Assembly (NCBI RefSeq): GCF_002261345.1
Contig: NZ_NEVT01000006.1
Location: 682,001 to 746,000, forward strand
Origin: Bordetella genomosp. 2
Lineage (GTDB): Bacteria > Pseudomonadota > Gammaproteobacteria > Burkholderiales > Burkholderiaceae_B
Direction of reading: 5' to 3'
Length of the DNA: 64,000 nt
Below the pieces are notes generated by a model, which saw nothing but the letters and a program-made list of their open reading frames with translations, had not been told where the DNA came from and ran no database searches. This document shows positions 1 through 64,000 of this stretch, piece by piece. Within the stretch, counting starts at the first letter, position 1, and each line of letters starts with the position of its first letter. The position numbers were made by a program, and so were the translations under genes.

Positions 1-641
1 CCGTCGAAGCAGATGTCGGCGTAGGCCAGGTCGTGCACCACCAGGATGTCGTGTTCCTTGGCCAGCGCCACCACGCGCTCGAAGAACGACAGGTCGACGC
101 ACTGCGCGGTCGGGTTGCTGGGGAAGCCCAGGATCATCATCTTCGGCTTGGGAATCGATTCGCGCACGGCGCGCTCGAGCTCTTCGAAGAAGTCCACGCC
201 GGGCGTCATGCGCACCGAGCGGATGTTGGCGCCGGCGATCACCGCGCCGTAGATATGAATGGGGTAGCTGGGGTTGGGCACCAGCACCGTGTCGCCGCGG
301 TCCAGCGTGGCCAGCATCAGGTGCGCCAGGCCCTCTTTCGAGCCGATGGTGACGATGGCCTCGGCGTCCGGGTCGAATTCGACCGCGTAGCGGCGCTGGT
401 ACCAGTCGCAAATCGCCTTGCGCAGGCGCGGGATGCCCTTGGAAACCGAATAGCCGTGGGTGCTGGGCCGGCTGGAGGCCTCGACCAGCTTGTCGACGAT
501 GTGCTTGGGCGTCGGGCCGTCGGGATTGCCCATCGACATGTCGATGATGTCCTCGCCGCGCCGCCGGGCGGCCATCTTGAGCTCGCCGGTGATATTGAAC
601 ACGTACGGAGGCAGACGCTCGATGCGGGAGAACTTCCTCAT
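1..641 (-). CDS. alaC: Alanine-synthesising aminotransferase, AlaC type (3' end outside window)
   Basis: Class I/II PLP-dependent aminotransferase, only the first ~213 residues present; the C-terminus with the PLP lysine lies beyond the left edge. The N-terminus has the family pattern: MGNPDGPTP near residue 37, THGYSVSKGIPRLRKA, IGSKEGLAHL, PNPSYPIH and GFPSNPTAQ. Members of this type make alanine from pyruvate and glutamate in the cytoplasm. The ATG at 641 is the first Met and fits the family start. It is divergent from the Mth938-like gene. In related bacteria this gene precedes hom and thrC, which would lie to the left. Family is clear; exact substrate is inferred. Confidence 0.88.
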   Translation of the reverse strand, partial: MRKFSRIERLPPYVFNITGELKMAARRRGEDIIDMSMGNPDGPTPKHIVDKLVEASSRPSTHGYSVSKGIPRLRKAICDWYQRRYAVEFDPDAEAIVTIGSKEGLAHLMLATLDRGDTVLVPNPSYPIHIYGAVIAGANIRSVRMTPGVDFFEELERAVRESIPKPKMMILGFPSNPTAQCVDLSFFERVVALAKEHDILVVHDLAYADICFD

Positions 642-826
642 GGGGAACGATTCCTTGATGATGGCGGGATGTGACAAGAGGTTTGCAGCGCAGCAAAACT
701 CAGTAATCTAGCGCAAGCGGGCCCGGGCGGCAAATGACGGTATTCCGTCCCCTTTGACCGTGGATACCCTGCAACATGAGCGCATTTCGATGCGCTATGA
801 TCGGAATCATAGAGCTGGAGTACTTA

Positions 827-1285
827 TTGAAGCTGCACACCGACCCTGCATCGGCCCTTAATACCGTTACCGCCTACGGCGACGGCTATATCGAGGTCAA
901 CCAGGTCCGATTTTCCCACGCGGTCGCGTTCGGCCCCGAAGGCGCCGTCACCGAATGGCCGGTCCAGGCCGCCACCGACATCACCGCATCGCTACTGAAG
1001 CAGGCTGCCGGCCTGTCCGACGCCCCGCGCGACCCCATGGCATTCCTCGACGCGCCCGAAGGCGCCGCCCGCCAGTCCGGCGGCGGGCCCGAGGTGCTGC
1101 TGGTGGGCACGGGCAGCCGCCAGCGGCTGCTGGGCCACGATGTGCTGCGCCCGCTGCTGGCCGCCGGCATCGGCGTCGAGGTCATGGACACCCAGGCCGC
1201 GGCGCGCACCTACAACATCCTGATGGCAGAGGGCCGCCGCGTCGTGGTGGCCTTGCTGCCGACCCAAGGAGAATCCCCCGCATGA
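827..1285 (+). CDS. Mth938-like domain (DUF498) protein
   Basis: Protein of about 152 residues of the Mth938/DUF498 family (NDUFAF3-like fold). Near the N-terminus it has the typical YGDGYIEVN segment and later LLVGTGSRQRLLG and GVEVMDTQAAARTYNILMAE. Biochemical function of bacterial members is not established. I choose the TTG at 827 because GGAG lies six bases upstream and the protein then begins at the usual family position; in-frame ATGs at 776 and 797 exist but have no good ribosome site, and a TATGAT hexamer (796-801) could be a -10 element. Its stop overlaps the peroxiredoxin start by four bases (ATGA), so the two are probably co-translated. Confidence 0.75.
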   Translation: MKLHTDPASALNTVTAYGDGYIEVNQVRFSHAVAFGPEGAVTEWPVQAATDITASLLKQAAGLSDAPRDPMAFLDAPEGAARQSGGGPEVLLVGTGSRQRLLGHDVLRPLLAAGIGVEVMDTQAAARTYNILMAEGRRVVVALLPTQGESPA

Positions 1286-1746
1286 CGCCGCACATAGGCA
1301 AACCCGCCCCGCTCTTCACCGCCGAGAGCACCATCGGCCCGATCAGCCTGGAACAATGCCAGGGTCGCGCCGTGGTGCTGTATTTCTATCCCAAGGACAA
1401 CACCCCGGGCTGCACCACCGAAAGCCAGGATTTCCGCGACCTGCACGCCGACTTCCTGGAGGCCGGCGCGGTGGTGGTGGGCATTTCACGCGATTCGCTG
1501 AAATCGCACGAGAACTTCCGCGCCAAGTACGAGCTGCCCTTCCCGCTCATCGCCGACACCGACGAGGCGGTCTGCAACCTGTACGGCGTCATCAAGCAGA
1601 AGAATATGTACGGTAAACAGGTGCGTGGCATCGAACGCAGCACTTTCCTCATCGATGCCTATGGCCGGCTGGTGCAGGAATGGCGCGGCGTGAAGGTGCC
1701 CGGCCACGCCAGCGAAGTATTGCAGGCTGCCCGCAGCATCGGCTGA
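1282..1746 (+). CDS. bcp: Peroxiredoxin, Bcp/PrxQ family
   Basis: 154-residue thioredoxin-fold peroxidase that reduces hydrogen peroxide and organic hydroperoxides in the cytoplasm. The active-site segment YPKDNTPGCTTE carries the peroxidatic Cys44, and a partner-type Arg is in GIERSTFLID. The E. coli Bcp resolving cysteine, five residues after the peroxidatic one, is Gln49 here, so the enzyme is either 1-Cys or uses another cysteine such as Cys98 (EAVCNLYGV). The start overlaps the preceding stop by four bases. The coupling with a DUF498 gene and the following PhoH gene is suggestive of one transcript. Family assignment is firm; the cysteine mechanism is inference. Confidence 0.93.
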   Translation: MTPHIGKPAPLFTAESTIGPISLEQCQGRAVVLYFYPKDNTPGCTTESQDFRDLHADFLEAGAVVVGISRDSLKSHENFRAKYELPFPLIADTDEAVCNLYGVIKQKNMYGKQVRGIERSTFLIDAYGRLVQEWRGVKVPGHASEVLQAARSIG

Positions 1747-1811
1747 ATCCGTACCGGAATCACGGAATCATTGTCAGGCGCTATAGCCGGCCCCACAGGA
1801 GAATGACCTAT

Positions 1812-3488
1812 ATGCCGCTACCGAAGATGCCCACTCGACCCGCAGCCATCCTGACGTTCCCCTCGGGCGAAGCCGCCCGCAGCAAGGCCCGCGCCAGCGC
1901 GGCCAAGCCCACGGCCGCGGCGCCGGCCGCCGCGGCGCCGGCCGCCGCGGCCCCGGCAGCCAAGCCGCTGCCGGCCCAGCCCGAGCTCGAAGGCATCAAA
2001 TCGCAGGCACCGGCCGCCGTCGCGCCGGCTCCCGTCGCGGCGCCCCGCGCCGCCCGCGGCGGCAAGGCATCGACCGCCGGGCGCAAGCCCAAGGCGCGCG
2101 CGCAGAGCGCCGTGCGCAAGCTGTTCGTGCTGGACACCAACGTGCTGCTGCACGACCCCACCTCGCTGTTCCGCTTCGAAGAGCACGACATCTTCCTGCC
2201 GATGATGACGCTGGAGGAGCTCGACCACCAGAAGAAAGGCATGTCGGAAGTGGCGCGCAATGCGCGCCAGGTCAGCCGCTCGCTGGACGCGCTGGTGCAT
2301 GACGCCGACCAGCTCGACGAAGGCCTGGAGCTGAGCGCGCTGGGGAACAAGGACGCCACCGGCAAGCTGATGTTCCAGACCACGGCGATCCACAGCACCC
2401 TGCCCTCGGACCTGCCGATGGGCAAGGCCGACAACCAGATCCTCGGCGTGGTGCGCGCCCTGCAGGAGAAATTCCCGCAGCGCGAGGTGGTGCTGGTGTC
2501 CAAGGACATCAACATGCGCCTGAAGGCGCGCGCCCTGGGCATGGCGGCCGAGGACTACTACAACGACCACGTCCTGGAAGACTCGGACCTGATGTATTCG
2601 GGCGTCATGCAGTTGCCCGAGGACTTCTGGAACCGGCACGGCAAGGACGTCGAATCCTGGCAACAGGGCGGCACGACGTTCTACCGCATCCATGGTCCGC
2701 TGTGCGCCCAGTTCATGGTCAACCAGTTCGTGTACTTCGAAGGCCAGATGCCCTTGTATGCGCAGGTGCGCGAAGTCAGCGGCAAGACCGCGGTGCTGGC
2801 CACCCTGCGCGACTACACCCACGGCAAGAACAATGTGTGGGGCATCACCGCGCGCAACCGCGAACAGAATTTCGCGCTGAACCTGCTGATGAACCCGGAC
2901 TGCGACTTCGTGTCGCTGCTGGGCCAGGCGGGTACCGGCAAGACGCTGCTCGCCCTGGCCGCCGGCATCACCCAGGTGCTGGAGACCAAGCGCTATACCG
3001 AGATCATCATGACCCGGGTGACGGTGCCCGTGGGCGAGGACATCGGCTTCCTGCCGGGCACCGAGGAAGAAAAGATGCTGCCCTGGATGGGTGCGCTGGA
3101 AGACAACCTGGACGTCCTGAACATGGGCGACGGCGACGGCGGCGACTGGGGCCGGGCGGCCACCATGGACCTGATCCGTTCGCGCATCAAGGTCAAGTCG
3201 CTCAACTTCATGCGCGGCCGGACCTTCCTGAACAAGTACCTGATCATCGACGAGGCGCAGAACCTCACGCCCAAGCAGATGAAGACGCTGGTCACGCGCG
3301 CCGGCCCGGGCACCAAGGTGGTCTGCCTGGGCAACGTGGCCCAGATCGACACGCCGTATCTCACCGAGGGCAGTTCCGGCCTGACCTTCGTGGTGGACCG
3401 CTTCAAGGGCTGGCCGCACGCCGGGCACGTGACCCTGCAACGCGGCGAACGCTCCCGCCTGGCCGATTACGCGGGCGACGTCCTGTAA
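1812..3488 (+). CDS. PIN-PhoH fusion protein (PhoH2 type RNA helicase/ribonuclease)
   Basis: 558-residue cytoplasmic protein. Residues ~30-95 are an Ala/Pro-rich low-complexity linker with AAAPAA units; ~103-240 are a PIN nuclease domain (LFVLDTNVLLHD with the metal-binding Asp108, and EELDHQKKG); ~330-558 are a PhoH ATPase with Walker A GQAGTGKT (~371) and Walker B YLIIDEAQN (~476). PIN-PhoH proteins (PhoH2) have been described as RNA-unwinding and cleaving enzymes; that is family knowledge, not visible here. ATG 1812 is preferred: AGGAG is ten bases upstream, whereas ATG 1803 almost touches it. The stop codon overlaps the PdxA-family start (TAATG). Confidence 0.9.
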   Translation: MPLPKMPTRPAAILTFPSGEAARSKARASAAKPTAAAPAAAAPAAAAPAAKPLPAQPELEGIKSQAPAAVAPAPVAAPRAARGGKASTAGRKPKARAQSAVRKLFVLDTNVLLHDPTSLFRFEEHDIFLPMMTLEELDHQKKGMSEVARNARQVSRSLDALVHDADQLDEGLELSALGNKDATGKLMFQTTAIHSTLPSDLPMGKADNQILGVVRALQEKFPQREVVLVSKDINMRLKARALGMAAEDYYNDHVLEDSDLMYSGVMQLPEDFWNRHGKDVESWQQGGTTFYRIHGPLCAQFMVNQFVYFEGQMPLYAQVREVSGKTAVLATLRDYTHGKNNVWGITARNREQNFALNLLMNPDCDFVSLLGQAGTGKTLLALAAGITQVLETKRYTEIIMTRVTVPVGEDIGFLPGTEEEKMLPWMGALEDNLDVLNMGDGDGGDWGRAATMDLIRSRIKVKSLNFMRGRTFLNKYLIIDEAQNLTPKQMKTLVTRAGPGTKVVCLGNVAQIDTPYLTEGSSGLTFVVDRFKGWPHAGHVTLQRGERSRLADYAGDVL

Positions 3489-4468
3489 TGAGCGCGCGGC
3501 CGCCCGTCGGCATCACCATGGGCGATGCCGCGGGCATCGGCCCGGAGATCATCGTCAAGGCCTGCGCCCAAGGCCTGAAGGCGCCCGCCGTGGTATATGG
3601 CGATGCGGACACCATGCGCCGCGCCGCCGCGCTGCTGGGCGCGCGCCTGGACATCGCCGAGATCGGCGCGGTCAGCCAGGCCAGCGGCGACCCCGGGCGC
3701 ATCGACGTGATCCCCTGTACGCCGCCGCTGCCCGCCGGCCTGCCGCCCGGGCGCGTCAGCGCGGCCGCCGGCCGCGCCGCCTACGACTGCCTGTGCGCGG
3801 CCATCGACGATGCGCAGGCCGGACGCATCCGCGCCATTGTCACGGCCCCGCTGAACAAGCATTCCATGCACCTGGCCGGCATCGACCAGCCCGGCCACAC
3901 CGAGATCCTGGCCGAGCGCTCGGGCACGGCTGATTTCGCCATGATGCTGGCCAACGACGAATTGCGCGTGCTGCTGGTCACCATCCACATGCCGCTGGCC
4001 GCCGTGCCGGCCGCGATCACGGCGCAAGCCGAGGCGCGGGCGATCCGGCTGGCCGACCGGGCCTGCCGCCAGATGGGCATCGAACGGCCGCGCATCGCGG
4101 TGGCCGGCTTGAATCCGCATGCCGGCGAGGACGGCAAGTTCGGCCGCGAAGACCTGGATATCATCGCGCCCGCGATCGCCGAGGCGCGCGCCGCCGGCCT
4201 GGACGTATCCGGGCCGTGGCCCGGCGACACCGTCTTCATGCGCGCGCGGCGTGGCGAATTCGATATCGTGGTGGCCCAGTATCACGACCAGGGCCTGATA
4301 CCGGTGAAGTACCCGGGCGTGGACCAGGGGGTCAACGTCACGGTGGGGCTGCCTTTCGTGCGCACCAGCGTGGATCACGGCACCGCGTTCGACATTGCGT
4401 GGAAAGGCATGGCCGACCATGCCTCGCTGGTGGCGGCGTTCGACCTGGCCTTGGCGATGACGCCCTGA
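3488..4468 (+). CDS. pdxA: PdxA-family dehydrogenase (4-hydroxythreonine-4-phosphate dehydrogenase)
   Basis: 326 residues, full family length. PdxA oxidises and decarboxylates 4-phosphohydroxy-L-threonine in pyridoxal phosphate synthesis. Seen: GITMGDAAGIGPEI at the N-terminus, TAPLNKHSMHLAGIDQPGH (metal-binding His region), LNPHAGEDGKFG, GPWPGDTVF and AQYHDQGLIPVKYPG. The start overlaps the phoH-type stop by one base, so it is translationally coupled. Relatives called PdxA2 act on phospho-D-threonate in sugar-acid pathways; context (next to PhoH, not surA-ksgA) leaves open that this is such a paralogue. Family certain, exact substrate less so. Confidence 0.85.
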   Translation: MSARPPVGITMGDAAGIGPEIIVKACAQGLKAPAVVYGDADTMRRAAALLGARLDIAEIGAVSQASGDPGRIDVIPCTPPLPAGLPPGRVSAAAGRAAYDCLCAAIDDAQAGRIRAIVTAPLNKHSMHLAGIDQPGHTEILAERSGTADFAMMLANDELRVLLVTIHMPLAAVPAAITAQAEARAIRLADRACRQMGIERPRIAVAGLNPHAGEDGKFGREDLDIIAPAIAEARAAGLDVSGPWPGDTVFMRARRGEFDIVVAQYHDQGLIPVKYPGVDQGVNVTVGLPFVRTSVDHGTAFDIAWKGMADHASLVAAFDLALAMTP

Positions 4469-4476
4469 CAAGCGGC

Positions 4477-4493
4477 GCTTCCCTACGGGAAGC
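4477..4493 (+). terminator. Weak hairpin after the PdxA-family gene
   Basis: Seven-base stem GCTTCCC/GGGAAGC with a three-base loop, nine bases after the stop codon. It has no U-tract, so at most it is an attenuator or a partial terminator before the transporter gene. A TACAAT hexamer at 4520-4525 could be the -10 of a separate promoter for that gene, though no good -35 is visible. Confidence 0.3.
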
Positions 4494-4569
4494 TGAACAT
4501 GGCCGGCGCGCGGCCCGTCTACAATAGCGCGCTTTGGCTGCCTCGCCGCGGCCGTCCACGCAACGCGCC

Positions 4570-5538
4570 ATGTCCCGCTACGCCCGCTTCCTGCCTGACC
4601 GCTTCACGCTTTTTCTCGTCATCACAGTCCTCATCGCCAGCGTGCTGCCCGCCCACGGCAAGGGCATCGTGGCCTTCAGCTGGATCACCAATATCGGCAT
4701 CGCCCTGCTGTTCTTCCTGCACGGCGCGCGCCTGTCGCGCGATGCCATCGTGGCCGGCATCACCCACTGGCGGCTGCACCTGACCGTATTCTCGGCCACC
4801 TTCATCATGTTCCCGCTGCTGGGCGTCGCGCTCAAGCCAGTGCTGCAGCCGCTGGTGACGCCGGAACTCTATACCGGCGTGCTGTTCCTGTGCTGCCTGC
4901 CGGCCACCGTGCAATCGGCCATCGCGTTCACCTCGATGGCGCGCGGCAACGTGCCGGCCGCCGTATGCAGCGCGTCGGCGTCCAGCCTGCTGGGCATCTT
5001 CCTCACGCCGCTGCTGGTGGGCACGGTGGTGGCCGCCAGCGCCAGCGCGCCGATTTCGTTCGATGCCGTAGGCAAGATCATGCTGCAGCTGCTGCTGCCG
5101 TTCGTCCTGGGCCAATTCCTGCGGCGCTGGATCGGCGCCTGGGTGTACCAGCGCAAGGCGCTGTTGAAATTCGTCGACCAGGGCTCGATCCTGCTGGTGG
5201 TGTATACGGCCTTCTCCGAAGCGGTCAACGAAGGGCTGTGGCGCGATACGCCCCTGCCCGCGCTGTTGGGCCTGGTGCTGTGCTGCGCGGTGCTGCTGGC
5301 CCTGGCGCTGCTGGGGTGCGTGGCGCTGGGCCGGCTGTTCAAGTTCAAGCTGGAAGACCGCATTACCCTGCTGTTCGGCGGCTCGAAGAAAAGCCTGGCC
5401 AGCGGCATCCCGATGGCGCAGGTCATTTTCGCCGGCCAGGCGGTCGGCGCCATCGTCCTGCCGCTGATGCTGTTCCACCAGATCCAGCTGATGGTCTGCG
5501 CCGTACTGGCGGCCCGCTACGCCAAGCGGCCGCGCTAG
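4570..5538 (+). CDS. Bile acid:sodium symporter family transporter (YfeH/SBF-like)
   Basis: 322-residue inner-membrane carrier, nearly all hydrophobic, with about ten predicted helices. It matches the SBF-like branch of the bile acid:sodium symporter family: PDRFTLFLVITVLIASVLP at the start, FFLHGARLSRDA, CCLPATVQSAIAFTSMARGN (the conserved crossover region) and FGGSKKSLASGIPMAQVIF near the end. Substrate is unknown for this branch. The Met at 4570 begins the conserved N-terminus; an in-frame ATG at 4534 would add a charged, Ser-rich tail that the family lacks. The gene faces the DUF1415 gene across a perfect hairpin. Confidence 0.85.
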   Translation: MSRYARFLPDRFTLFLVITVLIASVLPAHGKGIVAFSWITNIGIALLFFLHGARLSRDAIVAGITHWRLHLTVFSATFIMFPLLGVALKPVLQPLVTPELYTGVLFLCCLPATVQSAIAFTSMARGNVPAAVCSASASSLLGIFLTPLLVGTVVAASASAPISFDAVGKIMLQLLLPFVLGQFLRRWIGAWVYQRKALLKFVDQGSILLVVYTAFSEAVNEGLWRDTPLPALLGLVLCCAVLLALALLGCVALGRLFKFKLEDRITLLFGGSKKSLASGIPMAQVIFAGQAVGAIVLPLMLFHQIQLMVCAVLAARYAKRPR

Positions 5539-5567
5539 CCGCCTTGCCCTGCATGTCGCGTTCGGCA

Positions 5568-5598
5568 GGTGCCAGACACCCGCCGGGTGTCTGGCACC
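5568..5598. repeat. Perfect 14-bp inverted repeat between convergent genes
   Basis: GGTGCCAGACACCC and its exact reverse complement separated by GCC, so transcripts from either strand form a 14-bp hairpin with a three-base loop. It sits between two convergent genes, where a bidirectional terminator is expected, but neither side has a U-tract. The shape also fits a dispersed palindromic element of Bordetella genomes; copy number cannot be judged from one window. Confidence 0.75.
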
Positions 5599-5662
5599 GA
5601 GGGGTAGCCGAGCCGCGCCCACGCAACCCGGCGTGCCGGGGGCGACCTGCCGCGTACGGCGT

Positions 5663-6217
5663 TCAACCCGCCATCAGCTTGCGCCAGCCGTCCCACCCGA
5701 GCCGGCGCAGCGTTTCCATGTTCTTCTCGTAGATTTCCGCGGCATCGGCGAACACCTCGACCGCGCGGTCGATGCTGTCTTCGCGCAACAGGTGCAGGAT
5801 GGGATGCGGCGACCGGTTGGTGCAGTTCTCGATATCGTCGGGCTCGGTGTCGGCAAACTGGAAGGCGGGATGGAAGGTCGCCACCTGCAGCACGCCGACC
5901 AGCCGCATGCGCTTGAGCAGGCGGTCGGACAGGTCGGCAAAATCGTTGAACTCGTAGAAATCGTCGAGCGCGTCCGGCAGGATCAGCAGGGTCGTATCCA
6001 GCTGGTCGGGGTCGGCCTGCGACAAGAGCAGCAGCTCGTCTTCCAGGTCGGCCAGCACGCCTTCGGCATCGGTGGCGTCGCTGGCCGCGTAGCGTACCTG
6101 GTCTTTCACCTGCACCGCCTTGGCGAAGGGGCACAGGTTCAGGCCGATGACGGCCCGCTCCACCCACAGGCGGGTCTCGTCGATGATGCGCTGGTAGGCG
6201 CCTTCGGTATGGATCAT
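5663..6217 (-). CDS. DUF1415 family protein
   Basis: 184-residue soluble protein of the DUF1415 family, found widely in proteobacteria; molecular function unknown. Typical segments are GLNLCPFAKAV near residue 25, VGVLQVATFHPAFQFADTEP, NRSPHPILHLLRE and EKNMETLRRLGWDGWRKL at the C-terminus. The Cys in LCPFAK is notable for possible redox or metal chemistry, which is speculation. The start lies four bases after the stop of the M20 peptidase gene on the same strand, so the two are almost surely co-transcribed. Confidence 0.85.
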   Translation of the reverse strand: MIHTEGAYQRIIDETRLWVERAVIGLNLCPFAKAVQVKDQVRYAASDATDAEGVLADLEDELLLLSQADPDQLDTTLLILPDALDDFYEFNDFADLSDRLLKRMRLVGVLQVATFHPAFQFADTEPDDIENCTNRSPHPILHLLREDSIDRAVEVFADAAEIYEKNMETLRRLGWDGWRKLMAG

Positions 6218-6221
6218 GGGC

Positions 6222-7691
<1,470 letters not shown>

Positions 7692-7784
7692 GGCGCGGTC
7701 CTGTACGGGCAAAACCCGATTTTATGCCCGCCGCGCCAAAAGTGGGGGAACGGCCGCCACCGCCCCCCCATGCAGGCTGCCGCC

Positions 7785-10700
7785 CTACCCCAGCCAGACG
7801 CGCGCGTTGCGGAACATGCGCATCCAGGGGCTGTACGGGCCGCCGCTGTCGGCCGGCCCCCATTGCTGCGGCGCCCACGACATCATCACATTGCGGGTCA
7901 CGCGCTCGGGGTGCGGCATGATGACGGTGAAGCGGCCGTCGGCGGTGGTGACCGAGGTCTGCCCGCCCGGGCTGCCGTTGGGGTTGAACGGATAGGCCTC
8001 GGTGGGTTGGCCGCGATTGTCGATATAGCGCGCCGCCACCAGCACTTTGCCGGCATCGCCCTGCTGGGTGTAGTCGGCATAGCCCTCGCCATGCGCCACC
8101 GCCACCGGCACGCGCGTGCCTTCCATGCCGGCGAAGAAGATCGACGGCGAGCCGGCGATCTCGACCAGCGACAGGCGCGCCTCGTATTTCTCGGACTGGT
8201 TGCGGGTGAAGCGCGGCCAGTGTTCGGCGCCCGGGATCATGGGCGCCAGCGCGGCCATCATCTGGCAGCCGTTGCACACGCCCAGCGCGAAGGTATCGGG
8301 CCGGGCGAAGTACGCGGCGAACTGGTCCGACAGGCGGCCATTGAAGCGGATGGTGCGCGCCCAGCCTTCGCCGGCGCCCAGCACGTCGCCGTAGCTGAAG
8401 CCGCCCACCGCCACCAGGCCCTGCATCCCCGCCAGGTCGATGCGGCCGGCCAGCAGGTCGGTCATGTGCACGTCGATGGCGTCGAAGCCCGCGGTATCGA
8501 AGGCCCACGCCATTTCCACCTGGCTGTTGCAGCCCTGCTCGCGCAGGATGGCCACGCGCGGGCGCTTGCCGCTGGCGATGAACGGCGCGGCGATGTCTTC
8601 CTGGGGGTCGAACGCCACGCGCGGGGCCAGGCCCGGATCGGCGGCGTCGTTCCAGGTGTCGAGCTCCGCCTGCGCGCAGGCGGGATTGTCGCGGCGCGCC
8701 ATGATGCGGTAGCTGACCTCGCTCCAGGCGCGCCCCAGTTCGGCGCGCGGCTGGCTCCAGACCTTCTTGCCGTCGCGGAAGAACTCGACCGTGTCGGCGT
8801 CGTTCAGGCCGCCGATGACGTGCGAATGGGCCGACAGGCCGGCGCCGCGCAGCACCTGCATGACGGCGTCGCGCTGGGCCGCCGGCACCTGGATCACCGC
8901 CCCCGCCTCTTCGGAGAACAGCGCCTTCAGCGTCAGCTCGTCGCGCTGCACCGCCACCTGCTCGGGGCGGATCTTGTAGTCGCCCCAGTCGGCCGACTGG
9001 GGGTCGAAGGTGAGCATGTCCAGGTTGACCGAGATGCCGGTGCGGCCGGCGAACGCCATCTCGCACAGCGTGGCGAACAGGCCGCCGTCGGAACGGTCGT
9101 GGTAGGCCAGCAGCACGCCGGCTTCGGCCAGCGTGCGGATAGTGACGAAGAAGGCGCGCAGATCCTGCGGCGCGTCGATGTCCGGCACGCTTTCGCCGAG
9201 CTGGTTGTAAGTCTGCGCCAGGATGGAGCCACCCATGCGGTGGCGGCCGCGGCCCAGGTCGATGAGGATGAGCACGCTGTCGCCGGCGTCGGCGCGCAAT
9301 TGCGGCGTCAGGCTGGCGCGCACGTCGCCGACCGGCGCGAAGGCGGTCACGATGAGCGAAACGGGCGCTATCACCTGGCGGGCTTCGCCGTCCTGTTCCC
9401 AGGTGGTTTTCATGGACAGCGAATCCTTGCCCACCGGGATCGACAGGCCGGTGGCCTGGCACAGCTCGCTGACCGCGGACACGGTGTCATACAGCGCGGC
9501 GTCCTGGCCGTCGACGCCGCAGGCGGCCATCCAGTTGGCCGACAACTTGATGTCCTCCAGGCGCGCCACGTCGGCGGCGGCCAGGTTGGTCAGGGCTTCG
9601 GCCACGGCCATGCGGCCCGAGGCCGGCGCGTCGAGCACCGCCAGCGGCGTGCGCTCGCCCATGGCCATGGCCTCGCCACGGAACCCTTCGTAGTCGGCCA
9701 GCGTGACCGCGCAATCGGCCACCGGCACCTGCCAGGGGCCGACCATCTGGTCGCGGCTGGACAACCCGCCCACGGTGCGGTCGCCGATGGTGATCAGGAA
9801 CGACTTGTTGGCCACGGTGGGATGGCGCAGCACCCGGTAGGCGGCCTCGGTGAGGTCGATGCCGGCCAGGTCCAGCGGCTCGGACACGCCAGGCTGGCGG
9901 CGCACGTCGCGCGTCATGCGCGGCGGCTTGCCGAGAATGACGTCGATCGGCACGTCGACCGGCCGGGTGCCGGCCTGCGGCGCCTCGGCATCGATGCCGG
10001 GCAGCCCCTCGCCATCCACCACGCGCAGCTGGCGCGACTCGGTCGCCACGCCCACCACGGCGTACGGGCAGCGCTCGCGCCGCGCGATGGCGTCGAAGCG
10101 GTCCAGGTCTTGCGGCAGGATCGACAGCACGTAGCGCTCTTGCGACTCGTTGCTCCAGATCTCGGCCGGCGACAGGCCGGACTCCTCCAGCGGCACGCGC
10201 TTGAGGTCGAACACGGCGCCGCGCCCGGCGTCGTTGACCAGCTCCGGGAAGGCATTGGACAGGCCGCCGGCGCCGACGTCGTGGATGGCCAGGATGGGGT
10301 TGGCCGCGCCCTGCTGCCAGCAGCGGTCGATGACTTCCTGCGCGCGGCGTTCGATTTCGGGATTGCCGCGCTGGACCGAATCGAAATCCAGTTCGGCCGA
10401 ATTGCTGCCCATGCTGATGCTGGAGGCGGCGCCGCCGCCCATGCCGATGCGGAAGCCCGGGCCGCCGAGCTGGATCAGCAGCGCGCCGGGCGGGATCACT
10501 TCCTTCTTGGTCAGGCCGGCATCGATGCTGCCCAGCCCGCCCGCGATCATGATGGGCTTGTGGTAGCCCCAGCGCGTGCCGCCGGCGGTCTGTTCGTAGC
10601 TGCGGAAGTAGCCCAGCAGGTTGGGCCGGCCGAACTCGTTGTTGAAGGCCGCGCCGCCGATGGGGCCGTCGATCATGATGGACAGCGGCGAGGCGATGCG

Positions 10701-11828
10701 GTCCGGCAGGCCGTGGTGATCGGCTTCCCAGGGCTGCAGCGCGTCGGGAAAACGCAGGTGCGAGACGGTGAAGCCGGTGAGGCCGGCCTTGGGCTTGGAG
10801 CCGCGTCCGGTGGCGCCTTCGTCGCGGATCTCGCCGCCCGCGCCGGTGGATGCCCCCGGGAACGGCGCGATGGCGGTGGGATGATTGTGGGTCTCGACCT
10901 TCATCAGCGTATGCACGGTGGTGTCGCGGCGCACATAGCGCGCGGCCTCGCCGCCCTGCCCGTCCGCCTGCGGCACGCCGGCCTGGAAGCGCTGCGCGGG
11001 GCCGCCTTCCATGATCGCGGCGTTGTCGGAATAAGCCACCACCGTGCCGGCCGGCTGGGCCTTGTGGGTGGCGCGGATCATCCCGAACAGGGTCTCGGAT
11101 TGCGGCTGGCCGTCGATCACCCACTGCGCGTTGAAGATCTTGTGGCGGCAGTGCTCGCTGTTGGCCTGCGCGAACATCATCAGCTCGACGTCGGTGGGGT
11201 CGCGCCCCAGGCTGGCGAACGACTGCGCCAGGTAGTCGATTTCATCTTCGGACAGCGCCAGGCCCAGGCTGGCATTGGCCTCGACCAGCGCCGCGCGGCC
11301 CTGCGCCTGGACTGCCACGGTACGCATCGGCTTGCCCTCGAGCGGCTGGAACAGCGCCTGGCCGTCGAAATCGGCGCCCACCACGGTTTCGGTCATGCGG
11401 TCGTGCAGGCAGTCGGCCGCCCGCGCCAGCATGGCGCTGTCGAGCGCCTTGGCGCCCAGCAGGCCGCGTTCCGGGACCAGGAAATAGCGCACCCCCCGTT
11501 CGATCCGGCGCACCGCCGCCAGCCCGCAGTTGTGCGCGATGTCGGTGGCCTTGCTGGCCCATGGGGAAATGGTGCCCAGGCGCGGAATGACCAGCAGCGC
11601 CAGGCTCTTGGCCGGCGCTTCGCCGGCCGCGGTCGTGCCGTAGTCGAGCAGTTGCGCCAATTGCCGCTGCTGGTCGTCGCTCAGGGCGGCGTCGGTGCTG
11701 ACGAAGTGTTCGTAGCGCGCGGAGATATCGGCGATGGGCAGGCCGGCCTCCTGGAGCCGCGCCAGCAGGCGTTCGCGGCGGAAGGCGGAGAGGACGGAGG
11801 AACCGGGCAGATGCTGGACGAGGGACAC
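7785..11828 (-). CDS. purL: Phosphoribosylformylglycinamidine synthase (large, single-chain)
   Basis: 1347 residues, the full single-chain gammaproteobacterial-type PurL that converts FGAR and glutamine to FGAM in purine synthesis. Order: N-terminal domain, ATP-binding synthase domain ([13 protein letters not shown] near residue 220; [19 protein letters not shown]), second half ([12 protein letters not shown]), then a glutaminase domain with [16 protein letters not shown], the nucleophile in VCNGCQMMA and the PHPER segment. The start codon is GTG at 11828; [16 protein letters not shown] after it fits the family N-terminus. It stands alone with its own upstream region. Confidence 0.97.
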
Positions 11829-12171
11829 GATGCGGGCGCCGTTAGAAGTGGAAAGAAGCGAAACGGGGATTTTACCTTTTCAGGGTTTCCCCCGAGCGGC
11901 CCCGCAGTGGCCGCGCGCCAGGCACGGCCCCGCCCAGTTACAAAATAATTCCACGGCGCCGGCGGCTTGCATGCCGCAACGCACAAACCAGGCTCCTGGA
12001 GAGGCCCTCCCCGGCCGCTGAAAGCCGGAGATGGGCACGACCAACGCGTCGACGCTGCAACGCAGCATGTTGCAAAAGCCCTTCACCCACGGGAAAACAC
12101 GCACTAACGCACCGCGGCGGTGCGAGTAGGATGCTGCGATCCACGTTTCCGTCCCGCTTTTGCTGTTGCCA
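11829..12171. other. Non-coding region between purL and the TRAP operon
   Basis: 343 bases without a credible gene, between divergent purL and the TRAP transporter genes, so both promoters should lie here. I see several short dyads: GCTGC/GCAGC around AAC (12054-12066) and CGCACCGC/GCGGTGCG around one G (12108-12124), the latter about 48 bases before the TRAP start and a plausible operator. The part from about 11975 to 12050 has some purine-rich stem-loops but does not convincingly match any riboswitch class I know. Confidence 0.5.
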
Positions 12172-12711
12172 ATGTCCCGCCCTGACGTCCCCGTCGAACC
12201 GGCCGAGCCGGTTGAACCCATCATCCCCGCCGAACCAGATCCCGCCGTAAAAGTCCCGCTGGCCGCGGAGGACTGGCTGGCCGTCATCGTGCTGGCGGTA
12301 TTGGCGCTGATCACCTTCACCAACGTGCTGGTGCGCTACTTCACCGACCAGTCATTCGCCTGGACCGAGGAAATCTCGATCTTCCTGCTCATCGTGCTGA
12401 CCATGGCGGGCGGCAGCGCGGCCTTCGTGCGCAACCACCATATCCGCATCGAGGCGGTGGCCGACGGCGGTACGCCGGCGCGCCGGCGCGCGCTGGCGCT
12501 GCTGGCCAACAGCGTGGTGCTGCTGTTCTTCATCCTGCTCACCGTCCTCTCGGTGCGCCTGGTGATGGACGAGTACATATACGAGGAAACCTCGCCGGCG
12601 ATCGGCGTGCCGACCTGGTGGTATTCGATCTGGCTGCCCATTCTGGCCGCGGCGATCGTGCTGCGCACGGCAGGCACGCTGCGTCGCCTGTGGCGGAGCC
12701 CGGCCCGATGA
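12172..12711 (+). CDS. TRAP transporter small permease (DctQ type)
   Basis: 179-residue membrane protein, the small subunit of a tripartite ATP-independent transporter. Residues 1-28 are an unusual Pro/Glu-rich cytosolic tail (VPVEPAEPVEPIIPAEP), followed by four predicted helices (~37-55, 68-88, 108-130, 147-165). The conserved FAWTEEISIFLLIV and HIRIEAV segments mark the DctQ family. It partners with the large permease just downstream, whose start overlaps its stop by four bases (ATGA). A TTG four codons upstream is a possible but less likely start. Substrate is not predictable. Confidence 0.88.
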   Translation: MSRPDVPVEPAEPVEPIIPAEPDPAVKVPLAAEDWLAVIVLAVLALITFTNVLVRYFTDQSFAWTEEISIFLLIVLTMAGGSAAFVRNHHIRIEAVADGGTPARRRALALLANSVVLLFFILLTVLSVRLVMDEYIYEETSPAIGVPTWWYSIWLPILAAAIVLRTAGTLRRLWRSPAR

Positions 12712-14006
12712 TCGCCGCCCTGCTGTTCGCGGTTTTCGCGGTCCTGATGGTGATCGGCGTGCCGGTATGCGTGGCGCTCGGCGTGGCCGGCACGCTGGCC
12801 ATCGTGCTGTCCAACCAGGACGTCGCCTGGTTCGGCCTGCTGGCGGTGCCGCAGAACTTCTATGCCGGGCTGGCCAAGTACCCGTTGCTGGCGATCCCCA
12901 TGTTCGTGCTGGTGGGATCGATCTTCGACCGTTCCGGCGTGGCGCGCCGCCTGGTGGACCTGGCCATCGCCGTGGTGGGCCGCGGCCCGGGCATGCTGCC
13001 GCTGGTGGCGATCGCCGTGGCCATGTTCCTGGGCGGCATCTCGGGCTCCGGCCCGGCCTGCGCCGCCGCGGTCGGCGCGGTGATGATCGCGGCGATGGCG
13101 CGGGCCGGCTACCCGGGCCCCTTCTCCGCCTCGGTGGTGGCCGCCGGCGCGGCGACCGACATCCTGATCCCGCCGTCGATCGCCTTCATCATCTATTCGG
13201 TGCTGGTGCCCGGCGCATCGGTGCCCGCGCTGTTCGCCGCCGGCATGGTGCCCGGCCTGCTCGCGGGCCTGGCGCTGATCGTGCCGACGGTATGGCTGGC
13301 GCGCCGGCACAACATGGGCACGCTGGAAGCCCATTTGCCGCGCCCGCCGTTCTGGGCCAGCCTGCGCCAGGCCAGCTGGGGCCTGGCCGCGCCGGTGCTG
13401 ATCCTGGGCGGCATGCGCATGGGCTGGTTCACGCCCACCGAAGCCGCCGTGGTGGCGGTGTTCTACGGGCTGTTCGTGGGCATGTGCATCCATCGCACCA
13501 TCAAGGTCCGCGACCTGTTCGTCATCCTGCGCGAAGCGGCCGAACTGTCGGCGGTGATCATGATGGTGGTGGCGCTGGCCGGCATCTTCGCCTGGGCGCT
13601 TTCCACGCTGAGCATCATCGATCCGCTCACCCACGCCATCGTCAATTCGGGGCTGGGCGAATGGGGCGTGCTGGCTCTGCTGATCGCGTTGCTGATGACC
13701 ATGGGCATGTTCCTGGACGGCATCTCGATTTTCCTGATCTTCGTGCCGTTGCTGATGCCGATCGCCGACGCCTACGGCTGGGATCCCGTCTGGTTCGGCG
13801 TGATCCTGACCTTGAAGGTCGCGCTCGGCCAGTTCACGCCGCCGCTGGCGGTGAATCTGATGGTGTCGTGCCGCATCGCGCGCGTGCCCATGGAGTCCAC
13901 CGTGCCGTGGGTGCTGTGGCTGCTGGGCGCGATGTTCCTGGTGCTGGTCGCCGTGCTGGCGTTCCCGCAACTGGCGCTCTGGCTGCCGCACCGCCTGGGA
14001 TACTAA
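12708..14006 (+). CDS. TRAP transporter large permease (DctM type)
   Basis: 432-residue inner-membrane protein with about twelve helices, the sodium-driven translocation subunit of the TRAP system. Family marks: GVPVCVALGVAGT, LLAIPMFVLVGSIFDRSGVARRLVDLA, FLGGISGSGPACAAAVG, DILIPPSIAFIIY, GWFTPTEAAVVAVFYG and FTPPLAVNLMVSCRIAR. It is full length. Its start overlaps the small-permease stop, so translation is coupled, and the binding-protein gene follows after 60 bases with its own ribosome site. Confidence 0.93.
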   Translation: MIAALLFAVFAVLMVIGVPVCVALGVAGTLAIVLSNQDVAWFGLLAVPQNFYAGLAKYPLLAIPMFVLVGSIFDRSGVARRLVDLAIAVVGRGPGMLPLVAIAVAMFLGGISGSGPACAAAVGAVMIAAMARAGYPGPFSASVVAAGAATDILIPPSIAFIIYSVLVPGASVPALFAAGMVPGLLAGLALIVPTVWLARRHNMGTLEAHLPRPPFWASLRQASWGLAAPVLILGGMRMGWFTPTEAAVVAVFYGLFVGMCIHRTIKVRDLFVILREAAELSAVIMMVVALAGIFAWALSTLSIIDPLTHAIVNSGLGEWGVLALLIALLMTMGMFLDGISIFLIFVPLLMPIADAYGWDPVWFGVILTLKVALGQFTPPLAVNLMVSCRIARVPMESTVPWVLWLLGAMFLVLVAVLAFPQLALWLPHRLGY

Positions 14007-14066
14007 GGCCGCGAGGCCGCATTCCATCCAATACCGACAAATGTCATATCGCGAGGAGAAGACCCG

Positions 14067-15095
14067 ATGAAACTACGCAATCTGCTCGGCGCCGCCCTGT
14101 GCGCGGCCGCCACGCTGGCCATGGCGCCCGCCCATGCCCAGAACTACAAGTCGGAATACAAGCTGTCCATCGTGGTGGGCACGTCCTTTCCATGGGGCCA
14201 GGGCGCGCAGATCTGGGCCGACCTGGTGCGCGAACGCACCGAGGGCCGCATCAACATCAAGGTCTATCCCGGAACGTCGCTGGTGCAAGGCGACCAGACG
14301 CGCGAGTTCACGGCCATCCGCCAGGGCGTGATCGACATGGCGGTGGGCTCCACCATCAACTGGTCGCCCCAGGTCAAGCAGCTCAATCTGTTTTCGCTGC
14401 CGTTCCTGATGCCCGACTACGCGGCCATCGACGCCCTGGTGCAGGGCGAAGTCGGCCAGGAGCTGTTCAAGGTCATCGAAAAGGCGGGCGTGGTGCCGCT
14501 GGCCTGGGGCGAGAACGGCTATCGCCAGCTCAGCAATTCCAAGCATGCGGTGTCCAAGCCGGAAGACCTCAAGGGCATGAAGCTGCGCGTGGTGGGTTCG
14601 CCGCTGTACATCGACACCTTCACCGCGCTGGGCGCCAACCCCACCCAAATGAGCTGGGCCGACGCCCAGCCCGCGCTGGCCAGCGGCGCGGTCGACGGGC
14701 AGGAAAACCCGCTGTCGATCTATACCGGCGCCAAGCTGTACGACGTGGCGCAGAAGTACCTGACCCTGTGGAACTACGTGGCCGATCCGCTGGTGTTCGT
14801 GGTGAATCGCGAAGTGTGGCAATCGTGGTCCGAGCAGGACCGCAAGATCGTGCGGGAAGCGGCGCTCGAGGCCGGCAAGAAAGAGATCGCCATCGCGCGC
14901 AAGGGCGTCACCCCGGAAGATCCTTCCTTGCTCAAGGAGATCGAAGGCCACGGCGTGACGGTCACCTCGCTCAGCGAAGCCCAGCACGCCGAGTTCGTGA
15001 AAGCCACCAAGCCGGTATACGACAAGTGGAAGTCGCGCATCGGCGAGGACCTGGTCGAACTGGCCGAGAAATCCATCGCGGCCCGCAAGAAATAA
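14067..15095 (+). CDS. TRAP transporter substrate-binding protein (DctP family)
   Basis: 342-residue periplasmic binding protein. Residues 1-24 are a clear signal peptide (MKLRNLLGAALCAAATLAMA, cleavage after AHA). The mature part has DctP features: an Arg in GMKLRVVGSPLYIDTF that usually contacts a ligand carboxylate, GALKPTQMSW-like ANPTQMSWADAQPAL, and DGQENPLSIY. Family members bind organic acids; the actual ligand is unknown. GAGGAG lies about nine bases before the ATG. It is the last gene of the three-gene TRAP operon and is followed by a strong terminator. Confidence 0.93.
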   Translation: MKLRNLLGAALCAAATLAMAPAHAQNYKSEYKLSIVVGTSFPWGQGAQIWADLVRERTEGRINIKVYPGTSLVQGDQTREFTAIRQGVIDMAVGSTINWSPQVKQLNLFSLPFLMPDYAAIDALVQGEVGQELFKVIEKAGVVPLAWGENGYRQLSNSKHAVSKPEDLKGMKLRVVGSPLYIDTFTALGANPTQMSWADAQPALASGAVDGQENPLSIYTGAKLYDVAQKYLTLWNYVADPLVFVVNREVWQSWSEQDRKIVREAALEAGKKEIAIARKGVTPEDPSLLKEIEGHGVTVTSLSEAQHAEFVKATKPVYDKWKSRIGEDLVELAEKSIAARKK

Positions 15096-15166
15096 GCAGC
15101 AGCCCAGGGGAGAACGGCGGCGCGAGCCGCCACCGGAAGGCATGGCGCCAGAACCTTGCCTCCAGC

Positions 15167-15198
15167 ACGGACGCCGATATCGGCGTCCGTGTTTTTTT
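15167..15198 (+). terminator. Rho-independent terminator of the TRAP operon
   Basis: Perfect 12-bp self-complementary stem (ACGGACGCCGAT and its complement, 15167-15190) followed by a run of seven T on the plus strand. It lies 71 bases after the binding-protein stop and just before the convergent greB stop. The centre of the palindrome has no spare loop bases, so the real stem would open by two or so pairs. Confidence 0.93.
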
Positions 15199-15204
15199 GG
15201 GGCG

Positions 15205-15765
15205 TCAGGCGTCTGGCGACGGATACTGGACTTCCAGGATGTCCAGCTCCTCGACGCCGCCCGGCGTGCGCAGCACGACCGTGTCGCCCTCGCGCGCCTT
15301 GATCAGGGCGCGCGCCACCGGCGATATCCAGCTGATCTTGCCGGCCAGCGGCTCGGCCTCGTCGACCCCCACGATGGTCACGGTGTGGGTCTCGCCCGCC
15401 TTGTCCAGGTAAGTGACGGTGGCGCCGAAGAACACCTGGTCGCGGTTGGGCTGCGCGGCCGGATCGACCACTTCGGCGATATCCAGGCGCTTGGTCAGGA
15501 ACCGCATGCGCCGGTCGATCTCGCGCAGCCGCTTCTTGCCGTAGAGATAGTCGCCGTTCTCGGAACGGTCGCCATTGGAGGCCGCCCACGACACGACCTG
15601 CACCACGGCCGGCCGTTCCACATTCATCAGCTGGGCCAGTTCATCGCGCAGGCGCGCATAGCCGCCCGGGGTCATGTAATTGCGGATGCCGGCAGGCAAG
15701 GCCTGCGCCTCCGGCAGGTCGTCCTCGTCGTCGCGGTCCGACTCTTTGACAAAAGCCTTGTTCAT
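15205..15765 (-). CDS. greB: Transcription elongation factor GreB
   Basis: 186-residue Gre factor that stimulates RNA polymerase to cleave backtracked RNA. The N-terminal coiled coil carries the acidic tip NGDRSENGDYLYGKKRLREIDRR-type sequence (around residues 65-85), including the Asp and Glu needed for cleavage; the C-terminal FKBP-like domain includes ISWISPVARALIKAREGD. An acidic tail DRDDEDDLPEAQ precedes the family core. It is six bases downstream of the PHP-domain gene, likely one transcript, and convergent with the TRAP operon. Confidence 0.95.
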   Translation of the reverse strand: MNKAFVKESDRDDEDDLPEAQALPAGIRNYMTPGGYARLRDELAQLMNVERPAVVQVVSWAASNGDRSENGDYLYGKKRLREIDRRMRFLTKRLDIAEVVDPAAQPNRDQVFFGATVTYLDKAGETHTVTIVGVDEAEPLAGKISWISPVARALIKAREGDTVVLRTPGGVEELDILEVQYPSPDA

Positions 15766-15771
15766 GGAATT

Positions 15772-16617
15772 TCAGAACCAGTCGTGCCAGACCGGCTTCA
15801 GATCGTCGGGCAGGGGCGGCAAGGCCCCCAGGTCGGCGCGGCTCTCGCGCGGACTGTGGAAATCGGACCCGCGCGAGGCCAGGAACCCGTAGCGTCGCGC
15901 CACCTGGGCATAGTGGCGCGCCTCGTCGGGCGTATGGCTGCCGGTCGTGACCTCGATGCCGACGCCGCCGAGCTGCAAGAACTCGTCGAACAGCGCGTCG
16001 AACTGGAGGGCGGAATACTTGTAGCGGCCGGGATGCGCGATGACCGCCCGGCCGCCCGCGCCGACGATCCAGCCGACGGCATCGGCCAGCGAGGCCCACT
16101 GCATGGGCACGTGGCCCGGGCAGTCGTCGCCCAGGTACTTGTTGAAGACTGTCTGCACGTCGGGGCAATAGCCGGCCTGCACCAGATAGCGCGCGAAATG
16201 CGTGCGGCTGACCAATTCCGGATTGCCGGCGAACGGCAGGGCTCCCTCGTAGGCGCCGGGCATGCCCATGTCGGCCAGCCGCTCGCCCATGCGCCGGGCG
16301 CGCTCGGCACGGCCGCCGCGCGTCTTGCGCAGCCCAGCGACCAGCGCGGCATCGGCCGCGTCGAACCCCAGGCCGACGATGTGGACCGTCTGGCCAGCCC
16401 AGGTGACCGAAACCTCGGTGCCGGTGATGAAGCGCATGCCGAGTTCGCGAGCGGTCGCGCCGGCCTGCGCCAGGCCGCCGACTTCATCGTGGTCGGTCAG
16501 CGCCCAGACGTCGACGCCATTGGCGCAGGCGCGCTGGGCCACATCGGCCGGCGACAGGACGCCGTCGGACACGGTGGAATGGCAATGCAGGTCGACATTG
16601 GGGACAGCGTTATTCAT
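15772..16617 (-). CDS. PHP-domain phosphoesterase (RNase AM/YciV-like)
   Basis: 281-residue metal-dependent phosphoesterase with the PHP motifs DLHCHSTVSDG (residues ~10-20), LTDHDEVGG, TGTEVS, HPGRYKYS and GSDFHSPRE. E. coli YciV (RNase AM) is a 5'-3' exonuclease that also handles 3',5'-pNpN; members here are usually annotated by that name, so a role in trimming rRNA or small oligonucleotides is inferred. ATG 16617 has AGGGG directly upstream. A further in-frame Met at 16647 lacks such a site. Co-directional with greB after it. Confidence 0.88.
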   Translation of the reverse strand: MNNAVPNVDLHCHSTVSDGVLSPADVAQRACANGVDVWALTDHDEVGGLAQAGATARELGMRFITGTEVSVTWAGQTVHIVGLGFDAADAALVAGLRKTRGGRAERARRMGERLADMGMPGAYEGALPFAGNPELVSRTHFARYLVQAGYCPDVQTVFNKYLGDDCPGHVPMQWASLADAVGWIVGAGGRAVIAHPGRYKYSALQFDALFDEFLQLGGVGIEVTTGSHTPDEARHYAQVARRYGFLASRGSDFHSPRESRADLGALPPLPDDLKPVWHDWF

Positions 16618-16659
16618 GCCCCTATTGTAGAGGCCGGCCCACTGCATGGATAGCGGCGC

Positions 16660-17595
16660 TCAGCCCTGCCCCGTCCCCAGCAGGAAAGCCGCCACCGGCT
16701 CGATCTGCTCCTCGTTCATCAGGGTCGGCGCGTGGCCGACCCCCGGGACCTCGTGCAGGCACGCGCGCGGGTTGCGCGCCAGCATTTCGGCGGCGGTCGC
16801 CTGGCTCAGCAGGTCCGATTGCGCGCCCCGCACGATCAGCACCGGGCAATCCAGCCCCTCGTACGCGTGCCAGAGGATCTGTTCGCCGGCCGAATAGGCG
16901 TCGGCCGTCTCGACCGCGAGCGGCACCGCCAGGTTCAGGTCGTAATGCTTGACCCATTTGCCGCCGCGCTCGACATACACGTGGCGCGCCAGCTCTTCCC
17001 ACTGCGCGTCGCTATGCGGACCGAAGGTCGCCGACACCTGCCGCACCGCCTGCACGGCCTGTTCGAAGGTGTCGAATTCGCCCGGCTGCCCCACGTACTG
17101 GCCGATGCGGCCCAGCGCGGCGGGATCGAGCCGCGGCCCCACGTCGTTGAGCACCAGGCGCTCCAGGCGGATGTCCTGGTCCGCCGGCCAGGCTCCCGGA
17201 TGCGGACGCGCGCCGCGCATCATGCGCGCATACGCGACCGCGCCGGCCAGCCCCAGGCCGATCAGCCCGCCCATCGAGGTGCCGACCCATGCCAGCGTGG
17301 CGGGCCGCAGCCGGGCGATCAGGGTGACCATGTCGGACACATACTGCGGCACGGTATAGCCGGTCGGCGCCACCAGCCAGTCCGACCGGCCGCGCCCCAC
17401 CACATCGGGGCAGACCACGCGGAAATCGCCCGCCAGCCGGCGCGCCAGGCGGTCGAAGTCGCGCCCGGTGCGCGTCAGGCCGTGCACGCACAGCAGCACC
17501 CGGTCGTTGGCCGGGTCGCCCCACTCGCAATAGGCCATGCGATGCAGGCCGGCCGGGCTGGCGCAGGTGACGAAATCGAATCGGGGTTGCAGCAT
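16660..17595 (-). CDS. Alpha/beta hydrolase
   Basis: 311-residue serine hydrolase of the alpha/beta fold. Seen: oxyanion-hole HGLTRTGRDFD (His38), nucleophile elbow WVGTSMGG with Ser107, acid residue in the LIVRGAQSDLLS segment, and catalytic His in GVGHAPTLMNEEQ. No signal peptide. Substrate unknown; the sequence resembles esterase/dehalogenase-like enzymes rather than lipases. ATG 17595 starts the conserved region; upstream in-frame Met codons would add Cys-rich sequence that is a shadow of comEC. It lies just after comEC on the same strand. Confidence 0.85.
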   Translation of the reverse strand: MLQPRFDFVTCASPAGLHRMAYCEWGDPANDRVLLCVHGLTRTGRDFDRLARRLAGDFRVVCPDVVGRGRSDWLVAPTGYTVPQYVSDMVTLIARLRPATLAWVGTSMGGLIGLGLAGAVAYARMMRGARPHPGAWPADQDIRLERLVLNDVGPRLDPAALGRIGQYVGQPGEFDTFEQAVQAVRQVSATFGPHSDAQWEELARHVYVERGGKWVKHYDLNLAVPLAVETADAYSAGEQILWHAYEGLDCPVLIVRGAQSDLLSQATAAEMLARNPRACLHEVPGVGHAPTLMNEEQIEPVAAFLLGTGQG

Positions 17596-17659
17596 GATGG
17601 AGGGCGCTCCGCGAGTGCGACGCAAAAGAGCCCACATCTTATAGCAGCCCGTGTCCCCG

Positions 17660-20164
17660 CTATGGCGCGGCTGCATGCCAGTAGCGCCGCGCGGCCCGCT
17701 GCGCCCGCACCTGCAGCCCCGCCACGCCGGACACGGCCAGCACGGCGCCATCGCGGTCGGTGCGCCAGAATGCCGCGCCGGCCTGCCGCCAGCGGGCCTC
17801 GACCGACGCGGCGGGGTGCCGGAAGCGGTTCAGGTAGCCGGCCTGCGCAATCGCGTGCCGGGCGCCCGCCGCGGCCACCAGCGCCGCACTGGATGAGGTG
17901 GCGGAACCATGGTGGGGCGCCATGACCACGTCGATGCGCGGCAGATCCGGCGCCAGGCGGCGCTCCTGCGCGGCGCCGATGTCGCCCGGCAACAGCGCCG
18001 CATGGGCATGCCCCTCGATCAGCAACACGCAGCTGTCGGCATTGCCCCGCCCCGGCCTGGCGGCGGACTCGGCCGGCGGATGCAGGAACGCGAACCGCAC
18101 GCCGTCGGCCTGCCATGCCAGGCCCGCTTCGCAGCGCCGCACCGAGCGCGGCAGGGGCGCTGCGGCGGCATCGCCGCCCTGCTTGCGCAGCAGGGCCGGC
18201 AGGTCGAACGATGCGTACGAGACGTCCACCGGCAGCGCGGCCAGCACGCTGGCGAGCCCGCCGGCATGGTCCAGGTCGGCATGCGAGACCACCAGCCCGT
18301 CCAGCCGCCGGTGGCCGCGGGCGCGCAGGTACGGGGCCACGACGCGCTCGCCAGCATCGGCGGCCTCGCCATGGCGGGGGCCCGTATCGAACAGCCACGC
18401 CTGCGTGGCCGTTTCGACCAGCACCGCGCCGCCCTGCCCCACGTCGAGCGCGGCAAGGCTCCAGAACCCGGGCGCGGGGCGTTCGGGTCGCCAGCACAGC
18501 AAGGGCAGCATCAGCAACCACCCGGCCGCCCGTGCCGGCCAGCCGGGCGGTTGCAGGGCCCATGCCACCCCCAGCGCCGCCAGCGCCAGCAGCGGCCACG
18601 GCGCGGCCGCCACGTCCAGCACCGCCCAGCGCGACGCGCCGATCCAGCCGACTGGGAGCATGGTCCAGTCGAACACCGCATGCCCCAGCCAGCCGGCGGC
18701 GCGCGCCGCCCAGTCGAACCCGGGCAGCGCGCCCAGCGCCGCGCACAGCAGCGCCAGCGGCGTCACCACGAAGCTGACCACCGGGATGGCAATGGCGTTG
18801 GCCAGCGGCGAGCCGAGCGAGACCTGGTTGAGCAGATGCGCCAGCAAAGGCACCAGGCCCAGCGTAATGGCCGTCTGGACGCGCCCGAACTCGGCCAGCA
18901 CCCCGCGCAGCCGGATCCGCCAGCCTGGCGCGGCCATGCCGGCCGCCGCCGGCGCAGCCGCCCGCAGCAGGATGGCCACCGCGCCGAACGACAGCCAGAA
19001 GCCCGGCGCCAGTGTGGCCCAGGGATCGAGCAGGACCACGGCCGCCGCCGCCAGCGCCAGCACGCGCGACGGCGACAGCGGCAGGCGCGCCATGGCGGCG
19101 AGCGCGACCACCGCCAACATGAAAAACGTGCGCCGCGCCGGCACGCCCCACCCCGCCAGCAGGCAATACAGCAGCGCCACCCCGAGCGCCGCCGCCGCGC
19201 CCGCCACCTGCGCCGGCAGATACTCCGCCAGGCTCGCGCCGCGCCACCGCGCGCGCCGCCAGAGGGCAGCGGCCAGCATGGCGCCCAGCCCGGCGATCAG
19301 CGTGACATGCATGCCGCTGATCGACACCAGGTGGGTGATGCCGCTGCGATTGAAGAGGCGCCAATCCTCGCGTGCCACGCCCGCCTGGTCGCCCATGGCC
19401 AGCGCGATCAATACGGGCGCATAGCGGCGTTCGCCCAGGGCGCGCCGCATGCCCGCCCGCACCCGATGGCGGATGCGCTCGATCCAGATGCCGACGTCGA
19501 ACCGGGCCGGGCCTTCCAGCAGGCGCGGCGTGCCGCGCACCGTGGCGGTCGCGCGGATGCCCAGCGCGAACGCCCGGCCCTCGGCATCGTAGCCATCGCG
19601 GTTGCGCAGACCATATGGGCGGCGCAGCACCAGCGCCATCTGCCACACCTGGCCAGGTTCGAGTTCCGGCAAGCTGGCGCCCGCCCCCGGCGCAGGGCGC
19701 CAGCTCACCGCCAGCCGCGCCGGGATGCCGGCCGGGCGATCGGGCATGGTGTCGGCCAGGAAGCGCCATTGGCTGCCATCGCCCTGCGGCAGGTCCGCCA
19801 CGCGCACGACCAGGCGCGACACGGCGTCATGGTGGCGGGCCGCGAGCGCGTCGGCCAGGCGCTCCTGCGCCTGCCAGACGGCGCACGAGATGCCCAGGCT
19901 CAGCCCCAGCCAGGTGGCGGCCACCCGCCGCGCCCAGCTCCAGCCGCGGCCGCGCAGCAGCAGCACCGCCGCGCACGCCAATGCGGCCAGCAGCCACGCC
20001 AGCAGCCAGGCGCCCGGCTCGGGCAGCGCGGGCAAATGCTGCACCGTCGCCGTGCCGGCGACGATGGCCAACAGGAACAGGCGTCCTACGATGCTCTTCT
20101 CCCAAAGTGCACAGCGTAGGACGCGGTACGCGCCGGGATCCGGCGAGTGAATGGAATCACCCAT
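17660..20164 (-). CDS. comEC: DNA internalisation competence protein ComEC/Rec2
   Basis: 834-residue inner-membrane protein. ComEC forms the channel that passes single-stranded DNA into the cytoplasm during natural transformation. The N-terminal third has hydrophobic segments and a small beta domain; the central competence domain has SISGMHVTLIAGLGA and many helices (~200-520); the C-terminal metallo-beta-lactamase domain has LDVGQGGAVLVE, VSHADLDHAGGL and MAPHHGSATSSS. It appears complete and undisrupted. Whether this host is transformable is not shown by the sequence. TatD-type nuclease gene lies upstream on the same strand. Confidence 0.93.
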   Translation of the reverse strand: MGDSIHSPDPGAYRVLRCALWEKSIVGRLFLLAIVAGTATVQHLPALPEPGAWLLAWLLAALACAAVLLLRGRGWSWARRVAATWLGLSLGISCAVWQAQERLADALAARHHDAVSRLVVRVADLPQGDGSQWRFLADTMPDRPAGIPARLAVSWRPAPGAGASLPELEPGQVWQMALVLRRPYGLRNRDGYDAEGRAFALGIRATATVRGTPRLLEGPARFDVGIWIERIRHRVRAGMRRALGERRYAPVLIALAMGDQAGVAREDWRLFNRSGITHLVSISGMHVTLIAGLGAMLAAALWRRARWRGASLAEYLPAQVAGAAAALGVALLYCLLAGWGVPARRTFFMLAVVALAAMARLPLSPSRVLALAAAAVVLLDPWATLAPGFWLSFGAVAILLRAAAPAAAGMAAPGWRIRLRGVLAEFGRVQTAITLGLVPLLAHLLNQVSLGSPLANAIAIPVVSFVVTPLALLCAALGALPGFDWAARAAGWLGHAVFDWTMLPVGWIGASRWAVLDVAAAPWPLLALAALGVAWALQPPGWPARAAGWLLMLPLLCWRPERPAPGFWSLAALDVGQGGAVLVETATQAWLFDTGPRHGEAADAGERVVAPYLRARGHRRLDGLVVSHADLDHAGGLASVLAALPVDVSYASFDLPALLRKQGGDAAAAPLPRSVRRCEAGLAWQADGVRFAFLHPPAESAARPGRGNADSCVLLIEGHAHAALLPGDIGAAQERRLAPDLPRIDVVMAPHHGSATSSSAALVAAAGARHAIAQAGYLNRFRHPAASVEARWRQAGAAFWRTDRDGAVLAVSGVAGLQVRAQRAARRYWHAAAP

Positions 20165-20219
20165 GCGTGGCGGCCGCAGGCGGCCCGCCGGGCGGCTGCC
20201 CGGGCCCTATTCCGGGCCG

Positions 20220-21026
20220 CTACTGTTGCGCGCCCAGGCGCGGCAGGACGCGCCGGGCGTTGGCGCTGGTGGCGCGCGCAATGTCGTCGGCGCCGGCCCC
20301 GCGCAGCTGGGCCAGGACGCCGGCAATGCGCGGCAGTTGCGCGGGCGTGTTGCGTCGCTGCGGCGAGTGCAGCCACGCGGGAGGAATATCCGGCGCATCG
20401 GTCTCCAGCACCAGGTGCTCCAGCCCCGTCTGCACTGCATGGCGGCGGATCTGCAAGGCGCGCTCGAATGTCATGGCGCCGCCGAGCCCCAGCGCGAAGC
20501 CGCGCTCGACGAACGCCGCGGCCTGCTGCGCGCTGCCGTTGAATGCGTGGGCGATCCCGCCCCGCACGCCGGGCCGACGGCGCAGGTATTTCAGCAGGAT
20601 GTCCTGCGAGCGCCGCACATGCAGCAGCACCGGCAGGTCGAACTCGGCCGCCAGCGCCAGTTGCGCGTCATAGAAGCGTTCCTGGCGGGCCCGCGGCTCG
20701 CCCGCGGCGATGTCCTTGACGAAGAAGTCCAGGCCGATCTCGCCAATGGCCACGAAGCGGGGGTCATCCAGGGCGGCGACCACCGCGTCGCGCAGCGCGT
20801 CGAGGTCGGCTTCCTGCGCCCGCGCGACATACAGCGGGTGGATGCCCAGCGCGTAGGCGCCGCCCTCGATCTGGTGTGCCAGGTCGCGCACGACGCCGAA
20901 ATTGGCGCGCTCGACCGCCGGAATCACAATGGCGCCGACCCCGCCAGCCCGCGCGGCGCGGGCCACCTCCAGGCGATCGGCGTCGAATTCAGCGGCATCG
21001 AGATGGCAGTGCGTGTCGATCAGCAT
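20220..21026 (-). CDS. TatD family metal-dependent DNase
   Basis: 268-residue TIM-barrel hydrolase of the TatD family. Metal ligands are visible: DTHCHLD at the start (His6, His8), GEIGLDFF (Glu), LLHVRRS and AHAFNGS (His), and ETDAPDIPP (Asp). TatD proteins have 3'-5' exonuclease or DNase activity linked to DNA repair and turnover. ATG 21026 gives the standard start. It lies between lolD and comEC on the same strand, 30 bases after lolD. Which E. coli paralogue (TatD, YcfH, YjjV) it matches cannot be decided by eye. Confidence 0.9.
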   Translation of the reverse strand: MLIDTHCHLDAAEFDADRLEVARAARAGGVGAIVIPAVERANFGVVRDLAHQIEGGAYALGIHPLYVARAQEADLDALRDAVVAALDDPRFVAIGEIGLDFFVKDIAAGEPRARQERFYDAQLALAAEFDLPVLLHVRRSQDILLKYLRRRPGVRGGIAHAFNGSAQQAAAFVERGFALGLGGAMTFERALQIRRHAVQTGLEHLVLETDAPDIPPAWLHSPQRRNTPAQLPRIAGVLAQLRGAGADDIARATSANARRVLPRLGAQQ

Positions 21027-21055
21027 GGCAAGTCGGGCGGGTCGGACGCCAGGCC

Positions 21056-21763
21056 CTAGCTCGATACCAGCTGCCCGCGCTCCATCAGCAGTTGGCGGTC
21101 GGCCAGGGCGGCCAGTTCGGCATCGTGCGTCACGATAGCAAACGCCGTGCCGGATTCCCGGTTTACCTGAGTCAGCAACTCGAACATCTTGTGCGCCGTG
21201 CCGCGGTCCAGGTTCCCGGTGGGTTCGTCGGCCAGCACGCAGGCCGGCCGCGTGACCAGCGCGCGCGCCAGTGCCACGCGCTGGCGTTCGCCGCCGGACA
21301 ACTGGCCGGGGAAATGCCCTTCCCGCGCCGCCAGGCCCACCAGGGCCAGCACCTTGCGCGCGGCCGCCCGCGCCGTATCGCGGGCCTCGCGGCGCACGAT
21401 CAGCGGCATGGCGACGTTGTCCAGCGCCGAGAACTCGGGCAGCAGGTGATGGAACTGATACACGAAGCCGAGGCTGCGGTTGCGCAAGGCGCTCTTCTGC
21501 CCTTCCGACAGGCCGGCGGCCGCCACGCCATCCACCGTGACCTCGCCCGCGCTCGGCACGTCGAGCAGCCCCAGGATATGCAGCAGCGTGCTCTTGCCCG
21601 AGCCGGAGGCACCCACGATGGCCACCATCTCGCCGCGCGCGACGCTCAGGCTGACATTGTCCAGCACCTGGATGCGCGCCGGCCCCTCGTCGTAGGTCTT
21701 CACCAGATTGCGGGCTTGCAGCGCCGGCGTATCGCCGGCCGGAGTGAGCAGGGTGTCAGTCAT
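21056..21763 (-). CDS. lolD: Lipoprotein-releasing system ATPase LolD
   Basis: 235-residue ABC ATPase. Walker A GASGSGKST, signature LSGGERQR, Walker B CVLADEP and switch His in VTHDAE are all present, along with the LolD-typical LGFVYQFHHLLPEFSALDNV. It powers extraction of outer-membrane lipoproteins from the inner membrane and their transfer to LolA. Its start overlaps the end of the permease gene by eight bases, so it is translated with its partner. Confidence 0.95.
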   Translation of the reverse strand: MTDTLLTPAGDTPALQARNLVKTYDEGPARIQVLDNVSLSVARGEMVAIVGASGSGKSTLLHILGLLDVPSAGEVTVDGVAAAGLSEGQKSALRNRSLGFVYQFHHLLPEFSALDNVAMPLIVRREARDTARAAARKVLALVGLAAREGHFPGQLSGGERQRVALARALVTRPACVLADEPTGNLDRGTAHKMFELLTQVNRESGTAFAIVTHDAELAALADRQLLMERGQLVSS

Positions 21764-23036
21764 GGCGCAGCACCTGGGCGGGTTGCAGGCGCGAGGCGCG
21801 CCAACTGGGATACAGGGTGGCCAGCAGCGACAGCACCAGCGAGGTCACGCCGATGGTGATGATGTCGCCGGATTGCGGGTCGGACGGCAATTCGCTGATG
21901 AAGTAGATTTCGCGCGGCAGGAAGTGGATGCCCAGCAGGCCCTCGATGAACGGCACGATCACGCCCACGTTGTAGGCGATCAGCATGCCCCCGAGCACGC
22001 CCACCACGGTGCCCACCACCCCGATCAATGCCCCCTGCACCAGGAAGATGCGGGCCACCTCGCCCGGCCCCGCGCCCAGCGTGCGCAGGATGGCGATATC
22101 CGACTGCTTGTCCTTGACGGCCATGACCAGCGAGGACAGCAGGTTGAACGCCGCCACCGCGACGATCAGCGCCAGGATCAGGAACATCATGCGCTTCTCG
22201 GTCTGCACTGCCGCGAACCAGGTGCGGTTGTTGCGCGACCAGTCGCTGGCCATCACATAGGGCGGCAGGGTCTTGGCCAGGTCGACCGCCACCTGCGGCG
22301 CGCGCTGCATGTCGGCCACCCGCAGGCGCACGCCCGCGGTGCCGCTGTCGCGGAACACCCGCGCCGCGTCCTGCGCATCGATGAAGGCCAGGCTGGAGTC
22401 ATATTCGTAGTGGCCCGACGTGAAGGTGCCCACCACCGTGAACTGGCGCATGCGCGGCGTGAAACCCGCCGGGCTGATCGAACCCTGCGGCGCCAGCATC
22501 AGCAGCGTGTCGCCGACCTGCACGCCGAGCGCGCCGGCCAGGTCGCTGCCCAGCACGACACCGAAACTGCCGGGCTTCAGGTCGGCGAGCTTGCCGCTGG
22601 ACATCTGGCCGGGAATGTCGGATACCTGGCCCTCGGTGGCCGGGTCGATGCCGCGCACCTGTACGCCGCGCAGCGCCTGGCCGCGCGCCAGCATGGCCTG
22701 CGCGGCCACGAACGGAGCCGCCCCCTTGACCTCCGGGTTGCGCTCGGCCGCGTCGGCGAACTGGCGCCATTGCTCCAGCACCCGCTCGGGCACGGCGCCG
22801 GGGATGTACAGCTCGATGTGCGGCAGCACCGACAACATGCGGTCGCGCACTTCTTTCTGGAAGCCGTTCATCACCGACAACACGACGATCAGCGCGGCCA
22901 CGCCCAGGGCGATGCCGGCCATCGAGGTGGCCGCGATGAACGAGATGAAGCGATCGCGGCGCCCGCGTCGCTGGCGGATGCGGGCCATGCCCGCGTAGCG
23001 GGCGCCGATCCATAGTTCGTAAGGTATTTTCAGCAC
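21756..23036 (-). CDS. lolC: Lipoprotein-releasing system permease LolC/LolE
   Basis: 426-residue inner-membrane permease: one N-terminal helix (IALGVAALIVVLSVMNGF, ~40-58), a large periplasmic MacB-like domain (~60-270) and three C-terminal helices (~275-300, 322-350, 385-410). This is the LolC/LolE fold that takes lipoproteins from the inner membrane. Start is GTG at 23036 before LKIPYELWIGARYAG, the family N-terminus; the ribosome site is weak. Only one permease gene sits here with lolD, which fits a LolC/E protein acting as a homodimer (LolF-type) or a second gene elsewhere. Confidence 0.92.
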   Translation of the reverse strand: MLKIPYELWIGARYAGMARIRQRRGRRDRFISFIAATSMAGIALGVAALIVVLSVMNGFQKEVRDRMLSVLPHIELYIPGAVPERVLEQWRQFADAAERNPEVKGAAPFVAAQAMLARGQALRGVQVRGIDPATEGQVSDIPGQMSSGKLADLKPGSFGVVLGSDLAGALGVQVGDTLLMLAPQGSISPAGFTPRMRQFTVVGTFTSGHYEYDSSLAFIDAQDAARVFRDSGTAGVRLRVADMQRAPQVAVDLAKTLPPYVMASDWSRNNRTWFAAVQTEKRMMFLILALIVAVAAFNLLSSLVMAVKDKQSDIAILRTLGAGPGEVARIFLVQGALIGVVGTVVGVLGGMLIAYNVGVIVPFIEGLLGIHFLPREIYFISELPSDPQSGDIITIGVTSLVLSLLATLYPSWRASRLQPAQVLRHD

Positions 23037-23082
23037 CTGCGCATTATGGCATTAACGGCGCAGGCGGCCAGCGCCGGGCGCC

Positions 23083-23113
23083 TTGCGGCGGCGGCCGACC
23101 CTGGGACTACAAT
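23083..23113 (+). promoter_or_regulatory. Possible promoter giving a near-leaderless transcript
   Basis: TTGCGG (23083-23088) and TACAAT (23108-23113) with a 19-base gap, longer than ideal. The predicted start of transcription falls at or next to the ATG at 23121, which also lacks a clear ribosome site, so the mRNA may be leaderless. Confidence 0.4.
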
Positions 23114-23120
23114 CGGCGCC

Positions 23121-24071
23121 ATGCTCATTGCCATCCCGGGCGCCCTGCCCCCCCTGCCCGTCGCCGCCGAACTGGCCCGGCTGCTGCCACAGCGCGCGCC
23201 GGTGCTGCACGGCTGGCTGCAGGCCGGCGTTGCGCACGTGGCCGCCTTCGATCCGCGCGAACACGGCTGCACGCCCTACGAAGCCTGGCAGCTGGAACGG
23301 GCCGGCTACCGGCCGGCGGCCGGCGAACCGCTCGGCGCCGGCCTGGGTCCTTTGCTGGCCGGCCCTGCCGGGGCCGACGGCGAGCCGGTCTGGCTGGCCG
23401 AGCTGGCGCATCTTTCGCTGGGCACCGACCAGGCCACCTTGCTCGACCCGGCCACCATGGACCTGCGCGCCGAAGAAGCGGCCGCCCTGCTGGACACGGC
23501 CCGGCCTTGCATCGACGCGGCCGGCTTCGCCGCCGACCCGCTGGCGCCGCAGCGCTGGCGGCTGCGCCTGCCCGCCGGACTGGCGCCGCGCACCGTCAGC
23601 CCCGCCGCGGTCGCGGGCCAGCCGCTGCGCGACTGGTGGAACCAGGATGCCGCGACGCGTCCCTGGCGCCGCCTGCTCAATGAAATCCAGATGGCGTGGC
23701 ACGAACACCCCGTCAACGAGGCGCGCGCGGCGCGCGGCGCCCCGCCCGTCAACGCGCTCTGGCTGTACGGCGGCGCCGCGGCCTGGCCGGCCCCGGCCAG
23801 CAGCGCCGCGCCGGCCGACATCGCCGGCCAGCTCGAGGCGCCGCATCGCGCCGGTGACTGGGCCGGCTGGCTGGACGCGCTGGCCGAACTGGACCGGCGC
23901 CACCTGAAGCCGCTGGCGGAGCGCGCCGGCCTGCCGGCCCGGCCTGTGCAACTGATCCTGCTGGGCGGCGACCGCCGCGCCACCCTGACCCTTAAACCGC
24001 GCGGCCGCCTGCTGTCCTGGCTGCCAGCGCCCAAGAAAAACTGGAACGCCTGGTGGTCTCGCCCCGTCTGA
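23121..24071 (+). CDS. RpfE-like / phosphoglycerate mutase-like uncharacterised protein
   Basis: 316-residue soluble protein that in related bacteria sits directly before recJ and is annotated as regulatory protein RpfE or as similar to cofactor-independent phosphoglycerate mutase. Conserved-looking segments are LLNEIQMAWHEHPVNEARAA and NALWLYGGAAAWPAP; the C-terminus is basic (KPRGRLLSWLPAPKKNW). I do not see the full metal set of a mutase, so function is unknown. ATG 23121 is the first Met past the divergent lolC start region; a Met at 23046 is possible but unlikely. The end overlaps recJ by 19 bases. Confidence 0.72.
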   Translation: MLIAIPGALPPLPVAAELARLLPQRAPVLHGWLQAGVAHVAAFDPREHGCTPYEAWQLERAGYRPAAGEPLGAGLGPLLAGPAGADGEPVWLAELAHLSLGTDQATLLDPATMDLRAEEAAALLDTARPCIDAAGFAADPLAPQRWRLRLPAGLAPRTVSPAAVAGQPLRDWWNQDAATRPWRRLLNEIQMAWHEHPVNEARAARGAPPVNALWLYGGAAAWPAPASSAAPADIAGQLEAPHRAGDWAGWLDALAELDRRHLKPLAERAGLPARPVQLILLGGDRRATLTLKPRGRLLSWLPAPKKNWNAWWSRPV

Positions 24072-25753
24072 CTGTCCGCTCACCCGATCCCGACGCCCGC
24101 CGCATCCTGGAAGCGGCGGGCATACATCCGCTGCTGGCGCGCCTGTGGGCGGCGCGCGGCGTCACGCATCCCGACCAGACCCGCCTCGCCTGGCCCGCCT
24201 TGCTGCCGCCGGCGGGGCTGACCCACGCCGAGCACGCCGCGCGGATCCTGGCCGATGCGATTGCGCGCGGCCAGCGGCTCCTGATCGTGGCCGACTACGA
24301 TTGCGACGGCGCCACCGCATGCGCCGTGGGCCTGCGCGCGCTGCGGGCGTTCGGCGCCGACGTCGATTTCCTGGTGCCGAACCGTTTCGAGACGGGCTAT
24401 GGGCTGTCGCCGGCCGTGGTCGAGCTGGCGTGCGCGCACCGCGGCGGCAAGCCGGACCTGATCATCACGGTGGACAACGGCATCGCCAGCGTCGACGGCG
24501 TGGCCGCCGCCAATGCGGCCGGCATCGGCGTGGTGGTCACGGATCACCACCTGCCTGGCGACACGCTGCCGGATGCGCTGGCCATCGTCAACCCGAACCA
24601 GCCGGGCTGCGGTTTCCCCTCCAAGAACCTGGCCGGGGTGGGCGTCATCTTCTACCTGATGCTGGCGCTGCGCGCCGAACTGCGCCGGCGCGGCGTCTAT
24701 CCGCCCGACGGCGGGCCGCGCCTGGACGCGCTGGCCGACCTGGTCGCCCTGGGCACGGTCGCCGACGTGGTCAAGCTCGACGGCAACAACCGGCTGCTGG
24801 TCACCCAGGGCCTGCAGCGCATGCGCGCCGGGCGCATGCAGCCGGGCGTGCGCGCCCTGTTCGCGGTGGCGGCGCGCGAGCCGCGCAGCGCCTGCGGCTT
24901 CGACCTGGGCTTCGCCCTGGGGCCGCGCATCAACGCAGCCGGCCGGCTGGCCGACATGAGCCTCGGCATCGCCTGCCTGACCACCGACGACGAAGCACAG
25001 GCCCTCGACATGGCGCGCCAGCTCGACCAGATCAACCGCGAACGGCGCGGCATCGAAGCCGAAATGCGCGAACAGGCGCTGGCGGCCATGGAAGCCGCGG
25101 ACAACGCCGCGGGCGCCTCGGTCTGCGTATTCGATCCTGGCTGGCACCAGGGCGTGGTGGGCCTGGTGGCCTCGCGCCTGAAAGAGAAGTTCTGGCGCCC
25201 CACCCTGGCCTTCGCGCCAGCCGGCGATGACGAAATCCGCGGGTCCGGCCGGTCGATTCCCGACGTACACCTGCGCGACGCGCTCGACCTCGTCTCCAAG
25301 CGCCATCCGGGCCTTATCCGCAAGTTCGGCGGCCATGCCATGGCGGCGGGGCTGACACTGGGCCGCGACGATTTCCCCGCCTTCGCGCCGGCCTTCGACG
25401 CCGCGGTGCGCGAGCTGACCGGCCGCGATACGTTCGAACCGCTGATCGAGACCGACGGTTCGCTCGAATCGGGCTATGCCAATGCCGACGTCGCCACGCT
25501 GCTGCAGCAGCAGGTCTGGGGCGCCGGTTTCGCCGCGCCGCTGTTCCTGGATGAGTTCACCGTGCGCAATCAGCGGCTGGTGGGCGAGAAACACCTCAAG
25601 CTGTCGCTCGAGCGCGGCCACCAGCGCTTCGACGCCATCTGGTTCAGCCACCACCAGTCGCTGCCCGAGCGCGTCCAGGTGGCATATCGCCTCGAACCCA
25701 ATATCTGGAACGGCATGGTGTCGGCCCAGCTGGTCGTCGAGCATGCCGAGTAA
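24053..25753 (+). CDS. recJ: Single-stranded-DNA exonuclease RecJ
   Basis: 566-residue DHH-family 5'-3' exonuclease used in mismatch repair, base excision repair and RecF recombination. Motifs: VADYDCDGATA (motif I), TVDNGIAS, VTDHHLPGD (DHH), NPNQPGC, LGTVADVVKLDGNN, then the DHHA1 region GVVGLVASRLKEKFWRP, GSGRSIPDVHLRDAL and FGGHAMAAGL. Start GTG at 24053 overlaps the preceding gene by 19 bases and gives the usual N-terminus. It is followed by prfB, a common neighbour in betaproteobacteria. Confidence 0.96.
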   Translation: MVSPRLTVRSPDPDARRILEAAGIHPLLARLWAARGVTHPDQTRLAWPALLPPAGLTHAEHAARILADAIARGQRLLIVADYDCDGATACAVGLRALRAFGADVDFLVPNRFETGYGLSPAVVELACAHRGGKPDLIITVDNGIASVDGVAAANAAGIGVVVTDHHLPGDTLPDALAIVNPNQPGCGFPSKNLAGVGVIFYLMLALRAELRRRGVYPPDGGPRLDALADLVALGTVADVVKLDGNNRLLVTQGLQRMRAGRMQPGVRALFAVAAREPRSACGFDLGFALGPRINAAGRLADMSLGIACLTTDDEAQALDMARQLDQINRERRGIEAEMREQALAAMEAADNAAGASVCVFDPGWHQGVVGLVASRLKEKFWRPTLAFAPAGDDEIRGSGRSIPDVHLRDALDLVSKRHPGLIRKFGGHAMAAGLTLGRDDFPAFAPAFDAAVRELTGRDTFEPLIETDGSLESGYANADVATLLQQQVWGAGFAAPLFLDEFTVRNQRLVGEKHLKLSLERGHQRFDAIWFSHHQSLPERVQVAYRLEPNIWNGMVSAQLVVEHAE

Positions 25754-25800
25754 TCCACGTTAAAATGCTGGGTTTCGCACAATAGCCACCAGGAAGCACC

Positions 25801-26905
25801 ATGGAAGCCGAACGCCAGAACCAGCTCGCCGCCCGCCTTGCCGACTACGCAGAGCGCGAGCAGGCGCTACGGGGGTATCTTTGACTACGATCTGAAGGCC
25901 GAACGCCTGCAGGTCGTCAACGCCGAACTCGAAGACCCGGCGGCCTGGAACGACCCCAAGCACGCCCAGGACCTGGGCCGTGAAAAAAAATCCCTCGAAG
26001 ACGTGGTCGAGACGCTGAGCGCCTTGCGCAGCGGCATCGCCGACTCCCAGGAACTGTTCGAGCTGGCCGCGGCCGACGCCGACGACGCCACGCTCGAGTC
26101 GATCGAACGCGATGCCGACGGTTTCCAGCAGCAGCTCGAGGGCCTGGAATTCCGCCGCATGTTCTCCAACCCGGCCGACCCGCTCAATTGCTTCCTGGAC
26201 ATCCAGGCGGGCGCGGGCGGCACCGAAGCGCAGGACTGGGCGTCCATGTTGCTGCGCCAGTACCTGAAGTACGCCGAGCGCAAGGGCTTCAAGGCCGAGG
26301 TCCTGGAAGAATCCGAAGGCGAAGTGGCCGGCATCAAGTCCGCCACCATCAAGCTCGAGGGCGAGTACGCCTTCGGCTACCTGCGCACCGAAACCGGCGT
26401 GCACCGCCTGGTGCGCAAGAGCCCGTTCGACTCGTCCGGCGGGCGCCATACCTCGTTCGCCAGCGTGTTCGTGTACCCCGAGGTCGACGACTCCTTCGAG
26501 ATCGAGGTCAACCCGGCCGACCTGCGCGTGGACACCTATCGCGCCAGCGGCGCGGGCGGCCAGCACATCAACAAGACCGACTCGGCCGTGCGCCTGACCC
26601 ACATCCCGACCGGCATCGTGGTCCAGTACCAGAACGACCGCTCGCAGCACCGCAACCGCGCCGAAGCAATGCAGATGCTGAAATCCAAGCTCTACGAGCT
26701 GGAAATGCGCAACCGCATGGCCGAGCAGCAAAAACTCGAGGACTCCAAGACCGACGTGGGCTGGGGCCACCAGATCCGTTCATACGTGCTCGACCAGAGC
26801 CGCATCAAGGACCTGCGCACCAACGTGGAAATCTCCAACACCCAGAAGGTCCTGGACGGCGACCTGGACACCTTCATCCAGGCGAGCCTGAAGCAAGGCG
26901 TGTGA
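25801..26905 (+). CDS. prfB: Peptide chain release factor 2, made by programmed +1 frameshift
   Basis: RF2 recognises UGA and UAA and triggers peptide release. The reading frame runs from ATG 25801 for 27 codons to an in-frame TGA at 25882-25884, then continues after a +1 shift (join 25801-25881 with 25883-26905), giving 367 residues. The shift site CTTTGAC, preceded by the GGGGGT element (25871-25876), is the classic autoregulatory site: low RF2 lets ribosomes slip at the UGA. Downstream the SPF tripeptide (KSPFDSSGG) and GGQ ([17 protein letters not shown]) are present. AGGAAG precedes the start. This is a real recoding event, not a sequencing error. Confidence 0.97.
25869..25885 (+). promoter_or_regulatory. 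prfB programmed +1 frameshift site
   Basis: An internal Shine-Dalgarno-like GGGGG, then TAT, then CTT TGA C. The spacing from the G-run to the CTT slip codon equals that of the E. coli prfB site. Ribosomes pause at UGA when RF2 is scarce and move one base forward to read GAC. Confidence 0.96.
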
Positions 26906-26952
26906 TTCCCGGGGCGCCTGCGGGCGTCCCCATCTCTTTCAGAGGCAAGCGC

Positions 26953-27708
26953 ATGACCGACACGATCGCAATCCTGACCGGCGCCTCGCGCGGCATCGGC
27001 GCCGCCCTGGCGCGCGGCCTGGCCCGGCCCGGCACCCGGCTCATCACCCTGGCCCGCCGCGCCGACCCGGAGCTGGCCGCCCACGCCCGCGCGCAGGGCG
27101 CCGAACTCGAACAGGTCCAGGTCGACCTGGCCGACCTGGGCGCGGCCGCGCAGGCCGCCGAGCGCATTGCCGCATCCCTGCCCCGCGACGCCGGGCGCTA
27201 CCTGCTGATCAACAATGCCGGCACCGTGCAGCCGGTGGCCGCCGCCGCCAAACTGGTCGACGGCCCGGCCATCGCCGCCGCATTCAATCTGAATATCTCC
27301 GCCGTGATGCTGCTGACCGCCCGGTTCGTGGCGGCCGTGCACGACCTGCAGGCCGACCGCCGCGTGCTGAACATCTCCTCGGGCGCGGGCCGCAACCCCA
27401 ACGCCGGCTGGGGCGTCTACTGCGCCACCAAGGCCGCCCTCGACATGTACACCCGCGTGCTGAAGCAGGAACAGGGTTCCGGCGGTGTGCGGGCCGTCGC
27501 GCTGGCGCCCGGCATCGTCGACACCGACATGCAGCAGGCCATCCGCGCCAGCGACCCGGCCAGTTTCCCGGCGTTGGCCAAGTTCCAGGAGTTCCACGCC
27601 ACCGGCAAGCTCGCCGCCCCCGCGGCGGTCGCGGCCCGCATCCTCGCCTATCTAGACCGTGACGATTTCGGCACCACCGAAATCGACGACATCCGCAATT
27701 ACGACTGA
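26953..27708 (+). CDS. Short-chain dehydrogenase/reductase
   Basis: 251-residue NAD(P)-dependent oxidoreductase. Cofactor loop TGASRGIG (residues 9-16), NNAG (~82), catalytic Ser in NISSGAGRNPNAGWG, and YCATK (Tyr-x3-Lys) are present, followed by LAPGIVDTDMQ. Overall it resembles sepiapterin/benzil-reductase-like SDRs (YueD group), so small carbonyl compounds are likely substrates, but this is not specific. It lies 47 bases after prfB and six bases before lysS, likely one transcript with lysS. Confidence 0.9.
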   Translation: MTDTIAILTGASRGIGAALARGLARPGTRLITLARRADPELAAHARAQGAELEQVQVDLADLGAAAQAAERIAASLPRDAGRYLLINNAGTVQPVAAAAKLVDGPAIAAAFNLNISAVMLLTARFVAAVHDLQADRRVLNISSGAGRNPNAGWGVYCATKAALDMYTRVLKQEQGSGGVRAVALAPGIVDTDMQQAIRASDPASFPALAKFQEFHATGKLAAPAAVAARILAYLDRDDFGTTEIDDIRNYD

Positions 27709-27714
27709 CCCACC

Positions 27715-29235
27715 ATGACCGACCACTCGCCCGCCCCGGCCGCCCAGGACGAAAACCGCTTGATCGCCGAACGGCGCGCCAAGCTGTCCAAACTGCGCGA
27801 AGCCGGCGTCGCGTACCCCAACGACTTCGTGCCGGATGCGCACGCCGCCGACCTGCACCGCCAGTACGGCGAGCAAGACCAGGAGGCCCTGGCCGCGGCC
27901 GGCGTGCGCGTCAAGGTGGCGGGCCGCATGATGCTCAAGCGTGTCATGGGCAAGGCCAGCTTCGCCACGGTGCAGGACGGCAGCGGCCGCATCCAGGTCT
28001 ACCTGGAGCGCGGCACGCTCGGCGAGGAAGCCTACGCCGCGTTCAAGCAGTGGGACATCGGCGACATCATCGCGGTCGAAGGCACCGTCTTCAAGACCAA
28101 CAAGGGCGAGCTCTCGGTGCATGCCGCCACGGCGCGCCTGCTGTCGAAGTCGCTGCGCCCGCTGCCCGACAAGTTCCATGGCGTGGCCGACCAGGAGCTG
28201 CGCTATCGCCAGCGCTATGTCGATCTCATCATGACCGAGGCCACCCGCCGCACCTTCGAGGTGCGCAGCAAGGCCGTGGGCAGCATCCGCCAGGTCATGC
28301 TGGACGCCGGCTTCCTCGAAGTCGAGACGCCCATGCTGCACCCGATCCCGGGCGGCGCCGCGGCCAAGCCGTTCGTCACCCACCACAACGCGCTGGACAT
28401 GGAAATGTTCCTGCGCATCGCGCCCGAGCTCTACCTGAAGCGGCTGATCGTGGGCGGCTTCGAACGCGTGTTCGAAATCAACCGCAACTTCCGCAACGAA
28501 GGCGTCAGCCCGCGCCACAATCCTGAATTCACGATGATGGAGTTCTACGCGGCCTATGCGGATTACCGCTGGCTGATGGACTTCACCGAGCAGATCCTGC
28601 GCCAGGCGGCCATTGCCGCCACCGGCAGCGCGGTGCTGACCTACCAGGAGCGCGAGCTGGACCTGTCCAGGCCGTTCGACCGCCTCACCATCTGCGAGGC
28701 CATCCTGAAGTACACCAGCGGCTATACCCAGGCCCAGCTCGACGACGCCGCCTTCGTGCGCGGCGAACTCAAGAAGCTGGGCGCGGATGTCGACGGCCCG
28801 GTGCTGGCGCGCGCGGGCCTGGGCGCCCTGCAGCTGGCGCTCTTCGAAGAGACCGCCGAAGCCCAGCTCTGGAATCCGACCTACATCATCGACTACCCGG
28901 TCGAGGTCTCGCCGCTGGCGCGCGCCTCGGACACCCGCCCGGGCATCACCGAGCGCTTCGAGCTGTTCATGACCGGCCGCGAGATCGCCAACGGCTTCTC
29001 CGAGCTGAACGATCCGGAAGACCAGGCCGAGCGCTTCCGCGCCCAGGTCGAAGCCAAGGATGCCGGCGACGAAGAGGCCATGTACTACGACGCGGACTAC
29101 ATCCGGGCGCTCGAATACGGCATGCCGCCCACCGGCGGCTGCGGCATCGGCATCGACCGCCTGGTCATGCTGTTGACCGACAGCGCCAGCATCCGCGACG
29201 TCATCCTCTTTCCGCACCTGCGGCGCGAAGACTGA
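27715..29235 (+). CDS. lysS: Lysyl-tRNA synthetase, class II
   Basis: 506 residues, standard length. Charges tRNA-Lys in the cytoplasm. N-terminal OB-fold anticodon-binding domain ([22 protein letters not shown], ~65-150), then the class II core with motif 1 ([18 protein letters not shown]), motif 2 ([17 protein letters not shown]) and motif 3 ([12 protein letters not shown]) near residue 480. Complete and ordinary. A small membrane-protein gene follows after 15 bases. Confidence 0.98.
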
Positions 29236-29250
29236 CGGAACCCGGCCGCC

Positions 29251-29559
29251 ATGCTCGTCAAACTGCTGATCATCGCGGTCTTCATCGTCCTGCTGCTGTA
29301 TGTCGTCCTGCCCAAGCGGCGCGGCCCCGCAGCGCCGCCCCGCGCGGGACGGCTGATGCTGACGCTGCTGGCCAGCGCAGCGGTGCTGTTGTTCGTCCTG
29401 TCGCTGTTCTGCGCCCTGCTCTGGCTGGGCGGGATATCCGGCGCCGTGACGGGCGGCGGCGAGGTGCTGGGCGGCACGGGGCTGCTGCGCATCGCCGGCC
29501 TGCTGCTGGTGTTGTCGATTGCCTGCGCGGTTGCCGCGCTGCTGAAACGGCCGCGCTGA
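29251..29559 (+). CDS. Small membrane protein, function unknown
   Basis: 102-residue protein with about three hydrophobic helices (residues 2-21, 36-60, 78-96) and short Arg/Pro-rich cytoplasmic loops (PKRRGPAAPPRAGR). I do not recognise a family. It follows lysS by 15 bases in the same direction, so it is likely on the same transcript. The Gly-rich stretch GGGEVLGGTG separates helices two and three. The gene ends at a GC-rich hairpin shared with the convergent isc operon end. Confidence 0.7.
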   Translation: MLVKLLIIAVFIVLLLYVVLPKRRGPAAPPRAGRLMLTLLASAAVLLFVLSLFCALLWLGGISGAVTGGGEVLGGTGLLRIAGLLLVLSIACAVAALLKRPR

Positions 29560-29570
29560 ATGCGCGGCCG
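29548..29570. terminator. GC-rich hairpin between convergent transcripts
   Basis: Nine-base stem CGGCCGCGC/GCGCGGCCG with loop TGAAT, overlapping the stop codon of the small membrane-protein gene. It lies just past the stop of the leftward methylglyoxal-synthase-like gene. No U-tract is present, so termination would depend on Rho or on the hairpin alone. Confidence 0.45.
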
Positions 29571-29578
29571 TTGGCCGG

Positions 29579-30469
29579 TCAGGCCGCGCGCCGCTCCATT
29601 GCCTGGGCCCAGCGCCGCGCCACCGACGGCGACGTCGCGCAGATCGCCGATTCCGTCACCACCCGCACGGCCCGCTCCAGCAACTGGATATCGGCCTCGT
29701 GCTGGCGCGCCACATGCGGATCCTCAAAGAAGATCACGCGCTGGCACTGGTGCTCGAGCACCAGTTCGGCGATCTGCGCGTCGCCGCCCAGCGGGCCGCT
29801 CAAGTAGCGGTGCACCCAGGGACGGTCGGCCGGCCAGCCGCGCGCCCAGGCCAGCTCGTTCAGGCGCGCGCCCGTCGTGCCGGTGGCCACGCGCCGCTCG
29901 AACTTCGACAGCAGGTCGAAATGGTCGGCCGCGAAAGCGACCATCTGGTCCTTGAGCGCATCGTGCGAGATCAGCGCCAGGGTGTGGCGCCCGAAATCGA
30001 ACAGGCGGGACACGGAAGGATCCGGGCGCAGGCCGGCATGCAGGCGCTCCACTTCCATCCACTCGATGGCGCCGGCCAGCGTGGAAATGAACGGCCGCCC
30101 GTGCGTGATGCACTGGCGCTTGAGCGCCAGGGCTTCGGGAAAAATGGATGACGGATCGACCGGGTCGATCAGGTAGATGGCGCCGTCGAACGGCGCCTCG
30201 CCTTCGCGGCCCTCGGTCACCCGGGCCACCAGCTTCATCAGGCCGCCCTCGCGCCCGTACGGATAGCGGATCAGGCCCGGATAGCCCTGCAGCATGCCCT
30301 CGCGCACGATGGCATCGTGCGTGCGCCCCACGGTGTGCAACTGGACGCCGAGCTCGCGGATCGCCGGCGAGCTGGCCCTCAGCCAGGAAAACAGCGCCGC
30401 GTCGGGAGTCTCGTGATGCAGGCGGTTGGCCGCCAGGCCGAAGCGCAATCCGGCGGGAGCGGACGCCAT
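29579..30469 (-). CDS. Tandem methylglyoxal-synthase-like protein (one intact, one degenerate domain)
   Basis: 296 residues, about twice the length of methylglyoxal synthase. The C-terminal half (~162-296) aligns with E. coli MgsA, which turns dihydroxyacetone phosphate into methylglyoxal: SHD (His169, Asp170), ATGTTG (195-200), SGPLGGD (Asp230), FFEDP (Asp250), His257 and Asp260 match the catalytic His19, Asp20, Asp71, Asp91, His98 and Asp101. The N-terminal half (~8-145) has the same order of segments but lost nearly all of these (Asn-Arg for His-Asp, Leu for Asp71), keeping only the Asp in LIDP. It starts three bases after iscX, at the end of the isc operon. Confidence 0.83.
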   Translation of the reverse strand: MASAPAGLRFGLAANRLHHETPDAALFSWLRASSPAIRELGVQLHTVGRTHDAIVREGMLQGYPGLIRYPYGREGGLMKLVARVTEGREGEAPFDGAIYLIDPVDPSSIFPEALALKRQCITHGRPFISTLAGAIEWMEVERLHAGLRPDPSVSRLFDFGRHTLALISHDALKDQMVAFAADHFDLLSKFERRVATGTTGARLNELAWARGWPADRPWVHRYLSGPLGGDAQIAELVLEHQCQRVIFFEDPHVARQHEADIQLLERAVRVVTESAICATSPSVARRWAQAMERRAA

Positions 30470-30472
30470 GGG

Positions 30473-30667
30473 TCAGTCCGCCTCGTCGATCCAGGCCATC
30501 TGGATGGCCTCCAGGATCTTCTCGCCGCAACGGGCCGGATCGTCGTCGAAGCCGGGCAGCGCCAGCACCCACTCGCGCAGCTGCGTGAAACGCACCGTGT
30601 TGGGATCCACGTCCGGGTGCGCATCGGCCAGCGCGGCCGCGATGTCATATGTATCGACCCACTTCAT
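30473..30667 (-). CDS. iscX: Fe-S cluster assembly protein IscX
   Basis: 64-residue acidic protein (YfhJ/IscX) that binds IscS and tunes iron delivery and sulfur transfer in ISC assembly. Seen: MKWVDTYDIAAALADAHPD at the N-terminus and LPGFDDDPARCGEKILEAIQMAWIDE at the end, the family acidic helix. The start overlaps the ferredoxin stop by one base (TGATG-type junction). Length is normal for the family. Confidence 0.94.
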   Translation of the reverse strand: MKWVDTYDIAAALADAHPDVDPNTVRFTQLREWVLALPGFDDDPARCGEKILEAIQMAWIDEAD

Positions 30668-31008
30668 CAATGACCCTCTTTGGCGTGATTGATAGTGTAC
30701 TTGGGAATCTCGACGGTCAAGTCGGCGTCGGCCACCAGGGCCTGGCAGGACAGGCGCGACGTGGAGCTCAGCCCCCAGGCCTTGTCGAGCAGGTCTTCCT
30801 CGTCGTCGGAAGCATCCTCGAGCGAGGAAAAGCCTTCGCGCACGATCACATGACAGGTGGTGCAGGCGCACGACAACTCGCAGGCGTGCTCGATCTCGAT
30901 GTGATTGTCGAGCAGCACGCGGCAGATCGACTTGCCCTGCGGCGCGTCTTCGATCACGGCGCCGTCGGGGCAGACGTCGGGATGGGGCAATACAGTCAGT
31001 TTAGGCAT
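30667..31008 (-). CDS. fdx: ISC-system [2Fe-2S] ferredoxin
   Basis: 113-residue adrenodoxin-type ferredoxin that donates electrons during cluster assembly on IscU. Cysteine ligands lie in HACELSCACTTCHV (Cys43, Cys49 and Cys52 region) and in SRLSCQAL (~88). The C-terminal Pro-Lys-Tyr segment VEIPKYTIN is typical. It is co-transcribed between hscA (22 bases upstream) and iscX. Confidence 0.95.
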   Translation of the reverse strand: MPKLTVLPHPDVCPDGAVIEDAPQGKSICRVLLDNHIEIEHACELSCACTTCHVIVREGFSSLEDASDDEEDLLDKAWGLSSTSRLSCQALVADADLTVEIPKYTINHAKEGH

Positions 31009-31029
31009 AAGTTCGAGTGGGCGGTTCGG

Positions 31030-32895
31030 TCAGGCGATTTCGTCCAGCTTGCGGCCGGCCAGGGCGGCGCGGATGCCGCGGTCCATGCGGCGCGCGGCGA
31101 ATTCCTCGGTGGCGTCCGAGAGGGCCTGGACGGCGGCGCGCACGAGCTCGACATCGGCCGCCTGTTGGGCGGCCTCGGCCTCCCGCAGGCGCTGGTCGAC
31201 CAGGCGGCGCTCGTCGGCATCGAGCAGGTCGCCGTCGCTGGCCAGGGCGGCGCGCACCGACTCCACCAGCTGGCGCGCCTCGACCTGCTGCTCGCGCAAC
31301 ATGCGCGCCTGCGCATCGCTGTCGGCCTGCGCCACGCTGTCGGCCAGCATGCGGGAGATCTCGTCATCGGACAGCCCATAGGACGGCTTGACCGACACGG
31401 CCGCCTCGATGCCGGTGCTCTGCTCGCGCGCCGTGACGCTCAGCAGGCCATCGGCGTCGACCTGGAAGGTCACGCGGATGCGCGCCGCGCCGGCCACCAT
31501 GGGCGGGATGCCGCGCAGCTCGAAGCGCGCCAGCGACCGGCAATCGGACACCAGGTCACGCTCGCCCTGCACCACGTGCAGGCTCATCGCGCCCTGCCCG
31601 TCCTTGAAAGTGGTGAATTCCTGGGCGCGCGCCACCGGGATGGTGCTGTTGCGCGGGATGATGCGCTCGACCAGCCCGCCCATGGTTTCCAGCCCCAGCG
31701 ACAGCGGGATCACGTCCAGCAACAGCCAGTCCTCGCCGGGCATGCGGTTGCCGGCCAGCAGGTTGGCCTGCAGGGCCGCGCCCAGCGCCACGACCTGGTC
31801 CGGATCCAGGTCCACCAGCGGCTCGGTGCCGAACAACTCGCCCACGGCCTGGCGGATCACCGGCATGCGCGTCGCGCCGCCCACCATGACCACGCCCTTG
31901 ACGTCGGATACCGCCAGCCCCGCGTCGCGCAAGGCGGCCCGGGCGCGCTCCAGCGTGCGACGCACCAGCGGTTCGGCCAGTTGCTCGAACTGCTCGCGCG
32001 TCAGCTCCACATCCAGCGCGCGGCCATCCTGCAGGTCGACGCGCAGCGCGGCGGACTGCTCGCTCGACAGCGCCTCGCGCGCCGCCCGGGCGGCCACCAG
32101 CACGGCGCGCCGGTCGGCTGCCTCCAGTTGCACGTCGGCGCCCAGGGTGCCGCGGGCGTACTCGGCGATCGCCCAATCGAAATCGTCGCCGCCCAGCGCC
32201 GTATCGCCGCCGGTGGCGACCACCTCGAACACGCCCTTGGTCAGGCGCAGGATGGAAATGTCGAAAGTGCCGCCGCCCAGGTCGTAGACGGCATAAGTGC
32301 CCTCGGCGGCCTGATCCAGCCCATAGGCAATGGCGGCCGCCGTCGGTTCGTTGAGCAGGCGCAGCACGTTGAGCCCGGCCAGGCGGGCGGCATCGCGCGT
32401 GGCCTGGCGCTGGGCATCGTCGAAATAAGCCGGCACGGTGATCACCGCGCCCACCAGGTCGTCGCCCAGCACGTCTTCGGCGCGCTGGCGCAGCACCGCC
32501 AGGATCTGCGCCGAGATCTCCACCGGGCTGAGATCGCCCTGCACCGTGCGCAGCCGCACCATGCCGGGAGCATCGACGAATTCGTAGGGGGCCCCGCTGG
32601 CGCGCGCTTCCTCGAGCGAACGGCCCATGAAGCGCTTGACCGACACGATAGTGTTGAAAGGGTCGGCCGCCTGCTGGGCCAGGGCCGCTGCGCCGATCAC
32701 GGCGCGGCCGTCGGCCAGGTAGCGCACGGCGGATGGCAGCAAGGGCCGGCCATCGGCATCGCCCAGCACTTCGGGCGTGCTGCTGCGCACCGCGGCCACC
32801 AGGGAATTGGTCGTGCCCAGGTCGATGCCCACCGCAAGCTTGCGCTGGTGCGGCGCGGGCGATTCGCCGGGCTCGGAAATCTGCAATAAGGCCAT
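31030..32895 (-). CDS. hscA: Fe-S-specific Hsp70 chaperone HscA
   Basis: 621-residue Hsp70 that releases Fe-S clusters from IscU, with HscB as co-chaperone. ATPase domain: [12 protein letters not shown] at ~26, [42 protein letters not shown] and [10 protein letters not shown]. Substrate domain follows from ~395 ([17 protein letters not shown]), and the helical lid runs to the end. Size and sequence are standard for HscA. It is separated from hscB by 57 bases, the second-largest gap in the operon body. Confidence 0.97.
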
Positions 32896-32952
32896 GATTA
32901 TGCTTCGGATCGGAAAGCTAGAAACAGTGCGACACCGGCCGCCGGAACCGCG

Positions 32953-33462
32953 CTAGGCCGGCCGCGCGGCGGCCAGCTCCTGCGCGAGTTTTTCGACGAA
33001 CATCCATTCGCGCACCTTGATGCCGGCGGCGGCGAAGTCGCGCCGGGTGTCGAGCAATGTAGCCAGCGTGGCGCGCATTTCCTGGCGGGCCTGCTGCAAT
33101 TCGGCATCGAGCGCGGCGAACGCGGCCGGGTCCTGGCGCGCCTCGTCCAGCATCTCGCGCCATTGCATCTGCTGCATCAGGAAGGCCGGGTCCATGGCGG
33201 TGTTGCTTTCGGTCTGCAGGTCCACGCCCGCCTGCTCACACAGGTAGCGGGCCCGCAGCAGCGGATCGCGCAATTGCCGGTAGGCTTCATTGGCGCGCGC
33301 GGCCCATTGCATGGCGACGCGGCGCTCGGCCGGGCTGGCGGTGGCATAGCGGTCGGGGTGCACCCGCGCCGCCACGGCGCGCCAGGCCTGCTCGAGCGCC
33401 TGGGCATCCAGCTCGAACCGGGGCGGCAGGCCGAACAGGCTGAAATGATCGTCGCCGGCCAA
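32953..33462 (-). CDS. hscB: Co-chaperone HscB
   Basis: 169-residue J-domain protein that delivers IscU to HscA. The J domain has the HPD motif in ARVHPDRYATAS (~35) and the N-terminal DDHFSLFGLPPRFELD; the C-terminal helical bundle (~90-165) binds IscU. It lacks the N-terminal zinc site of animal homologues, as normal for bacteria. It starts three bases after iscA. Confidence 0.95.
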   Translation of the reverse strand: MAGDDHFSLFGLPPRFELDAQALEQAWRAVAARVHPDRYATASPAERRVAMQWAARANEAYRQLRDPLLRARYLCEQAGVDLQTESNTAMDPAFLMQQMQWREMLDEARQDPAAFAALDAELQQARQEMRATLATLLDTRRDFAAAGIKVREWMFVEKLAQELAAARPA

Positions 33463-33465
33463 GAC

Positions 33466-33789
33466 CTACACCGTGAACGACTCGCCGCAGCCGCAGGTCG
33501 CCTTCTCGTTGGGGTTGCGGAACTTGAAGCCTTCGTTCAGGCCTTCGCGCGCGTAGTCCAGCTCCGTGCCGTCCAGGTAGGCGAGGCTTTTCGGGTCCAC
33601 GAACACCTTGACGCCAAAGCTTTCGAAGACCAGGTCTTCGGCCGCGGGTTCGTCCACGTACTCGAGTTTGTAGGCCATCCCCGAGCACCCGGTGGTCCGC
33701 ACGCCCAGGCGCAGGCCCAGGCCCTTGCCGCGCTTCTGCAAGTAGCGTCCGATATGGGACGCGGCCTGTTGGGTCAGGGTGACAGACAT
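33466..33789 (-). CDS. iscA: A-type Fe-S carrier IscA
   Basis: 107-residue A-type carrier. The three cysteines appear in [15 protein letters not shown] (first) and CGCGESF at the C-terminus (two). It carries iron or [Fe-S] units to target proteins. Location one base after iscU in the operon separates it from ErpA-type paralogues. Confidence 0.95.
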
Positions 33790-33790
33790 A

Positions 33791-34216
33791 TCAGCCCGCC
33801 GCGACAGCCGCCGCCGCGGGTTCGGCCTGCGCCGGCGCCGCGTGCTTGTCCTTGTAGTCCTGCACCGCCGCCTTGATGGCGTCTTCGGCCAGGATCGAGC
33901 AGTGGATCTTCACCGGCGGCAAAGCCAGTTCCTCGGCGATCTGGGTATTGCGGATGTTGAGCGCCTCGTCCAGCGTCTTGCCCTTGACCCACTCGGTGAC
34001 CAGCGAGCTGGACGCGATGGCCGAGCCGCAGCCGTACGTCTTGAAGCGCGCGTCTTCGATCACGCCCGACTCGTTGACCTTGATCTGCAGCTTCATCACG
34101 TCGCCGCAGGCCGGCGCGCCGACCATGCCGGTACCCACCGAGGCGTCGCCCTTGTCGAACGAGCCCACGTTGCGGGGGTTTTCATAGTGGTCCAGAACTT
34201 TGGTGCTGTATGCCAT
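33791..34216 (-). CDS. iscU: Fe-S cluster scaffold IscU
   Basis: 141-residue scaffold on which [2Fe-2S] clusters are built. Ligands: [11 protein letters not shown] (Cys37 region with the Asp), YGCGSAIAS (Cys63 region) and KIHCSILAE (Cys106 region), plus the HscA-binding LPPVK just before the last cysteine. The C-terminus carries an extra Ala/Pro-rich tail ([16 protein letters not shown], ~126-141) absent from E. coli IscU. It lies 31 bases after iscS. Confidence 0.97.
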
Positions 34217-34247
34217 GATGTTTCTCCTGTGTCGATCGCGCGGGCGC

Positions 34248-35459
34248 TCAGTGCGCGGCCCACTGCACGGTGTTCAGGTCGATGCCGGCCTGGGCCATTT
34301 CCCACAGCGGCGACATGTCGCGCAGCTTGCCCACGCGGCTCTTGATGAGTTCGACGGTGAAATCCACTTCCTGCTCGGTGGTGAAGCGGCCCAGCGTGAA
34401 GCGGATCGAGCTGTGCGCCAGCTCGTCGTTGCGCCCCAGGGCGCGCAGCACGTAGGAAGGCTCCAGGCTGGCCGAGGTGCAGGCCGAGCCGCTGGAAACG
34501 GCCAGTTCCTTGATCGCCATGATCAGCGATTCGCCTTCGACGTAATTGAAGCTGACGTTCAGGTTGTGCGGCACGCGCTGCTCGAGGCTGCCATTCAGGT
34601 AGGTTTCCTCGATCTGGGAAAGCCCCGCCCACAGGCGGTCGCGCAACATGCGGATGCGCTCGTTCTCGGTGCCCATTTCCTCGCGGGCCAGGCGAAAGGC
34701 TTCGCCCATGCCGACGATCTGGTGGGTGGCCAGCGTGCCGGACCGGAACCCGCGCTCGTGTCCGCCGCCATGCATCTGCGCCTCGATGCGCACGCGCGGC
34801 TTGCGCCGCACATACAGCGCCCCGATGCCCTTGGGGCCGTAGGTCTTGTGCGCCGAGAACGACATCAGGTCGACCTTGAGCTTCTGCAGGTCGATCTCGA
34901 CCTTGCCGGTGGCCTGCGCGGCGTCGACATGGAACACGATGCCCTTGTCGCGGCAGATCTCGCCCAGCGTCTCGATGTCCTGGATGACGCCGATCTCGTT
35001 GTTGACCATCATCACCGACACCAGGATGGTGTCCGGCCGCAGCGCCGCCTTGAAGGCATCCAGGTCCAGCAGGCCATCGTCGCGGACGTCCAGGTAGGTG
35101 ACCTCGAAGCCCTGGCGCTCGAGCTCGCGACAGGTGTCCAGCACCGCCTTGTGCTCGGTCTTGACCGTAATGACGTGCTTGCCGCGCTCGGCGTAGAAAT
35201 TGGCCGCGCCCTTGATGGCCAGGTTGTCGGACTCGGTGGCGCCGGACGTCCAGATGATTTCACGCGGGTCGGCGTTGACCAGCTTGGCGACTTCCTGGCG
35301 GGCGTTCTCGACAGCCTCTTCCGCTTCCCAGCCGAACGAATGGCTGCGCGAAGCGGGGTTGCCGAAGTTGTCGTACAGCCAGGGCACCATCTTTTCGACC
35401 ACGCGAGGGTCGACCGGCGTGGTGGCGGAATAATCGAGATAGATCGGGCGGGTGGTCAT
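34248..35459 (-). CDS. iscS: Cysteine desulfurase IscS
   Basis: 403-residue PLP enzyme that takes sulfur from cysteine for Fe-S clusters and tRNA thiolation. PLP lysine is in [12 protein letters not shown] (~205); the sulfur-carrying Cys lies in [17 protein letters not shown] (~327). The C-terminal [12 protein letters not shown] matches IscS rather than SufS. GAGTAGC-type spacing places it 16 bases after iscR. Confidence 0.98.
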
Positions 35460-35475
35460 GTGTTGCTACTCCTGC

Positions 35476-36012
35476 TTATACGGTGGCGTCGGCGGCAATG
35501 GCCGAGGCGGTCGAGGCGGACCCGGGAGTGCCCCGTTCCACCCGCACGGCGGTGCAGCCCTGGGCGGCCTTGGACGCCTCCTGCAGCTGCCGCAGGCGCT
35601 GCTGATCGACCAGGTCCTGCAGCGACACGGAATCGAGGTAGTCGACCATCTTGCGGTTCAGCGTGGTCCAGAGCTCGTGCGTCATGCACTTGCCGCTCTT
35701 GCCGTCGTTGCCGCTGGTGCAATCGTGCTTGCCCCCGCAGCTGGTGGCGTCGAGCGGCTCGTCGACCGCGAAAATGATGTCGGCGACGGTGACGTTGCGC
35801 GCCAGGCGGGCCAGCGAGTAGCCGCCGCCGGGGCCGCGCACGCTGTCGACCAGTTCGTGCCGGCGCAGCTTGCCAAAAAGCTGCTCCAGGTAAGAAAGAG
35901 AAATATTCTGGCGCTGGCTGATCGCCGCGAGAGTCACCGGACCGCTGTGCTGCCGCATGGCCAGGTCGATCATCGCGGTTACCGCGAAACGCCCTTTGGT
36001 AGTGAGCCGCAT
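35476..36012 (-). CDS. iscR: Iron-sulfur cluster regulator IscR
   Basis: 178-residue Rrf2 family repressor with a winged helix (residues 1-60) and a [2Fe-2S]-binding segment. Ligands are Cys92, Cys98, Cys109 and His112; relative to E. coli (92, 98, 104, 107) five residues (GNDGK region) are inserted between the second and third cysteine. With a cluster it represses its own operon; apo-IscR acts on other sites. ATG 36012 starts the conserved MRLTTKGRFA; an earlier Met at 36057 would add 15 residues and overlap the operator region. Confidence 0.96.
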   Translation of the reverse strand: MRLTTKGRFAVTAMIDLAMRQHSGPVTLAAISQRQNISLSYLEQLFGKLRRHELVDSVRGPGGGYSLARLARNVTVADIIFAVDEPLDATSCGGKHDCTSGNDGKSGKCMTHELWTTLNRKMVDYLDSVSLQDLVDQQRLRQLQEASKAAQGCTAVRVERGTPGSASTASAIAADATV

Positions 36013-36060
36013 GGTGGATTCCTGTTGAACGGGCTGGCTGCCCGCAACGTGGGGCAACCA

Positions 36061-36110
36061 ATACCTGAGTAATTACCTCAAGTATAGCAAATTCCCGAGT
36101 AATTTGCTAA
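36061..36110 (-). promoter_or_regulatory. iscR promoter with two IscR-like sites
   Basis: On the minus strand TTAGCA (36105-36110) and TATACT (36081-36086) form a promoter with an 18-base gap. A near-palindrome at 36061-36085, with ATACCTGAG at one end and CTCAAGTAT at the other, covers the -10 and the start region and resembles type 1 IscR sites. A second dyad, AGCAAATT/AATTTGCT around seven bases (36086-36108), lies over the spacer and carries ACTCGGGAAT, also IscR-like. Cluster-loaded IscR would block transcription here. Confidence 0.8.
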
Positions 36111-36124
36111 GTCATCGCACCCGC

Positions 36125-36149
36125 AAAAAACCGCGCCGTAGCGCGGTTT
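36125..36149 (-). terminator. Terminator of the phosphatase gene
   Basis: Nine-base stem AAACCGCGC/GCGCGGTTT with loop CGTA, followed on the minus strand by six T. It lies 25 bases past the phosphatase stop and shields iscR from read-through. Confidence 0.9.
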
Positions 36150-36173
36150 CTGGAAGCCGGTCCGGACCGGCGA

Positions 36174-36662
36174 TCAAGCGGCCTGGTACTGGGTGGCCCG
36201 CTTGCGGACCAGTTCCAGTACGCCTTGACAGGCGTCCTCGAGGTAGTCGAGCACCTTGTCGAACCCTTCCGGGCCGCCGTAGTAGGGATCGGGGACGGTG
36301 GCTTCCTCGAACTCGTTGGCGAAGCGCATGAGCAGCATCAGCTTGTGCTGGTAGGCCTTGGGGCACTGCTGCTGCAGCGCGGAAAGGTTGTCCCAGTCCA
36401 TCGCCAGGATGAGATCGAAATCGCGGGAATCCTCCGCGGTGACCTGGCGGGCTTCGCAGTGATTGATCTCGTAGCCGCGCTTGCGGGCGGCGGCCTGGGC
36501 GCGGGCGTCGGGCGCCTCGCCGATGTGGTAGGCATGCGTGCCGGCGGAATCCACCCGCACGACCTCGCTCAAACCGGCGTCGTTCACCAAATGGCGAAAA
36601 ACGCCCTCTGCGCTCGGCGAGCGACAGATATTACCCATGCAAACGAAAAGTACCTTGGTCAT
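36174..36662 (-). CDS. Low-molecular-weight protein-tyrosine phosphatase
   Basis: About 162 residues. P-loop CMGNICRS (Cys8 to Arg14, CX5R) near the start and the general acid in VPDPYYGG (~120) are both present, so the enzyme should be active on phosphotyrosine or a small phosphate ester. Two adjacent Met codons (36665 and 36662) are possible starts; neither has a strong ribosome site. Not in an exopolysaccharide cluster, so it is probably a housekeeping phosphatase. An AT-rich stretch upstream (36670-36800) contrasts with the surrounding GC. Confidence 0.93.
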   Translation of the reverse strand: MTKVLFVCMGNICRSPSAEGVFRHLVNDAGLSEVVRVDSAGTHAYHIGEAPDARAQAAARKRGYEINHCEARQVTAEDSRDFDLILAMDWDNLSALQQQCPKAYQHKLMLLMRFANEFEEATVPDPYYGGPEGFDKVLDYLEDACQGVLELVRKRATQYQAA

Positions 36663-36868
36663 CATGGGTGTAAGTCTGAGGGAAAACCCGGAATATAGCA
36701 AGTTTTTTTTGCAATTGCGCAAGCATTTCCCCGCCCGGGCGGCCGATTATTTTTTTATATTAAATCAATAGCTTAAAGCAATAATATGAAGCTAAGAATG
36801 AGGTTTTTCCGGCCACTTCCGTAACAATGCCGGCGACTTGACCGCAATGCAGCACGAGCCCCTCTTCC

Positions 36869-38896
<2,028 letters not shown>

Positions 38897-38924
38897 GCTA
38901 GACTGTCTCAGGGTAAACCCCCCA

Positions 38925-38933
38925 TTATCCACA
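38925..38933 (+). promoter_or_regulatory. Single DnaA-box consensus (TTATCCACA) between uvrB and an aminotransferase gene
   Basis: Exact match to the consensus DnaA box in the 76-base divergent spacer, 29 bases before the uvrB start. It is a lone site, so not an origin; it could tune uvrB or be chance. Confidence 0.4.
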
Positions 38934-38972
38934 GCACCGCCGGGTGCGTCCACCTATCGCTTGCGAACCTTC

Positions 38973-40178
38973 ATGAGCTCCCTTTTCGATTCCGTCGAAC
39001 TTGCGCCGCGCGACCCCATCCTGGGGTTGAATGAACAATACAACGCCGACTCCCGCCCCGGTAAGGTCAACCTGGGCGTCGGCGTGTATTACGACGACGA
39101 CGGCCGCATCCCGCTGCTGTCCGCCGTCCGCAAGGCCGAGACGGCGCGCATCGAGGCGGCCGCGGCGCGCGGCTATCTGCCCATCGAGGGCATCGCCGGC
39201 TACAACAAGGGTGCCCAGACGCTGCTGCTCGGCGCCGACTCCCCGCTGGCGGCCGAAGGCCGCGTCCTGACGGCCCAGGCCCTGGGCGGCACGGGCGCCC
39301 TGAAAATCGGCGCCGATTTCCTGCGCCAGCTGCTGCCGCAGGCCAAGGTCCTGATCAGCAATCCCAGCTGGGAAAACCACCGCGCCCTGTTCGAGCGCGC
39401 CGGCTTCCCGGTCGACACCTACGCCTACTACGATCCCGCCACGCACGGGCTGGACTTCCAGGGCATGCTGGCCTCGCTGCGGGCCGCCCCGGCCCAGACC
39501 GTCGTCGTGCTGCATGCCTGCTGCCACAACCCCACCGGCGTCGACCCCACCGCCGAGCAATGGCAGCAGATCGCCCAGGTCGTCAAGGAACGCAACCTGG
39601 TGCCCTTCCTCGACATCGCCTACCAGGGCTTCGGCGCCGGGCTCCAGGAAGACGCCGCGGTGGTGCGCCTGTTCGCCGACCTCGGCCTGACCATGCTGAT
39701 CAGCTCGTCGTTCTCCAAGTCGTTCTCGCTGTACGGCGAGCGCGTGGGCGCCCTGACGGTCGTGGCCGGCAACCAGGACGAAGCCAAGCGCGTGCTCAGC
39801 CAGCTCAAGCGCGTCATCCGCACCAACTACTCCAACCCGCCCACCCACGGCGGCACGGTCGTTTCCACGGTGCTGAACACCCCCGAGCTGTACGCGCTCT
39901 GGGAACAGGAACTGGCCGGCATGCGCGACCGCATCCGCCTGATGCGCCAGCAACTGGTCGACAAGATCAAGGCCGCCGGCGCCACCCAGGACTTCAGCTT
40001 CGTGCTGCAGCAGCGCGGCATGTTCTCGTATTCCGGGCTCACCGCCGCCCAGGTCGACACGCTGCGCGAAGAGCACGGCATCTACGCCGTCTCGAGCGGC
40101 CGGATCTGCGTGGCGGCCCTCAACAGCCGCAACATCGACACCGTGGCCAAGGCCATCGCGGCCGTCCTCAAGCAGTAA
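38973..40178 (+). CDS. Aromatic amino acid / aspartate aminotransferase
   Basis: 401-residue class I aminotransferase of the AspC/TyrB type. Seen: [20 protein letters not shown] at the start, [25 protein letters not shown], the PLP lysine in [17 protein letters not shown] (~252), and [13 protein letters not shown] with [10 protein letters not shown] at the end. It moves amino groups between glutamate and oxaloacetate or aromatic keto acids. The TyrB-like form is common in betaproteobacteria, so aspartate versus aromatic preference is not settled. A strong terminator follows. Confidence 0.92.
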
Positions 40179-40209
40179 ACCGGCGGCAGGCGCCCCGCCC
40201 CGCCCGCAC

Positions 40210-40233
40210 AGGCCTCCGCAAGGAGGCCTTTTT
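40210..40233 (+). terminator. Terminator after the aminotransferase gene
   Basis: Stem AGGCCTCC/GGAGGCCT with loop GCAA and four T after it, starting 31 bases past the stop codon. It insulates lexA from read-through. Confidence 0.92.
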
Positions 40234-40279
40234 CATGCCGCGCTCGACCGCCGGCCGGCCCGGCCGAAAGAGCAGGCAC

Positions 40280-40329
40280 TTGCATTTTTGCCGCGGGTCG
40301 TCCAGAATCGCCGCTGTATATCCATACAG
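40280..40329 (+). promoter_or_regulatory. lexA promoter and LexA box
   Basis: TTGCAT (40280-40285) and CAGAAT (40303-40308) with a 17-base gap form the promoter. CTGTATATCCATACAG (40314-40329) fits CTGT-N8-ACAG exactly and lies over the start point, 19 bases before the ATG. This gives LexA control of its own gene. Confidence 0.92.
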
Positions 40330-40348
40330 TTCGAACCGGAATACCGCC

Positions 40349-41014
40349 ATGGCCAGCAAACTCACCGACCGCCAGCAGGAAATCCTCGATCTCATCCGGC
40401 AAACGGTCGCGCGTACGGGGTTTCCGCCCACCCGCGCCGAAATCGCCCGGGCGCTGGGCTTCCGCTCTCCCAATGCGGCTGAAGACCATCTCAAGGCCCT
40501 GGCCCGCAAAGGCGCCATCGAACTCACCGCGGGCGCCTCGCGCGGCATCCGCCTGAAGGACCCCGCCGCCGAGGCAACGGCCGCCGCCGCGCCCGCCATG
40601 GCGGGCCTGGCCGACGCGGTCGGGCGCCTGCTGCTGCCGCTGGTGGGCCGGGTCGCGGCCGGCAGCCCCATCCTGGCGGCCGAACACGTCGAACGCGAAG
40701 TCGGGGTCGACGCCGGCCTGTTCGCCCAGGCGCCCGACTATCTCCTGAAGGTGCGCGGCATGAGCATGCGCGACGCCGGCATCCTCGAAGGCGACCTGCT
40801 GGCCGTCAAGCGGGCGGCCGAGGCCCGCAACGGCCAGATCGTGGTCGCCCGCCTGGGGGACGACGTCACCGTCAAGCGCCTGCAACGCCACAATGGCCGC
40901 ATCGAATTGCTGCCCGAAAACCCCGACTTCTCTCCCATCGTGGTCGACGGCACCCAGGAATTCGCCCTCGAAGGCATCGCGGTCGGGCTCATCCGCACCC
41001 ACGCCCTGCACTGA
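40349..41014 (+). CDS. lexA: SOS repressor LexA
   Basis: 221-residue repressor and self-cleaving protease. N-terminal winged helix (residues 1-70, with [24 protein letters not shown] as recognition region). Cleavage site Ala104-Gly105 in RVAAGSPI; catalytic Ser139 (VRGMSM) and Lys176 (DVTVKRL), 37 apart as in E. coli. The linker (~72-96, [13 protein letters not shown]) is about 20 residues longer than in E. coli. The ATG at 40349 follows the LexA box directly. Convergent with lon across a large terminator. Confidence 0.97.
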
Positions 41015-41042
41015 TCCCCGCCCCGCGCGGCGGATGACACAA

Positions 41043-41070
41043 AAAAGGGTGGCCCGCGGGCCACCCTTTT
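41043..41070. terminator. Bidirectional terminator between lexA and lon
   Basis: Perfect 28-base palindrome, AAAAGGGTGGCCCG and its complement, with A-runs on the left and T-run on the right, so both strands get a U-tract. A second stem, CGCCGCCAGC/GCTGGCGGCG (41075-41097), sits between it and the lon stop and may add to the lon side. Confidence 0.93.
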
Positions 41071-41109
41071 CCATCGCCGCCAGCCACGCTGGCGGCGCCT
41101 GCCTGGCGA

Positions 41110-43566
<2,457 letters not shown>

Positions 43567-43647
43567 AGAGGATTCCTTGGTATGACTCGGCGTATCGGGA
43601 ACGGAATCGCGGGTGCGTGACCCATTTATCCGTGTCGGTTACGTCTG

Positions 43648-43675
43648 ATATGGGAACGATAGCCGAAAAATCAAG
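43648..43675 (-). promoter_or_regulatory. Candidate sigma-32 (heat-shock) promoter of lon
   Basis: Minus strand CTTGATT (43669-43675), 13 bases, TCCCATAT (43648-43655). Compared with the sigma-32 pattern CTTGAAA and CCCCATNT the -10 matches seven of eight and the -35 five of seven. Predicted start is about 75 bases before the lon ATG. Confidence 0.6.
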
Positions 43676-43703
43676 CAGCCGGCGCCCGGATGGCGCTCAG
43701 AGG

Positions 43704-43735
43704 CAAAAAAACCCGTTACAAAACGGGTTTTTTGC
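43704..43735 (-). terminator. Terminator of clpX
   Basis: Twelve-base stem AAAAAACCCGTT/AACGGGTTTTTT with loop ACAA (43706-43733), just past the clpX stop. The A-run on the plus strand gives the U-tract on the clpX transcript; the T-run also makes it work in reverse. Confidence 0.92.
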
Positions 43736-43742
43736 TGTGTTT

Positions 43743-45041
<1,299 letters not shown>

Positions 45042-45148
45042 ATGTGTTTCGTATCTCTGGTGAGAACGCGCCCGCCGGGAATCGGCCGGCGCATTCAACG
45101 CTTACTCGGACGTGACGGCACCGCACAGGCCCGGGGGATTCCGTTCGA

Positions 45149-45802
45149 CTAGCCCTCGGAACGGGATGCGAGAACCTTGTCCACCAGACCATACGATACC
45201 GCATCTTCGGCCGACATGAAGTTGTCGCGCTCGGTGTCCACGGCAATGCGCTCCACGGGCTGGCCGGTATTCTCGGCCAGGATGCGGTTCAGGCGCTCGC
45301 GCAGGTCGAGGATCTCGCGGGCCTGGATCTGGATATCGGAAGCCTGGCCCTGGGCGCCGCCCGAAGGCTGGTGAATCATGATGCGGGAATTCGGCAGCGT
45401 GAAGCGCTTGCCCTTCTTGCCGGCGGCAAGCAGGAAAGCCCCCATGCTGGCCGCCAGCCCGGTGCACAGCGTCGAGACGTCGGGCTTGACGAACTGCATG
45501 GTGTCGAAAATGGCCATCCCGGCGTACACCGACCCGCCCGGCGAGTTGATGTACAGCGAGATGTCCTTGTCGGGGTTCTCCGATTCCAGGAACAGCAATT
45601 GCGCCACGATCAGGTTGGCCGTGTTGTCGTTGACCGGGCCGACCAGGAAGATGAGGCGCTCGCGCAGCAGGCGCGAGTAGATGTCGTACGCACGCTCGCC
45701 GCGCCCGGACTGCTCGATGACCATCGGGATATATCCCAGGCCAGTGGGCGTGACCGACGACCCGCCGTACATTGCCGCATAGAAATCGGTGAAACGCTGC
45801 AT
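45149..45802 (-). CDS. clpP: ATP-dependent Clp protease proteolytic subunit ClpP
   Basis: 217-residue serine peptidase forming the 14-mer chamber for ClpX or ClpA. Catalytic Ser119 in [10 protein letters not shown], His144 in IMIHQPSGG, and Asp in the [10 protein letters not shown] segment (~189-193). N-terminal propeptide-like residues precede [20 protein letters not shown]. Its start lies two bases after the tig stop; the pair is one transcript. Confidence 0.98.
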
Positions 45803-45804
45803 GC

Positions 45805-47115
45805 TTACGCCATCCCCATCAGCTGATCGAAAGGCACCTGCTCTTCGGTGACCTTGGCTTTTTCCAGCACGTGCTGCACCACGTTGTCTTCGAGCACGAT
45901 GGCTTCGATTTCGGCGCGGCGCTGGCGGTCGGTCAGGTAGTAGCTGACGACCTGCGCGGGCTGCTCGTAATTTTGCGCGAACTCTTCGATGCGCGCGCGC
46001 ACCTGCTCGGGCTTGGCTTGCAGCTGCGCCTGCTTGACCAGTTCGGACACCAGCAGGCCGAGGCGCACGCGACGCTCGGACTCGGTGGCGAAGGCTTCCG
46101 CCGGAATGGGCACCGACTCGGCGTTGGGCACGCCGCGTTGCTTCAGTTCCTCGCGGGCGGCCTGGACGCGGTTCTGCACGTCGCTGTCGACCAGCGCCTT
46201 GGGCACGTCGAACTTGCCGGCCTCGACCAGGGCGTCCATGACGCTGGCCTTGGTGCGGCCCTGCGTGCGCGCCTTGACCTCGCGCTCGATGTTGGTGCGG
46301 ATGTCGGCCTTGAGCTTCTCGACATCGCCTTCCGGCTGGCCGAGCGCCTTGGCGAAATCGCCATTGACCTCGGGCAGCACGCCTTCGGCGACTTCCTTGA
46401 CCGTGATGGTGAATTCGGCGGTCTTGCCGGCGACTTCCTTGCCTTGGTAGTCGTCCGGGAACTTGAGCGGGAATACCTTGGTTTCGCCCGCCTTCAGGCC
46501 TTGGGCGGCCGCCTCGAACTCGGGCAGCATGCGTCCCTGGCCCAGCACGAACGGGAAGTTCTCGGCCTTGCCGCCTTCGAACGGCACGCCGTCGATGGTG
46601 CCCGCGAAATCGAGCGTGACGCGGTCTCCATCCTGGGCGGCGCGGCCTTCGCGGGCCTCGTAGGTGGCGCGCTGCTTGCGCAGCACGTCGAGCGTCTGCT
46701 GGACTTCCGCGTCGGACACGGCGGTCTCGTAGCGGGTCACGGCCAGCGCGGCCAGATCGGGCACGGCCACTTCGGGATAGACCTCGAAGGTGGCGGTGAA
46801 GGCCAGCGTGTCGTCGGCCACGCCTTCGGTCTTCGGTTCGAGCGTGGGCGCGCCGGCGACGCGCAGCTTGGCGCTATCGATGGCCTGCTCGAAGGCACGG
46901 CCGACCTGGCCGTTGATCACATCGTAGCGAATGCCGGGGCCGTGGCTGCGCTCGAGCATGGCCAGCGGCGCCTTGCCCGGACGGAACCCGGGCACCTTGG
47001 CGGTACGAGCCACGCGCTTCAGCTGCGCCTGGACTTCCTTTTCGACGTCGGCCACCGAAACCGCGAGGTCGACGCGGCGTTCCAGACCAGAGAGGGTTTC
47101 AACCACAGGCTGCAT
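45805..47115 (-). CDS. tig: Trigger factor
   Basis: 436-residue ribosome-bound chaperone and prolyl isomerase. Ribosome-binding signature [11 protein letters not shown] (~42-52, the GFRxGKxP motif) is present; the middle FKBP-type domain has [21 protein letters not shown] and [17 protein letters not shown]; the C-terminal arms follow. ATG 47115 begins [15 protein letters not shown]. First gene of tig-clpP, with a heat-shock-like promoter about 30 bases upstream. Confidence 0.97.
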
Positions 47116-47149
47116 CAAAATTTTCCGAGAAATTGGGTGAACGAACGAA

Positions 47150-47179
47150 TAAACAGGGCATTTTACCGGAAAGTTCAAG
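47150..47179 (-). promoter_or_regulatory. Candidate sigma-32 promoter of tig-clpP
   Basis: Minus strand CTTGAAC (47173-47179), 14 bases, CCCTGTTTA (47150-47158). This fits the sigma-32 pattern (CTTGAAA, CCCCATTTA) at six of seven and seven of nine positions. The predicted start is ~28 bases before the tig ATG. Confidence 0.6.
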
Positions 47180-47346
47180 CCCTCCGCGACAGGCGCAGCC
47201 CGCAGCCTGGGGAAGTCCCCAAGGAAGCCGCCCGGCCGGCCCGCGAACCGGGTGCCGCACTGGCCAGGCGCGCGGCGCCCCGACGGCTCGGCGGCCGAAT
47301 CGAGGCCCCTGGCAGCCCTGCATCGGCGCAGCGCCCCGCGCACGAC

Positions 47347-47382
47347 AAAACGCCCCCATCGGCGCACGGCCGCATGGGGGCG
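47347..47382 (-). terminator. Terminator of the first cold-shock gene
   Basis: Nine-base stem CGCCCCCAT/ATGGGGGCG with a 14-base loop and four A on the plus-strand side (T on the transcript), 28 bases after the cold-shock gene stop. Confidence 0.75.
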
Positions 47383-47409
47383 GGAAGCGCGGGCCCGGCC
47401 GCGCGAGCG

Positions 47410-47616
47410 CTAGCTGGTGACCTTGATGTTCTTGGCGCTGGGACCCTTGGGCCCCTGCCCCACATCGAACGTCACGCGCTGGTTCTCCTGCAGCGACTTG
47501 TAGCCTTCGCTGCTGATTTCCGAGTAGTGCGCGAAAAGATCCTTGCTGCCGTCATCGGGCGTGATGAAACCGTAGCCCTTTTCAGCGTTGAACCACTTGA
47601 CGATACCTGTTGCCAT
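47410..47616 (-). CDS. Cold-shock protein (CspA family), copy 1
   Basis: 68-residue single-stranded nucleic acid-binding protein. RNP1 KGYGFITPD and RNP2 LFAHYSE are intact, with [10 protein letters not shown] before them. It likely acts as an RNA chaperone. Its long, GC-poor leader (47617-47785) contains few other signals. It lies 206 bases downstream of a second cold-shock gene, separated by a terminator. Confidence 0.95.
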
Positions 47617-47784
47617 GGATGTGTCCTTCAGATAGCGATTGCTCGCGGAGCGACAGGCAGAACGGCAAGCGCGTCGCCAGCCCAGTGTAGGTGCGGCCAA
47701 TGAAAAACGTCAGATATTGCAAATTGATGCAAATTCGTCGGCGCCGGGCCATGGCGCCGCTCCCCGATATGGCGTCCGGGCAAC

Positions 47785-47808
47785 AAAAAAGCCCCCGCAG
47801 GGGCTTTT
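47785..47808 (-). terminator. Terminator of the second cold-shock gene
   Basis: Nine-base stem AAAAGCCCC/GGGGCTTTT, loop CGCA, with six T on the minus-strand transcript. It lies 14 bases after the stop codon. Confidence 0.95.
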
Positions 47809-47822
47809 CGGAGCGCCAGGCC

Positions 47823-48026
47823 TTACAGGACCTGGATTTTCGTTGCTTGCGGACCCTTGGGACCATTAGCCGTCACAAAGCTGACGCGTTGGTTCTCTTC
47901 GAGGGACTTGAAGCCGTTGGCCTGAATTTCGGAAAAATGCGCGAACAAATCCTTGCCGCCTCCTTCCGGAGTAATAAAGCCGTAGCCCTTTTCCGAGTTG
48001 AACCACTTAACGACGCCGGTTTCCAT
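47823..48026 (-). CDS. Cold-shock protein (CspA family), copy 2
   Basis: 67-residue cold-shock domain protein, close to copy 1 but clearly diverged ([20 protein letters not shown] versus [20 protein letters not shown]). RNP motifs KGYGFITP and LFAHFSE are intact. The two genes are tandem in one direction with separate terminators, so they are probably controlled apart. About 276 bases upstream (48027-48302) hold no gene and may include a long cold-shock leader; the stretch near 48190 is A-rich. Confidence 0.95.
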
Positions 48027-48302
48027 ACTGTGTTTCCTAGAGATAATGGGCAAATGCCCGGGGTCACGAATCAATCAAGGAGGGGACAGTAGAACAATAA
48101 CGCTGGCCGGCAAAGGCACTGCACTGATCGAAAATCGCAACGCTTGAGATCGTGTGCCGTCACTATCGTCAGGTTCCCCTCACAAGTCAACATAATCCTC
48201 AAAAATACGTGCCAATAATGCAACAAAGCGCAACGGCACGGGGGCGGATTTGGAACTATTCAGGCGCGGGATGGTCCCGCGCGTGTGCGCAGCCCGCGCG
48301 CG

Positions 48303-48623
48303 TCAAGGTTCGAGCGGCAGCCCCAGCAGGTCGAGGGCGGCGTTGTAGGCGTCCGCATCGGCGCACAGGAACACGGCCACATCGCCCGGATTGATGTTGT
48401 CGAGCACCTGGTCGACCTGTTCTTGCGCCGTGTCGATCGCATCCACGGCCGCCACATGGATCTCCGCGCCCGCCTCGACCTTCTCGCGCGGGACGATATC
48501 GGCCACGGCTTCCAGGTCGGCAACGCCGGTCACCACATAGGCGTCGATGCGCTCGCCATCCAGCGTGGTCTGCAGGGCAAGGCCGCCGGGGATCTCGGCG
48601 ACTTGGCGACTGGTGATGTCCAT
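48303..48623 (-). CDS. Small acidic protein, function unknown
   Basis: 106-residue acidic soluble protein (ISRQVAEIPGGLALQTTLDGERIDAY-type N-terminus; abundant Asp and Glu; no hydrophobic segment). I do not recognise a family. The ATG at 48623 has AAAGGA nine bases upstream, which favours it over Met codons further out. It ends LLGLPLEP. Codon use fits the neighbours, so it is likely a real gene. Confidence 0.6.
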   Translation of the reverse strand: MDITSRQVAEIPGGLALQTTLDGERIDAYVVTGVADLEAVADIVPREKVEAGAEIHVAAVDAIDTAQEQVDQVLDNINPGDVAVFLCADADAYNAALDLLGLPLEP

Positions 48624-48759
48624 GATCGGGGTCCTTTGCATGCGCGGGGACGCGACTATACCAGCCCGGCAGGCGGCGCGCAGCGGCTGGCCGCTGGGCC
48701 GCGGCGCGGGATGCTGGTATGGTGCGTCATTCATGGGCGGCCTTTGGGAGGAAACAGCC

Positions 48760-49062
48760 ATGCAACGCGATTTCGACCTTGTGGTCACGATACTGAGCGA
48801 ACTGCGCGATGCCGACACCGCCGCGATGTCGGAAGCCCACATCGTAACGGCCGTGCACGCCAGCATGCAGGATGCACCGCCCGCGCCATTGATTGCCCAC
48901 CACCTGGACATCCTGGCCGATGCGGGGCTGATCAAGGCCGCCCTCTCGATGGACGGCAGCCCGCACGAGGCGCACTGGCGCCTGACCTGGAAAGGCTACG
49001 ATGCGCTCGACCAGCAGGACGGCGACGAAGACGAGGACGAGGACGAGGAAGACGACGACTGA
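48760..49062 (+). CDS. DUF2513-like winged-helix protein with an acidic tail
   Basis: 100 residues. The first ~80 look like a winged-helix (MQRDFDLVVTILSELRDAD; HHLDILADAGLIKAA; HWRLTWKGYDALD), a pattern shared with DUF2513 proteins. The last 14 residues are almost all Asp/Glu. GGGAGGA lies a few bases before the ATG at 48760, a strong ribosome site. Function unknown; DUF2513 proteins often occur in phage or accessory DNA, but nothing else here looks phage-derived. Confidence 0.75.
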   Translation: MQRDFDLVVTILSELRDADTAAMSEAHIVTAVHASMQDAPPAPLIAHHLDILADAGLIKAALSMDGSPHEAHWRLTWKGYDALDQQDGDEDEDEDEEDDD

Positions 49063-49071
49063 GGCGCCGGC

Positions 49072-49377
49072 TCAGCCGAGACGGCCGGGGACGCGGCGCG
49101 CGAGCCGCTGCTGGCGCACGCGCCGGGCCAGCAGCGTGGCGGCGGTGCCGATGACCAGGAAGAACATGAACGAGGCCACGGCCAGCAGCGCGACCAGCTC
49201 GCCCAGGCCGGCGCGCGAGGCCAGCAGGGCCACGGCCGCCAGCACCACCAGGCCGGTCAGGGCCACGCCGGCAAGGCTGCGCGCCACGCTGCCGCAGCGC
49301 CCCAGCGCCGCGCCGCTGGCCAGGGCCAGCGCCACCACGGCAGCCATGGCCCAGAAGATGTACTCGTAGTGCTGCAC
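49072..49377 (-). CDS. Small membrane protein, function unknown
   Basis: About 101 residues with three predicted helices (residues ~3-24, 29-51, 55-80) and a C-terminal Arg-rich tail (RRVRQQRLARRVPGRLG). The open frame extends upstream into the tRNA-Leu gene, so the start must be inside; GTG 49377 (before QHYEYIFWAMAAV) is best, though the next in-frame Met is possible. No family recognised. Confidence 0.55.
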   Translation of the reverse strand: MQHYEYIFWAMAAVVALALASGAALGRCGSVARSLAGVALTGLVVLAAVALLASRAGLGELVALLAVASFMFFLVIGTAATLLARRVRQQRLARRVPGRLG

Positions 49378-49429
49378 CGCGCCATCCGGCAGGTTGTGGC
49401 CGCCCCCGTCAAAGGGAGCGGCCGGGAAC

Positions 49430-49516
49430 TGGTGCGAAGGGCGGGACTCGAACCCGCACACCTGTTACGGCGTCAGGACCTAAACCTGGTGCGTCTACCA
49501 ATTTCGCCACCTTCGC
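49430..49516 (-). tRNA. tRNA-Leu (UAG anticodon)
   Basis: Cloverleaf read on the minus strand: acceptor GCGAAGG pairs with CCTTCGC, D-loop with AAATTGGTAGACGC, anticodon loop TTTAGGT giving anticodon TAG, long variable arm as in Leu, and T-loop GGTTCGAGTCCC. Encoded CCA at 49430-49432. TACAAT on the minus strand (49532-49537) is a likely -10. It reads CUA and, by wobble, other CUN codons. Confidence 0.97.
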
Positions 49517-49561
49517 AAAGCCAAGCCCGGTATTGTAGCTTGCTTGCTAAAATCTTGCGCC

Positions 49562-50758
49562 ATGAACTCGCGCCTCGATGCCCTGCATCCCTATCCCTTC
49601 ACCAAACTGCGGGCACTGCTCGAATCGGCCGGGCCCGCGCCCGCCGGGTTGGCCCCGATCGACCTGTCCATCGGCGAGCCCAAGCATGCGGCCCCGGCAT
49701 GCGTGGCGCAAGCGCTGCGCGACAACCTCGCCGGCCTGTCGGTGTACCCCGCCACCAAGGGCGACGCCGCGCTGCGCTCGGCCATCGCCCAGTGGCTGGC
49801 GCGCCGCTACAGCATCCCCGCCCCGGACGCCGACACGCAGGTGCTGCCCGTGCTGGGATCGCGCGAAGCGCTCTTCGCGTTCGCGCAGACGGTGATCGAC
49901 GCCGCCGCGCAGCCCCTGGTGGTGTGCCCCAACCCGTTCTACCAGATCTACGAAGGCGCCGCGCTGCTGGCCGGCGCGCAGCCCTACTACGTCAACGCCG
50001 ACCCCGCGCGCAACTTCGGCAGCGATTGGCGCAGCGTGCCCGACGACGCCTGGCGCCGCACCGCGCTGGTGTTCGTGTGCTCGCCCGGCAACCCGGCCGG
50101 CAACGTCATGCCGCTGGACGACTGGCGCACGCTGTTCGAACTGTCCGACCGCCATGGTTTCGCGATCGCATCCGACGAATGCTATTCCGAGATCTATTTC
50201 GACGAAGGCGACCCTCCCCTGGGGGCGCTGCAGGCGGCGCGCCGCCTGGGCCGCGACGATTACAAGAACCTGGTGGTGTTCTCGAGCCTGTCCAAGCGCT
50301 CCAACGTGCCGGGGCTGCGTTCCGGATTCGTGGCGGGCGATGCCGCGCTATTGGCGCGCTTCCTGCTGTACCGTACCTATCATGGCAGCGCCATGAGCCC
50401 GATCGTCTCGGCAGCGAGCGTCGCCGCCTGGAGCGACGAGACCCATGTCCGCGACAACCGCGCGCTGTATCGCGACAAGTTCGCCGCGGTCGTGCCGCTG
50501 CTGCAGCCTGCGCTGGACGTCCAGCTGCCGCAGGCCTCGTTCTACCTGTGGGCGGCCGTACCCGGCCCGGACACGACGTTCGCCCGCGACTTGTACGCCC
50601 GTACCGGCGTGACCGTGCTGCCGGGCAGTTTCCTGGCGCGCGAGGCGCACGGCGTCAATCCCGGCCAGGGCCGCATCCGCATCGCGCTGGTGGCGCCCCT
50701 GGCGCAATGCGTCGAGGCCGCCAGCCGCATTGCCCACTTTGCCAGCACTACGCTTTGA
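49562..50758 (+). CDS. dapC: N-succinyl-L,L-diaminopimelate aminotransferase
   Basis: 398-residue class I aminotransferase, the type named dapC from B. pertussis, making N-succinyl-L,L-DAP for lysine and peptidoglycan. Seen: LHPYPFTKLRALL, DLSIGEPKHAAP, ATKGDAALRSAIA, CPNPFYQIYEGAALLAGA, SPGNPAGNVMP, and PLP lysine in VFSSLSKRSNVPGLRSGFVAGD (~243). It is the first gene of dapC-dapD-dapE. TAAAAT at 49548-49553 may be its -10, giving a very short leader. Confidence 0.95.
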   Translation: MNSRLDALHPYPFTKLRALLESAGPAPAGLAPIDLSIGEPKHAAPACVAQALRDNLAGLSVYPATKGDAALRSAIAQWLARRYSIPAPDADTQVLPVLGSREALFAFAQTVIDAAAQPLVVCPNPFYQIYEGAALLAGAQPYYVNADPARNFGSDWRSVPDDAWRRTALVFVCSPGNPAGNVMPLDDWRTLFELSDRHGFAIASDECYSEIYFDEGDPPLGALQAARRLGRDDYKNLVVFSSLSKRSNVPGLRSGFVAGDAALLARFLLYRTYHGSAMSPIVSAASVAAWSDETHVRDNRALYRDKFAAVVPLLQPALDVQLPQASFYLWAAVPGPDTTFARDLYARTGVTVLPGSFLAREAHGVNPGQGRIRIALVAPLAQCVEAASRIAHFASTTL

Positions 50759-50784
50759 CCAACTTTTTCACTGACTGAGCCGCT

Positions 50785-52748
<1,964 letters not shown>

Positions 52749-52760
52749 ACCAAGGCCTGT

Positions 52761-53660
52761 ATGCCCTCTTCCGACCGACAAGACCTGCGCACGCTGCGCG
52801 ACCTGATCCGCTATGGCGTGTCGCGCCTGTGCGAAACGGGCGCAGCGCTGGGGCATGGCAGCGACAACCCGTGGGACGAAGCCGTCTACCTGGTATTGCA
52901 TGCGCTGCACCTGCCGCTGGACACGCTCGATCCATTTCTGGATGCCCGTGTCCTGCCGCACGAGCGCACCCGCGTACTCGAGCTGCTCGACCGGCGGGTC
53001 GCCGAGCGCGTGCCCGCGGCCTACCTGACCGGCGAAGCCTGGCTGCGCGGCCACCGCTTCCAGGTCGACCCGCGCGTCATCGTGCCGCGCTCGCCCATCG
53101 CCGAACTGCTGGACCAGGGGCTGGCCCCCTGGGTGGAACCGGCCAACGTCGAAGCGGCGCTCGATATGTGCACCGGCTCGGGCTGCCTGGCGATCCTGGC
53201 CGCGCTGGCCTTTCCGCAGGCGCATGTGGACGCGGTGGACGTATCCGCCGACGCGCTGGAAGTGGCGCGCCGCAACGTGGCCGACTATGCGCTGCAAGAC
53301 CGCCTGGCGCTGCGCCGCAGCGACCTGTTCGACGACTTGCCGGCGCGCGCCTATGACGTCATTGTCTGCAACCCGCCCTACGTGAACAGCGCCTCGATGG
53401 CCGACCTGCCGGCCGAGTACCGTCACGAGCCGGCGCTGGCGCTGGCGGGCGGCACCGACGGCATGGACCTGGTGCGGCGCATCCTGCGGGACGCGCCGCG
53501 CTACCTGGCGCCCGGCGGCGTGCTGGTGCTGGAGATCGGTCACGAGCGCGAGCACTTCGAGGCGGCCTTCCCGGCGCTGGAGCCGGTATGGCTGGAGACC
53601 GAAGCCGCCAGCGACCAGATACTGCTGCTCACCCGCGAGCAACTGGCCCAGGGCCAATGA
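52761..53660 (+). CDS. prmB: 50S ribosomal protein L3 glutamine methyltransferase PrmB
   Basis: 299-residue SAM-dependent N5-glutamine methyltransferase. SAM motif DMCTGSGCLAIL (~135), NPPY (~206) that holds the target glutamine, and an N-terminal helical domain with GEAWLRGHRFQVDPRVIVPRSPIAELL. PrmB is chosen over PrmC by the RSPI-E-L motif and the long N-terminus. It follows dapE after 12 bases, an arrangement I expect in the genus. Confidence 0.95.
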   Translation: MPSSDRQDLRTLRDLIRYGVSRLCETGAALGHGSDNPWDEAVYLVLHALHLPLDTLDPFLDARVLPHERTRVLELLDRRVAERVPAAYLTGEAWLRGHRFQVDPRVIVPRSPIAELLDQGLAPWVEPANVEAALDMCTGSGCLAILAALAFPQAHVDAVDVSADALEVARRNVADYALQDRLALRRSDLFDDLPARAYDVIVCNPPYVNSASMADLPAEYRHEPALALAGGTDGMDLVRRILRDAPRYLAPGGVLVLEIGHEREHFEAAFPALEPVWLETEAASDQILLLTREQLAQGQ

Positions 53661-53679
53661 TTTGTAGGATCCGCTTTTC

Positions 53680-55614
53680 GTGATACGCGCCTCCGGATTG
53701 ACCCTGCGCCGCGGCACCAAGGTGCTGCTGGAAGACGCGGACTTCGTCGTGCATCCCGGCGAACGCGTCGGCATCGTCGGCAAGAACGGCGCCGGCAAGT
53801 CGTCGCTGTTCGCCCTGCTGACCGGCGCGCTGGATCCCGACGCCGGAGGCATCGACCTGCCGGCCGGGTGGCGCATCGCCGGCGTCCAGCAGGAAATCGC
53901 CGCCGACGAGCAGCCCGCGCGCGAGTTCGTCATCGATGGCGACGCGCACCTGCGGCGTTTGCAGGCGCAGCGCGCGGCGCTCCAGGACGATCAAGGCACA
54001 CAGATCGCCGAAACCGAGGCGGCGCTGGTCGAGGCCGGCGCGTGGAGCGCCGCATCGCGCGCCGAACAGCTGCTGGCCGGCCTGGGTTTCAAGCCGGACG
54101 AATGGATGCGTCCGGTGGCGAGCTTCTCCGGCGGCTGGCGCATGCGGCTGGCGCTGGCTCGCGCACTCATGGCGCCCTCGGACCTGCTGTTGCTGGACGA
54201 ACCCACCAACCACCTCGACCTGGACGCCATGCTGTGGCTCGAGAAATGGCTGGCGGCGTATCCCGGCACCGTGCTGCTGATCTCGCACGACACGGAATTC
54301 CTCGATGCAGTGGCGCGCGCCATCCTGCATTTCGACCATGGCAAGCTGGTGCGCTATCGCGGCGGCTACCAGGACTTCCTCACCCAGCGCGCCGAGCGCT
54401 TGCGCCAGACCAGCCTGGCGCACGAGCGGCAGGCGCGCGAAGCCGCCCGCCTGCGCAGTTTCATCGACCGGTTCAAGGCCAAGGCGACCAAGGCCAAGCA
54501 GGCGCAGAGCCGCGTCAAGGCCCTGGCCCGCATGGAAACGCTGGCGCCCCTGCATGCCGAGGCCGGCATCGACATCCGCATCCCTTCGCCCGACCACATG
54601 CCGGACCCGCTGCTGGCGCTCGAGCACCTGTCGGCCGGCTATACCGACGCGGCCGGCAACGCGGTGCCGATCCTGCGGGACGTGACACTGATGGTGCGGG
54701 CCGGCAGCCGCATCGGCATCCTGGGCGCCAACGGCGCCGGCAAGAGCACGCTGATCAAGACGCTGGCCGAGGAATTGCCGGCCCAGGCGGGCGAGCGGCG
54801 CGCCTCGCGCGGGCTGGCGATCGGCTATTTCCACCAGCACCAACTCGACATGCTGGACCTGGATGCCACGCCGCTGGCGCATCTGGCGCGCCTGGCGCCG
54901 GACACCCGCGAACAGGAGCTGCGCAACTATCTGGGCGGGTTCGGCTTTTCCGGCGACGCGGCGACCGGCCCCGTAGGCCCCATGTCGGGCGGCGAAAAGG
55001 CTCGCCTGGCGCTGGCGCTGATCGTATGGCAGAAGCCCAATCTGCTGCTGCTGGACGAACCCAGCAACCACCTGGACGTCGAAACGCGCGAAGCGCTGGC
55101 GACCGCGCTGGCAGAATTCGCCGGCAGCATGCTGCTGGTCTCGCACGACCGGCATCTGCTGCGCACCACGGTCGACAGCTTCTGGATCGTGGCCGACGGC
55201 GGCGTGCGCGAGTTCGATGGCGATCTCGAAGACTACCGCGATTGGCTGGCTGCCCGCACCGCCCAGGAAAAAGCCGCCGACACCTTGGCGCGCGACCCCT
55301 CCGGCGCGGCCGAACCCGTGAACCGCAAGGCCCAGCGCCGGCTCGAGGCGGAGCAGCGCCAGCGGCTGGCCGCCTTGCGCAAGCCGCTGGAAAGCGAACT
55401 GGCCAAGGTCGAGGCAGACATGGAGAAAATCCGCGCGGCGCTGCACAAGCTGGACGATCTCATCGCCGACGCGGACCTGTATTCCGACGCGCGACGCGCC
55501 GAGCGCCAGCAAGTCATGGCCGAGCACGGCGACCTGGGCAAGCGCATGGGCGCGCTGGAAGAACGCTGGCTGGAACTGCAGGAAGCGCTCGAGGACATCC
55601 AGCAAGCCGGCTAG
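53680..55614 (+). CDS. ABC-F family ATPase (YheS/Uup-like)
   Basis: 644-residue soluble protein with two ABC cassettes: Walker A GKNGAGKSS and GANGAGKST, signatures SGGWRM and SGGEKAR, Walker B LLLLDEPTNHLD and LLLLDEPSNHLD. A helical P-site tRNA interaction linker (~245-300, rich in Arg/Lys) and a C-terminal coiled coil (~555-640) are present. ABC-F proteins act on stalled or elongating ribosomes; there are no membrane helices. Start GTG 53680 has AGGAT upstream and is 19 bases after prmB. YheS is the closest E. coli-type call. Confidence 0.93.
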   Translation: MIRASGLTLRRGTKVLLEDADFVVHPGERVGIVGKNGAGKSSLFALLTGALDPDAGGIDLPAGWRIAGVQQEIAADEQPAREFVIDGDAHLRRLQAQRAALQDDQGTQIAETEAALVEAGAWSAASRAEQLLAGLGFKPDEWMRPVASFSGGWRMRLALARALMAPSDLLLLDEPTNHLDLDAMLWLEKWLAAYPGTVLLISHDTEFLDAVARAILHFDHGKLVRYRGGYQDFLTQRAERLRQTSLAHERQAREAARLRSFIDRFKAKATKAKQAQSRVKALARMETLAPLHAEAGIDIRIPSPDHMPDPLLALEHLSAGYTDAAGNAVPILRDVTLMVRAGSRIGILGANGAGKSTLIKTLAEELPAQAGERRASRGLAIGYFHQHQLDMLDLDATPLAHLARLAPDTREQELRNYLGGFGFSGDAATGPVGPMSGGEKARLALALIVWQKPNLLLLDEPSNHLDVETREALATALAEFAGSMLLVSHDRHLLRTTVDSFWIVADGGVREFDGDLEDYRDWLAARTAQEKAADTLARDPSGAAEPVNRKAQRRLEAEQRQRLAALRKPLESELAKVEADMEKIRAALHKLDDLIADADLYSDARRAERQQVMAEHGDLGKRMGALEERWLELQEALEDIQQAG

Positions 55615-55642
55615 CGCGCCGCCGGCGCCCGGCCTGCCCGCT

Positions 55643-56545
55643 TCACTCGCCGAACACGTCGCACACGGTATTGCGCAGCCACTGATTGGCCGGCTCGCGG
55701 TGATTGCGCGCGTGCCAGAAGACGTTGATGACCGATTCCGGGATCTTCACCGGGCAAGCCGCGGCCGCCAGGCCGAACGGCTCGCAGGCGCAATCGGCGA
55801 AACGCCGCGGCACCACCGCGATCATGTCGGTATTCTGCAGGACCGGACCGACGGCCATGAAATGCGGCACTGTCAGCCGCACCCGCCGCGCAATGCCGCT
55901 ACGCGCCATGATTTCGTCCACCACGCCATGGCCGGTGCCCTCGGCCAGGATCGCCACGTGCTCGGCGGCCCGGAACTGGCGCAGCGTGACACTGCCGCCC
56001 GCCAGCGGATGGCCGCGGCGGAACAGGCATACGTAGGGCTGGCTGAACAGCCGGCGCTGGAAAAAGCCGCTCTTGAGCGCCGGCAGGAACCCCATGGCCA
56101 GGTCCATGCGGCCGCGCTCCATCTCGTCGCGCACGTCGATGGAGGTGGTGCGCGCCGTGCGGATGGTGACCTCCGGGGCCAGCCGCCCCAGGTGCTGCAT
56201 CAAGCGCGGCAGGAAATAGGTTTCGCCCACGTCATTGACGCCGATGACGAAGCCGCGCCGGCTGCCGGCCGGCTCGAAGCGGGTGCGCGCATTCAAGGTG
56301 TCGCGGATCGCGTCCAGCGCGCCCGCCAGCGGCCCCGCCAGGCCCTCGGCGTAGGGAGTCGGCACCATGCCGCGCGAGGTGCGCAGGAACAGGTCGTCGC
56401 CCAGCAAGCGGCGCAGCCGGTTCAGCGCGTTGCTGACCCCGGGTTGCGACACCCCCAAGCTGGCGGCCGCCGCCGAAACACTGCCGTGCTTGAGCAGGGC
56501 GTCGAATACGACCAGCAGGTTGAGGTCGACGTCTTTCAGATCCAT
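55643..56545 (-). CDS. LysR-type transcriptional regulator
   Basis: 300 residues. Helix-turn-helix in LLKHGSVSAAAASLGVSQPGVSNALNRLR (~20-48) and an effector-binding domain ~90-290. DLNLLVVFDALL at the start fits the NodD/LinR/NahR-like LTTR group. The divergent position suggests it controls the Rieske oxygenase operon. ATG 56545 has GGTGGAG seven bases upstream, better than ATG 56560. An AT-rich dyad upstream is its likely site. Inducer unknown; aromatic acids are a reasonable guess. Confidence 0.9.
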   Translation of the reverse strand: MDLKDVDLNLLVVFDALLKHGSVSAAAASLGVSQPGVSNALNRLRRLLGDDLFLRTSRGMVPTPYAEGLAGPLAGALDAIRDTLNARTRFEPAGSRRGFVIGVNDVGETYFLPRLMQHLGRLAPEVTIRTARTTSIDVRDEMERGRMDLAMGFLPALKSGFFQRRLFSQPYVCLFRRGHPLAGGSVTLRQFRAAEHVAILAEGTGHGVVDEIMARSGIARRVRLTVPHFMAVGPVLQNTDMIAVVPRRFADCACEPFGLAAAACPVKIPESVINVFWHARNHREPANQWLRNTVCDVFGE

Positions 56546-56590
56546 GCTTGTCTCCACCATTATTGATTCTGGTGATCTGCCTTATTCACG

Positions 56591-56609
56591 AAATTCTATT
56601 TATTAATTT
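56591..56609. promoter_or_regulatory. Candidate LysR operator
   Basis: AAATTCTATTTATTAATTT is a five-base inverted repeat AAATT/AATTT around nine bases and contains the T-N11-A pattern of LysR sites. It lies midway between the regulator start and the leader ORF in an AT-rich island that stands out from the GC-rich surroundings. Confidence 0.6.
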
Positions 56610-56660
56610 GTAGGAACGCACGATGATCGCCTCATAACGACACCACACCCTGGAGACACC

Positions 56661-56720
56661 ATGCGCCACCCCGCCCCGCCGGCCACGCCGGCGCAACCCT
56701 GTACCCGGGATACCCCATGA
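56661..56720 (+). CDS. Proline-rich 19-residue leader peptide before the Rieske oxygenase
   Basis: ORF MRHPAPPATPAQPCTRDTP, with GGAG five bases before the ATG, a better ribosome site than the oxygenase gene has. Its TGA overlaps the oxygenase ATG by four bases (ATGA, 56717-56720), a classic coupling junction. Six of 19 residues are proline, and APPATP could slow the ribosome. Either a coupling leader or a regulatory stalling peptide. Not proven to be translated. Confidence 0.5.
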   Translation: MRHPAPPATPAQPCTRDTP

Positions 56721-57973
56721 ACGGCGCCGCGCCCTCTTCCGCCATGCCCGCCTGGCCCGGCGCAGGGTCCAGCCGGATTCCCTTCGGCGTGTATACCGAC
56801 CCGGCCCTGCACCAGCGCGAAATGGAGCGCTTCTTCTACCAGGGGCACTGGAACTATGTCGGCCTGGAGGCGGAGATTCCGCAGCCGGGCGATTTCCGGC
56901 GCACCGCGATCGGCGAACGCTCGGTGATCTTGGTGCGCGACAGCGGCGGCGAGGTGCGGGTGCTGGAGAATGTCTGCGCACACCGGGGCGTGCAATTCTG
57001 CCGCGCGCGCGCCGGCAACCGCAGCGAATTCGTCTGCCCCTACCATCAATGGAATTACGACCTGCAGGGCCGCCTGATCGGCGTGCCGCTGCGGCGCGGC
57101 GTCAAGCAGGATGGCCGGGTGCAGGGCGGCATGCCGCCGGATTTCGACCCGGCGGAGCACGGGCTGACGCAACTGAAGGTCGCCTGCCGCCATGGGGTGG
57201 TGTTCGCGTCGTTCGACCATGGCGTCGAGCCGCTGGAAGAGCTCCTGGGCCCGGACATCCTGCATTATTTCGACCGCGTGTTCGACGGACGCGAGCTGGT
57301 CATACACGGCTACAGCCGGCAGCGCATCGCCGGGAACTGGAAACTGATGCAGGAGAACATCAAGGACCCATACCATCCCGGCCTGTTGCACACGTGGTTC
57401 GTGACATTCGGCCTGTGGCGGGCGGACAACCGCTCCCAGCTGAAAATGGACCGCCACTTCCGCCATGCGGCAATGATCTCGACGCGCGGCCAGGGTGGCA
57501 AGGGCTCGGTCACCCAGGGCGTGGCCAGCTTCAAGGAACAGATGCAGCTCAACGACGACCGCTTCCTGGACATCGTGCCCGAGCCGTGGTGGCAAGGCCC
57601 CACGGCGGTGCTCATGACCCTGTTCCCGAGCCTGATCATCCAGCAGCAGGTCAACTCGCTGTCCACTCGCCATATCCAGCCAGTGGGGCACGATGCCTTC
57701 GATTTTGTCTGGACCCACTTCGGTTTCGCCGAAGATACGCCAGACATGACGCGCCGGCGCCTGCGCCAGGCGAACCTGTTCGGCCCGGCCGGCTTCGTCT
57801 CGGCCGACGACGGCGAAGTCATCGAACTATCGCAGGCCGGTTTCGCGCAGAAGCCGTTCCATCGGGCCGTGGCGGAGCTGGGAGGCTACACGGCGGAGAA
57901 CACCGACCACATGGTGACGGAAACCCTGATCCGCGGGATGTACGCCTACTGGCGACGGGTGATGGAGGCCTGA
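56717..57973 (+). CDS. Rieske aromatic-ring oxygenase, large (alpha) subunit
   Basis: 418-residue Rieske non-heme iron oxygenase. [2Fe-2S] ligands Cys87, His89, Cys107, His110; mononuclear iron region DPYHPGLLH (Asp217, His220, His225). Such alpha subunits add oxygen to aromatic acids; overall it resembles the salicylate 5-hydroxylase / anthranilate dioxygenase group (NagG/AndAc-like). It is followed by a beta subunit and a Rieske ferredoxin. No reductase gene is next to them. It lacks its own strong ribosome site and overlaps a leader ORF. Confidence 0.9.
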   Translation: MNGAAPSSAMPAWPGAGSSRIPFGVYTDPALHQREMERFFYQGHWNYVGLEAEIPQPGDFRRTAIGERSVILVRDSGGEVRVLENVCAHRGVQFCRARAGNRSEFVCPYHQWNYDLQGRLIGVPLRRGVKQDGRVQGGMPPDFDPAEHGLTQLKVACRHGVVFASFDHGVEPLEELLGPDILHYFDRVFDGRELVIHGYSRQRIAGNWKLMQENIKDPYHPGLLHTWFVTFGLWRADNRSQLKMDRHFRHAAMISTRGQGGKGSVTQGVASFKEQMQLNDDRFLDIVPEPWWQGPTAVLMTLFPSLIIQQQVNSLSTRHIQPVGHDAFDFVWTHFGFAEDTPDMTRRRLRQANLFGPAGFVSADDGEVIELSQAGFAQKPFHRAVAELGGYTAENTDHMVTETLIRGMYAYWRRVMEA

Positions 57974-57975
57974 AT

Positions 57976-58449
57976 ATGATCGATTTCCCGACGTACCAGG
58001 CCCTGGCGCGGCTGTATGCCGACTATGCCGCGACGCTCGATGCGGGCGACTGGGCCCAATGGCCGGAATTCTTCGTGGACGATTGCGTCTATCGCATCGT
58101 GCCGCGCGAGAATTACGACAACGGCCTGCCGCTGGCCACGCTGGCCTTCGAAAGCAAGGCCATGCTGCAGGACCGCGTCTATGCCATCAGTGAGACGATT
58201 TTTCACGATCCGTACTACCAGCGCCATGTCGTGGCCGCCCCCCGCGTGCTGGCGGCGGACGCGGACCAGCTCGAATGCGAGGCCAGCTATGCGGTGTTCC
58301 GCACCAAGCCGAGCCAGCCGACCACGGTCTTCAATGTCGGCCGCTACATCGACGTGATCCGCCGCACGCCGCAAGGCCTGAAGTTCGCCAGCCGGCAATG
58401 CGTGTTCGACAGCGAGCTGATTGCGAATTCGCTGATCTATCCGCTCTGA
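57976..58449 (+). CDS. Aromatic-ring oxygenase, small (beta) subunit
   Basis: 157-residue NTF2-like beta subunit ([56 protein letters not shown]). It structures the alpha-beta hexamer. Start is two bases after the alpha stop. Confidence 0.92.
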
Positions 58450-58468
58450 CACCCTGGGACCCTTGCCG

Positions 58469-58801
58469 ATGACCACTGCCCTCTGGACCCCCGCCCTGCC
58501 GCATGGCGAATTGGCCGCCGACGACGTCACGCCCTGGGATGCGGGCGGTCGCGAAATCGCGCTATACGCGGTGGGCGACGCCGTCTATGCCACCGACAAT
58601 CTCTGCACGCATGGGCTGGCCCGCCTGTGCGACGGCTTCCTGGAAGGTCATGAAATCGAATGCCCGCTGCACCAGGGCCGCTTCGACGTGCGCAGCGGCA
58701 AGGCCCTGTGCGCGCCGCTGAAAGAAGATATCAAGACCTATCCCGTGAAAATCGAAGACGGCATGGTCTACGTACAGGTCTGGGGCGAGACTCAGGAATA
58801 G
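58469..58801 (+). CDS. Rieske [2Fe-2S] ferredoxin of the oxygenase
   Basis: 110-residue Rieske ferredoxin (NagAb/BphF type) passing electrons to the oxygenase. Ligands Cys46, His48, Cys65, His68 in CTHGLARL and CPLHQGRF. The preferred ATG is 58469; a TTG two codons earlier also exists. Convergent with and overlapping the chorismate mutase gene by ten bases. Confidence 0.92.
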
Positions 58802-59097
58802 GGCCGTTCGCGCCGCTGACGGTGCTGCTCCAGCACCGTATCGATCACCGCGCGCAGGATCGTCGCGGCCAGTTCCGGCGGGACGCCCGCGTCGACGGCC
58901 AGCTCGCGGATGCGGGCGAGCTGCTGCTCGACGCGGCGCGGATCACCGGACTCGAGCCCGTGCGCCTGCTTCAGGTCGTCGAGCATGTCGGTGCAACGGA
59001 AACGCACCCCCAGCAGCAGCATGATCTGCTGGTCGATCTCGTCGATCTCGGCGCGCAGCGCCTGCAGGTCGGGTTCGGAAGCGTCGCTGCCGGTCAT
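58792..59097 (-). CDS. Chorismate mutase (AroQ class)
   Basis: 101-residue all-helical AroQ-type mutase converting chorismate to prephenate. Residues matching E. coli: Arg in [10 protein letters not shown], Arg and Lys in [13 protein letters not shown], Asp/Arg/Glu in GDPRRVEQ, and Gln in VLEQHRQ. A PchB-like isochorismate lyase role is possible but no siderophore genes are near. Starts five bases after the broken uvrD stop, on the same transcript. Confidence 0.85.
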
Positions 59098-59102
59098 GGC
59101 AA

Positions 59103-61290
59103 TCACCCCTGGATGATGTCGAGCTTGGCGATGCCCAGCGCCAGGGTCTTGGCGCCGACATCGCGAAACTGGATCTGCGCCTGGGCGTCCTGACCGGACC
59201 CGCTCAGGCCGATGATGGTGCCGTCGCCGAAACGCGCGTGCCGCACCCCCTGGCCAATACGATACTGCCGATCGCCGACGGTGACGCCGCTGGTCACGCC
59301 GCGCGGCGGACGCGGCGCGATCGTACCGGTAGGCCGGCGACCGAACGCGTCGCCGTGGCCGCTCCAGGCCGCCGAGGCGCCGAACCCGGCGTGCGCATGA
59401 CTGCTGCCGGCGCGCGGCGTCAGCCATTTGAGGTGCTGTTCGGGAATCTCGTCGAGGAAGCGCGACCGCATGGCGTAGCGCGTCTGGCCGTGCAGCATGC
59501 GGCTCTGCGCCAGGCTGAGATACAGGCGCTGGCGGGCACGCGTGATGGCCACGTACATGAGGCGCCGCTCTTCCTCGAGCCCCGACGGTTCGAGGATGCT
59601 GTTCTCGTGCGGAAACAGGCCTTCCTCGAGCCCGGTGATGAACACCGCGTCGAACTCCAGCCCCTTGGCCGCGTGCACCGTCATCAATTGCACGGCATCC
59701 TGGCCGGCCTGGGCCTGGTTGTCGCCGGCTTCCAGGGCGGCGTGCGCGAGGAACGCGGCCAGCGGCGTCAGGCCGTCGGGCGGCGTATCGGCGCCAAGGT
59801 CGGGCACGACGCCGGCGGGCAAGCCGTCGTAGTTCTCTTCCGAGGCGAACACGGCCGCCGCGGTGATCAGCTCGTTGAGGTTCTCGAGCCGTTCGGCTCC
59901 TTCGCGCTCGGTCTTGTAATGGGCGACCAGGCCGCTGGCATCCAGCATGTGCTCGACCAGCTCCGGCAGCGGCAACGCGCGCGACGGCGCCGAACAGGCT
60001 GGAATCGAGCTCGCGCGCGGCGTCGGCCAGTTGCTCGAGCGTGCGGGCGCCGATGCCGCGGGTCGGGAAATTGACCACGCGCATCCAGGATGTGTCGTCG
60101 TGCGGGTTGGCCATCAGGCGCAGGTAGGCCAGCGCGTGCTTGATCTCCTGGCGTTCGAAGAAGCGCAGGCCGCCGTAGACCTTGTACGGGATGCCGGCCG
60201 AGAACAGCGCGTGCTCGAGCACGCGCGACTGCGCGTTGCTGCGATAGAGCACGGCGATTTCGCGGCGCAGGCTGCCTTCGTTGATCAGCGAGCGCACCTC
60301 GTCGACCAGCCACTGGGCTTCCATGCCGTCGGACGGCTGCTCGATGACCCGCACGGGCTCGCCTTCGCCCTGCTCGGTCCAGAGGTTCTTGCCCAGGCGG
60401 CCATTGTTGTGGCCGATGAGCGCGTTGGCCGAATCGAGGATGTGCCCGTACGAGCGGTAGTTCTGTTCGAGGCGGATGACCGTGCCGCGCGCGTAGTCGC
60501 GCTCGAAGTCGGCCATGTTGCCGACATTGGCGCCGCGAAAGGCGTAGATGGACTGGTCGTCGTCGCCCACCGCGAAGATGGATGCCCCGCCGCCGGCCAG
60601 CAGCTTGAGCCACTGGTACTGCAGCGTGTTGGTGTCCTGGAACTCGTCGACCAGGATATGGCGGAAGCGCCGCTGGTAATGCTCGCGCACCGGCGCGTTG
60701 CGCACCAGCAGTTCGTGGGCGCGCAGCAGCAGCTCGGCGAAATCGACCACGCCTTCGCGCTGGCACTGGGCCTCGTAGAGCTGGTAGATCTCGATCAGGC
60801 GTCGCCGGTGGCTGTCGTGGGCCTCGAGATCGCCGGGCCGCTGGCCGTCTTCCTTGGCGCCGTTGATGAAGCGCTGCACGTCGCGCGGCGGGTACTTTTC
60901 ATCGTCGATGCCGTTGGCCTTGAGCAGGCGCTTGATGGCGGCCAGCTGGTCGGTGGTATCGAGGATCTGGAACGTCTGCGGCAGGCCGGCGTCGCGGTGG
61001 TGCGCACGCAGCATGCGGTTGCACAGGCCGTGGAAAGTGCCGATCCAGAGGCCGCGCGTGTCGAGCGGCAACATGGCCGACATGCGCGCCAGCATCTCGC
61101 GCGCCGCCTTGTTGGTGAACGTGACGGCCAGCAGGCCAAATGGACTGGCCTGGCCGGTTTGAATCAGCCAGGCCATGCGGGTGGTCAGCACCCGGGTCTT
61201 GCCGCTGCCGGCCCCGGCGAGGACCAGGGCATGCTGCGGTTCGAGCGTTACGGCGGCGCGTTGTTCAGGGTTGAGCTGCTCTAGCATCAT
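59103..61290 (-). pseudogene. uvrD: UvrD/Rep-type DNA helicase, broken by an out-of-frame internal deletion
   Basis: 3'-5' superfamily 1 helicase. The N-terminal part (from ATG 61290, in ATGA overlap with the desaturase stop) has Q motif, Walker A GAGSGKT, Walker B VDEFQDTN, DDDQSIYAFRGA and QNYRS. The frame is lost near 59980-59995, where ELDSSLFGAVAR runs into the other frame LPLPELVEHMLDASGL; the rest continues intact with TVHAAKGLEFD and VAITRARQ to 59103. About 30 residues of subdomain 2B are missing compared with E. coli UvrD, so the change is a deletion of about 90 bases that is not a multiple of three. Junction lies in a GCGCGCG run. Probably non-functional, unless two fragments act together. 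Confidence 0.85.
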
Positions 61291-62483
61291 GCCGCGTAGC
61301 GGCTCAGGCGGAGGGCGAATTGCTCGAGCCCGGCGATGCCGCTTTGCTGGGCGCGCTGGCACCAGGCCTGCAAGTCATGCAGCAATTGCTCGCTGCTGGC
61401 GCTGGAGCTTTCCCACAGGCGGCCGAGCTCGCGGCGCATCTGGACCAGGGTGGACAGCGAGTGGTGCTGTGCGATGGCGCGGTCGACCTCGGCGCGCTGT
61501 TCGGGCTGCAGGACCTCTTCGTTGCGGTGGAGCCAGCGGCGCACGCGCAGCAGGCGCGAGGCGGCCGCGCCGTCCTGGGCGGGCTTGAGCTTGGCCAGTT
61601 CCTCGCGGGCGGCGGTCTTGACGATGTCGGCGTAGCGCGCCATGACCTCGTAGCGGTGCGTGATGACGCCCTGCAGGGTGCGCAGGTCGATGGCCTTGAC
61701 GCTGGATTCGAGCTTGAGCTTGGGGGCTACCTTCTTGACCTTGGCGAGCCCGAAGAACTTCAGCACGCTGATGTAGCACCAGCCGATGTCGAATTCGTAC
61801 CACTTGGCCGAGAACTTGGCCGAGGTGCCGTGCGCGTGGTGGTTGTTGTGCAGCTCTTCGCCGCCGATGATGATGCCCCACGGAAACACGTTGGTGCTGG
61901 TGTCGGGGCTGTTGTAGTTGCGGTAGCCCCAGTAGTGGCCGATGCCGTTGACCACGCCGGCGGCCCAGAACGGGATCCAGGCCATCTGCACGGCCCAGAC
62001 GGTCAGGCCGATGGCGCCGAACAGGGCCACGTCGATGCCCAGCATGATCATCACGCCCAGCAGGCTGTGCTTGGAATACAGGTTGCGCTCGAGCCAGTCG
62101 TCGGGGGTGCCGTGGCCGAACTTGGCCATGGTTTCCTTGTTGGCCGACTCCAGGCGATACAGTTCCGCGCCGCGGAACAGGACTTTCCAGACGCCGAACA
62201 GCATGGGCGAGTGAGGATCGCCCTCTTTTTCGCACTTGGCGTGGTGCTTGCGGTGGATGGCGACCCATTCCTTCGTGACCATGCCGGTGGTCATCCAGAG
62301 CCAGAACCGGAAGAAGTGCATGACCGCGGGATGCAGGTCGAGGCCGCGATGCGCCTGGCTACGGTGCAGGAAGACCGTGACCGACACGATGGTCACGTGC
62401 GTCAGCGCCAGCGTATACAGGACGATCTGCCACCAGGTGGCTTGGGCAAGCCCCCCGGAAAGGAAGGAAAGGAATTGATCCAT
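61287..62483 (-). CDS. Membrane fatty acid desaturase (delta-9 type)
   Basis: 398 residues. Histidine boxes HRSQAHR (40-46), HRKHHAK (77-83) and HNNHHAH (~216-222) bind the di-iron centre; several hydrophobic segments anchor it in the inner membrane. It introduces a cis double bond, adjusting membrane fluidity. The C-terminal ~110 residues are helical and charged, longer than in the basic fold; such tails occur in betaproteobacterial relatives. Its stop overlaps the uvrD start by four bases. Confidence 0.9.
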   Translation of the reverse strand: MDQFLSFLSGGLAQATWWQIVLYTLALTHVTIVSVTVFLHRSQAHRGLDLHPAVMHFFRFWLWMTTGMVTKEWVAIHRKHHAKCEKEGDPHSPMLFGVWKVLFRGAELYRLESANKETMAKFGHGTPDDWLERNLYSKHSLLGVMIMLGIDVALFGAIGLTVWAVQMAWIPFWAAGVVNGIGHYWGYRNYNSPDTSTNVFPWGIIIGGEELHNNHHAHGTSAKFSAKWYEFDIGWCYISVLKFFGLAKVKKVAPKLKLESSVKAIDLRTLQGVITHRYEVMARYADIVKTAAREELAKLKPAQDGAAASRLLRVRRWLHRNEEVLQPEQRAEVDRAIAQHHSLSTLVQMRRELGRLWESSSASSEQLLHDLQAWCQRAQQSGIAGLEQFALRLSRYAA

Positions 62484-62736
62484 AAAGCTTTTTTAAGCCT
62501 CGCTTGAAGTTGGCAGGCAGTTTAGCCTACCTGGTTTGCTTATGACAGCGTGGTTTCAAAATAGTTTTCAAATCAAGGGCTAAGCCTGTATTTTCGCATC
62601 GCGCCAAGCTGGCGTCCATGCGTCATAGATGGGGCCGCCCAGCCCGTTGCACACCCGCGATTGTACGTTTTGCTACACAATCGCTGGCAAAATGCCGGCT
62701 GTTCCGTATCGGCCGCGTGCGCCGCCCTGCCCCACC

Positions 62737-63162
62737 ATGCGATTGCCCTCCCGCGCCCGCTTTATCTGTCCCCTTTTGTTGGCGGGCCTGTCGGGCGGCA
62801 CGGTTGCCCAGCCGGCCCCGGTCGCCGCCGAATTGGCCACGACCGTCGCCGCGGGCCGGGAAATCGTGCTGGCAAGCTACTATGAAGTCCACCCTGGCTC
62901 GTGCCGGCCCCTGCGCGCGCCGCTGGTGCGCGTCACCGCCCCGCCCCGGCTGGGCAGCGTCACTGTCGTGCGCAGCCAACAGGTGCCGGTCAAGGCCGGT
63001 CGCTGCCAGACCGTGGCGGCGCCGCTGGTGCAGGTGCGCTACCGGGCCAGCCGGTCCGGCACCGATTCGCTGGCCTGGGACGTCGCCTACCAGGACCGCG
63101 CCACGGGCACGCAGCGCGCCCGCGCGCAGATCCAGGTGCGGCCGGGCAACAGCGCCCGCTAG
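62737..63162 (+). CDS. Small secreted protein, function unknown
   Basis: 141 residues with a signal peptide (RARFICPLLLAGLSGGTVAQ, cleavage near residue 24). The mature part has two cysteines (SCRPLRAPL and GRCQTVAAP) that could form a disulfide, and an immunoglobulin-like beta-rich pattern (VQVRYRASRSGTDSLAWDVAYQD). I do not recognise a family. ATG 62737 is the Met that places the signal peptide at the N-terminus. Its stop overlaps the rsmB-type stop on the opposite strand. Confidence 0.7.
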   Translation: MRLPSRARFICPLLLAGLSGGTVAQPAPVAAELATTVAAGREIVLASYYEVHPGSCRPLRAPLVRVTAPPRLGSVTVVRSQQVPVKAGRCQTVAAPLVQVRYRASRSGTDSLAWDVAYQDRATGTQRARAQIQVRPGNSAR

Positions 63163-64000
63163 GCGGGCTCCGCGTCGGTCCCGGCGGGTTCGACGGCCGG
63201 GGCCGGATCGGCCGCGCCCGTTGCCTTCTTGCGCTCGAACACGGCCGCGAAGAAGCCGTCGGTGCCGTGGACATCCGGCCGCAACTGCACATAGGGCCCG
63301 CTCAGGCCGAGGCCGGCGCAGCGGTTGGCAAGCAGCGCCGCGCCGTCGACCAGTTCAAAATCGGGATGGCTGGCCAGGAACTGCTCCGCCTGCACCTGGT
63401 TTTCCTCGGCCAGCAGGCTGCAAGTCGCATACACCAGGCGTCCGCCTGGCGCGACGCAGCGGGCCGCGCTGTTCAGGATGCGCGTCTGCAGGGCGCCCAA
63501 CTCGGCCAGGGCTTCCGGATGCTGGCGCCATTTCAGGTCGGGATTGCGCCGCAAGGTGCCGATGCCGCTGCACGGCGCGTCGACCAGCACGCGCTGGGCC
63601 TTGCCCGCCAGCCGCTTGACGCGCGCATCGTTCTCGCCGTCGATGGCCACCGGCACCACGTTGGACAGGCCGCTGCGCGCGAAGCGCGGCTTGGCGCGGG
63701 CCAGCCGGGCGGCCGAGACGTCGAACGCATACAGGCGGCCGGTCGAACGCATCAGCGCCCCCAGCAGCAAGGTCTTGCCGCCCGCGCCGGCGCAGAAATC
63801 GATGATCATTTCGCCGCGGCGCGGCCCCACCAGCAGCGCCAGCAGCTGGCTGCCCTCGTCCTGCACTTCGAGGCTGCCGTTCTCGAATTGCGGCCAGCGA
63901 TTGACCGCGGGCCGGCCGGCCAGGCGGATGCCCCAGGGCGAATACGGCGTGGGCTGCGGGTCGAAGCGCGCGGCCGGGCCCTCGCGCAGCCCGGCCAGCA
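63159..64000 (-). CDS. RsmB/NOP-type rRNA cytosine-C5 methyltransferase (5' end outside window)
   Basis: Reads leftward from beyond the right edge; about 280 codons present. SAM site DFCAGAGGKTLLLGALM, catalytic cysteines in VDAPCSGIGTLRRNPDLKW and YATCSLLAEENQ, typical of the NOL1/NOP2/Sun family. RsmB methylates 16S rRNA C967; the N-terminal domain that would confirm this is missing. The C-terminus carries an acidic, Pro-rich tail (TGAADPAPAVEPAGTDAEPA). Confidence 0.88.
   Translation of the reverse strand, partial: LAGLREGPAARFDPQPTPYSPWGIRLAGRPAVNRWPQFENGSLEVQDEGSQLLALLVGPRRGEMIIDFCAGAGGKTLLLGALMRSTGRLYAFDVSAARLARAKPRFARSGLSNVVPVAIDGENDARVKRLAGKAQRVLVDAPCSGIGTLRRNPDLKWRQHPEALAELGALQTRILNSAARCVAPGGRLVYATCSLLAEENQVQAEQFLASHPDFELVDGAALLANRCAGLGLSGPYVQLRPDVHGTDGFFAAVFERKKATGAADPAPAVEPAGTDAEPA

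Follow-up and report, generated by a model that had tools for sequence, protein, structure and literature searches.

The gene on the minus strand at positions 29579-30469 of the analysed window (a 64,000-nucleotide stretch of Bordetella genomosp. 2 DNA) encodes a two-domain methylglyoxal synthase (MGS) of 296 amino acids, apparently an undescribed MGS variant that is common to several proteobacterial families. From its sequence and that of its relatives, we read the protein as an MGS whose activity may be controlled by an effector. An account in which the N-terminal half (N half) conveys this control to the C-terminal half (C half), and in which the position beside the isc genes is a matter of neighbourhood, has in our estimate a probability of about one half. 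No paper describing a two-domain MGS, or an MGS associated with isc genes, was found in the open-licence literature searched, and the statement extends to that literature only.

Two MGS folds and a conserved, probably catalytic half

Structure prediction and fold comparison agree that the polypeptide holds two MGS folds, as originally predicted. The full-length model has a pLDDT of 85.8 and a pTM of 0.88; the C half (residues 158-296 and the stop codon; 29579-29998, minus strand) carries the full catalytic set and has the MGS fold, while the N half (residues 1-157; 29999-30469, minus strand) is an MGS fold by structure comparison and lacks that set. Direct comparison of N-half and C-half profiles gave a weak result, and matches to solved MGS chains in the PDB are confined to the C half. 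NCBIfam model NF003559 (methylglyoxal synthase) scores above its cut-off at residues 162-272 and the Pfam MGS and TIGR00160 models match below theirs, so that one of three MGS models was passed, with cut-offs that are based on one-domain proteins and are not enzyme features. Apart from the tandem gene, the 5.02 Mb genome gave no MGS match. A chance reading frame was ruled out by the loci of 80 relatives, which retain the frame at 68-94% identity.

The six catalytic residues are where they had been placed from the sequence: H169, D170, D230, D250, H257 and D260 match H19, D20, D71, D91, H98 and D101 of E. coli MgsA, and all six are invariant in 31/31 tandem C halves. The phosphate-binding residues of MGS are K23, S65-G66-P67 and the TGTTG motif in the relevant part of PMC7843640; their counterparts K173, T196-T199 (TGTT) and S224-G225-P226 (SGP) are likewise invariant in all 31 tandem proteins, with the fifth TGTTG position being G in 25 of them and S in the other 6. 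Judging by residues, fold and context, the C half should be a catalytic MGS that would take the phosphate off dihydroxyacetone phosphate (DHAP), giving methylglyoxal.

In fold, catalytic residues and phosphate-binding residues the C half is the same as MgsA (EC 4.2.3.3; NF003559; PDB 1wo8, 1b93, 6f2c), but MgsA is a single domain of ~130-150 amino acids, whereas the tandem protein adds a preceding non-catalytic MGS fold. The active-site loop also differs. E249, H252, V253, R255, A259, L263 and E265 are fixed in 31/31 tandem proteins and in 0/20 sampled single MGSs (Q262 is fixed as well, but is present in the Thermus MGS too), and substrate or control may therefore differ from those of single MGSs. 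This loop, together with the passing of just one MGS model, is what would be expected if the C half had lost its specificity for DHAP and become a lyase acting on a different substrate; we find this very doubtful, as all catalytic and phosphate-binding residues are retained and the most distant relatives lie in glpD and edd-eda contexts with DJ-1/PfpI genes (see below).

Constraint on the non-catalytic half

The original prediction viewed the N half as a copy without nearly all catalytic residues, and this holds: D102 (the counterpart of Asp91) is kept, E112 replaces Asp101 and the other four are lost. That it is simply degenerate is contradicted by its own invariant residues. Mere decay was ruled out because invariant positions are about as many in the N half as in the C half, with 42 vs. 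45 among 51 representatives of <93% identity (including L120, which has an in-frame stop and was dropped from later sets) and 45 vs. 47 in 28 nearer sequences; the caveat is that the counts fall to 23 vs. 36 when two distant members are added. Two single-domain proteins with overlong frames (L031, L033) were left out of the full-length set.

Across the 28 nearer sequences the N-half invariants include VGRT (47-50), R68, P70, G72, R73, GGLM, DPVDPSS-FPE and ALKRQC, and, listed by residue, N15, H18, R49, T50, R68, R73, D102, D105, S108, E112, K117, R118, C120 and H123. The most conserved stretch, DPVDPSS-FPE--ALKRQC, is the loop equivalent to the C-half E249-E265 loop, and this shared conservation leads us to infer that the two loops may act together. 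We propose that the N half, a second MGS fold that has lost its catalytic set, would be retained under selection as a regulatory domain: a pocket formed by R49-T50, R68, R73, D102, D105, S108, K117-R118 and others would bind a small, probably phosphorylated effector, which would set C-half activity via the two matched loops after the fifth strand (residues ~101-120 and ~249-266). The N halves would probably fill half of the usual hexamer positions. R49, R68, R73 and H123 are not retained in both distant members, and this loss, with the drop in invariants, shows a pocket that varies within the family.

Conservation of this kind could also arise if the N half were purely structural, a pseudo-subunit without its own ligand that lets three chains close into a hexamer-like ring and keeps the C-half active sites in position. 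The part of PMC7843640 that deals with assembly models MGS enzymes as hexamers, unusual invariant residues sit in the equivalent loop of both halves, and the pTM of the full-length model fits such an arrangement. We nevertheless hold a purely structural role to be unlikely, since many of the invariants, being polar or charged residues, fall in the region that corresponds to the MGS active site (VGRT, R68-PYGR, DPVDPSS), which would seem beyond packing needs. Still less probable is a bifunctional protein, in which the N half would form another active site and have acquired a new activity, for example towards the product or a different phosphorylated substrate. The invariant series from N15 to H123 would suit an enzyme, but the N half has no known enzyme motif, several of its invariants are missing in the two distant members, and no stand-alone N-half protein is among the 12 matches to an N-half profile in 398 phylum genomes (11 tandem proteins, all also carrying the C half, and one single MGS at 1.1e-4).

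For the regulatory reading there is a parallel in carbamoyl phosphate synthetase, whose MGS-like regulatory domain (PDB 1a9x, 5dou) is likewise a non-catalytic MGS fold joined to a catalytic protein. That domain has an allosteric role, which several PDB titles also mention. The tandem-type universal stress protein UspE (PDB 5cb0, 4wy2) belongs to a different family (rmsd ~5 A, 9% identity). Methylglyoxal harms proteins and DNA, so control of its synthesis is important, and a conserved non-catalytic copy fused to the enzyme is a natural system in which removal or mutation of one half could tell allostery and catalysis apart. As a tentative extension, the built-in sensor would be a copy of the enzyme itself, its old active site turned into an effector pocket that controls the release of a toxic dicarbonyl in bacteria unable to run glycolysis downward, with distant forms adding a second sugar-effector sensor of the SorC/CggR type.

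Distribution, distant forms and metabolic setting

The tandem form is common to the Alcaligenaceae, other Burkholderiales and the Lysobacteraceae. It occurs in 8/8 other sampled genomes of the genus and in 6/16 genomes of the family's other genera. Within the order, 41 of 300 genomes match, with one match each (14 over both halves and 27 over the C half only), and 16 of 369 genomes of the class match, 6 of them over both halves. Searches with the window protein (own genome, genus and family, order, class) revealed no second MGS alongside a tandem one. A single branch with 100/100 support splits the 31 tandem C halves from 20 single MGSs in a tree that is rooted at its midpoint only. The two samples of loci overlap (judged by length, L043 = L003, L044 = L006 and L078 = L009 are the same contigs).

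A tandem MGS (55% identity over 95%) is also present on a 365 kb Acidovorax plasmid (NZ_AP029020.1, 168465-169322), where it is annotated as methylglyoxal synthase; under this public name the relative's second domain goes unnoticed. The copy with an in-frame stop, L120 (4627-5535), comes from a Lysobacterales MAG.

The two most distant members have long C-terminal extensions: L175 (8605-10233) encodes 542 amino acids and L176 (4646-6664) encodes 672. In L175 the tandem gene is preceded by an Edd/IlvD-type dehydratase and a KDPG aldolase, and the locus also holds zwf, pgl, a HexR-like regulator (match below cut-off) and, five genes away on the opposite strand, a DJ-1/PfpI gene. In L176 it is preceded by DJ-1/PfpI and glpD genes, with a GlpR-like regulator (below cut-off) and glpK near. 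DHAP is the product of GlpD, and NCBIfam names DJ-1/PfpI proteins deglycase or glyoxalase III. The L176 protein terminates in a Sugar-bind domain (PF04198, E 2.9e-8), Pfam gave no match for the L175 extension, and the window protein is without a Sugar-bind extension. Long forms were found just twice, one in the 369 class genomes and a second in 54 genomes from its order, so the argument from context depends on two loci. The best match to the L176 extension in the 398 phylum genomes is an ORF (L192, 4347-6422; genome G636) that looks by eye like a SorC-type regulator with a DhaK-like part.

The chromosome has one glyoxalase I and no match to PF00365 phosphofructokinase (a model of the PfkA type only), which matches in 9/14 controls. 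On these grounds, gluconeogenesis or glycerol would be the main source of DHAP, and the methylglyoxal made from it would go on to lactate.

The isc neighbourhood

The tandem gene lies at the end of iscR-iscS-iscU-iscA-hscB-hscA-fdx-iscX, 3 nt past iscX (30473-30667, 64 amino acids), with iscR to fdx upstream at 30667-36057, all on the minus strand; the gene names are putative and follow our reading of the products, which were used as queries. No terminator-like site was found on the minus strand between iscX and the tandem gene in the window. A search of the minus strand of 29000-36400 gave one promoter-like site (36081-36110, TTAGCA-18-TATACT, 9/12, with TG before the second hexamer), located before iscR, where 0.6 are expected by chance. 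Also before iscR is a 25-base imperfect palindrome seen by eye, ATACTTGAGGTAATTACTCAGGTAT (36061-36085, minus strand), which we take to resemble an IscR type 1 site, with 4 mismatches by our count to the E. coli IscR consensus; a search with this consensus at ≤3 mismatches gave 0 sites.

Among the 80 relatives' loci, 63 show iscX, iscA or fdx ahead of the tandem gene in the same orientation (nearest gene iscX in 44, iscA in 17, fdx in 2 and none in 17, some of these on short contigs), including clusters of only iscRSUA. The gap is <30 nt in 8 of the 63, 30-700 nt in 49 and 1.5-4.9 kb in 6. Alignment served to place the gene starts of relatives; in a few loci (e.g., L044, L077, L084, L092 and L100) the chosen position is no start codon, and the gaps there are a few bases out. 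Terminator-like hairpins occur in 38/49 gaps of 30-700 nt, against 3.3 expected from plain base shuffles (highest of 50 shuffles, 7), and GGTATCAT occurs in 30/49, in many ~40 nt ahead of the start codon; these gaps are not independent, being largely from close Achromobacter species. Most examined relatives with the longer gap would thus probably use a promoter of their own. The 3-nt gap is shared by 4/9 genomes of the window's genus.

The shared isc transcript that had been predicted is therefore plausible in the window's genome, given the tight gap and the lack of a terminator-like site, as a lineage trait, and the hairpins in relatives argue against it as a family rule. The isc neighbourhood itself is kept in the Alcaligenaceae, with a transcript boundary likely in many gaps, and no isc genes adjoin the tandem gene in the loci examined outside this family, where 13 loci (L135-L145, L148, L149) have no common theme. 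ORFs outside the Alcaligenaceae were called by our codon-usage script, which gave a partial gene or few genes at some loci and no tandem gene call at L146, L147, L096, L104 and L111.

These data bear on the proposal that IscR control couples the making of methylglyoxal to iron-sulfur assembly, for example in a response to oxidative stress or iron limitation. The 3-nt gap and the 63 linked loci favor such a tie, and mgsA, gloA and gloB are induced by peroxide in Salmonella, according to the part of PMC10266609 on these genes, making a stress role possible for the tandem MGS. Against it stand the hairpins and GGTATCAT in the longer gaps, the six gaps of 1.5-4.9 kb, the negative IscR search and a lone promoter-like site near chance; isc linkage is seen in the Alcaligenaceae only, and the neighbours of the two most distant members are glycerol and Entner-Doudoroff genes. 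We thus give a functional tie to iron-sulfur assembly little credence. The adjacency seems to reflect local gene order rather than a functional connection, an Alcaligenaceae trait that here probably places the gene on the isc transcript, and the case for an iron-sulfur link is weak. Close pairing of two genes in a single genome can hint at a metabolic tie for which relatives offer no support.

Two further features of these loci were observed. Between lysS and the tandem gene, the window holds a hydrophobic-rich ORF of 102 amino acids (29251-29559) with 42-86% identity in several Bordetella loci. In Alcaligenes and Paenalcaligenes (L099, L100, L103, L105, L108), the iscU-like protein is 28-43% identical to the window IscU while its neighbours are 63-82% identical, and it is perhaps another type of scaffold.
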